Shown one piece after another: positions 1 through 35,959 of a stretch of 35,959 nucleotides of DNA. The translations under genes were made by a program, and so were the position numbers. Location: contig JAFGOW010000183.1 of the NCBI GenBank assembly GCA_016926265.1, positions 1 through 35,959 of the forward strand, read 5' to 3'. The notes under the pieces are model-generated. The model was given only the letters and a program-made list of their open reading frames with translations. It was not told the DNA's origin and did not search any database. The stretch's first letter is position 1. Each line of letters starts with the position of its first letter. Origin of the DNA: Deltaproteobacteria bacterium (lineage in GTDB: Bacteria > Desulfobacterota > Desulfuromonadia > Desulfuromonadales > JAAYDE01).

Positions 1-690
1 GTCTTCGCCCTCCCGACCTTTTTCTGGGTGCGGGAACCGATAGGGAATGGGCTCCCCGGCCCGGCCCGGAAAACCCAGAATTACCTTCAGACCTTGAAGG
101 AGATCCTCCCCTACCGGGATCTGCTCCGGTTTCTCATCGCCTTTCTCCTCTACCACGACGGCATCGAAACCATCATAGTGGTTTCGGCGGTGTTCGGCCG
201 CGAGGAACTCGGCATGAGCCAGGGGGCGATCCTCGGCTGTTTTCTGATGATCCAGATCGTCGCCATGCCCGGCTCGCTGCTGTTCGGCCGTATCGCCGAG
301 CGGTTCAGCGCCCGGACCGCGATCCTGGCCTGCCTCGGACTCTTCACCCTGCTGACCGTCTATGCCTTCTTCATGCAATCCGCCTGGGAGTTCTGGCTGC
401 TCGGGCTGGTGGTGGCGCTGATCCTGGGTGGCAGCCAGGCCCTCAGCCGTTCGCTTTTCGCTTCCCTGATCCCGCCCCACAAAGAGGCGGAATTCTTCGG
501 CTTCTACGCGGTCGGCTCGAAATTCGCGACGATCTTCGGGCCGCTCGTCTTCGCCCTGATCGGCAGTCTGACCGGCTCCACCCGGCTCTCCATTCTCGGT
601 CTGCTGTTCTTCTTCGTCGCCGGCGGCCTGCTGCTGTGCACCGTCGACATCGAGCGGGGCCGCCGCCTGGCCGGGAAGTCCGGGCCATGA
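1..690 (+). CDS. MFS transporter, C-terminal part (UMF1/Atg22-like); 5' end outside window
   Basis: Open frame from window start; several TM helices; LLFGRIAERFSARTAI and GGSQALSRSLFASLIPPHKEAEFFGFYAVGSKFATIFGPLVF resemble UMF1-family MFS. Confidence 0.85.
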   Translation, partial: VFALPTFFWVREPIGNGLPGPARKTQNYLQTLKEILPYRDLLRFLIAFLLYHDGIETIIVVSAVFGREELGMSQGAILGCFLMIQIVAMPGSLLFGRIAERFSARTAILACLGLFTLLTVYAFFMQSAWEFWLLGLVVALILGGSQALSRSLFASLIPPHKEAEFFGFYAVGSKFATIFGPLVFALIGSLTGSTRLSILGLLFFFVAGGLLLCTVDIERGRRLAGKSGP

Positions 691-1508
691 GCAGCCGTTA
701 TTTCACCCCTCCCCGCCCCCGGCTGTTCGGCCATCGCGGCTTTCCGGCCCGCTTTCCGGAAAACACCCTCCCCTCCTTTGCCGCCGCCCTGGCCGCGGGC
801 CTCCCCTATCTGGAACTGGATGTCTGGGCGAGCCGCGACGGCCACGTGGTCGTCCATCACGACGAAACCCTCTACCGGATGTGCGGAAAATGGAGACGGA
901 TCCGCAATCTGAACTGGGCCGAAATCAAATCCTGCGACACGGGACGGGGTTTTAGGGACCGGGACGGAAGACGCCCCTTCCTGGGGCAGGGCATTGCCGT
1001 GCCGTCGCTGGAAGAGGTGTTCGAAGCCTGTCCGGAGGCTTTCATCAACATCGAAATCAAACAGACCGATCCTCCCATCGAGGCACTGGTTGTGGAGACG
1101 GTGCGACGCTGGCGGCGGGAGGAGACGGTACTGCTGGCCTCGGCCCACGACCGGGTCATAAAACGTTTGCGCGCACTGTGCGGGGCCATCCCCACCGGTT
1201 TCAGCCGCGGCGAAATCGCCGCCTTCCTCGACTGGGTGAAGCGCGGCTGCCGCTCCGGCTACGCCCCGCCGGGGGCCGCTCTCCAGGTGCCGGTGTCCCA
1301 CCACGGAACCCCCATCGTCTTCCCCGAATCGGTGGTCGCCGCCCACGCCGTCGGGATCGAAATCCATGTCTGGACCATCAACGATCCCAGCGAGATGCGA
1401 CGTCTGCTGACCATGGGAGTTGACGGCCTCATGAGCGACGACGCGGCGCTGCTGGTCGCCACGGCAAGGGAGTCGGTATCTCCTTTCGGGGGCGGGGGAA
1501 TACCTTAA
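687..1508 (+). CDS. Glycerophosphodiester phosphodiesterase family protein
   Basis: FGHRGFPARFPENTLPSFAAALAAG..LELDVWASRDGHVVVHHDETLYRMCG GDPD motifs; ATGA overlap with upstream MFS stop. Confidence 0.93.
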   Translation: MSSRYFTPPRPRLFGHRGFPARFPENTLPSFAAALAAGLPYLELDVWASRDGHVVVHHDETLYRMCGKWRRIRNLNWAEIKSCDTGRGFRDRDGRRPFLGQGIAVPSLEEVFEACPEAFINIEIKQTDPPIEALVVETVRRWRREETVLLASAHDRVIKRLRALCGAIPTGFSRGEIAAFLDWVKRGCRSGYAPPGAALQVPVSHHGTPIVFPESVVAAHAVGIEIHVWTINDPSEMRRLLTMGVDGLMSDDAALLVATARESVSPFGGGGIP

Positions 1509-1527
1509 TCGAATCGGAGGGCAAGGA

Positions 1528-2349
1528 ATGGGCAAGGCATGGCTGGCAGCGTTGGCGATCCTTCTGACGGCGAGTCTGGCCACCTATCAACGGCTTGAAT
1601 CCGCGGTCAACGTCCTGCAGCAGTTGGGCATCGACGAGACCCTGGCCCGGGACAGCGTCGTCGCCAACTTCACCGGCACCCTGTGGGGGCTGCCGCAGAC
1701 CAGGCCCCTCAAAACGGTCCCCTCTGAGAACCGGGCCAGCACGGTACTGGAACTCGCCCGCTTCGCCAAGGCCTACACCCGATCCGAGAAATTTCAAAAG
1801 GCGTATCTGGAATACCGGGAGCGGAGGCGGCCTTCGCCCCCACAACCGCTGGGATCCCAGGACGAAAGGAAAGCCAAGCAGAAAGCGGCGCTGGAAAAGG
1901 CGATCCAGGAGACGGGGCAGAACCTGGCCAAGGTGCCGGCCGAGATCCGGGAACAACTCCAGGAGCCGCTGGCACACCTGCGGCAGCAGCTCAAAGACCT
2001 CGATTCCCCGGACAACCCCCTGAATTCCAGGGAAATGGCCGCCGCCATGACGGCCATGGGCCAAGAGCAGCAGCAGCGCTACGCCGCCGAACTGGCGCAA
2101 TGGGAGGCGGACAACCATTTGACCCCGGACCGGATGATCCGGGAGAAGCTCGAAGCCTTCCTGGCGGAAACGGAAAATATCGATTTCAACGCCCGACTGG
2201 TGCGCCGGGACGACGGGATCCTGAAATTCGCCGATCCGGCCAGCGAAGGGATGTCGAAACTGCGCAAGATGTGTTTCCGCGCCGGGCCGGAGCCGGTGGA
2301 GGCGCTCCGCTCCTTTGCCCGAAAGTGGCTGGCCGAACTGGGTTCATGA
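1528..2349 (+). CDS. Hypothetical protein with N-terminal signal/anchor and charged coiled-coil-like region
   Basis: 273-aa ORF with ggagg RBS upstream; hydrophobic N-terminus; no family recognised. Confidence 0.7.
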   Translation: MGKAWLAALAILLTASLATYQRLESAVNVLQQLGIDETLARDSVVANFTGTLWGLPQTRPLKTVPSENRASTVLELARFAKAYTRSEKFQKAYLEYRERRRPSPPQPLGSQDERKAKQKAALEKAIQETGQNLAKVPAEIREQLQEPLAHLRQQLKDLDSPDNPLNSREMAAAMTAMGQEQQQRYAAELAQWEADNHLTPDRMIREKLEAFLAETENIDFNARLVRRDDGILKFADPASEGMSKLRKMCFRAGPEPVEALRSFARKWLAELGS

Positions 2350-2503
2350 CGGTTGCAGGCACGGGAACCGCCGGGAGGGGTTCAGGGACTTTTTTCCGGG
2401 TACTGCTTCGTTTTAAAAGTGTGCCCTGTGAAAAAGCATTAAATCTCGCTTTTTTCTGTAATCCCTTTCATCCCCTTCATCCCTGTGATTCAGATTTCAG
2501 AGT

Positions 2504-3466
2504 TTATTCGCTTTTTGGGCTGAAGGTCCCGGCCAGCAACCGGACGTGATCGATGTAAATGGTCCTCGGTTCCGGGAGCCGGACGGCGAATATTCCCAGT
2601 CCGCGAATCTCGCTCAGCTCCATTTTTCTGCCCCTCGGCGCCCTTTCCACCGCCTCCAGGTCGATCCGAATCGCATTCCAGCCCTTTTTCAAAACATAGC
2701 TTTTGTTGAACCGATCCCCATATTCCTGGACCTTTTGCCGGGTATGCCGCTGGTCGTGAATCCGGCAGGTGATTTGGAGCGGTTCATCCTGCGGGTTGAA
2801 CACCTCCAGGGCCAATGTCGAAAAACCCTGCCAATCCCCTGGGAAGTATTCAAGGGAAACCCCGGAATAGGTCGAGGTGTCCATATCGACTTTCATGGAC
2901 CGCCTCCCGCTGCTCGCCATCTCGGTCCGGATTGTCCTTCGGGCGCCGCCGGTCCAGCGGCTTTTTTGAAAGGGGGTTTCAAAATCGGCCAGGATGGGAA
3001 ATTCAGCCTCGGCAACCCCTTCATCAACCCAGCTCACAGCGCCTGGGATGGCTGCGGCCAGGATCGCCCCCAGGATCAGCCATCGGAAACCGTGGCGCCT
3101 TTTTGCCGGCCATTCCTTGTTGGCGGGGTTGAAGAAGAACAGGCTGAAAAGGGCGCCGACCAGGTTTCTCAGCATGTCCCCGACATCGGGGGTCCGGGAG
3201 AATCCGCCCTGGATCAGCTCGATAACCAGGCCGCAGCCCAGGGTGAGCCCGACGATCCAGGCCAATTGCCGATGGAAGGTTTCCCTTCGCAAGGGTTCGG
3301 AAAACAGAACCAGGGCATGGGCGGCCAGGGCAAAGAACAGGATATGCCCCAGATCCCAAAAATTTTGAAAGGAACGGCTTGAGCCGTAACCGGGGCCAAA
3401 AAAGAAAAAAAAGGGGGAAATGACCAGGATAAGAAAAAGAAGGAGGGCTTTTTCCTTATTCAACAA
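2504..3466 (-). CDS. VanZ-like membrane protein fused to a C-terminal beta-sandwich (carbohydrate-binding-like) domain
   Basis: N-terminal TM helices with LGHILFFALAAHAL..GCGLVIELIQGGFSRTPDVGDMLRNLVGA (VanZ-like); C-terminal FETPFQKSRW...IDHVRLLAG resembles a sugar-binding jelly roll. Confidence 0.75.
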   Translation of the reverse strand: MLNKEKALLLFLILVISPFFFFFGPGYGSSRSFQNFWDLGHILFFALAAHALVLFSEPLRRETFHRQLAWIVGLTLGCGLVIELIQGGFSRTPDVGDMLRNLVGALFSLFFFNPANKEWPAKRRHGFRWLILGAILAAAIPGAVSWVDEGVAEAEFPILADFETPFQKSRWTGGARRTIRTEMASSGRRSMKVDMDTSTYSGVSLEYFPGDWQGFSTLALEVFNPQDEPLQITCRIHDQRHTRQKVQEYGDRFNKSYVLKKGWNAIRIDLEAVERAPRGRKMELSEIRGLGIFAVRLPEPRTIYIDHVRLLAGTFSPKSE

Positions 3467-3667
3467 AGCGCCTTTCGGAAACTGTTTTCAATGGGCGATG
3501 CCCCGATTTTTCTACTCATCTCTCCCTGCTGCCGATCTGCAACTAAAAAAATCCAACCCCATGAGAGCCCTCCGACCATCGGTCGCGCTGTTTTTGGGCC
3601 GCCAAGCTCGATTGTGCATTTTTTTACGGGATTTGGTTTAAATCAAGAATTCACGCAACAAACGGCA

Positions 3668-4615
3668 CTAGGACTCTTGCTTTCTGTCCTTGAGCATGGC
3701 AAAAACTACGGCACCTTGAATTGATTGGACCAGCATGGGAATGTACCCGATAAGGGCTGCCGCCAGAACGATGTCGGCGGGGATTCCCAGAAGTCCGGTA
3801 AAAAGACTCACATTCACGTTTTCCCGGAGGCCAATGCCGTTGATAGCAATGGGCAACATGGAAATGGTGATAGTGATGGTCATGAATACGGTAATCGTGG
3901 CCAAATCGACGGAAACGCCCACCGCCTGGAAATAGGCGTAGTGGATTGCAATAGACGAAAGCTGGAGCCATACGGAATCCAGCCCCGAAAGCAGAAAGGC
4001 CTTTTTGTAGCCGCGGTAAATGCTGAATGCGTCTTGCAGCTTCAGCAAAAAGGGAATTTTTGCCGTGAGCTTTGCCGGAAGTTTTATTTGGTCCGAAAAG
4101 AGCCCGCCAATGATGATGAATACGGAAAGCAACGCCACGGCGCAAACGGCGCCTGTGTAGACCAAAGGGATATTATGGCGGCTTGCCACGAAGGGGAGCG
4201 CCACGAAAAAGCCGAGGAACATGGCCAAAAGCCCCATCACACGGGAAATGGCCACGGCAGCCACGGAATTCGCGGTGTTGCCGAACCTGCGCCCGAATGC
4301 GATAGTTTTTACCGCGTCGCCGCCAAAACCGCTGGGCAGCAGGTTGTTAAAAAAATATCCCAGAGCGATGTACCCGTAGAAGGTGCGGAATTTGACTTTT
4401 TTGCCCTCGCCCAAAAGCAGGCCGCGCCAACGGTTGGCCTGAATGAACATGCTGAAGATGGTGCAAAAAAGAATGACCCCGACCCAGGGGAGGGCTTGAC
4501 TTGTCCAGTGTCCGCAAACTTCGCCGAAGGGAACTTTCCAAAAGATGTAGAACAACCCGCCAAGGCTTATGGCGGCTTTCAAGAGCGTCTTGCAGATTTT
4601 TTTTGCGTTGTTCAT
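3668..4615 (-). CDS. Lysylphosphatidylglycerol synthase TM / flippase-like (UPF0104) membrane protein
   Basis: FNNLLPSGFGGDAVKTIAFGRRFGNTANSVAAVAISRVMGL motif; ~8 TM segments. Confidence 0.88.
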   Translation of the reverse strand: MNNAKKICKTLLKAAISLGGLFYIFWKVPFGEVCGHWTSQALPWVGVILFCTIFSMFIQANRWRGLLLGEGKKVKFRTFYGYIALGYFFNNLLPSGFGGDAVKTIAFGRRFGNTANSVAAVAISRVMGLLAMFLGFFVALPFVASRHNIPLVYTGAVCAVALLSVFIIIGGLFSDQIKLPAKLTAKIPFLLKLQDAFSIYRGYKKAFLLSGLDSVWLQLSSIAIHYAYFQAVGVSVDLATITVFMTITITISMLPIAINGIGLRENVNVSLFTGLLGIPADIVLAAALIGYIPMLVQSIQGAVVFAMLKDRKQES

Positions 4616-4632
4616 CTTTTTCTCGTTGCCGG

Positions 4633-5709
4633 TTACTTCGATGCAACCTCGGCTGCGATTTCCCGAATCCGCTGGGCGCTATGTTCCCAGGTAAACTTCT
4701 GGACCCACGCGGCAATTTCGGCATCGTGTTTGCCCTTGCTGCAGATGGATTCTTCCAATGCCTTTGCCACGCTTTTCGGATTTCTGGGGTCAAAGTAGGT
4801 GGCTACGTTTCCGCCCACTTCGGGGAGCGACGACGTGTTGGCGCAGGCTACCGGCGTACCGCAGGCGAATGCCTCCAAAACGGGCAAGCCGAAGCCTTCG
4901 CACAGCGACGGCAGCACAAACAAATCAGCAAGGTTGTAGAGATTTACCAAGTCTTCTTGGCTGACCATTCCGGCGTGAATCGTCAAATCTTGAATGCCCA
5001 AGTCCGATTCCCGTGTATCCTTGGTGCGGCCGTCGAAGGCCTGGCCCACCAGAACTAGGCGGCAGTTTTCCCTGCCCTGCATTTTCGCAAAACCGCCCAA
5101 GAGTCCATTGAGGTTTTTGTGAGGGAGCATGTTTCCCACGTATAGCATGATTTTTTTGTCGCGAGGGATGTTGTACTTGTCGTAAAGGTATTCCACTTCG
5201 GATCTCTGCTTGTGGACGAATTCCTTGTCTACGCCTAAAGGCACCACGATCATCTTGTTTGCGTCAGCCTTGTAAAAGCGGAGTAGGTCGTTCTTGGTGC
5301 TTTCGGAATCCACCATGATGCGGTCGGCCCGCTTGCAAATAACCCAGAAGATGAACTTGAAGTAGCAATGGGCCAATTTTATGGGCAAAAATTCCGGGTA
5401 CACCAGATGAGTCAGGTCGTGTACCGTCACGATCATTTTGCCGCGGTAGAACAGGGGCACGTTGCAGTGGGGTATGTGCAGAACGTCGATATTTTCTTTC
5501 CGAAGCGCCTTGTAGGGGAACCGCAATTGTTCCTTGTAGCCGTAAATACCGCTGATAAAAGGGATCTTTACCGCAACGTCGTCCTTGTATTTTTCCAGTT
5601 CCGCAGGGTCGCCCATGGCCACATCGTAATGAACGGCCTTGATCCAGTGCTGGATGCACGTGCCAATGCCGGATTTGCGGACCATGCGGGCGTCGATGGC
5701 GAGTTTCAT
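4633..5709 (-). CDS. Glycosyltransferase, GT4-type (GT-B fold)
   Basis: LYVGNMLPHKNLNGLLGGFAKM, LFVLPSLCEGFGLPVLEAFACGTPVACANTSSLPEVGG. Confidence 0.95.
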   Translation of the reverse strand: MKLAIDARMVRKSGIGTCIQHWIKAVHYDVAMGDPAELEKYKDDVAVKIPFISGIYGYKEQLRFPYKALRKENIDVLHIPHCNVPLFYRGKMIVTVHDLTHLVYPEFLPIKLAHCYFKFIFWVICKRADRIMVDSESTKNDLLRFYKADANKMIVVPLGVDKEFVHKQRSEVEYLYDKYNIPRDKKIMLYVGNMLPHKNLNGLLGGFAKMQGRENCRLVLVGQAFDGRTKDTRESDLGIQDLTIHAGMVSQEDLVNLYNLADLFVLPSLCEGFGLPVLEAFACGTPVACANTSSLPEVGGNVATYFDPRNPKSVAKALEESICSKGKHDAEIAAWVQKFTWEHSAQRIREIAAEVASK

Positions 5710-5761
5710 AATACCTCGAAAAATTCTGGGGCGGCGAATGGGGGCAGCCTTGATATTTATT

Positions 5762-5827
5762 GGGAAACCGGGACGCTTCCCCTAGTGATTTAACGGAATT
5801 TAATTGGGCGATGTCCCTATTCTTCCC
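5762..5827. repeat. REP/MITE-like element copy A (GGGAAA..GGGACGCTTCCCCTA ... GATGTCCCTATTCTTCCC)
   Basis: Shares both ends with the element at 7889-7974; imperfect terminal inverted symmetry. Confidence 0.65.
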
Positions 5828-5851
5828 AATAGGTCTCACCAGCGGCTCTTT

Positions 5852-7723
5852 CTACGGCTGCGCCGGCCTTTCACAGGTTATGTGATTGAACCCTTCACAT
5901 TTTTTATTGAAAGAAGGCCAGCCCGTATTGCATTCCGGATGGCCCGCGCCCATGTGAATCGTATTATTCAGACTTTCTGTTGCAAATGTAGAATTGTATT
6001 TCGCCCATTCAGAAATGGCCTTTTCATACTCCATCTCCTGACAAAATAAATCGGCGGCCCGCTGGGGAACCTCCGGCTCTCCTCTGTTCCCCTCGCGGAA
6101 GTTTACAAAGGTATCCACCCGCTTGCCGTTAAACATGGGCTTTTCGTAGCGTTTCCTTTCGGTTTGGGCGCACACGGTCAACCGTTCCCGGCGTTTGGCC
6201 ACCTCGGCCTGGATCTGGTCAGGACTGGCGGTAAGGCACCAATTATAATGAATCTTGAAATTGCCATGCCATCTTCCGGCTTCAAAAGCAATTGAAAGAT
6301 TGCAAAAACTGTTGGTGGCCTGGTGGTATTGCTGAACGGCGGTTTGCGCATAGTCCTGGCACATGCCTTCTTTCGTTTCAAGAGAGGCGAAATCTTTTTT
6401 CTTTATGCCTTTTGCCTTCAGAACCATTTGGGTCTGATCACTTTTTTGGGCCGTTTTTTTTAACATATTTTCATCCAAAACCGGCTTTCGGCAAATGATG
6501 TAATCAAAACCCCGACAATTGGAACGGGCGATGGTTGCGTCACAGTGGTGGTGATTGCCCAGGGGCATGGTGTTCTCTTGGGCCTTGTGGTCGGCTACCT
6601 TGAATTCCACCTCCTTCTCGTAGCCTTGAGAGATACAATAAGAGCGAGCAACTTCCGCAACGCCGCACGTCGACCCGAAATCATAATCGTAGACCTCACC
6701 CTCAATGGGGGTGCTGTGATAAGTCCGGGTCTCCCTGTACATGCAAAAATCGGCCAGCAACCCCAAATATCGGGGATTGTCAAAACGCTTGATCTCTCCG
6801 CAGGATATCAATGCCGCCCTGCGGTTGCCGCTCTCCATTTTCCGCTTGTCCTGGGTGGCGGACAGGCACCAGTTGAAATGCTTGTCAAAATCATTGTGCC
6901 AACGCCCTCCTTGAAATCCACACCGATTGTTTTCTGCCTGAATGAACTGGTTCACCGCGTCTTGAGCGTAATTCCGGCAAATGGCCTCGTCCGATATCTT
7001 CATCTTCTGTCCCGGCCTGGAAGAAACCTGCGGAACGATGGAAAAACCAGGTTTAGCCTCGGATTTCGCCCTGACCCCGGTAGGGGAATGTTCATTGATG
7101 GAAATGGGAATGGAGGGTTGGAGGTTGTGCCCGAACTGGTTTTCTCCCGATTTTGGACTGACCGACACATGCGGCGACCCGCCGTTATGGCCCGCGCCCA
7201 GAGGTCTGGCTTGGGACTTTTCAATGTTGAAGCGCAGCGTTTGTTGATTGTTTTTCTCGTTACTCTCCTGAACTCGGTTTTGGTAATCCGCCTCCACCGT
7301 AACGGAATACTCTCCGGCCACCCATCGGCCGCTGGCTGATTTGGGCCACTCCAGAAAGACCGTTTTCCCTCCAGGCAAATCGGGGATATTCAGAAATCCA
7401 TTGAGTTCTTTCGGGCACTGTTTCTGTTGACTGTTATTCAGGCCGCACTGCACTCGGATCCCACTCCCTCGGGCCATGCTCACGGAGGCGTTTTTGACCA
7501 TTATCCGAAAAAAAACCGGCGCTCCGATGTTCTCACCTTCTTTTGGAAAACCGCTGAGCTGGACCTTTTGCACAATGAGATCCGGGAGAATTTCAACGGC
7601 TTTTTTTTGGGTTCCCGCCGCGTCCTTCTGTTTCAAGGGAAAAGGAATTTCACCGTTTGCGTAGACAGCCGAAAATAAGGTCAACGCCAATCCCCAAAAG
7701 ACCATTTTTTGGATTCTCTTCAT
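5852..7723 (-). CDS. Secreted CARDB-domain protein with a duplicated Cys/Trp-rich C-terminal module
   Basis: Signal peptide; CARDB-like PDLIVQKVQLSG..VQESNEKNNQQTLRFNI; two copies of C-x2-YAQ-x-AV-x-Q...GRWH-x-F-x2-H-x-NWCL. Confidence 0.85.
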   Translation of the reverse strand: MKRIQKMVFWGLALTLFSAVYANGEIPFPLKQKDAAGTQKKAVEILPDLIVQKVQLSGFPKEGENIGAPVFFRIMVKNASVSMARGSGIRVQCGLNNSQQKQCPKELNGFLNIPDLPGGKTVFLEWPKSASGRWVAGEYSVTVEADYQNRVQESNEKNNQQTLRFNIEKSQARPLGAGHNGGSPHVSVSPKSGENQFGHNLQPSIPISINEHSPTGVRAKSEAKPGFSIVPQVSSRPGQKMKISDEAICRNYAQDAVNQFIQAENNRCGFQGGRWHNDFDKHFNWCLSATQDKRKMESGNRRAALISCGEIKRFDNPRYLGLLADFCMYRETRTYHSTPIEGEVYDYDFGSTCGVAEVARSYCISQGYEKEVEFKVADHKAQENTMPLGNHHHCDATIARSNCRGFDYIICRKPVLDENMLKKTAQKSDQTQMVLKAKGIKKKDFASLETKEGMCQDYAQTAVQQYHQATNSFCNLSIAFEAGRWHGNFKIHYNWCLTASPDQIQAEVAKRRERLTVCAQTERKRYEKPMFNGKRVDTFVNFREGNRGEPEVPQRAADLFCQEMEYEKAISEWAKYNSTFATESLNNTIHMGAGHPECNTGWPSFNKKCEGFNHITCERPAQP

Positions 7724-7862
7724 TTTTTTGGTTCCCTTCTTTTGGTTTTGAAAAATCGGGATCCTTATCTATAAAAACAGCGAAATTCCTTTACTGGAAC
7801 AGAAACGCCATCCATCAAGGTCGATTCGAGAGGTGCCAGTGGTTCTTCAGCAGAGCAGATTC

Positions 7863-7914
7863 CAGGGAAATTAGGGACGCTCCCCTATCAGGGAAATTAG
7901 GGACGCTCCCCTAT
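7863..7914. repeat. Perfect 26-bp tandem duplication CAGGGAAATTAGGGACGCTCCCCTAT x2
   Basis: Read directly: 7863-7888 and 7889-7914 identical. Confidence 0.95.
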
Positions 7915-7974
7915 AAAACCAATAAATTTTCAGGAATTTATCTGCTTTTGGGGGGTGATGTCTCTATTTTCCCC
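7889..7974. repeat. REP/MITE-like element copy B
   Basis: GGGAAATTAGGGACGCTCCCCTAT...GGGGGGTGATGTCTCTATTTTCCCC; same ends as copy A. Confidence 0.65.
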
Positions 7975-8820
7975 ACTGACATCGGGCAACGCGATTTTCG
8001 CTATCTCCGTTAATTCGTAGGCACGGGAATAGGGGATGATGGCGCCGGTGGCGCATTGTTGCCAGATCGGCTCCCGGTGGGAGGCGTCGTAAATCTTCTT
8101 GTTGGTCGGAAAAGTTTTGGCTACGGCGGCAATAATAGCCAATTCCACCTCGGTAAGCGAGGGTACGATACCGGTATCGGCAATGGCAATTTCATCCACC
8201 AGATCCCGGTAATTGTTGAGCTGCGGCCCCATGGGCAGGGCAGCGTAGGTGGCGCCGGTCAGGCCCCGGCCCAGATCCCTGAACGAGGCCATGTCGGCAT
8301 ACCAGAGATATTTGGCCGCATAGAGCATGCGGTCATCCTTCTTCAAAAGCGGGCGGCCCAGGTGCTTCTCGAAGGCGTCGAGAACCAAACGAATACGGGG
8401 AATTGAGAAATCTCGGTTCCCGGTGTGGTCATTACATGGGCTATCCACCAGCAGGGTGCGCAGCAGCGTGTCCATGGAGCGACTTTGAATGACGCCGGTC
8501 TCCCACCGTTTGATACTGGCGATCCCAACATTCAAGGCCTCGGCAAGGGCCTGCTGGGTCAAACCTTTCCGTTCCCGCAAACGGCGGATCTCCGCGCCGC
8601 TCAACAACCCCTCGGCCTGACGGTAGGCATCGGCCAGGCGTTCCTGGAGATCGGCGGTTCCTTCGACATCGGCCAATTCCAGGCCGCAGTCGGCGCAACG
8701 GTACAAACCGGCGACATATCGGACCTCCACTCCTTTGAATCGGGCCTGCTTCTCGGTTTCAACCCATTTCAAAGGGCCATGGCAATCCGGGCAGGTTTGA
8801 ATTGCTAACTGTTTTCCCAT
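7930..8820 (-). CDS. Antitoxin: N-terminal Cys4 zinc finger (MqsA/YgiT-like), HTH, C-terminal Panacea/SocA-like (DUF4065) domain
   Basis: CPDCHGPLKW...YRCADCGLELADVEG; LRERKGLTQQALAEALNVGIASIKRWETGVIQS; RIRLVLDAFEKHLGRPLLKKDDRMLYAAKYLWYADMASFRDLGRGLTGATYAALPMGP. Confidence 0.85.
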   Translation of the reverse strand: MGKQLAIQTCPDCHGPLKWVETEKQARFKGVEVRYVAGLYRCADCGLELADVEGTADLQERLADAYRQAEGLLSGAEIRRLRERKGLTQQALAEALNVGIASIKRWETGVIQSRSMDTLLRTLLVDSPCNDHTGNRDFSIPRIRLVLDAFEKHLGRPLLKKDDRMLYAAKYLWYADMASFRDLGRGLTGATYAALPMGPQLNNYRDLVDEIAIADTGIVPSLTEVELAIIAAVAKTFPTNKKIYDASHREPIWQQCATGAIIPYSRAYELTEIAKIALPDVSGENRDITPQKQINS

Positions 8821-8822
8821 AA

Positions 8823-9209
8823 TTAACTCCCCTGCTTGGCACCGCTCCGACAAGTATGCAAAGAAACAAGGTAAAAATATCCGTTTTTGAGAGAGAACTT
8901 GTAATAGACGGGGGCTTCGAATCGTGGACAGTGTACTGAAAAGGCCCATAACTCCAGATTCCGGATGCGCTTTTCATAGAATTGCTCCGGCGGCCGCCAG
9001 CCGACGTAATGATCCGGCCCGGTGTTATTCAAAAGCTCCAGCAAAACCATCTGCAATTCGTGTCGAATCGAGTAGCCGAGTTCCATGGCATCCAGGGCGA
9101 TAACCCCGGGCTCCACCACCCGGATGCGATTCCCATGCACGGCCTCCAGGGCAGCCAGTAATTTGGCGTTCAACTCCTTATGGCTCGGCCTCACCATCCA
9201 ATAGCTCAT
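8823..9209 (-). CDS. Candidate toxin partner of the Panacea-type antitoxin (possibly MqsR/RelE-fold)
   Basis: 128-aa ORF 2 nt upstream of the antitoxin start, same strand; C-terminus PVYYKFSLKNGYFYLVSLH is RelE/MqsR-like in style. Confidence 0.6.
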   Translation of the reverse strand: MSYWMVRPSHKELNAKLLAALEAVHGNRIRVVEPGVIALDAMELGYSIRHELQMVLLELLNNTGPDHYVGWRPPEQFYEKRIRNLELWAFSVHCPRFEAPVYYKFSLKNGYFYLVSLHTCRSGAKQGS

Positions 9210-9247
9210 TTCAAAAAACCGGGTCCACGAATCCGGACTTCGATTGG

Positions 9248-9276
9248 ATTATGGTATCATTTGATACTTTTGTCAA
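9248..9276 (-). promoter_or_regulatory. Sigma70-type promoter with operator palindrome for the TA module
   Basis: Minus strand TTGACA-17 bp-CATAAT; the spacer contains the perfect palindrome GTATCA-AA-TGATAC (9254-9267). Confidence 0.8.
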
Positions 9277-9353
9277 GACATTAAAACATCTAACACAGAG
9301 CCATAACTGAAGCCCATATCCCCTGGTTGTCAATGTTGCACCGCGAGGGGAAA

Positions 9354-9374
9354 AGGGGAGCGTCCCCTATAAAA
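9354..9374. repeat. REP-like half element copy C (GGGGAGCGTCCCCTATAAAA)
   Basis: Matches the left half of copies A/B with a compensated hairpin (GGGGA-GCG-TCCCC). Confidence 0.55.
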
Positions 9375-9377
9375 ACT

Positions 9378-10382
9378 TCAGCAGAGGAGATTCCAGATCT
9401 TCACCGAGTATTGGACCGGGGCGTGGTCGAGCAGCATCTCGACCAGCGGCGCTTCCTGGGGCCGCTCCCGGCCGATCACGACATCGAGCAGCCCCTTGAG
9501 CCCTTCCCCGGAACCGACCGTATCCCGCCAGGCCGCGGCGAACCGGTCGAGATCCCCCGTCATGGCTGCGGCGAGTTCCCTTCCAGCGAATGGCGGCACC
9601 AGGGCTCCGGCGGCGTCGAGGCGATATTCGGTTCCGAAATGGGTGTAGGAATATTTGACGAGCTTTTCCATCAGCTCGGCCGGCGGCAGCAGGGGAACCA
9701 GGTCGCGGTTGTTGACCCAGCGAAAGTGATTTACCGCCACGGAATCGTTAAAAGCCCGGTCTCCGACCCTGGGGCTGCCGAAGGTGTACAGGGCCGTGGC
9801 CTTGGGAAAAAGCGAAGCGCCGAGAGTGGCCAGGGCCGCGCCCAGGGAATGGCCGGTGAAGAAAAAACGCATGGCCGGGTCATCGGCGACCAGCCTTTCC
9901 AGATAGGCGCCCATGCCGTTTTTCCGGGTCCAGGTGTCAGCCGGGTCGGGGTCGTCGCAGCCGCCGCCCCAGATCTGAAAAATGCCGTCCCGGAACCCCT
10001 TGTGGACGTGGCCGCCCTGGAAGGCTTCCCGGGTGAAGCGGGCGTCGGTATAGAGGTCGAGGAGGCTGCGCAGGCTCTTGACCTCGGTGCCGCGGAACAC
10101 GACCAGGGCCAAACCCGGCCGGTGGGCGACGAAGGCTTCCGTGGACTTGTTGCCGAAAAAGCGGAACCCCGCAAACCCGAGGAGCCGGAAGACGTTGCGG
10201 ATCAGATTGGGCCGGTCGTAGGCGATATGGGCCGCCTCGGACAGCCACCACGAGGCCTCCAGCGAGAATTCCGCTCCGCAGCCGGGGAAGGGAACCAGGT
10301 CGGCGCCGAGGAAGTAATCATACTCCGCCATGGGCGGGAAGATGCGCCCAAGCCCCTCCGGGATCGATTTCGTCTTGCGCAT
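9378..10382 (-). CDS. Lipase class 3 family protein
   Basis: FFTGHSLGAALATLGASLFPKATALYTFGSPRVGDRAFND. Confidence 0.92.
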   Translation of the reverse strand: MRKTKSIPEGLGRIFPPMAEYDYFLGADLVPFPGCGAEFSLEASWWLSEAAHIAYDRPNLIRNVFRLLGFAGFRFFGNKSTEAFVAHRPGLALVVFRGTEVKSLRSLLDLYTDARFTREAFQGGHVHKGFRDGIFQIWGGGCDDPDPADTWTRKNGMGAYLERLVADDPAMRFFFTGHSLGAALATLGASLFPKATALYTFGSPRVGDRAFNDSVAVNHFRWVNNRDLVPLLPPAELMEKLVKYSYTHFGTEYRLDAAGALVPPFAGRELAAAMTGDLDRFAAAWRDTVGSGEGLKGLLDVVIGRERPQEAPLVEMLLDHAPVQYSVKIWNLLC

Positions 10383-10461
10383 GGGCGTTTCCTGGTTGAA
10401 ATATTAATTCCGATTTGAATGCTTCCCAGCGGACCCCGCCAGCCCCTGACGCGCGTGGCTG

Positions 10462-11256
10462 TCAGTCGCTGGAACCACCGTTCGTGTCAAGGGCCGACTG
10501 CTGGCACCCGGGCCGGCCTTCGGCCCCTTCCGGCCCCTCCAGGGGCCCCACCAGTTTCTTAAAAAATTCCGGCGCTGGCGCTTCGAAGGTCAGCCGCTTG
10601 CCACTGAAGGGGTGGGGGAAGGAGATGGAGCGGGCGTGGAGCGCCAGGCGCGGCGCAAGATCGTCCTTTTTCCCGTACTTGGTGTCGCCCACGATGGGAT
10701 GCCCGATCTCGGTCATATGGACCCGGATCTGGTTTTTCCTGCCGGTCAGCAGGGTCACCTCCAGCAGGGAGAGGCCCCTTTTCACCTTCAGCAGCCGGTA
10801 ATCGGTCCGGGCCAGGCGGCCCTGGCCGTCTTCCGAAGTGGAAAAGACGAAATAGTCCGCATCCTCGGCCAGATGGGAGGTGATGGTGCCGCTCGGTTCG
10901 CAGACGCCGTGAACCACGGCCAGGTATTTCTTCTCGGTCCGGGGCCAGTTCGCCTTGAGGCGGTACATCGCCTCCTCGCTCTTGGCGAAAAGCAGCACCC
11001 CCGAGGTGTCCCGGTCCAGGCGATGGACGATGAACAGGCGCTTGCGGCTCTTGCCGCAGCCGGCGCGGAAGTATTCGGTCAGGATGGAGTGGACGGTGCG
11101 AGATTTCTCGTGCACCGTGGCCACGGTCAACAGGCCCGGAGGCTTGTCCACGACCAGGAGGTCCCGGTCCTCATAAAGGATCACCAGCCCGTAGGGAAGA
11201 CGCCGGAGGCCCCGGCTGAACGGCTTTTTCATAAAAGCGATGTGGATCTCCGCCAT
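10462..11256 (-). CDS. RluA family pseudouridine synthase (copy 1)
   Basis: FIVHRLDRDTSGVLLFAKS catalytic HRLDxxTSG; LLTGRKNQIRVHMTEIGHPIVGD. Confidence 0.95.
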   Translation of the reverse strand: MAEIHIAFMKKPFSRGLRRLPYGLVILYEDRDLLVVDKPPGLLTVATVHEKSRTVHSILTEYFRAGCGKSRKRLFIVHRLDRDTSGVLLFAKSEEAMYRLKANWPRTEKKYLAVVHGVCEPSGTITSHLAEDADYFVFSTSEDGQGRLARTDYRLLKVKRGLSLLEVTLLTGRKNQIRVHMTEIGHPIVGDTKYGKKDDLAPRLALHARSISFPHPFSGKRLTFEAPAPEFFKKLVGPLEGPEGAEGRPGCQQSALDTNGGSSD

Positions 11257-11273
11257 TTGTTATTCAAAAAAAC

Positions 11274-13235
11274 CTAGGTCCGCCGAGGCCCTTTTTCCCG
11301 CTCGGCAGACGGCTGACCTCCGCCTTCCAGGGAATTCAATATCTCCATCAGCCGCCGCTTGGCCCGATGCTCGGTGCGCAAGTTCAGGAGCAGAGCCTGC
11401 CACTCTGGCGACCGACCGCTCTTTTGATACACCTTGAGCATCTTCTTCAAATAAGCCGCAGCCTCCTGATAAGCCTTGGGCTTGACCTGAGCGATCAGGC
11501 TGTCGACCGTTGACTTCCAGATTTCCAAGGAGACATCGGGATGGCTCTGGGCGACCGCCTCGGCAACCTGATGGTCAATCCCCGATCCCCAGCGCCTGGT
11601 TTTGTGATAATCCCGATAAATGGCGACGGCGTCATCGAGACGTTTTTCCAGAAGCGCGATCTCGATCAGCATCTCCAGATTGGGAGCCTTTCCCCTTCCG
11701 GTCTTCGGGGCGGCGCCAGGTGTTTTCACCTCGGGCTCCGGCAGGGGCCAATTCGTATCCCCTGCCCGCTTTCCGGTTCGCAGAGAGTCGAGAACCCTTT
11801 CCCGAACCTGGTGCCAAGCCTGGATTTTTTCCGCCGCCTGGCGCAATTCCAGAAAGGAGTCTTTGGCCGGGTGATCGAAAAAATCCTCGGCCCGATAGGC
11901 TGCCACCAGATCGAAGCGGCCCTCTTCCCCCGCCATCTCCCGCAGGGCCCCCCGAAGCCGGTGGGCAATGCCGGGTGCCTCCTTCGCGGTTTTTTCAAAC
12001 CCCCGCAGGCACCACTGCCGGGCGCGATCCCGGTCCTCTGCTTTTCTCAAAGCCTCCACCAGGGTTTCGTAACTCTGATTTCGGTCGGCTTCCGCTTCCA
12101 GCAGCGGAATGACCTTTTGCTTCTGTCCGCTTTCCACATAAACGCGGCAAAGCCAGTGCATGATCCCCCGCCGCCGATAGGTGTCGAAGGAATCCGCTCC
12201 CTTTTGGCCGGTTTCCCGCTTTAACCGGGCTTCCAGGGCCGGCGCCACAGCACGCCAGTGATCTTGGGTAAAACGAGGGCTTTCCAGCAGATCCCCTGCT
12301 CCCGTCAAAAGGTCAAATTCATCCGCCAGCAGACACTCCACCAGCCACAGCAACTGTTCCGCCGCTTTCAACGAGCTTTTCGGCAGGGCCTCTATGACTA
12401 TCTCCAGACAGGAAGAGAGCGCCATGGCGGTCTCCCCTTCATCGTGGGAATGCCCCACCTGCTGGTTGCCCCGCTCCCACAACTCGCGGCCCAGCTGAAA
12501 AACGGCATCGGCATGCCCCTTGTGAAGCAATGCCCGCAGCTGTTCCTCAATATGGCTGTAATCGGGCAAATTCCCTTCGTGTTTCCAGGGGTTGTACCAG
12601 GCTTCCTCAGCGGTCACGCGGCGGATCTCCTGGCCCAGGGAGCGCACCAGTTTAGCCACCTGGCCGCTCTCCAACTGCCCCATATCCTGAATGCGGCGGG
12701 CAACCTCGGGAAAACGGGAAGCAAGGTCGACGAGCAAGGATTCCAGGTCATCGCGGGATTTTCCGGCCAGAAGCGCTTCGATCCGGGAGGATCTTCCCCT
12801 GACAACCGGCAAGCCCTCCGCCTCCTCATCTTCGTCCTCGCCGTAATCTTCTTCTTCCTCGTCTTCATCTTCATCCTCGGATTCATCGAACAGCTCCAAA
12901 TAGAGATCGTCCTCCGGATCCAACAGGGGAATTTCCTGATTCTTTTTCAGATGGTCCGCCGCGACCAGGAGCACGGCCACGACATGCTTGCACGGTCCGC
13001 CATGGTCATAGGGGCAGGTGCAGTCAAAGTCGAAGCTCCCTTTGGAATCCGGGCGGACCGAGGCGGCATAGTCGTCACTGCCGGAAACCCAGGCGACCAG
13101 GGTCCCGTCCGAGGTCCAGGAGAGTTGCGATACCTGGCCGACGTACCCCCGGCCGCGATTGTAGATCGTCCTCCCGGCCCATTCCCGGATATCCTCCAAA
13201 GTCAATCCCTGCAACATTTTTCTGATCATCTCCAT
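11274..13235 (-). CDS. SWIM zinc finger family protein
   Basis: FDCTCPYDHGGPCKHVVAVLLVA (CxCx(n)CxH); acidic low-complexity tract. Confidence 0.88.
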   Translation of the reverse strand: MEMIRKMLQGLTLEDIREWAGRTIYNRGRGYVGQVSQLSWTSDGTLVAWVSGSDDYAASVRPDSKGSFDFDCTCPYDHGGPCKHVVAVLLVAADHLKKNQEIPLLDPEDDLYLELFDESEDEDEDEEEEDYGEDEDEEAEGLPVVRGRSSRIEALLAGKSRDDLESLLVDLASRFPEVARRIQDMGQLESGQVAKLVRSLGQEIRRVTAEEAWYNPWKHEGNLPDYSHIEEQLRALLHKGHADAVFQLGRELWERGNQQVGHSHDEGETAMALSSCLEIVIEALPKSSLKAAEQLLWLVECLLADEFDLLTGAGDLLESPRFTQDHWRAVAPALEARLKRETGQKGADSFDTYRRRGIMHWLCRVYVESGQKQKVIPLLEAEADRNQSYETLVEALRKAEDRDRARQWCLRGFEKTAKEAPGIAHRLRGALREMAGEEGRFDLVAAYRAEDFFDHPAKDSFLELRQAAEKIQAWHQVRERVLDSLRTGKRAGDTNWPLPEPEVKTPGAAPKTGRGKAPNLEMLIEIALLEKRLDDAVAIYRDYHKTRRWGSGIDHQVAEAVAQSHPDVSLEIWKSTVDSLIAQVKPKAYQEAAAYLKKMLKVYQKSGRSPEWQALLLNLRTEHRAKRRLMEILNSLEGGGQPSAEREKGPRRT

Positions 13236-13365
13236 GGCAATGGCATCCTTTTGAAACTATTCAGCTTCATTTAAGAACATAAAACCTGATGCAACAGGGA
13301 TAAAAGGGATGGAGAATGGTTAAAAAAAAGGGTTTTCCCCAAACTCCATTCGGTTTTGGTTTGCT

Positions 13366-13412
13366 TTGGTCTTTCTTCGCGCCTTCGCGCCTTCGCGTCT
13401 TCGCGTGAGGAA
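13366..13412. repeat. Intergenic TTCGCGCCTTCGCGCCTTCGCGTCTTCGCG short tandem repeat
   Basis: Direct reading; resembles the widespread 'cttcgcgtctttgcgtga' intergenic repeat. Confidence 0.6.
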
Positions 13413-13548
13413 AGGATTTGTTTTTCCCCGCCCGTTCGCTGCGCTCACTCAAGGTCACGAAAAACGCAAAGGGACCACCCTCTTTTTCATCCCCCTTTGC
13501 GATCTTGTGGTAAAAGATCATGCCGATGGTGAATAGTAACGTCCTTTT

Positions 13549-14742
13549 TTAATCCAAGCCGGGACAACACAGCTTTTCCAGCGCCCTTTGCAGCCAGGAG
13601 AAGCCGATCTTCTCCTGTTCCAGGCGCAGCCGGCACCCCAGGCGTCCGGCGCGCAGATCGTCGTAGAGGGTTTGCTCCTCCTCCGTCAGGCGCTTGAGGT
13701 CCCGGGTTTCAGGTTGCGGTTCCTTCCCCCAGCATAGGCGATGGGCCAGCAGGGTTTCCCGATCCATGAGAAAGGAGCGGGCGTTTGGGAAATAAGCCCG
13801 GAACTGGTCGAGGATGGCGAAACCGTGGGTATCGATATCCCCCCAGTAAAGGAGTTCCCGCTCTTGCAGCCAGGCCGCCGCGGCCAGGGTCTCGAAGCCG
13901 TAGCCGGCTCCGAACAGAACCATGCCCTGTTTTACGGGCGGAAAGGCGAGAAAATTGATCTCGTTTTCGGTGATAAAGACCCGGGTCGCCGCCGTTTCAA
14001 GGGCAGCGAACGTGTCGGCCGTGATCGTGATGTCCTGATCGGTGGCCGTGGGAAACAGGGCCAGGTCGGGGTCGAGCAGCCGCAACCGCACCCGTACCGG
14101 TTTGTCCCGGAACCCGTAGCGGCGGCAAAAGCCGCTGACCCCGCCGGCATCGGCGGCAACAGCCGCGGTGGGAAGCGTCAGATCGAAGAATTCGGCCAGA
14201 ACCCCCCGATGCCTTTCAATGAACTTGCTGTCCACGCCGGGGAGATCCACCTGTCGCAGGTAGATTCCGGGCCGCGGATGATGGCGCAGCCAGGTCACGA
14301 TAGTGATAAGGATCGTCCAATCGTCTGCCAGTTCCAAAGCCCGGAGCGGCCTCTTGACCAGCCAGGGGCGCAGCTCCGGGAGGCGTTTCGCGGTCGCTGC
14401 CAGCAAGTCAGAAAAACGCTCCGCCTGCCGGCGGCGGCCGATCATGGCCAGGGCATCTTCCAGGGAATCGACCCAGACTTCCGCGGGCACCGAATTGGCG
14501 CCGAGAACCCGGTGCTGGATGCGGCGCCACTCGATGCGGTAAAACTTGGCTCCCTCCTGGAGCATCGCGATCCAGTCGCGAACCTCGGAAAAGCGCTCCG
14601 AAAGTTCCTGGGAAGTCGGCCCTTTCAGGGTCAGACGGCGGGGGAACTCTTCTCCGTTTTCGGCCAAGGCCGCCAGCAGGATCCCGCGGTCATACCATTT
14701 CAACACCTGGGAGCGCAGCTCGGCCGGCGTCGTCCAGGTCAT
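13549..14742 (-). CDS. jetD: Wadjet JetD (DUF3322 + DUF2220, Toprim-like nuclease)
   Basis: [16 protein letters not shown] and [31 protein letters not shown]; 4-nt overlap with jetC. Confidence 0.95.
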
Positions 14743-17700
14743 GCCGTCTGCCTTTGCTTTTCGACCCGGTACTCCTCGATGGTCAGGTTGCGCAGCACCG
14801 AAGCGCGGCCGTCCTCGTTATGGACGAAGCCGACGGCGGAGACGAAAGGTTCGATGATGTGTATCTTCTGCAGGGGTGTGACAATGAGCAGTTGCAGGTT
14901 GAGCTGGGCGAAGAGCTGGAGACCATAGCGGGCCGAGTCGTCGGAGCCGCGGCCGAAGGCCTCGTCGATGACCACGAAGCGGAAGGAGCGCGACCGGACC
15001 GCCCCCCATTCGAGACCGAACTGATAGGCCAGGCTGGCGGCCAGCACGGTGTAGGCGAGTTTTTCCTTCTGCCCGCCCGACTTGCCGGCCGAATCGGCAT
15101 AATGCTCGTATTCGCTGTCGTCCTCGCGCCAGCGTTCGCTGGCCGCGAAGACGAACCAGTGGCGCACGTCCGTAACCTTGGCACTCCAGCGCCGGTCGAT
15201 CTCCGACTGCCCTTCCCGGCCCCGGAAACGCTCAATGATCCGCCGTACCTGGAGGAACTTCCCCTCGGAATAGTGGAACTCCTCGGACCCGGTCAGGGCG
15301 TCTTCCGTGCAGGCCCGCAAATCCGCCTGAAATTCACGGACCTCGGGGTCCGGAGCCGCCTGCGCCTCGAGGGCGATGTAGCGGCCGGGGTTGTAATCGA
15401 TCTGGGTCAGGGAATCGTTGATATGGCCGATCCGTTCCTTGATCGTCTCCCGCTCCCGGTTCAGTTGCGACTGGAAATTGGCCACCTCGCGGATCGTGTT
15501 CTCTTGGAGCAGCTCCTTGAAACGGGCCTCGAAGCGCGGCAGATCGTCGCCTTGCAACTGCTCCAGCAGCGCCTGGTAGTCCCCGGCCGCTTCCACGGCC
15601 ACATCCACCTCCTGGGTTTCCAGGGGATAGGAGGTGCTGAAGGAGCGCATGGCATCGATGATTTTGTCCTGCAGGCGGCGGATCTTGCCGTCCTCGGCAT
15701 CGATTTGGGTCTGGAGCCAATCCCGCATCTCCCGCTCGCGGTTTTCGCAGGATTCGACCGTCAGGGACGCTTCGCCCAGGGCCGCTTGCCGCAACACCGC
15801 CAGTCGTTCGAAATGCCGGTCGTGGCCCTGCCCCGCGGCCCCCAGCAAGGCGCGGGTCTGGTCACGCAGCTCTGCCGCGAAGGTTTTCTTCTCTTCGGTT
15901 CGGGAACGCCTGTCCTTGCGGTCGTCGAGTTGCTGTTCGGTCTCGGCCAGGGCTGTTTCCACCTCGGCGAGCCGGGCACCGAGCACCATGAGGGTGTTGG
16001 AGCCGGTTTCGAGTCGTTTCTTCTCTTCCTCAAGGCCGGCGATCTCCAAAACCAGAGGGCGCCAGTCGAGCTCCCGAAAATCGCGATACTCTTCCAGCTT
16101 GGAGAGGATGGCCAGCCGCTCCTGAAGAAGGCTCCGCTCCTGCTGCAGAGCGGCAATGCGGGCGCCGAGATCCCCCATATGCCTTTCCAGCTGGCGGCGC
16201 TGGCTTTCCAGGACGGCCAGCTTGGCGGCGTTGCTCCAGCCGAGAACGTAACGGCTGCGGTCGTTGAGGTCGTGGCGGTCATCCTTTTCGTGGCGCTCCC
16301 CCGGCATCTTGACCTGCCCGGCCCTGGTCAGGCCCCGGGCCTCCCGCCGGAACTGCTCCTGGGTGGCGCAGCAGGCCAGATCAAAACGCCGGGCGATCTC
16401 CCGTTCCAGCCAGTCGAAATAGGGGGAATCGGGTTTCAGGGCCAGCTTGCGGCCCAGCGAATCGGGAGAAATGGGGGTCGTCTCCTGCGGTTTTGCGCCC
16501 TCGCGCACACGGAAATAGACCAGCCGCCCTTTCAGCTGGGTGCGGTCCACCCACTCGGCCACGCGAGAGTAGTGAGAATCCGCAACCAGCAAGGACAGGC
16601 CGAAATTCCGCAACAGCCGCTCGATGGCCCCTTCCCACTCCCGTTCCTCCTCGCGCACCTGGATCAGCTCGCCGGCAAAGGGGAATTCTTCCTCCGCCAG
16701 GTCAAGGGCGCGGCACAGGGCGCGCCGCAGGGTGATCTGCTGTTCATCGATATTGCTGGCCCGGCGTTTGAGGCCGCTGATTTCGGCGGCCAGCCGGCCG
16801 TGCTCGGAACGCTTCTGAGCCAGAAAAACCCCGGCTTCGGTCATCTCGTTCTGGGCCGCGGCCTCTTTTTCAGCGGCCTCTTCCCGCAGAGTCCGCCAAT
16901 GCCGGCGTTGATCCAGGAAGGACTCTGCATCCTCGGCCGGATGGAGATCCAGAGCCCGGATCAGATCTCCGTAGTAACCGGCCTTGTGCCGGCGCCGCTC
17001 CTGCTCTTCCTCCTGACGGCGGATCGCCGCGGCCAGGGCGGCGATGCGGTCGCCCCCCTGTTCCGCGATGGTGTGGCGCAGTTCCAGCTCCTGCTCGCGC
17101 CGGGCCTGGCGCTGTTCTTCCAGGCGCTGGATGGCATTCTGATGCCGCTCCAGTTCCTCGCCCAGAGAGGCGAGACGTTTCTCCAGCAATTCCAGCTTGA
17201 AGCCGCAAAACCAGGGCTTCAGGGCTTCCCGGCAGGCGCGCAGTTCCGCGACGGCGCTGACAAGTTGCCCGTGGCGGTCGCAGTCGGCCACCAGGGGACC
17301 CAGCATCTCGATCTGGCGTTTGGCTTTCAAAACCGCTTCATAGGCGCGGTGAAGGTCGTCGTAATGCTTGATGAGAGCGGCGATGCGCGGCCCCACATCA
17401 AAGGGTTCGAGCATGTGGGTGCGGACAAAATCGGTGAGATTCCCAACGGATTTGAGGGACACGGTCTGGAGGAAGAGATCGAGGGCCTGCTCGTTATCGA
17501 TCCCGAAACGGCGGCGGAACCAGGAGCCGTAGGGGGGGAAACTGTCGAACAGGGCCACTCCCGCGTCCTTGAGCCGCTTGCGCAACGTGAGGATGTCGGC
17601 GCCGAATTGGGCGAAGTCGGCGCCGATGGTCAGGTCGCGCTCGCAGGCCGCATAGAACCGGGCCGGCTGCCCCTGAGCCTCCTTCGTCCAGAAGACCTGG

Positions 17701-18107
17701 GCCAGGGTCACGGTCTTGCCGTAGCCGGCGTTGTGAAAAACGCCGAGGAGCACCGAATAGCTGTTGTGGTCGCGCAACGCCACCGGCTTGGCGCTGCCGA
17801 GGGTTTCCTGGCGCTCTGATTTGTAGTATCCCAGGGTGTAGGAGCGCAGGCTCCGTTCCTTGGCGTCGGCCCCGGCCGCCTTGTTATAGGCGATGCGCTG
17901 GCTTGGCGCCAGCAGGGTAGTCAGAGCATCCACCAGGGTCGATTTCCCGGAACCGATATCCCCGGTCAGCAGAGCGTTACGGCCGTTAAGATGGAGGACC
18001 CACACCCGCCGGTCAAAGGTCCCCCAGTTGAGCACTTCCAGACGTTGCAAACGGAACCCGGCCAACCGGTCATCCGCCATGAATTCCAGCTCGAGGTTTT
18101 CAATCAT
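14739..18107 (-). CDS. jetC: Wadjet JetC, SMC/SbcC/MukB-like ATPase
   Basis: Walker [21 protein letters not shown]; signature [19 protein letters not shown]; Walker [14 protein letters not shown]; start chosen at ATG 18107, overlapping the jetB stop. Confidence 0.96.
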
Positions 18108-18729
18108 CTTCCCGCTCTCCAGGCTGCCCCAGCCGCTCCTGATAGGCGGCGAGCCGCTGATCCAGCTCGTTGAGCCACTGGGCATCGACGAACGCCTTGA
18201 GTATGCGACGCACTTCGAACATCTGCTCTTGACCCCGCAGGCGCCGGGCGAAACCGAGATCAACCACCTTGTTGAGATAGGCGTCAACCTGGTCGATCAA
18301 CCGGGTTTCGTTGCTCCCGGCGGGAAGGAAGACCCGAATCAGCTCGGCCACCTCGTCCCGGGAAAGGATCAGCCGCGTGCCGCCGCCCGCGGCGTCAAAC
18401 TCCGCCAGCTTCTTGCGCAGCAGCGCCAGCAGCAGACTGACCGGGAAGGAGAGCTGGCGCCGCGCCACCAGGCGCGGCACCCTGGCCGCCTCGTCACCGG
18501 CCTCCGGCCTGGAGCGCAGAAAAGCATACCCCTCGGCCTCGTCCAGGATCAGTTCCAGGCCGAGCACGGCCACGTAATCGCGCACCGCCGCCTGCAGATT
18601 CAGCAGGGAATTCCACAGTTCGGGGCTCTCCTCCAGGTAGACCACCCCTTTGAGCAGCGGCACCACCACGGCTGACAGATCGTGACCATCGCCTGGAACC
18701 CCGGGGGTTCCTTTATCCGGGATCGCCAT
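18100..18729 (-). CDS. jetB: Wadjet JetB (DUF4194, kleisin-associated KITE-like)
   Basis: Position between jetA and jet[46 protein letters not shown]; start 2 nt after the jetA stop. Confidence 0.93.
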
Positions 18730-18731
18730 CG

Positions 18732-20177
18732 TCACTCCCTCACGAAAACAATGCGCGGAATCCGGGCCGCGCGAACCGTGCCCTCCGCTGTTTGCCACTC
18801 CACCCGCTCCCGCTGCTCCTCGTCCACGGCCGAGCCGGGCCAGTCGCCGGCGACCTGCAGGTAGGCGATCAGCTCGGCCAGGCCGTGACGCAGGGGATGG
18901 CGAGCGATGACCTCGCCGAGGCCGATCCGGGAAGCCGCCTGCAACTCGCGACGAATATAACCGGCCAACTCCTCGCGATCAACCACCACTTGGGCGTAAA
19001 GCGCCGCCGTATCGATTTCGGCCTCCCCGACCTCCGGATCCAGATCGGCGATCAGCGGCTTCAGGGGCGGAGAATACAGGGGGCGTTCAAAGGGGAGCTC
19101 GATGGCGGCGCCGTTTTCGGCCAACGCCATGAAGTTTCCTCCGGGCAGTTCCTCGCGCACCGCCAGGGCGCGGCCCTCGATGTCGCGCAGGATATCCATG
19201 ATGCGGCGGTTTTCCAGCCACGCCTGGTCGTCGAGAAAGCGCCGCAACTGCCGGGAGAGCAGGGCCACGGTGCGCTGGGTGTGCTCGCCCGCTTCCAGCC
19301 AGTCGTAATGAATGCGCTGCAGCCGCGGCTCCGGATGCAGCTCCTGAACCGGCTTCAGATCCAGGATCTGCTCCAGGAGGCGGGTCAGTTCTTCTTGCCG
19401 GGTCGGGGACATGAGGAAATCCCAAAAGGCCCGGAAGCTCGTGCCCTCGTCGGAATCGGCGATGGCGTCCCGCTCCCCCATAATTTCTTCCAGCAGAGCG
19501 CCCTTGCCCCCCTCCCAGAGCGCGATACGCTCCCGCACCCGGCGGTCGAGGGTGCGGAAATTGCTTTCGACCGCGCGGAAATCGCTCAGCAGTTCCCGTG
19601 CCATTTGTAAGAATTGCTGAAAGCGGTCCTTGACCGCGGTTTCGTCCAGGAGCGGGAGATCGCCGTTGCGGATGCGACCGATCTCGGCGTCGATGGCCTC
19701 GCGGCGTTTCTGCAGCTCGGCGATCCGCACCCGGGGGTCGGTCTGGCTCCCTTCGCTCATCTGCCGCAACAGTTCGAACAGGGTCAGCAGCCGCGACTCG
19801 GTCCCCACGAAACGCCGCTCCCCCAGGCTGGCCAGCCAGGTCAGGGCCTTCTCCGTGGCCGGGGTCAGATCGAAATGGGGTTCGTCGGAACCGGCAGGAT
19901 AAAACTTCCGCAACCAGCCCTTGGCATTGTCGGCCCAGTCGTCAAGATAAGAGCGCCCCGAACGCGGGAAGGCCTCGGCCCCGTACTGCTCGCGCAGGGC
20001 GAAGAGCTCATCCTCCAAGGCCTCGGCCAGATCGGCCTGGGACATAATCCGGACATTGGGAGCGATAAAAACCCGGAACAGGAATCCCGCCACCAGCGAG
20101 GCGTGATCGGAGCGCAGCAGTTTCCAGGCGGGATGGTTCTGGCGCAGCAGCTCAAGGGTGGTGAAATCAAGGGGCAT
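18732..20177 (-). CDS. jetA: Wadjet JetA (DUF3375, kleisin-like)
   Basis: LDFTTLELLRQNHPAWKLLRSDHASLVAGFLFRVFI...SYLDDWADNAKGWLRKFY. Confidence 0.95.
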   Translation of the reverse strand: MPLDFTTLELLRQNHPAWKLLRSDHASLVAGFLFRVFIAPNVRIMSQADLAEALEDELFALREQYGAEAFPRSGRSYLDDWADNAKGWLRKFYPAGSDEPHFDLTPATEKALTWLASLGERRFVGTESRLLTLFELLRQMSEGSQTDPRVRIAELQKRREAIDAEIGRIRNGDLPLLDETAVKDRFQQFLQMARELLSDFRAVESNFRTLDRRVRERIALWEGGKGALLEEIMGERDAIADSDEGTSFRAFWDFLMSPTRQEELTRLLEQILDLKPVQELHPEPRLQRIHYDWLEAGEHTQRTVALLSRQLRRFLDDQAWLENRRIMDILRDIEGRALAVREELPGGNFMALAENGAAIELPFERPLYSPPLKPLIADLDPEVGEAEIDTAALYAQVVVDREELAGYIRRELQAASRIGLGEVIARHPLRHGLAELIAYLQVAGDWPGSAVDEEQRERVEWQTAEGTVRAARIPRIVFVRE

Positions 20178-20227
20178 GGGGGGAAAATCCGTTGGGCAAT
20201 TGAACAGTAATCAGAGGGCAAGGCCGG

Positions 20228-20953
20228 TTATCCCTCCTCGCCTTCTTCTTTTTCCCTGGCCACCAGTCCACGCCAAATAAAGATCGTACCTTCATTCAAA
20301 TCCCGCTGATCGTTTTGACTCAGCTCCTTGTTGAGAGCCTTCGCATTGGGAATATCCGCCATGGTCAGGGGGATGGCGGCCCCCGTATGCATCCAGGCCG
20401 TTTTAAAAGGGAAGATCCTGAGCCCGAACAACCCGCTGATGACATCCTGTTTCGATATGCGGCTGTCGAGAACAAAAAATTCCTTTCCCGAAAAGGTGTC
20501 CCAGGCAATGAACCCCCCTGGAGGAACCAACTCCTTGACCATAAAGATGGAAAACATAGCCTGAGCCATGCCTTGCAGAAGCGACCGCTCCATGGACCCC
20601 TCTGGGTAGCGATTGCTATTCAGCATCTGCTGGACAAAATTGATGCCGCGGGGGCGGTGCATATAGGTCGCATAGTCCTGGAACAGCTCCATTCCGTATT
20701 CATCTTCAAATATTATGGCCTTTTTTCCTCCCTGTTTTTTTAGCATTCGAAGCCGCTTGGCGCAGGCCTGATAGGCCTCTTTCCGGATCAGCTTGCCGGT
20801 CTCGGAATTTAAACGTTTCAACAGCTCCAGCATCGCTGGATATTCGGCAAACAGGGCTTCATAATCGGCAGGGATGACGGCCGTATTTCCAAAATCTTTT
20901 TGGGCTTTGCCAACCTGGGTTGCCTCAATATTTAAAGAATCTGGCTTCGACAA
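20228..20953 (-). CDS. Uncharacterised 241-aa protein immediately upstream of jetA
   Basis: TTG start with CCGGAGG RBS; 50-bp gap to jetA, same strand. Confidence 0.75.
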   Translation of the reverse strand: MSKPDSLNIEATQVGKAQKDFGNTAVIPADYEALFAEYPAMLELLKRLNSETGKLIRKEAYQACAKRLRMLKKQGGKKAIIFEDEYGMELFQDYATYMHRPRGINFVQQMLNSNRYPEGSMERSLLQGMAQAMFSIFMVKELVPPGGFIAWDTFSGKEFFVLDSRISKQDVISGLFGLRIFPFKTAWMHTGAAIPLTMADIPNAKALNKELSQNDQRDLNEGTIFIWRGLVAREKEEGEEG

Positions 20954-21069
20954 GGGATCAACCTCCGGTAGTTTTTAAAATCTATCGCTTCATATCAAAC
21001 CAATGATCACTCCACGTCGTAATTTTTCTCGCCTCACCCCAAGCGCTCAAAAATCCGGCGCAGATTACC

Positions 21070-21147
21070 TCCCCCTCCCTGACCCTCCCCCTTCTGGGGA
21101 GGGTAACTATTTTCCTCCCCCCAGCGGGGGGAGGTCAGGAGGGGGGC
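21070..21147. repeat. Compound inverted repeat (two inner hairpins inside an outer stem)
   Basis: CCCCCTCCCTGACC / GGTCAGGAGGGGGG outer arms; inner CTCCCCcttctGGGGAG and CCTCCCCCcagcGGGGGGAGG. Confidence 0.8.
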
Positions 21148-21148
21148 G

Positions 21149-21302
21149 CTACTCCCCGTTGAACATGCGGCGTTTGAAAACCGGATCGAGGGAACGCGCC
21201 TCGGGAATGAAACTGTCGCTGTTGACCAGCACATCCTCGGCCCCTTCGGTCAGCTTTTGCGCCAGGACGAATGCCCGGTCAGCCTCGTTTTGTTTTGTCT
21301 AG
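21149..21302 (-). pseudogene. C-terminal gene remnant (QNEADRAFVLAQKLTEGAEDVLVNSDSFIPEARSLDPVFKRRMFNGE*)
   Basis: Protein-like frame with no start, truncated by an in-frame TAG at the junction near 21300. Confidence 0.45.
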
Positions 21303-21590
21303 AAGTTGCAACAGAAACGCCTGCCCAAGGGGGATGAAAAGAATCAGGAGGAAGAGGAGGGCATCGTCCTGCTCGATATCGTTTCCCAGCCGATGGCCAC
21401 CATGCAGAACACCATCGCCCGTTTGAAACTGGCCACCTACTCCCCGGATGTCGCCATTTCCATTTCCAAAGCCGCCTGCACCTTCCTCGATTTCCACCGC
21501 GCCGACGAAATGATCCGGCTCGGATACCATCAGGCCGGGGTAACCATGGAATCCTTTCTGGCGGAAAGCGGCGGCCAGCCAAATAAAAAT
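21303..21590 (+). pseudogene. C-terminal fragment of patatin-like phospholipase
   Basis: LQQKRLP...LLDIVSQPMATMQNTIARLKLATYSPDVAISISKAACTFLDFHRADEMIRLGYHQAGVTMESFLAESGG closely matches the C-terminus of the intact patatin at 24246-25184; in-frame TAG directly upstream. Confidence 0.85.
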
Positions 21591-21680
21591 CGGACGTTGG
21601 CCTGGACAACCACCTGCTCATCAAACAAGCCAAGCTGTCTGGCGCTCAATCCCTTCCTCCATGGGTGGTCCCGAGCCTTG

Positions 21681-22397
21681 TCACCCGTCGCCTTCCGGCC
21701 CCTCCAGGCTCCCCATTAATCTGCTGAAAAATTCCGGCGCTGGCGCTTCGAAGCTCAGCCGCCTGCCGCTGAAGGGGTGCGGGAAGGAGAGGAAGCGGGC
21801 GTGCAGCGCCATGCGCGGCTCAAGATCATCCTTTTTCCCGTATTTGGTGTCGCCGACAATGGGATGCCCGATCTCGGCCAGATGCACCCGGATCTGGTTT
21901 TTCCTTCCGGTCAGCAGAACCACCTCCAGCAGGGAGAGGTTTCTTTTCACCTTCAGCAGGCAGTAATCGGTCCGGGCCAGGCGACCCTGGCCATCTTCCG
22001 AAGTGGAAAAAACGAAATAGTCCTCGTCCTCGGCCAGACGGGAGGTGATGGTGCCGCTGGGCTCGCAGACGCCGTGGACCACGGCCAGATATTTCTTCTC
22101 GGTCTGGGGCCAGTTCGCCTTGAGGCGGTACATCGCCTCCTCGCTCTTGGCAAAAAGCAGCAGACCGGAGGTGTCCCGGTCCAGCCGATGGACGATGAAG
22201 AGGCGCTTGCGGCTCTTGCCGCAGCCGGCCCGGAAGTATTCGGTCAGAATGGAGTGGACGGTGCGCGATTTCTCGTGCACCGTGGCCACGGTCAGAAGCC
22301 CGGCGGGCTTGTCCACCACCATGAGCTCCCGGTCCTCGTAAAGGATCACCAGGCCGTGGGGAAGGCGCCGGAGGCCCCGGCTGAGCGGTTTTTTCAT
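21681..22397 (-). CDS. RluA family pseudouridine synthase (copy 2)
   Basis: Nearly identical to 10462-11256; start set at MKKPLSRGLRRL, where similarity between copies begins. Confidence 0.93.
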   Translation of the reverse strand: MKKPLSRGLRRLPHGLVILYEDRELMVVDKPAGLLTVATVHEKSRTVHSILTEYFRAGCGKSRKRLFIVHRLDRDTSGLLLFAKSEEAMYRLKANWPQTEKKYLAVVHGVCEPSGTITSRLAEDEDYFVFSTSEDGQGRLARTDYCLLKVKRNLSLLEVVLLTGRKNQIRVHLAEIGHPIVGDTKYGKKDDLEPRMALHARFLSFPHPFSGRRLSFEAPAPEFFSRLMGSLEGPEGDG

Positions 22398-22496
22398 GGC
22401 AAACCGGGATCCACGGATTTCCTGCTTGGGAACATATCCCAAAGAACGTTTGACGCCACGATACGTACCGTCATTAAGCCGCCGCAAAAAGCACCT

Positions 22497-22532
22497 TTGA
22501 CAGGTCTTTTAACAGGTGCTAAATTGGCACCT
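22497..22532 (+). promoter_or_regulatory. Promoter/operator of the Phd-ParE type TA operon
   Basis: TTGACA-17 bp-TAAATT with extended -10 TGc; inverted repeat AGGTGC-N7-GCACCT (22514-22532) overlaps the -10. Confidence 0.75.
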
Positions 22533-22547
22533 ATCCAGGAGGCTCCC

Positions 22548-22817
22548 ATGAATGCCAAATTTTCCGAAGACGTCATACCCCTCACCGAAATGAAAATCAA
22601 CCCCGGCAAGGTGATCCGACAGGTTGCCGACGTCCATCGTCCGGTTCTCCTGACCAGTCGCGGCCGGGGGGTCGCCGTAGTCCTGGCTCTGGAGGATTTT
22701 GAAAAGAACGAGGAAGAGAAAGAGTTCATGCGGGCGGTGGTTGCCGGGTTGAATGATCTCGAAGAAGGCCGGGAACTCAGTCTCGCTGAAGCGAAAGAGC
22801 GCCTCGGGCGGGGATGA
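22548..22817 (+). CDS. Phd/YefM family antitoxin
   Basis: MNAKFSEDVIPLTEMKINPGKVIRQVADVHRPVLLTSRGRGVAVVLALEDFEK. Confidence 0.93.
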   Translation: MNAKFSEDVIPLTEMKINPGKVIRQVADVHRPVLLTSRGRGVAVVLALEDFEKNEEEKEFMRAVVAGLNDLEEGRELSLAEAKERLGRG

Positions 22818-23128
22818 TGGCCGGTCACCTCCCCATCACCCTGGCTGTTTCGGCCTTGAACGACCTCGAAGAGATCAGAAGCCACTACCTGGAAAAACAG
22901 ATCCCGGAAGTTGGCGAGAAACTGACAAGGGATATTTTCAACGCCATGGAGGGACTCGGCCTCTTCTCCGATCAGGGCCGAATCGTCCCGGAATTCGGCC
23001 AGCCCCTGCTCCGCGAACTGATTCATCCCCCCTTCCGTATCGTTTACCGCCGCGACCCCGGACGGATACGGGTTGTGCGTATCTGGCGGAGCGAGCGCCT
23101 GCTCCGGTTTCCGGAGAAGAATCGGTAA
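22814..23128 (+). CDS. parE: RelE/ParE family toxin
   Basis: VSALNDLEEIRSHYLEKQIPEVGEKLTRDIFNAME...ELIHPPFRIVYRRDPGRIRVVRIWRSERLL; ATGA overlap with antitoxin. Confidence 0.93.
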   Translation: MMAGHLPITLAVSALNDLEEIRSHYLEKQIPEVGEKLTRDIFNAMEGLGLFSDQGRIVPEFGQPLLRELIHPPFRIVYRRDPGRIRVVRIWRSERLLRFPEKNR

Positions 23129-23533
23129 CCGACCTTGCGGGCTTCCACCGTCACCGTAGCACTGGAGCCCAATCTCCGGCATTGGGCGCCGCTGGATTCT
23201 ATGACTTTGATAGGCATCCCTCAGCCCCGCAATCACGTTGGCCGCCCTGTCGTTCCCCTTAAGGCGTTCCTCCGGCGTCATATCAAGAAACATGGCGACC
23301 AGTGCATTATCGACGGATTGGTTCTGGTTTTTTCCCCTCGGAGAATTTATTTGAGGCGTCGTCTCAGTTAACGATTCCCCTGAAAAAACCTGAAAAAATG
23401 GCGGCGCCACGTGCGGAGAGTATCAGAAAAGAGTTGCAAAGTCGATGGAACAGCCATTGAGCCTATTCCCGACGTACCGCCGAATGTGATAGGTTTTTAA
23501 ACCGAAACACACCCCTCAATAGATTAAGGAACC

Positions 23534-24256
23534 ATGACCTCTTTCTCATCCGTTCTTTCCCACCCCTGGGACCTCTCTCCCAGGGAGGCCGTCGCCCTCC
23601 AGAAATCCCTGGCCGGGAGGATCATCGAAACAGACGATTTCGGGGAGCTGCGATACGTCGCGGGAATCGACATCGGCTGGAAAAGAGGGGATGAAAAAGC
23701 CAAAGCCGCGGCGGCGGTGCTGACCTATCCGGAGCTGGAGCTGGCCGATTGGGCCGCCGCCGAATGGGAGATCACTTTCCCTTACGTGCCGGGGCTGCTC
23801 TCCTTCCGGGAGGTGCCGGCGGCGCTGGAGGCGCTGGCCAAACTCAAAATCCGCCCCGACCTTCTGCTCTGCGACGGCCAGGGGCGGGCGCACCCGCGCC
23901 GCTTCGGACTGGCCTGCCACATCGGCCTGCTGACCGGCCTCCCCGCCATCGGGGTCGCCAAGTCCAGGCTCTGCGGCCAATTCGGAAACCTTCCGGAGCG
24001 AAAAGGGAGTTCGGCGCCGCTGACGGACCGGGGTGAGATCATCGGGTTGGTGCTGAGAAGCCGCACCGGGGTCAAGCCGCTGTTCGTCTCCGTCGGCCAC
24101 CGGATCGGACTCGCAACGGCCAAAGAGGTGGTGCTGCGGTGTGTGACCCGCTACCGGCTGCCGGAGACCACCCGCTGGGCGCACCGCATCGCCTCCGAGG
24201 GTGTCTGCCCCCAGAATTCCAGCATTTTTTCAAAGGATTCCGCCCATGTCCGCTAA
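23534..24256 (+). CDS. nfi: Endonuclease V
   Basis: LRYVAGIDIGW..YVPGLLSFREVPAALEALAKLKIRPDLLLCDGQGRAHPRRFGLACHIGLLTGLPAIGVAKS. Confidence 0.96.
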   Translation: MTSFSSVLSHPWDLSPREAVALQKSLAGRIIETDDFGELRYVAGIDIGWKRGDEKAKAAAAVLTYPELELADWAAAEWEITFPYVPGLLSFREVPAALEALAKLKIRPDLLLCDGQGRAHPRRFGLACHIGLLTGLPAIGVAKSRLCGQFGNLPERKGSSAPLTDRGEIIGLVLRSRTGVKPLFVSVGHRIGLATAKEVVLRCVTRYRLPETTRWAHRIASEGVCPQNSSIFSKDSAHVR

Positions 24257-25184
24257 AAAGAAGAAAAAAACCACCGTCTCCCTGGTACTCGGCAGCGGCG
24301 GCGCCCGCGGCTACGCCCACATCGGCATCATCCAGTGGCTGACCGAGCACGACTACGACATCCGCTCCATCGCCGGCTGCTCCATGGGCGCTTTGGTCGG
24401 CGGCATCTACGCGGCCGGGGAACTCGATTCCTATTCCCGGTGGGCGCGCGCCCTGGAACGCACGGACGTGCTGATGCTGCTCGATTTCAATCTCGGCGGT
24501 CTCGGTTTTTTCAAGGGGGAAAAGGTCATCGGGGCGCTGAAGAAACTGATCGGAGACCGCAATATCGAGGACCTTCCCATCTCCTTCACGGCGGTGGCCA
24601 CCGACATCCAGACCGAAAAGGAGGTCTGGCTCAGCAAGGGCCCGCTGTTCGACGCCATCCGCGCCTCCATCGCCATCCCCACCTTCTTCACCCCCTTCAA
24701 TTACCAGGGAAAGACCCTCTTCGACGGCGGCCTGCTCAACCCCATCCCCATCGCGCCGACGCTGCGGGACATGACCGACCTCACCATCGCGGTGAATCTG
24801 AGCGCCAAGGGGGAGGTTCCGGCTTTGGAACCGGAGCCGAGACCGGAGCCGCAAAACGCCTGGGAAAAATACCGGGCCGAGATTGTCGGGTTCGTGGAGG
24901 AACTGCAGCAGAAATGGCTCCCCCGGAACTCCCCCGAAGAGCAGGATGAGGAGATCGGCCTGCTCGATATCGTCTCCCAGTCGATGGACACCATGCAGAA
25001 CGCCATCGCCCGCTTCAAGCTCGCCACCTACTCCCCCGATGTCATCATCCCGGTTCCCAAGTGCGCCTGCACCTTCCTCGATTTCCACCGCGCCGACGAG
25101 CTGATCCGGCTCGGATACCATCAGGCCGGGGTGACTATGGAATCCTTTCTGGCGGAAAGCGGCGGCGGTAAATCAAAAAAATAA
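24246..25184 (+). CDS. Patatin-like phospholipase family protein
   Basis: LVLGSGGARGYAHIGII; GCSMGALVGG; LFDGGLLNPIPI (Ser-Asp dyad motifs). Confidence 0.95.
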   Translation: MSAKKKKKTTVSLVLGSGGARGYAHIGIIQWLTEHDYDIRSIAGCSMGALVGGIYAAGELDSYSRWARALERTDVLMLLDFNLGGLGFFKGEKVIGALKKLIGDRNIEDLPISFTAVATDIQTEKEVWLSKGPLFDAIRASIAIPTFFTPFNYQGKTLFDGGLLNPIPIAPTLRDMTDLTIAVNLSAKGEVPALEPEPRPEPQNAWEKYRAEIVGFVEELQQKWLPRNSPEEQDEEIGLLDIVSQSMDTMQNAIARFKLATYSPDVIIPVPKCACTFLDFHRADELIRLGYHQAGVTMESFLAESGGGKSKK

Positions 25185-25230
25185 GGGGCCACGCAGACCC
25201 CCCTGGTTTTCCAGACATTTTTCCGGCCCC

Positions 25231-26022
25231 CTAGCGGCGCCACTCGATCTTGGCGAAAGCGCTGTGGTTGTGGATGCTCTCCTGGTTGACGGCGGTCACC
25301 CGGAACCACGCCACCCGAGGGTCAGCCATCATCTTCTGGGCGACGTTGCGGACAATGTCCTCGACGAAGACCGGATGGTCGTAGGCCCGCTCGGTGAGTT
25401 CCTTCTCGTCGTCGCGCTTGAGCAGGGCGTACACGGGGGCCGAAGCCGAGGCCTCGGCCACTTCGACCAGTTCCTCGATCCAGATCAGCTCCTCCGGTTT
25501 TTCCGCGACCGTACAACTGCGCGCCTCGATGGTGATGTGGCCGCGCTGATTGTGAGCGCCATAGCGGGACAGGGCCTTGCTGCACGGACAGAGGCTGGTC
25601 ACCGGCACCTTGACGCTAAGCACGAAGTCATCCCCCCCCGCCCCCGACTCGCCGACGAAGGCGCATTCGTACTCCATCAGCCCCGGCGCCCGGCTCACCG
25701 GCGCCAGCTTCTCCAGAAAATAGGGGAAGACCACCTCGACATGCGCCCGCTCGGCGTCGAGACGCTCCTGGAGGTCATGGAGGATATGGAGCACCGTCCA
25801 CATCGTTACCTCGCCGCGATGGGAATTGAGCACCTCGATGAAGCGGCTCATGTGGGTCCCCTTGAAGTGGTGGGGGAGATTGACGGTCATCGTGATGTTG
25901 GCCACCGTGTCCTGGCGGCCGCGGTGACGGTCGAGGACTGTGATCGGGTAGCGGAGATCGCTGACGCCGACCTGGTCCACGGGGATGTTGCGATTGTCGG
26001 GGCGGTTCTGGACATCGACCAT
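25231..26022 (-). CDS. folE2: GTP cyclohydrolase FolE2
   Basis: DVQNRPDNRNIPVDQVGVSDLRYPI; FKGTHMSRFIEVL; VPVTSLCPCSKALSRYGAHNQRGHI. Confidence 0.96.
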   Translation of the reverse strand: MVDVQNRPDNRNIPVDQVGVSDLRYPITVLDRHRGRQDTVANITMTVNLPHHFKGTHMSRFIEVLNSHRGEVTMWTVLHILHDLQERLDAERAHVEVVFPYFLEKLAPVSRAPGLMEYECAFVGESGAGGDDFVLSVKVPVTSLCPCSKALSRYGAHNQRGHITIEARSCTVAEKPEELIWIEELVEVAEASASAPVYALLKRDDEKELTERAYDHPVFVEDIVRNVAQKMMADPRVAWFRVTAVNQESIHNHSAFAKIEWRR

Positions 26023-26078
26023 AAAGCTGTTTCCTTTAAAGCGTCCTTTCCCAGACGGGAGGATCGCCGGTTTGCGGG

Positions 26079-26094
26079 TGTTATCTTGATAACA
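26079..26094. promoter_or_regulatory. Perfect palindrome TGTTATC-TT-GATAACA upstream of folE2
   Basis: Direct reading; 57 bp upstream of the folE2 start. Confidence 0.65.
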
Positions 26095-26400
26095 TGCCGG
26101 ATAAAGAGGAATCCAGCCAAAAAAAGTTCCTGACGAAGCCGCACAACGTCAGCCGACTGCTCCGCCAGGAAAAAGAAACCCGGGGGCCATCCGCTCAAAC
26201 CCGACTTCAAGGCTCCTCGAGGGCTTTTTTCCTTGAAAAAATGGTTATTTTTTCATCCCCTTCTTCCCTCTGCCAGGCTTTTGTACCAAACCGGCGACAA
26301 TTTCCCTTGCCTTGGCTTGCAATCTGCACTAAACAATATTTTTAATCGACTTTAATTTTTCATTGATTTTACCGGTTCTCAGGATTTGCGCTTCGTCCCC

Positions 26401-29400
26401 ATGAGCCTCAACGGAAAAGCCCTTCTCATCCATCTCTCCTTTCTTTTTTTAATGCTCTTGACCCTGCTGGTCATCGGGCGGGTGTTTGTCCTGGGGGAAT
26501 TCGGGCGCCTGGAACGGCAGGAGATAACCCGCGACCTGGAACGGGTCGAAATGGCCATCGACAGCGATCTGGCTCCCCTGGCCACGCTGGCCCGCGACTG
26601 GGGGTTCAAGGACGATACCTACCGCTTTGTCCAGGACCGCAACCGGGAATTTCAGAAAGCCAACCTGAATCGGGACAGCCTCCGCAACATCGGGCTCCAT
26701 TTCCTGCTGTTGACCGATCGGCAGGGGACTCCGGTCTGGGGCGGTTATCTCCCCGGCAACCAGGCTCTGGCCCCCGCCCCGGCCGCCGTCACCGATTTCA
26801 TCAAGGAACGCCTGAAGCGGGATTACAGCCAGGAAACCGGTTTCAAGGGGCTGTTTCAGCTGGAAAGGGGCCAGTATTGCCTGGTGGCGGCCACCCGCAT
26901 TCTGCGGTCGGATCGTTCCGGTCCGGAACAGGGCTGGGTGGCGATGGGGCGCCTGTTCGACAAGGCCTATCTGGACAGGGTGGCAGGCCGGACCAAATTG
27001 GAGCTCTCCTTCGACCCGGCCGGACCGGAATCCTCGGCGCCGCTCCCGGCCCCGTTCCGACAGGATGAAAAACGGATCTTTCTGACAAAAACCCTCTTCG
27101 ACCGGGACGGCATCGAGGTCGGGCGCCTCACCGTCACCAAACCCCGTGCCATCTTCCGCGCCGGGGTGGAAACCGCAGTATCCAGCCTGCTCATCTATGC
27201 TCTGTTCGGCATCCTGTTCATGGGGCTGACGATCTATTTCCTGAAGAATCAGGTTCTCGACCGGGTGTCCCGCCTCAGCCGCGAGGTTGAACAACGGGGG
27301 GAGGAGGTGGGCGATTTCACGCCGATTCCCTGCCTCGGCAACGACGAGCTGACCCGCCTGGCCGAGAAGTTCAACGACGCCTTCCTCAACCTCCGGGAGA
27401 CCCGCCAATATCTGGAGCAGGTACAGAACCTCTCCCCCATGGGGCTGATGCTGGTCGACGCCGAAAGCCGCAAAATCCTCTACGTCAACGATTACGCCTC
27501 GTCTCTCGTCGGCCTGCCTCCCCAGGACATCGTCGGCAATATCTGCCACCAGTTCGTCTGCCCCAGTGCCCACTACCACTGCCAGTTTCTGGATCTGGGG
27601 CGCGATTGTCATTGCAGCCGCCGCATCCTGCTCGGCCACGAGGGGAAAAAGATTCCGATCATCAAATCGGTGGGGAGGTTCGTCCACAAAGGCTGCGAGG
27701 TCCTCATGGAGACCTTCATGGATTACTCGGAAGCCGATGCGGCCCAGCAGGAAACGCAGAAATCGGAGGAGCGTTTCCGCGCCATCTTCATGAACACCGG
27801 CACCGCTTCCCTGATCGTGGACGAAACGGAGGCCATCCAACTGGCCAACCGTGAATTCCTGGAGTTGGCGGGGCACCGCCAGGACGAGGGCTATTTTACC
27901 TTTTGGACCGACTATTTCGACAGTCAGGAAATCGCCGCGATCCGCCACAACCTGGTCAGGGAAGAGGAGGATCCCGATCCCCGTAACGTCACCGGGGAGT
28001 TCACCTTAATGGGGGCCGACGGCCGTCACCACTTCGTGGAACTGAAGATTTCGAAACTCCCTTATTCGGATCACAGCATCATCTCCTTCCTCGATGTCAC
28101 GGGCCGCAAACAGGCGGAAATGTCCCTTGAAAAACAGGCTTTCTTCGACCCGCTGACGGGCCTTCCGAACCGCAGCTACTGGTATACCTGCCTCGACGAG
28201 GCCCTGAAAAAAGGGGCGGAGGGATCCATCCCCCTGGCGGTCATGCTCATCGACCTGGACGATTTCAAAAAAGTCAACGACAGCCTCGGCCACCAGACCG
28301 GGGATCAGCTTCTCAAGGAAGTGGCGGGGCGCGTTTCCGAGGTGATCCGCCGTCATGACGTCTTCTGCCGGCTGGGGGGCGATGAATTTACGATCCTGAT
28401 CCAGGATTTGAAAAATTCAGAGGACCTCGACACCATCGCCGGGAAAATCCTGGCGACGATGAAACGCCCCTTCCAGCTCGCATCAACGGAAATCTACATC
28501 GGCTGCAGCATCGGCATCTCCCTCTTTCCCGCTGACGGCAAGTCCAGGGAGCTGCTTTTCAGCCACGCCGACCTGGCCATGTACGACGCCAAGCAGAAGG
28601 GAAAAAACAACTACTCCTTTTACCTGTCCGGAATGGACTGCCAGATCAGCGAACGGCTCTCTCTCGAAAAGGAGATCCGGAACGCCCTGGAGCTGAAGCA
28701 GTTCGAACCCCATTTTCAGCCCATCTACGCCCTCGGCGACCACTCCCTGTACGGGGTGGAAGCGCTGGCGCGCTGGCGCAAGGGACAGGGCGAAATCGTC
28801 CTGCCCAAGGATTTCATCCCCTTCGCCGAAAGCACCGGTCTGATCATCCCCATCGACCTCCATATCATGGAATCGGCCTGCCGGACCGTTGCCGCCTGGA
28901 ACGGCCGCTATTCCCCGGCCCTGACCCTGTCGGTGAACGTTTCCGCCCAGCATTTCCAACGCGGAAATCTGATCGGCGATATCGAAAACATCCTGCACCG
29001 GACCGGCCTCCCCCACTCCTGCCTCAATATCGAAATCACCGAGACCACCTTGATGGAAAACTTCCCCAACGCCAGGAAGGTCATTGAAAAACTCAACGCC
29101 AAAGGGATATCCTTCTCCCTGGACGATTTCGGCACCGGACACTCTTCTCTTTTCTACCTGAGCGAGCTCCCCTTCCAAACGCTGAAAATCGCCAAGACCT
29201 TCATCGATATGCTGGCAGAAAACAGAAACGGCTCCGAAAGCATGGTTTCCACCGTGATCGCCATGGCCCGCCAGCTGGAGATGACCTGCACCGCCGAAGG
29301 GGTCGAGGAAAACCGTGATCTCGAATTCCTGCAGCAGAAAGGGTGCGACAGTGTCCAGGGCTTCATCTTCTCTCCGGCCCTGGAAGCACGCGATTTCGAA

Positions 29401-29448
29401 GAGAGGATTCTCCCCTTCCCTTTCAACCTCCCGGCCGACTCCCATTGA
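26401..29448 (+). CDS. Diguanylate cyclase/phosphodiesterase: CHASE4-HAMP-PAS(Cys-rich)-PAS-GGDEF-EAL
   Basis: CHASE4-like ATLARDWGFKDDTYRFV; CRLGGDEFTIL; GVEALARW; SLDDFGTGHSSLFYLSELP. Confidence 0.95.
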   Translation: MSLNGKALLIHLSFLFLMLLTLLVIGRVFVLGEFGRLERQEITRDLERVEMAIDSDLAPLATLARDWGFKDDTYRFVQDRNREFQKANLNRDSLRNIGLHFLLLTDRQGTPVWGGYLPGNQALAPAPAAVTDFIKERLKRDYSQETGFKGLFQLERGQYCLVAATRILRSDRSGPEQGWVAMGRLFDKAYLDRVAGRTKLELSFDPAGPESSAPLPAPFRQDEKRIFLTKTLFDRDGIEVGRLTVTKPRAIFRAGVETAVSSLLIYALFGILFMGLTIYFLKNQVLDRVSRLSREVEQRGEEVGDFTPIPCLGNDELTRLAEKFNDAFLNLRETRQYLEQVQNLSPMGLMLVDAESRKILYVNDYASSLVGLPPQDIVGNICHQFVCPSAHYHCQFLDLGRDCHCSRRILLGHEGKKIPIIKSVGRFVHKGCEVLMETFMDYSEADAAQQETQKSEERFRAIFMNTGTASLIVDETEAIQLANREFLELAGHRQDEGYFTFWTDYFDSQEIAAIRHNLVREEEDPDPRNVTGEFTLMGADGRHHFVELKISKLPYSDHSIISFLDVTGRKQAEMSLEKQAFFDPLTGLPNRSYWYTCLDEALKKGAEGSIPLAVMLIDLDDFKKVNDSLGHQTGDQLLKEVAGRVSEVIRRHDVFCRLGGDEFTILIQDLKNSEDLDTIAGKILATMKRPFQLASTEIYIGCSIGISLFPADGKSRELLFSHADLAMYDAKQKGKNNYSFYLSGMDCQISERLSLEKEIRNALELKQFEPHFQPIYALGDHSLYGVEALARWRKGQGEIVLPKDFIPFAESTGLIIPIDLHIMESACRTVAAWNGRYSPALTLSVNVSAQHFQRGNLIGDIENILHRTGLPHSCLNIEITETTLMENFPNARKVIEKLNAKGISFSLDDFGTGHSSLFYLSELPFQTLKIAKTFIDMLAENRNGSESMVSTVIAMARQLEMTCTAEGVEENRDLEFLQQKGCDSVQGFIFSPALEARDFEERILPFPFNLPADSH

Positions 29449-29477
29449 ACGCCCCCAGCTTCAGGCCTTGAAAAAAC

Positions 29478-30257
29478 ATGTATTTTAAAACCGCCGAGGG
29501 AGTCGATCTCCATTACCGGAGCGAAGGGGCCGGGCAGCCCCTGCTTCTGATCCACGGCCTGGGGGGGAGTACCCTCGACTGGGAATTTCAACGATCCTTC
29601 CTGTCCGGCCGTTTTCATTTGATCCTGGCCGATCTGCGCGGCCATGGCCGCTCCGGCCGCCCGACCACCGGCTACACCATCCCCTCTTTTGCGTCCGATA
29701 CCGCCGCCCTCCTGACCTCGCTTTCCCTGCCGCCGACCCATGTCGTGGGCATCTCCCTGGGAGGGATGGTGGCCTTCCAACTGGCGCTCGATTGCCCCCA
29801 TCTGGTCTCCAGCCTGGTGATTGTCAACAGCCTCCCCGGTTTGCCGTCGGGCAGCCTGCGCCAGCATTGGGAACTGGGGCAGCGGCTGCTGGTGACCCGA
29901 CTTTTGGGGATGGGATGGATGGCCAGGGTACTTGCCAAACGGCTCTTCCCTAAAGAGGGACAAAAAGGGTTGCGGGAACTGTTCGAGCGCCGCTGGGCCG
30001 CAAACGACCCGCGGGTATATACGGCGACCTTGCTGGGATTGAAGGGGTGGAGTGTTCTGGAGCGGCTTTCGTCGCTGACGGCGCCGACCCTGGTGGTGGC
30101 GGGAGAACGGGATTTCATCCCGCTGGCTTTCAAACAAGCCTATGCGAAAAGGATTCGGGAAGGGAGGCTGGCGGTCATCGGAGATTCGGGCCACGCCACC
30201 CCCGTGGATCAGCCGGCGGCATTCAACACCCTGCTGGCCGAATTCCTCTGCTGCTAA
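29478..30257 (+). CDS. Alpha/beta hydrolase
   Basis: LLLIHGLGGSTLDWEFQ; LADLRGHGRSGRP; HVVGISLGGMVAFQLAL. Confidence 0.93.
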   Translation: MYFKTAEGVDLHYRSEGAGQPLLLIHGLGGSTLDWEFQRSFLSGRFHLILADLRGHGRSGRPTTGYTIPSFASDTAALLTSLSLPPTHVVGISLGGMVAFQLALDCPHLVSSLVIVNSLPGLPSGSLRQHWELGQRLLVTRLLGMGWMARVLAKRLFPKEGQKGLRELFERRWAANDPRVYTATLLGLKGWSVLERLSSLTAPTLVVAGERDFIPLAFKQAYAKRIREGRLAVIGDSGHATPVDQPAAFNTLLAEFLCC

Positions 30258-30272
30258 AAAGCCGGGGAGCGT

Positions 30273-30911
30273 TCAAAGCGGGTCTGCTCCAATAGCCTTG
30301 CGGCCGGTCAGCAGCAGGATGTTGAACTCTTCGATTCGCCCCCTCCTTTCGCGCCGGATCCGGCAACAGTCGTCGATCCGAAGCGCTTCAAAACCGGCCT
30401 TGGAAACCAGTTCCAGCAGTTCCGGCCGGGAAAAGCCGTCATGCCCTTCAAAATCCTCACTGTGAAAGGAAACCGCCCCCTTCTCCAATTCGGCGACACA
30501 GAGCCACCCCCCCTCTCGGAGCAAAGAACCGAACACCGGGAGGATGGCGCCGGGGTCGGGAAGATGGTGCAGAACCATCAGGGTATAGATCAGGTCGAAA
30601 CGGCGCTCCGGAACCTTTCCCGTAGTCAGGTCAGCCAGCCAGGGGATCATGTTTTCAGCGCCTGCGGCGGCGATCTTGCGTTTCACCACCGCCAGCATCC
30701 CGGCCGAATTGTCCACCAGCGTGATATGACCCAACTCGGAGCGCAGAAAGAAACTCAGATGCGCGGTGCCGCAGCCGAATTCCATGGCCTCCCAGTTCCG
30801 ATCCAGAGGTATCCGTTCCCGGATGGAAAGGGCAACCTGGCGGGCGCGTTCCACCTTGGCGGGGTCCTGGTCCCAATCTTCGGCAAATTCATCAAAAATA
30901 TTCCCGGCCAT
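30273..30911 (-). CDS. Class I SAM-dependent methyltransferase
   Basis: WEAMEFGCGTAHLSFFLRSELGHITLVDNSAGML; FDLIYTLMVLHHLPD. Confidence 0.93.
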   Translation of the reverse strand: MAGNIFDEFAEDWDQDPAKVERARQVALSIRERIPLDRNWEAMEFGCGTAHLSFFLRSELGHITLVDNSAGMLAVVKRKIAAAGAENMIPWLADLTTGKVPERRFDLIYTLMVLHHLPDPGAILPVFGSLLREGGWLCVAELEKGAVSFHSEDFEGHDGFSRPELLELVSKAGFEALRIDDCCRIRRERRGRIEEFNILLLTGRKAIGADPL

Positions 30912-31006
30912 TCTTTCAACTCCCCAGCCCGAAAGGGCTCAAAAAAACATCGCATTCCCAAACCTCTTCGGGAAACGCATCGCTTGCTTCCCGTTCCTTC
31001 CCATCG

Positions 31007-31768
31007 TTACTTCAACCCCTGAGCGACATCGATGATAAGGCTGGCGGTCAACCGCGAACGATTGACGATACCGAGAAAACGTCTTTCCCGGTTGATGACC
31101 GGCAGATGTTCCAGGTTCTGTTCCTCCATCTGGCGGAGCGCCTGCGTTTTGACGGCGGTTTCGGAGAGCGCCTTCTCCGCCGGAATGAAACCGGGCAGCT
31201 TCTGGAGAGAAGACCGGTCGCCGGCATTCAGCGAACGGGCAAACTGGTCGGCCAGTTGATCGCCGGAAGAACCGCTGAACAAGGCAGCCAGATCGGGGGC
31301 TCCGGCCATGCCGAAAAAGGTGCGGTCCGGGTTTTCAATGATCACAAAACGGAGGAAGGGGTGTTGGCCCAGGATCTGAAAATATTCCCGGACGGCGGGC
31401 CCGTAATAGCCGCCATGCCCCAGGCGGAACAGCAGTCCTTCGGTCTTTTTTTCGACCAGGCGCGGGACCTCCTCCACCCCCCGTTTTGGATCAAGCTGGA
31501 TCGGCTCGGTCGGCAACCCTTTCAAGGGGGCGATCTGGGAGGTGATGGGTGTTTGGGAAGCCTGCTTGAAAGCGGTTTCGACCTTGAGTTCCCCGATTTG
31601 CAGAGATTGAATTCTGCCGGTAATCAACAAGAAAAGGACCACCGGCAGGACCGCCACCACGATATCCGTGACACGCACCTCGAATTTGCTGTTTTTGGCC
31701 CGCAGGACCACCAAAAAAACCAGGATCAGAACGAATGCGGCCAAGGATCCGACGGTTGAAATATCCAT
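31007..31768 (-). CDS. Membrane protein with C-terminal CBS-like domain
   Basis: Two N-terminal TM helices; LEHLPVINRERRFLGIVNRSRLTASLI. Confidence 0.7.
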   Translation of the reverse strand: MDISTVGSLAAFVLILVFLVVLRAKNSKFEVRVTDIVVAVLPVVLFLLITGRIQSLQIGELKVETAFKQASQTPITSQIAPLKGLPTEPIQLDPKRGVEEVPRLVEKKTEGLLFRLGHGGYYGPAVREYFQILGQHPFLRFVIIENPDRTFFGMAGAPDLAALFSGSSGDQLADQFARSLNAGDRSSLQKLPGFIPAEKALSETAVKTQALRQMEEQNLEHLPVINRERRFLGIVNRSRLTASLIIDVAQGLK

Positions 31769-31845
31769 ACGCCCTCCAAGTGATCCGATGGGAATGAATT
31801 CCATTATCCCCGGAAATCGGAGCCACGCAAGAGAGGAGGGAAAAA

Positions 31846-31884
31846 GGACGAAGCCCTGGGAAAACCAGCCCCAGGGCTTCGTCC
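31846..31884 (-). terminator. Intrinsic terminator after the S1-domain gene
   Basis: Perfect 15-bp stem GGACGAAGCCCTGGG/CCCAGGGCTTCGTCC followed on the minus strand by TTTTT. Confidence 0.88.
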
Positions 31885-31898
31885 GGTAGGGGGGGTGA

Positions 31899-33134
31899 TC
31901 AGCGGCGTTTCTTCGGTTTTTTCCCTTGCAGCAGATCGGCGAAAGTCCCCATTCCGGCCCCGGAGGGTTTATCGAAATAGGAACTGGCGGCCTGCTCTTC
32001 CGCTTCCGCCGCGGGGGAGTCAGCACCGGCCAGAAGCAGCGAAATCCGGTGCTGCTCCCGGTCGATTTTCTCGACCGTCACGGTGATCCGTTGGCCTGTC
32101 TGAAGAACCTCCTGGGCATGTTTGATCTGGCGTCCGGAACCCAATTTCGAAATGTGAATCAGGCCGTCGATCCCTTCCGCCAGGGAAACGAAAGCCCCGA
32201 AGGGCGTGAGCCGCGCCACCTTGCCGGGATAGCTCCCCCCTTCCCTGAACAGGTCCTCGACCCGGCTCCAGGGATCCGCCAAGGTGTCGCGGATGCTGAA
32301 GGAAAAGCGGTTCTTTTCCCAGTCGCAGCTCTTTACCGCCACCTCCAGTTCCTGCCCCGGCTGCAACACGGCGCGGATGTCCTCCACCCGCCCGTAGCCG
32401 ACCTCGGAAATGGGAACCAGCCCTTCGAGCCCCCCGATATCGACGAAGGCGCCGAAATCGAGGACATTGGTCACCACCCCTTTGACCACCATCCCCGGCT
32501 GGAGGGTCTCCTTGAGAGCCTCGCGCCGTTGTTTCTGCTCCTCCTCGAGAAGCACCCGGTGGGAGACGACGACGTTGCGTCCCCGTTCTCCAAACTGGGT
32601 GATCCGGAAAGACCGGGACTGCCCGATGACCTCGGCGGCGCCATCCTGACGCCGCAGACCCAACTGGGAGAAGGGGCAGAAGGCCCGCACCCCGCCCGGC
32701 AGGCGGATCTCGTAGCCGCCCTTGATTTCCTTCTCGATCCGCCCCTCGACCGGAATGCCGCTGCGCCACGCCTCTTCCATCTGGGCGGCTCCGGCGGCGC
32801 CGGAGCCAAGTTTGGTGGTGAAACGAAGTTCGCCGCCGGCGCCGGAAAGGAAATAGGCCAGCACCTTGTCCCCGACCGCCACGGTCTGATTCCCCTCGGC
32901 GTCGAGCAGTTCCCGGGCGTCCAGAACCCCCTCCCCTTTTTGCCCCACGTCGAGAAAAATCCAGTCGCCGCCGATCTGCAGCACCTTCGCCTCCACCTTC
33001 TGCCCCGGCTCCAGACGAACCTTGGTGGTCTTCAGGCTTTCCTCGAACAATTCGGCGAAACTTCCCTCCGAACCCTCGTCATTCTGTTCATTTTCTTCAT
33101 TCTCTTCATTCAGTTCATCGTCGTGTTCTCGCAT
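31899..33134 (-). CDS. S1 RNA-binding domain protein (ribosomal protein S1-like, multiple S1 repeats)
   Basis: GMVVKGVVTNVLDFGAFVDIGGLEGLVPISEVGYGRV; YPGKVARLTPFGAFVSLAEGIDGLIHISKLGSGR. Confidence 0.93.
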   Translation of the reverse strand: MREHDDELNEENEENEQNDEGSEGSFAELFEESLKTTKVRLEPGQKVEAKVLQIGGDWIFLDVGQKGEGVLDARELLDAEGNQTVAVGDKVLAYFLSGAGGELRFTTKLGSGAAGAAQMEEAWRSGIPVEGRIEKEIKGGYEIRLPGGVRAFCPFSQLGLRRQDGAAEVIGQSRSFRITQFGERGRNVVVSHRVLLEEEQKQRREALKETLQPGMVVKGVVTNVLDFGAFVDIGGLEGLVPISEVGYGRVEDIRAVLQPGQELEVAVKSCDWEKNRFSFSIRDTLADPWSRVEDLFREGGSYPGKVARLTPFGAFVSLAEGIDGLIHISKLGSGRQIKHAQEVLQTGQRITVTVEKIDREQHRISLLLAGADSPAAEAEEQAASSYFDKPSGAGMGTFADLLQGKKPKKRR

Positions 33135-33398
33135 GGAAACCTCATGGAATGGGATAAAAAACCGGAAACATTATAGACCCTTTTGGCCGCCACCGTAACA
33201 TCCATTTTTCCATCTCAAGGGAATGATTTGGGTCGAGGCGGGAAGGGGCGCAGAGAAGGATACGGCGACAGCTCGCCGTTCCCGCAGAGGCACCATCGCG
33301 GGGGTTGACATGCCGGACCGCCTGAGGTAAACACGAAGACGGGGAAAATGAAACCTGCGGTTGAAATGAACCTCTTACCATTAATGAGGAAGGTGAGC

Positions 33399-33899
33399 AT
33401 GAAGGTACTGGTCGCATATCTGTCGGAAACCGGCAATACCGAGAAACTGGCTCAGGCGATTTTCAACTCCCTTTCCAGCGGAGAAAAAGAGCTTCTGCCC
33501 CTGGAAAAAGTCACCGGCCTGGACGATTACGACCTGATTTTCTGCGGCTTTCCGGTTCAGGCCCACAGCGTTCCCAAAAAAGCCTCCCATTTCATCAAAT
33601 CGATTCCCAAGGGGAAGAAAGTGGCCTTTTTCGCCAGCCACGGTTCCCAGCGGGGGGGCGAGTTCGCCGTCACCGCTTTCCATCACGCCGTGAGTCTTTC
33701 CTCGGACCTTAAGGTTCTGGGCACCTTCGGAAGCCGGGGCCGGGTCAAAATGCAGCTCGTTGAGGCCTTGTCCAAGCAACTGGAACATCGGGCCTGGGCC
33801 GAGGAAGCCAGCAACGCGGCAACCCATCCGGACGAGGCCGATCTGAAGGATGCCGCGGATTTCGCCCGGGGAATAATCATCAAGGCACGCGCCAGCTGA
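33399..33899 (+). CDS. Flavodoxin family protein
   Basis: MKVLVAYLSETGNTEKLAQAIF; DYDLIFCGFPVQAHSVP. Confidence 0.9.
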   Translation: MKVLVAYLSETGNTEKLAQAIFNSLSSGEKELLPLEKVTGLDDYDLIFCGFPVQAHSVPKKASHFIKSIPKGKKVAFFASHGSQRGGEFAVTAFHHAVSLSSDLKVLGTFGSRGRVKMQLVEALSKQLEHRAWAEEASNAATHPDEADLKDAADFARGIIIKARAS

Positions 33900-33954
33900 T
33901 GCGGGGAGCCTGAGCGACAGCCCTCCCCCCTGTCATTGATTTTTGCAGCCCCCG

Positions 33955-33998
33955 GCCTGATGGAACCCCCGCTGCGGGAGGTTCCTTCAGGCTTTTTT
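33955..33998 (+). terminator. Intrinsic terminator downstream of the flavodoxin gene
   Basis: GCCTGATGGAACC / GGTTCCTTCAGGC stem followed by TTTTTT. Confidence 0.88.
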
Positions 33999-34015
33999 AT
34001 CAGGAGATCCCCATC

Positions 34016-34204
34016 ATGTACTTTTGGTGTTCACGCTGTTTCCGGGCTTTCGCCTCCGTTGAAGAATATCCCATGGATTGCTATTTCCCCGGTTGCGAGG
34101 CTGGCATCTACGATCTGAAGAAATGGGAAAGCTATCAGGAGAAGAACCCCGGGGCGCCGGAAATCCCCGAGCAGGGGAAGGTTTATCCTCCCCCAGGAAA
34201 ATAA
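34016..34204 (+). CDS. Small Cys-rich (zinc-ribbon-like) protein
   Basis: 62 aa MYFWCSRCFRAFASVEEYPMDCYFPGCEAG with two Cys pairs. Confidence 0.65.
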   Translation: MYFWCSRCFRAFASVEEYPMDCYFPGCEAGIYDLKKWESYQEKNPGAPEIPEQGKVYPPPGK

Positions 34205-34420
34205 CCCTACCGACCCGACCAAAAAATCCCGGAGGGGAAATCCGGGTCGCGGCATTCCGCCCCCAACCCTCCAGGCCAGAGCGCCTTTCAATCCTCATGC
34301 CTCTGTTCCCGCCGTTTTTCCCTCTTTCCGGCCCCAGGGTTTCTAGAAAGCTCCAAAATAGCTGTTATCATGAGAGCAAATCACCCTCAAACAACCAACA
34401 GCTAACCGGGGAGGAATACC

Positions 34421-34852
34421 ATGGGACTTCTGGATTTCGCGAAGGAAATCGGCAAAAAACTGTTCACCCGCGACGAGGAAGCCGCGGAACGGCTGATGAA
34501 TTATATCGATGAGGACAACCCCGGCATCTCGGATCTGGATGTGAAGTTCGACCAGGGCACCGTCTCCCTTTCCGGGCAGGCCGCCAGCCAGGAGGCCATG
34601 GAAAAGGCCGTTCTGCTGGCCGGCAACGTCCAGGGCGTTTCCGAGGTGAAAATAGACGGCCTCAAAACCCCGCCTGCGGAAAAAAAGGTCGAATTTTATA
34701 TCATCAAGAAGGGGGACACCCTTTCCGCCATCGCCAAAAAATTCTACGGCAAAGCCCATGAGTATCCCCGCATTTTCGAAGCCAACAGGGAAGTCATCAA
34801 GGATGCCAATCTGATCTATCCGGGTCAGAAAATCCGCATCCCGCTCGATTGA
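34421..34852 (+). CDS. BON + LysM domain protein (YgaU/Kbp-like)
   Basis: VKFDQGTVSLSGQAASQEAMEKAVLLAGNVQGVSEV (BON); YIIKKGDTLSAIAKKFYGKAHEYPRIFEANREVIKDANLIYPGQKIRIP (LysM). Confidence 0.94.
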   Translation: MGLLDFAKEIGKKLFTRDEEAAERLMNYIDEDNPGISDLDVKFDQGTVSLSGQAASQEAMEKAVLLAGNVQGVSEVKIDGLKTPPAEKKVEFYIIKKGDTLSAIAKKFYGKAHEYPRIFEANREVIKDANLIYPGQKIRIPLD

Positions 34853-34857
34853 CAGCG

Positions 34858-35718
34858 ATGGCCTCAACATCCTCAGAACGTGGTGATCCACCCATACCGA
34901 AGGTGATGAAAATGGATATCGGCCTGCTTCTGGAAGCGATGATGAAATCGGGGATTTCTCCCTCCTCCGAAAACCGGATGCGCAACGCCACAGGCCTTGA
35001 CGGCCTGTCGGAAATCTTTGGCGGCGATTCTCCGCCATCCGGTGGTGGCGACCTCACCGATCTGCTTTCCGCCATGCTGGGTGGCCAGGAAAGGCAACCC
35101 CCCGGTGGCGGCGTCCTGGGGGATGTTTTGGGCCAGGTGGGCCATGCGGTCGGCGGCAGGAACAACCTGGCCGTGGGCGGACTGGGGGCTCTTCTCGGCG
35201 CGCTCTTCGGAGGAGGCGGCAAATCGATGGGAGGGGCCCTCGGCGGCGGTCTCATGGCCCTGCTGGGAGCCATGGCCTTTAAAGCGCTCAAAAACAGCGG
35301 CCAGAACGCTCAGCCCCCGCTGGGCCTCGTGGAACCGAAAACGGATCGAGAATCCTGCCAGTTGGAACACCAATCGGAGCTGGTTCTGAGAGCCATGATC
35401 AATGCCGCCAAGGCAGACAACCGGATCGATGAACATGAAATCCGGCGCATGGGGGGCAAGCTCCAGGAATTCGGGGCGGACGCCGAAGCCCAACGCTATA
35501 TGATGAAACAGATGCAAAAACCGATGGAAACGGACGATTTGATAGCGGCCGCTCAAGGTCAGCCTGAATTGGCCGCGGAAATTTACGCGGCCTCCCTGCT
35601 GACAATCGAGGTCGATACGCCGGCGGAAAGGAATTATCTGAATCGACTGGCCTCAGGTCTGGGCCTCAACCCCCAAGTGACAAAAAGCATCGAGGACCTG
35701 ATCGGGCTGAATCCGTAA
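34858..35718 (+). CDS. DUF533 / TerB-like family protein
   Basis: C-terminal LVLRAMINAAKADNRIDEHEIRRMGGKL..AAEIYAASLLTIEVDTPAERNYLNRLASGLGL; Gly-rich central region; start uncertain (34858 or 34912). Confidence 0.85.
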   Translation: MASTSSERGDPPIPKVMKMDIGLLLEAMMKSGISPSSENRMRNATGLDGLSEIFGGDSPPSGGGDLTDLLSAMLGGQERQPPGGGVLGDVLGQVGHAVGGRNNLAVGGLGALLGALFGGGGKSMGGALGGGLMALLGAMAFKALKNSGQNAQPPLGLVEPKTDRESCQLEHQSELVLRAMINAAKADNRIDEHEIRRMGGKLQEFGADAEAQRYMMKQMQKPMETDDLIAAAQGQPELAAEIYAASLLTIEVDTPAERNYLNRLASGLGLNPQVTKSIEDLIGLNP

Positions 35719-35728
35719 ATAAGCCTCA

Positions 35729-35959
35729 CTAGAGAACCTTGGCCTGGAAGGTATTTCCGGCGCTCAGGTCGCCCTTGGCAAACCCCTTGCCGAACCAGCG
35801 TTGGCGCTGCTCGGAAGTGCCGTGGGTGAAACTGTCCGGAACGACATAGCCCTGGGTCCGTTTCTGGATCCGGTCGTCGCCCACGGCGCTGGCGGCGTTG
35901 AGCGCCTCCTCCAGATCCCCCGCCTCCAGCAGATTCATCCTCTTGACATGATGGGCCCA
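35729..35959 (-). CDS. YpfJ/KPN_02809 family neutral zinc metallopeptidase, C-terminal part
   Basis: AHHVKRMNLLEAGDLEEALNAASAVGDDRIQKRTQGYVVPDSFTHGTSEQRQRWFGKGFAKGD; gene continues past window end. Confidence 0.88.
   Translation of the reverse strand, partial: WAHHVKRMNLLEAGDLEEALNAASAVGDDRIQKRTQGYVVPDSFTHGTSEQRQRWFGKGFAKGDLSAGNTFQAKVL

What the first reader, a model, noticed from the sequence alone, without database searches (positions are those of the whole stretch)
7930..9276. Candidate TA module: zinc-finger/HTH/Panacea-like antitoxin with unrecognised 128-aa toxin
The downstream gene combines an MqsA-like Cys4 finger, an HTH and a C-terminal domain of Panacea/SocA type, a domain known from hyperpromiscuous antitoxins paired with diverse toxins. 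The upstream 128-aa ORF, 2 nt away, is the expected toxin. I do not recognise its family; its C-terminal beta-strands (PVYYKFSLKNGYFYLVSLH) only suggest an MqsR/RelE fold. It could be a new toxin family.
Basis: partly seen in the sequence, partly recalled or inferred. Interest (0 to 1): 0.75.

Follow-up and report, generated by a model that had tools for sequence, protein, structure and literature searches.

The report
Divergent MqsR-like toxin with Panacea antitoxin
This is a two-gene bacterial poison-and-antidote unit whose poison is a distant, previously unlabelled relative of the RNA-cutting toxin MqsR with an altered set of active-site residues, controlled by a DNA switch sequence that is almost unchanged across several bacterial phyla.

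Summary
On the minus strand, a 128-aa ORF (8823-9209) lies 2 nt before a 296-aa MqsA-type zinc-finger/HTH/SocA-Panacea antitoxin (7930-8820). The small protein matches nothing in Pfam, NCBIfam, PADLOC or PHROGs. It nevertheless belongs to a real family: 16 of 391 relatives, and 67 loci in a species-level genome scan (Desulfobacterota, environmental Chlamydiae, Verrucomicrobia and others). In 64 of the 67, an MqsA-type antitoxin gene follows directly; the exceptions are one contig end and two decayed copies. An AlphaFold model (pLDDT 84) finds E. coli MqsR as its best match among all solved structures. Profile comparison agrees (0 of 200 shuffles), and bridging sequences connect the two. So it is a very divergent MqsR-superfamily toxin, not a new fold. 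Of the four residues needed for E. coli MqsR toxicity only Tyr81 is kept; Lys96 is replaced by a near-invariant histidine. A 14-bp palindrome, GTATCAnnTGATAC, lies in the promoter spacer here and upstream of the toxin in 61 of 68 loci, never elsewhere in 462 kb. The closest studied system is Bacillus fungorum MqsR:PanA. Likely mechanism: autoregulated type II toxin-antitoxin; the zinc domain neutralises, HTH represses, Panacea senses. Toxicity and RNA cleavage are untested.

The parts
8823..9209 (-). toxin gene, 128 aa, divergent MqsR-fold protein; homologues begin at the fifth residue (MVRPSHKEL)
7930..8820 (-). antitoxin gene, 296 aa: MqsA-type zinc-binding domain, HTH and Panacea domain
8611..8799 (-). 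zinc-binding domain of the antitoxin (residues about 8-70; Cys10, Cys13, Cys42, Cys45), inferred neutralising element
   Evidence: by analogy PMC10440598 and PMC2791442
8449..8598 (-). helix-turn-helix domain of the antitoxin (residues about 75-124), inferred DNA-binding autorepressor
7981..8403 (-). C-terminal SocA/Panacea region (residues about 140-280; Pfam match 170-254)
9248..9276 (-). sigma-70 type promoter TTGACA-17-CATAAT upstream of the toxin (11 of 12 consensus bases; the scan finds one such site where 1.2 are expected by chance, so the support is its position around the conserved operator)
9254..9267 (.). operator palindrome GTATCAnnTGATAC inside the promoter spacer; only copy in the genome
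7863..7920 (+). tandem 26-nt repeat with GGGACGCTCCCCTAT, at the downstream edge of the segment shared with the sister species
9345..9396 (+). related repeat plus a 21-nt direct repeat (20 of 21 identical to 7845-7865) at the other edge of the shared segment

Best explanation
The pair is a chromosomal type II toxin-antitoxin module of the mqsRA kind, toxin gene first. The 128-aa protein is a very divergent MqsR-fold toxin that most likely stops growth by cutting RNA; its active site is remodelled (Tyr102 and Lys104 kept, a histidine, His118, in place of MqsR Lys96, no counterpart of Lys56 and Gln68). The 296-aa protein is its antitoxin. The zinc-binding domain binds and blocks the toxin. The HTH dimer represses the shared promoter by binding GTATCAnnTGATAC between the -35 and -10 boxes. 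Panacea is an accessory, probably sensory or stability-setting, domain that releases the toxin on an unknown cue. Shown here: the family, adjacency, fold, residue swaps, and operator and promoter conservation. Inferred: toxicity, RNA cleavage, zinc-domain neutralisation, repression, and the role of Panacea.
For: Homologues in 16 of 391 relatives, 13 genera, and 67 loci found with a toxin-only query. In 64 of 67 an antitoxin homologue starts directly downstream; the gap is at most 27 nt, median 0, in 53 measured. The exceptions are a contig end (L051), a toxin broken after about residue 99 with no antitoxin (L081), and a pair of remnants (L113). 57 of 60 antitoxins carry Panacea and 58 of 60 the Pfam MqsA domain. 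Toxin model pLDDT 84, pTM 0.79; the two best of 350,542 PDB chains are MqsR, 3hi2, probability 1.00, TM 0.71 over MqsR. hhalign against MqsR gives P=7e-5, and 0 of 200 column shuffles reach the score. Family member L106 matches Pfam MqsR_toxin at E=0.013; bridging toxins L044 and L117, which also end in S-F-H and sit by MqsA-type antitoxins, match at 2e-4. The antitoxin model matches MqsA 3gn5. Operator in 61 of 68 loci, 0 elsewhere in 462 kb, none in 30 MqsR loci, once in this genome. The module stays 88% identical in DNA in the sister species, dN/dS 0.17 and 0.10.
Against: No functional data. The Foldseek E-value is marginal (4.5e-3) and no sequence profile match reaches a curated cut-off. 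Three of the four residues needed for E. coli MqsR toxicity (PMC2791442) are not conserved, so RNA cleavage is not assured; the fold could now serve another target. No toxin-antitoxin complex model could be made with these tools.
Confidence: 0.8

Rival explanations
1. A toxin-antitoxin pair whose toxin keeps the MqsR fold but has a different biochemical activity or target (for example tRNA or rRNA cleavage with a His-Glu site, or no nuclease activity at all).
For: Lys56, Gln68 and Lys96 of MqsR are replaced, while Glu79, His118 and the GxxPPxxSYE loop are near-invariant. In YoeB and RNase Sa a His-Glu pair is catalytic (PMC2791442).
Against: Tyr81 and the Tyr-x-Lys strand are kept in all aligned sequences, and in the related B. 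fungorum MqsR the equivalent tyrosine is needed for toxicity (PMC10440598). The GxxPPxxSYE conservation in the 67-locus set is inflated by the search pattern.
Confidence: 0.3
2. Antitoxin neutralises mainly through the Panacea domain, as in hyperpromiscuous PanA antitoxins without extra domains.
For: Panacea is present in 57 of 60 antitoxins of this family, and isolated Panacea can neutralise other toxins (PMC8832971).
Against: L016, L058, L062 and L114 pair the same toxin with antitoxins that show no Panacea match. In B. fungorum the zinc domain is sufficient and Panacea is not (PMC10440598).
Confidence: 0.1
3. Not a toxin-antitoxin system: a regulator with a small co-regulated partner protein of housekeeping or other function.
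For: Toxicity has not been tested; the module is patchy but can be retained between species.
Against: MqsR fold, MqsA-type partner, tight coupling and overlap, loss of the partner only in decayed copies, patchy distribution across phyla.
Confidence: 0.07

Closest known systems
Bacillus fungorum MqsR(D2):PanA (Ernits et al. 2023, PMC10440598)
   Same: Zinc domain-HTH-Panacea antitoxin paired with an MqsR-fold toxin with an essential tyrosine.
   Different: The paper treats that toxin as MqsR. Here the toxin is outside the Pfam and NCBIfam MqsR models and has a rewired active site. Direct sequence comparison with the B. fungorum toxin was not possible.
E. coli MqsRA (PMC2791442)
   Same: Toxin gene first, same predicted toxin fold, four-Cys zinc domain plus HTH in the antitoxin, Tyr81 and the following Y-x-K strand.
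   Different: About 11% identity over the structural match; Lys56, Gln68 and Lys96 not kept; operator GTATCAnnTGATAC instead of the AACCT-type mqsRA palindrome (the latter from general knowledge); antitoxin carries Panacea.
PanAT systems in general (Kurata et al. 2022, PMC8832971)
   Same: Panacea-domain antitoxin next to a small toxin; MqsR-like toxins are among the listed partners, and many partner clusters were unannotated.
   Different: This toxin-first family could be one of the unannotated clusters; the supplementary cluster list could not be read here.

Membership tests
MqsR toxin family (PF15723) | Match to the curated profile above its cut-off | tested here: not met
   No match for the window protein at E<=10; best family member L106 E=0.013, 16.4 bits against a cut-off of 26.2
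MqsR toxin family (PF15723) | MqsR three-dimensional fold | tested here: met
   AlphaFold model; top two PDB matches are MqsR 3hi2, probability 1.00, TM 0.68-0.71 over MqsR
MqsR toxin family (PF15723) | Toxicity residues Lys56, Gln68, Tyr81, Lys96 | tested here: not met
   Only Tyr81 (Tyr102) kept; Lys96 replaced by His118 (residues)
MqsR toxin family (PF15723) | RNase activity arresting growth | not testable with these tools
   needs expression and cleavage assays
MqsA antitoxin family | CxxC...CxxC zinc domain followed by HTH | tested here: met
   TIGR03830 E=2.5e-24 above cut-off; Cys10, Cys13, Cys42, Cys45; model matches 3gn5. Many relatives have C-x3-H in place of the first CxxC.
Panacea (PanA) antitoxins | SocA_Panacea domain above cut-off next to a small toxin gene | tested here: met
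   PF13274 33.3 bits, cut-off 25.7; 57 of 60 family antitoxins match
Type II toxin-antitoxin systems | Conserved two-gene adjacency with tight coupling | tested here: met
   64 of 67 loci; median gap 0
Type II toxin-antitoxin systems | Autoregulatory operator in the operon promoter | tested here: met
   Palindrome upstream of the toxin in 61 of 68 loci, in the window between TTGACA and CATAAT; DNA binding itself not tested
Type II toxin-antitoxin systems | Toxicity and neutralisation by the partner protein | not testable with these tools
   needs co-expression assay

The most novel reading that the evidence does not exclude
An unrecognised, multi-phylum branch of the MqsR superfamily has exchanged MqsR's lysine-based active site for a histidine-containing one (His118, perhaps with Glu79), so that it cleaves RNA by different chemistry or hits a different target. 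With its Panacea-bearing antitoxin it may serve as a phage-triggered second line inside restriction and other defence islands.
Probability: 0.35. Interest if true: 0.65.

Novelty: new variant of a known kind. Interest (0 to 1): 0.52.

Why it matters
It gives a name and fold to a toxin family that current annotation leaves blank in dozens of genomes. It shows how far the MqsR fold can drift while keeping its antitoxin type. It also supplies a conserved operator by which more members can be found. Antitoxins that have lost Panacea while pairing with the same toxin make the open question of what Panacea does directly testable.

Tried and rejected
Sequence search of the toxin against PDB sequences gave only chance matches, such as C-reactive protein at E=0.1-0.2. 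tblastn found no copies on plasmids or in deposited phages. Four scans of IMG/VR viral contigs failed because the search machine gave no answer, so phage carriage is not excluded. BFVD gave no clear viral relative. Viewing the toxin as RelE, HigB or YafQ-like was rejected: those structures appear lower in the PDB list, with lower scores than MqsR. Nearly all Panacea proteins found in relatives by profile without an MqsA-type domain lack this toxin nearby. Plasmid MqsA relatives match only the zinc-HTH part. Kurata et al.'s toxin cluster list is in a supplement that could not be opened, so prior listing of this family as an unnamed PanT cluster is not excluded.

Full report
What is there. On the minus strand of the window a 128-aa ORF (8823-9209) is followed after 2 nt by a 296-aa ORF (7930-8820). 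The second protein is an MqsA-type zinc-finger plus HTH protein (TIGR03830, E=2.5e-24, above its cut-off) with a C-terminal SocA/Panacea domain (PF13274, E=1e-7, above its cut-off). The first has no match in Pfam, NCBIfam, PADLOC or PHROGs at E<=10.

A real and conserved pair. A search of 391 whole genomes of relatives found the small protein in 16 (13 genera). A scan of one genome per species with the toxin alignment alone found 67 loci, mostly Desulfobacterota and environmental Chlamydiae, with a few from Verrucomicrobia (including Opitutales), Pseudobdellovibrio and Patescibacteria. Although the antitoxin was not part of the query, 64 of the 67 have an antitoxin homologue directly downstream. 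In 53 measured pairs the gap is at most 27 nt with median 0, and many genes overlap by 4 nt. The three exceptions are a contig that ends behind the toxin (L051), a toxin broken after about residue 99 that has lost its partner (L081), and a pair of remnants (L113). An intact toxin without antitoxin was not seen. Against the sister species the toxin has dN/dS 0.17 and the antitoxin 0.10.

What the toxin is. AlphaFold2 with 15 homologues gives pLDDT 84, pTM 0.79 and the order H-E-H-H-E-E-E-E. Foldseek against all solved structures puts the two MqsR chains of 3hi2 first (E 4.5e-3 and 1.2e-2, probability 1.00, TM 0.71 and 0.68 over MqsR); RelE-like toxins such as HP0894 and YafQ follow with lower scores. 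Independently, hhalign of 66 toxin sequences against 22 MqsR sequences from the same phylum gives P=7e-5 (score 30.5). The reversed profile gives 16.7 and the best of 200 column shuffles 20.0. There are bridges. Family member L106 matches Pfam MqsR_toxin at E=0.013 over its C-terminal strands. A third group (L044, L117) matches it at 2e-4, shares the S-F-H ending with the window family and also sits by MqsA-type antitoxins. I conclude that it is a very divergent MqsR-superfamily member; no single sequence test reaches a curated threshold, but fold, profile and context agree.

Active site. In E. coli MqsR, changes at Lys56, Gln68, Tyr81 and Lys96 abolish or reduce toxicity (PMC2791442). In the joint alignment Tyr81 is Tyr102 and the following Lys is Lys104, both invariant across all aligned toxins. 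Lys96 is replaced by His118 (65 of 66), Gln68 by Ala89, and Lys56 has no basic counterpart. The loop GxxPPxxSYE is specific to the family; its invariance in the 67-locus set is inflated because the scan used it as pattern, but the 15 sequences from the unbiased search also have the G, both P and the Y invariant and S and E nearly so. The window protein itself has Phe77 where 65 of 66 have Ser. A histidine at this place recalls the His-Glu pair of YoeB and RNase Sa; that is inference.

Regulation. The operon promoter in the window is TTGACA-17-CATAAT. The promoter scan alone is not above chance (1 found, 1.2 expected). What stands out is that its spacer contains the palindrome GTATCAAATGATAC, the only such site in the genome. 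The motif G[TC]A[TC]CAnnTG[AG]T[AG]C lies upstream of the toxin in 61 of 68 loci and nowhere else in 461,871 bases; four of the other loci have it with one or two mismatches, two are decayed, and one (L062) lacks it. It survives in Chlamydiae and Verrucomicrobia. It is absent from 30 MqsR loci of the same phylum. In many Desulfobacterales the -10 box directly abuts the annotated ATG, so the transcript may be leaderless; not followed up. An HTH antitoxin repressing its own promoter is the simplest explanation.

Antitoxin roles. The antitoxin model (pLDDT 90.5) finds E. coli MqsA 3gn5 first. 57 of 60 family antitoxins have Panacea, but L016, L058, L062 and L114 do not match it; L058 carries a second HTH instead. 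In B. fungorum MqsR:PanA, which has the same domain order, the zinc domain neutralises alone while Panacea does not, and Panacea is proposed to be a sensor (PMC10440598). The natural Panacea-less versions fit this.

Surroundings. The module lies in a variable region. Against the sister species, window 23.6-36 kb is collinear (with gaps) with the sister contig. There the module (88% identical over window 7992-9334) follows that block at once, next to a type III methyltransferase. In the window, about 14 kb with a Wadjet system (13549-20177), a SWIM-domain protein, a lipase and two related pseudouridine synthases lies between. The edges of the shared segment coincide with short repeats. Of 16 other loci inspected, about half have restriction, AbiEii or other PADLOC-matching neighbours within about 3 kb; the proteins tested were picked by eye and there is no background rate, so this is only suggestive of defence islands.

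What is known and what is new. MqsR toxins paired with zinc-HTH-Panacea antitoxins are known (PMC8832971, PMC10440598). New here, as far as the held literature and libraries show, are the recognition of this unlabelled toxin family as divergent MqsR, its exchanged active-site residues, its multi-phylum range, and its conserved operator. Whether it equals one of the unannotated PanT clusters of Kurata et al. could not be checked.

Noticed in passing
window 13549-20177 (-): Complete Wadjet-type defence system: DUF3375 (JetA), DUF4194 (JetB), SbcC-like SMC (JetC), JetD (DUF3322 plus JetD_C).
   Followed up: partly
window 10526-11232 and 21691-22397: Two pseudouridine synthase genes, 90% identical over 707 nt and in the same orientation, flank the SWIM-protein and Wadjet segment, as if the island had been inserted or duplicated between them.
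   Followed up: partly
window 21346-21575 and 24940-25166: A 230-nt copy (87% identical) of the 3' part of the patatin-like gene lies near the island edge, another sign of a duplication-linked insertion.
   Followed up: no
window 7845-7920 and 9345-9396: Short repeats (21-nt direct repeat and GGGACGCTCCCCTATAAAA-type units) bound the segment conserved in the sister species; a pattern scan with up to one mismatch finds the TTAGGGACGCTCCCC form only at the left edge in the whole genome.
   Followed up: partly
L052, L054, L057, L072, L073 and others, toxin start: The -10 box of the operator-containing promoter directly abuts the toxin ATG, suggesting leaderless toxin mRNA or a later start codon.
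   Followed up: no
L044, L116, L117: A third MqsR-like toxin group ending in S-F-H, next to zinc-HTH or zinc-HTH-Panacea antitoxins; in L044 TTATCAATTGATAA sites lie in and near the promoter.
   Followed up: partly
antitoxins of many Desulfobacterota loci, for example L052-L061: First zinc-ligand pair is C-x3-H (CPKGHG) instead of CxxC; the window protein has CPDCH with both.
   Followed up: no
window 5852-7723 (-): 623-aa predicted secreted CARDB protein with two internal Cys-rich repeats of about 150 aa (CxxYAQxAVxQ... GRWH... NWCL), otherwise unassigned and not found in 28 related genomes by DNA search.
   Followed up: no

Follow-up and report, generated by a model that had tools for sequence, protein, structure and literature searches.

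An uncharacterised ORF in front of a type I Wadjet operon: member of a conserved, unnamed family and probable single-gene cargo

The window (the whole stretch of DNA analysed, 35,959 nucleotides) carries a type I Wadjet operon on its minus strand, with jetA, jetB, jetC and jetD in one operon (20177-13549) and all four strongly matched by PADLOC. The kleisin gene jetA (DUF3375; 18732-20177) matches the PADLOC model JetA1 with an E-value of 1.8e-220, jetB (DUF4194, MukE-like; 18100-18729) matches JetB1 (E 8.7e-94), the SMC-like jetC (14739-18107) matches JetC1 (E 0) and jetD (DUF3322 and Toprim nuclease; 13549-14742) matches JetD1 (E 6.7e-156). For jetB and jetC internal ATG starts were inferred, the longest ORFs beginning at 18798 and 18287 respectively. 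Upstream of jetA and on the same strand lies an uncharacterised ORF of 241 codons (20228-20953), which runs from a TTG at 20953 to a stop codon at 20228-20230 and encodes a product of about 240-241 aa. The sequence CCGGAGGTTGATCCC stands directly before the TTG, with a GGAGG ribosome-binding site. The initial annotation had described a TTG start with a good ribosome-binding site and an end 50 bp before jetA in the same orientation, and both descriptions agree with our analysis.

Nothing terminator-like was found on the minus strand in the 50 bp gap between the stop codon of the ORF and the ATG of jetA at 20177 (20178-20227). Since no terminator pattern separates the two genes, read-through from the ORF into jetA would be likely, and the initial annotation's proposal that the jet operon begins with the ORF is plausible: judging from the short gap, the shared strand and the uninterrupted spacer, it plausibly shares a transcript with jetA. 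In the spacer of about 200 bp upstream of the ORF we found a GC-rich inverted repeat (21082-21104) that is terminator-like on the plus strand only. Further upstream, positions 21346-21575 represent a remnant of the 3' end of a patatin-like gene (24201-25184), with 88% DNA identity to 24940-25166; no intact upstream operon partner of the ORF is present.

Further features surround the operon. Two rluA-like pseudouridine synthase genes (10526-11232 and 21691-22397) form direct repeats of about 708 bp with 90% identity and bracket a segment comprising a SWIM gene, the four jet genes and the ORF; the whole segment could be lost or relocated if the two copies recombined. The SWIM gene (11274-13235, minus strand), downstream of jetD, encodes a 653-aa zinc-finger protein with weak similarity to PADLOC PDC-S62. 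When three genomes (G001-G003) were examined for an empty site, it was found only in G002, and the fetched G002 stretch around it gave no Jet match. A 338-aa flanking ORF (22394-23410), possibly not a gene, was unmatched in the same three genomes.

Homology searches place the ORF in a conserved family. The first homologue, from a genome of the same order, is 47% identical, and the close group shows 41-52% identity to the window protein over about 210 residues; because these homologues are full-length, the ORF belongs to a conserved, unnamed family. Across all 277 genomes examined from the class, the family profile detected six strong members, and further members were found across the phylum. 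A search of wider genome contigs with the alignment as query detected four loci, two of which are the contigs already known as G129 and G048, and the same search with the single ORF protein found no relatives. In the pairs that allowed an estimate, dN was well below dS: comparison of the family genes of G129 and G130 gave a dN of 0.043 and a dS of 0.149 (dN/dS about 0.29), and that of G129 and G048 a dN of 0.155 and a dS of 1.08 (dN/dS about 0.14). The non-ATG start of the ORF is supported by five close homologues, whose start at the equivalent place is likewise TTG or GTG preceded by a GGAG. A spurious ORF would fit the TTG start and the G+C content of 50.6%, compared with 63-65% for the jet genes; the conserved full-length homologues, dN/dS values well below 1 and the conserved start region refute this reading, which has practically no probability left. 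Conservation thus confirms the ORF as a real, conserved coding gene.

The start regions of the window ORF (at 20953) and of distant homologues (L019, L020, L016, L017 and L113) are similar, with GGAG, a few bases and CCC (or TTCC) immediately before TTG or GTG, and some form GGAG-N3-CTCC. This pattern is a possible candidate for translational control.

The ORF was described initially as a protein without recognisable domain, which holds for searches in Pfam, PADLOC, NCBIfam and PHROGs, where it was unmatched. Sequence searches of the PDB revealed nothing significant, and phage and viral contig collections contained no match. A match to Ribosomal_S18 (E 0.11) was rejected as chance.

An AlphaFold2 model of the ORF protein, built with five sequences (pLDDT 61.8; pTM 0.59), is best in the helices 31-55 and 121-130 and in a five-stranded barrel at residues 133-195. 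The protein would accordingly be divided, with moderate confidence, into an N-terminal helical part (about 24-130) and a five-stranded OB-like barrel (about 133-195). Foldseek revealed no match at an E-value of 0.001 or better; OB folds (CspA, YB-1, IF1 and eIF1A) recur among the top matches with E-values of 0.02-0.1 and TM-scores by target of 0.43-0.63, for a model whose pLDDT is 61.8. The SEC-C signature is present in all five long proteins with a match to the family (L013, L101, L102, L103 and L105), and this match lies mainly over the barrel segment. A hmmsearch of SEC-C proteins for the barrel region gave E-values of 5e-6 to 3e-11, and hhalign of the ORF family with the SEC-C protein L119/P0011 an E-value of 4e-7. 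These profile comparisons show that the barrel region of the ORF is homologous to a segment of larger SEC-C motif proteins. In the ORF, the SEC-C zinc motif (CxCxSG...CC) is missing: Pfam SEC-C (PF02810) is unmatched and the translation does not contain the motif. SEC-C motifs of SecA-like proteins contact ribosomes. The OB-like barrel matches and the SEC-C relation make a nucleic-acid- or ribosome-binding regulator the best guess for the function of the ORF protein. In L119 (6867-8324), a 485-aa protein combines SEC-C, the family barrel segment and a terminal Xre/MbcA/ParS toxin-binding domain.

The neighbourhoods of the family are diverse. In G048, the family gene is accompanied by a nucleotidyltransferase gene with a HEPN-like partner (HEPN/MNT) and by PIN (VapC-like), YafQ-like and Sir2 genes, and in G154 a truncated copy lies beside HsdR-, DinD- and HipAB-like genes, which were named by eye and not from profile matches. 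In two loci (L016 and L017) the family gene stands between apparent housekeeping genes (judged by eye), in four genomes (G311, G547, G561 and G385) among unrelated genes, and in G244 downstream of an HU-like gene recognised by its motif by eye. The defence-type neighbours in G048 and G154, together with the toxin-binding domain at the end of the related SEC-C protein L119, would suit a component of defence or toxin-antitoxin type that acts alone and tends to lie near defence genes in general, Wadjet being just one such neighbour. However, several homologues lie among housekeeping genes (L016, L017, G311 and G547), a conserved partner gene and a recognisable catalytic motif are absent and PADLOC is unmatched, so that we hold this explanation to be rather improbable.

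Distant members of the family were detected on plasmids of Nitrobacter, Microvirga, Rhodovastum, Skermanella and Cysteiniphilum. On the Microvirga and Rhodovastum plasmids the family gene is divergent from a DDE_5 transposase gene, an arrangement often repeated across plasmids of one strain, which could point to an accessory role within a transposon or a different mobile element, with the gene in the window as a remnant. The proteins on these plasmids are, however, just about 22-29% identical to the ORF, and an adjacent transposase is absent in the window, G129, G130, G048, L016, G311 and G547; we consider such an origin very improbable.

To relate the family to Wadjet across genomes, we profiled 43 Jet stretches, comprising 40 fetched stretches, the window and two relatives (G129, which is L019, and G130, which is L020). 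The family was detected in three of the 43 (window, L019 and L020) and not in the 40 other Jet stretches of the class, some of whose flanks are cut by contig ends. Wadjet adjacency occurs in just two situations: in the window the family gene lies upstream of jetA on the same strand, and in G129 and G130, two MAGs of one genus, it follows jetD on the same strand after a short gap. No jetA was detected in ten family-bearing genomes (G048, G154, G311, G547, G646, G561, G301, G435, G385 and the genome of L016), several of which are incomplete, and in two others, G244 and G656 (the genome of L017), jetA and the family gene are both present on separate contigs. Of the 277 genomes of the class, 48 have jetA, and the family occurs together with it somewhat more often than expected (Fisher p 0.009; with G129 and G130 treated as one case, 0.036), many of the genomes being incomplete MAGs. 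A conserved co-location of the ORF with jet genes was thus not observed, and on this distribution the family is not a conserved Wadjet gene. The suggestion that the ORF is a Wadjet accessory is therefore not supported as a general role, given the 40 Jet stretches that lack the family, the ten genomes without detected jetA and the many unrelated contexts. Homologues scattered without jet neighbours, which the initial annotation had named as refuting the idea, are largely what we observed; it is kept alive by the second adjacency, downstream of jetD in G129 and G130. A search of the literature found no fifth Wadjet gene of this kind.

Two aspects of these adjacencies are relevant here. The G129 gene shares 77-79% identity with the gene of G048, a genome in which no jetA was detected, and about 51% with that of the window. 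As the adjacent cases are therefore not sisters, Jet adjacency probably arose more than once; the family tree, which is weakly supported, needs two changes for it and is also compatible with a single origin. The slot upstream of jetA, moreover, varies within the class: in several loci a Fic-like gene (by eye) precedes jetA by about 15 bp, and in G029 a SWIM-like gene does so by 3 bp. Because such genes also fill this slot, a short same-strand gap before jetA is common and unspecific. The Fic-like gene, of about 340 aa, was seen upstream of jetA in L057, L059, L060, L062 and L066, with a 231-aa ORF in L060 and a 168-aa piece separated by a 165-bp gap in L066 as exceptions, and is a jet neighbour more often than the ORF family. 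The SWIM-like homologue in G029 is L070, so the SWIM gene, too, occurs at both ends of jet operons.

A facultative Wadjet partner, that is, an optional regulator or target-recognition aid recruited at least twice and working with other systems elsewhere, would be in line with the shared strand and the small distances in both cases, with the closer relation of the G129 gene to that of G048 than to the window's, with an OB-like barrel that, as predicted, could bind DNA, and with the mild co-occurrence with jetA at the genome level. Against it stand the roughly 40 other Jet stretches without a family gene and the variety of genes that fill the slot upstream of jetA, which makes adjacency weak evidence. 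In addition, JetABCD alone suffice for type I plasmid restriction in heterologous hosts (PMC10586767). We regard this partnership as unlikely, and a loose functional link between the ORF and Wadjet as having a similarly low probability. Slightly more doubtful is the specific version in which the family, as an optional and transferable gene recruited at either operon end, modulates type I Wadjet; it would bind DNA or RNA with its OB-like barrel and thereby tune loading, specificity or expression.

In the explanation that we favour and consider probable, the ORF is single-gene cargo: an autonomous member of an unnamed family, acquired horizontally, that now stands immediately in front of a type I Wadjet operon. 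Most of its relatives are found in genomes without Wadjet, which makes a wandering neighbour more likely than a Wadjet component; the six genomes with strong family members versus the 48 with jetA, the mostly non-Wadjet neighbours and the lower G+C content of the ORF were also counted in favour of cargo. As such, the gene would move horizontally on its own and would have landed in front of jetA. Its protein would act alone, presumably as a small stress- or defence-type regulator that binds nucleic acid or ribosomes, and its transcript would read through into jetA and at most alter the level of jet expression in this strain. Two Wadjet adjacencies at opposite operon ends would exceed uniform random insertion and count against the cargo explanation, as do the co-occurrence with jetA, the incompleteness of the MAGs and the weak fold matches. 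Both adjacencies could, however, also result if mobile and defence genes tend to gather around Wadjet.

The case of this ORF cautions against calling a gene a defence accessory from a single operon-like position, because the gene that stands in front of jetA differs from genome to genome in this class. The analysis also defines a conserved, unnamed, SEC-C-linked family that is missing from annotation databases, and the ORF offers an inexpensive way to ask whether optional partners of Wadjet exist.

Comparison with known systems places the ORF beside three groups. As to type I Wadjet (JetABCD), it adjoins a complete four-gene operon on the same strand, but it has no match to any of JetA-D, nearly all other Jet loci of the class lack it and it occurs in genomes without detected jetA. 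It shares a homologous C-terminal barrel region with SEC-C motif proteins (L119/P0011, L013, L101, L102 and L103) and differs from them as a short, stand-alone protein that lacks the SEC-C zinc motif. Its predicted five-stranded barrel superposes on the OB folds of CspA (2l15), YB-1 (6ktc) and IF1 (4ql5) with TM-scores by target of about 0.6, whereas sequence similarity to these proteins is absent, the E-values are weak and the ORF protein adds an N-terminal helical half.
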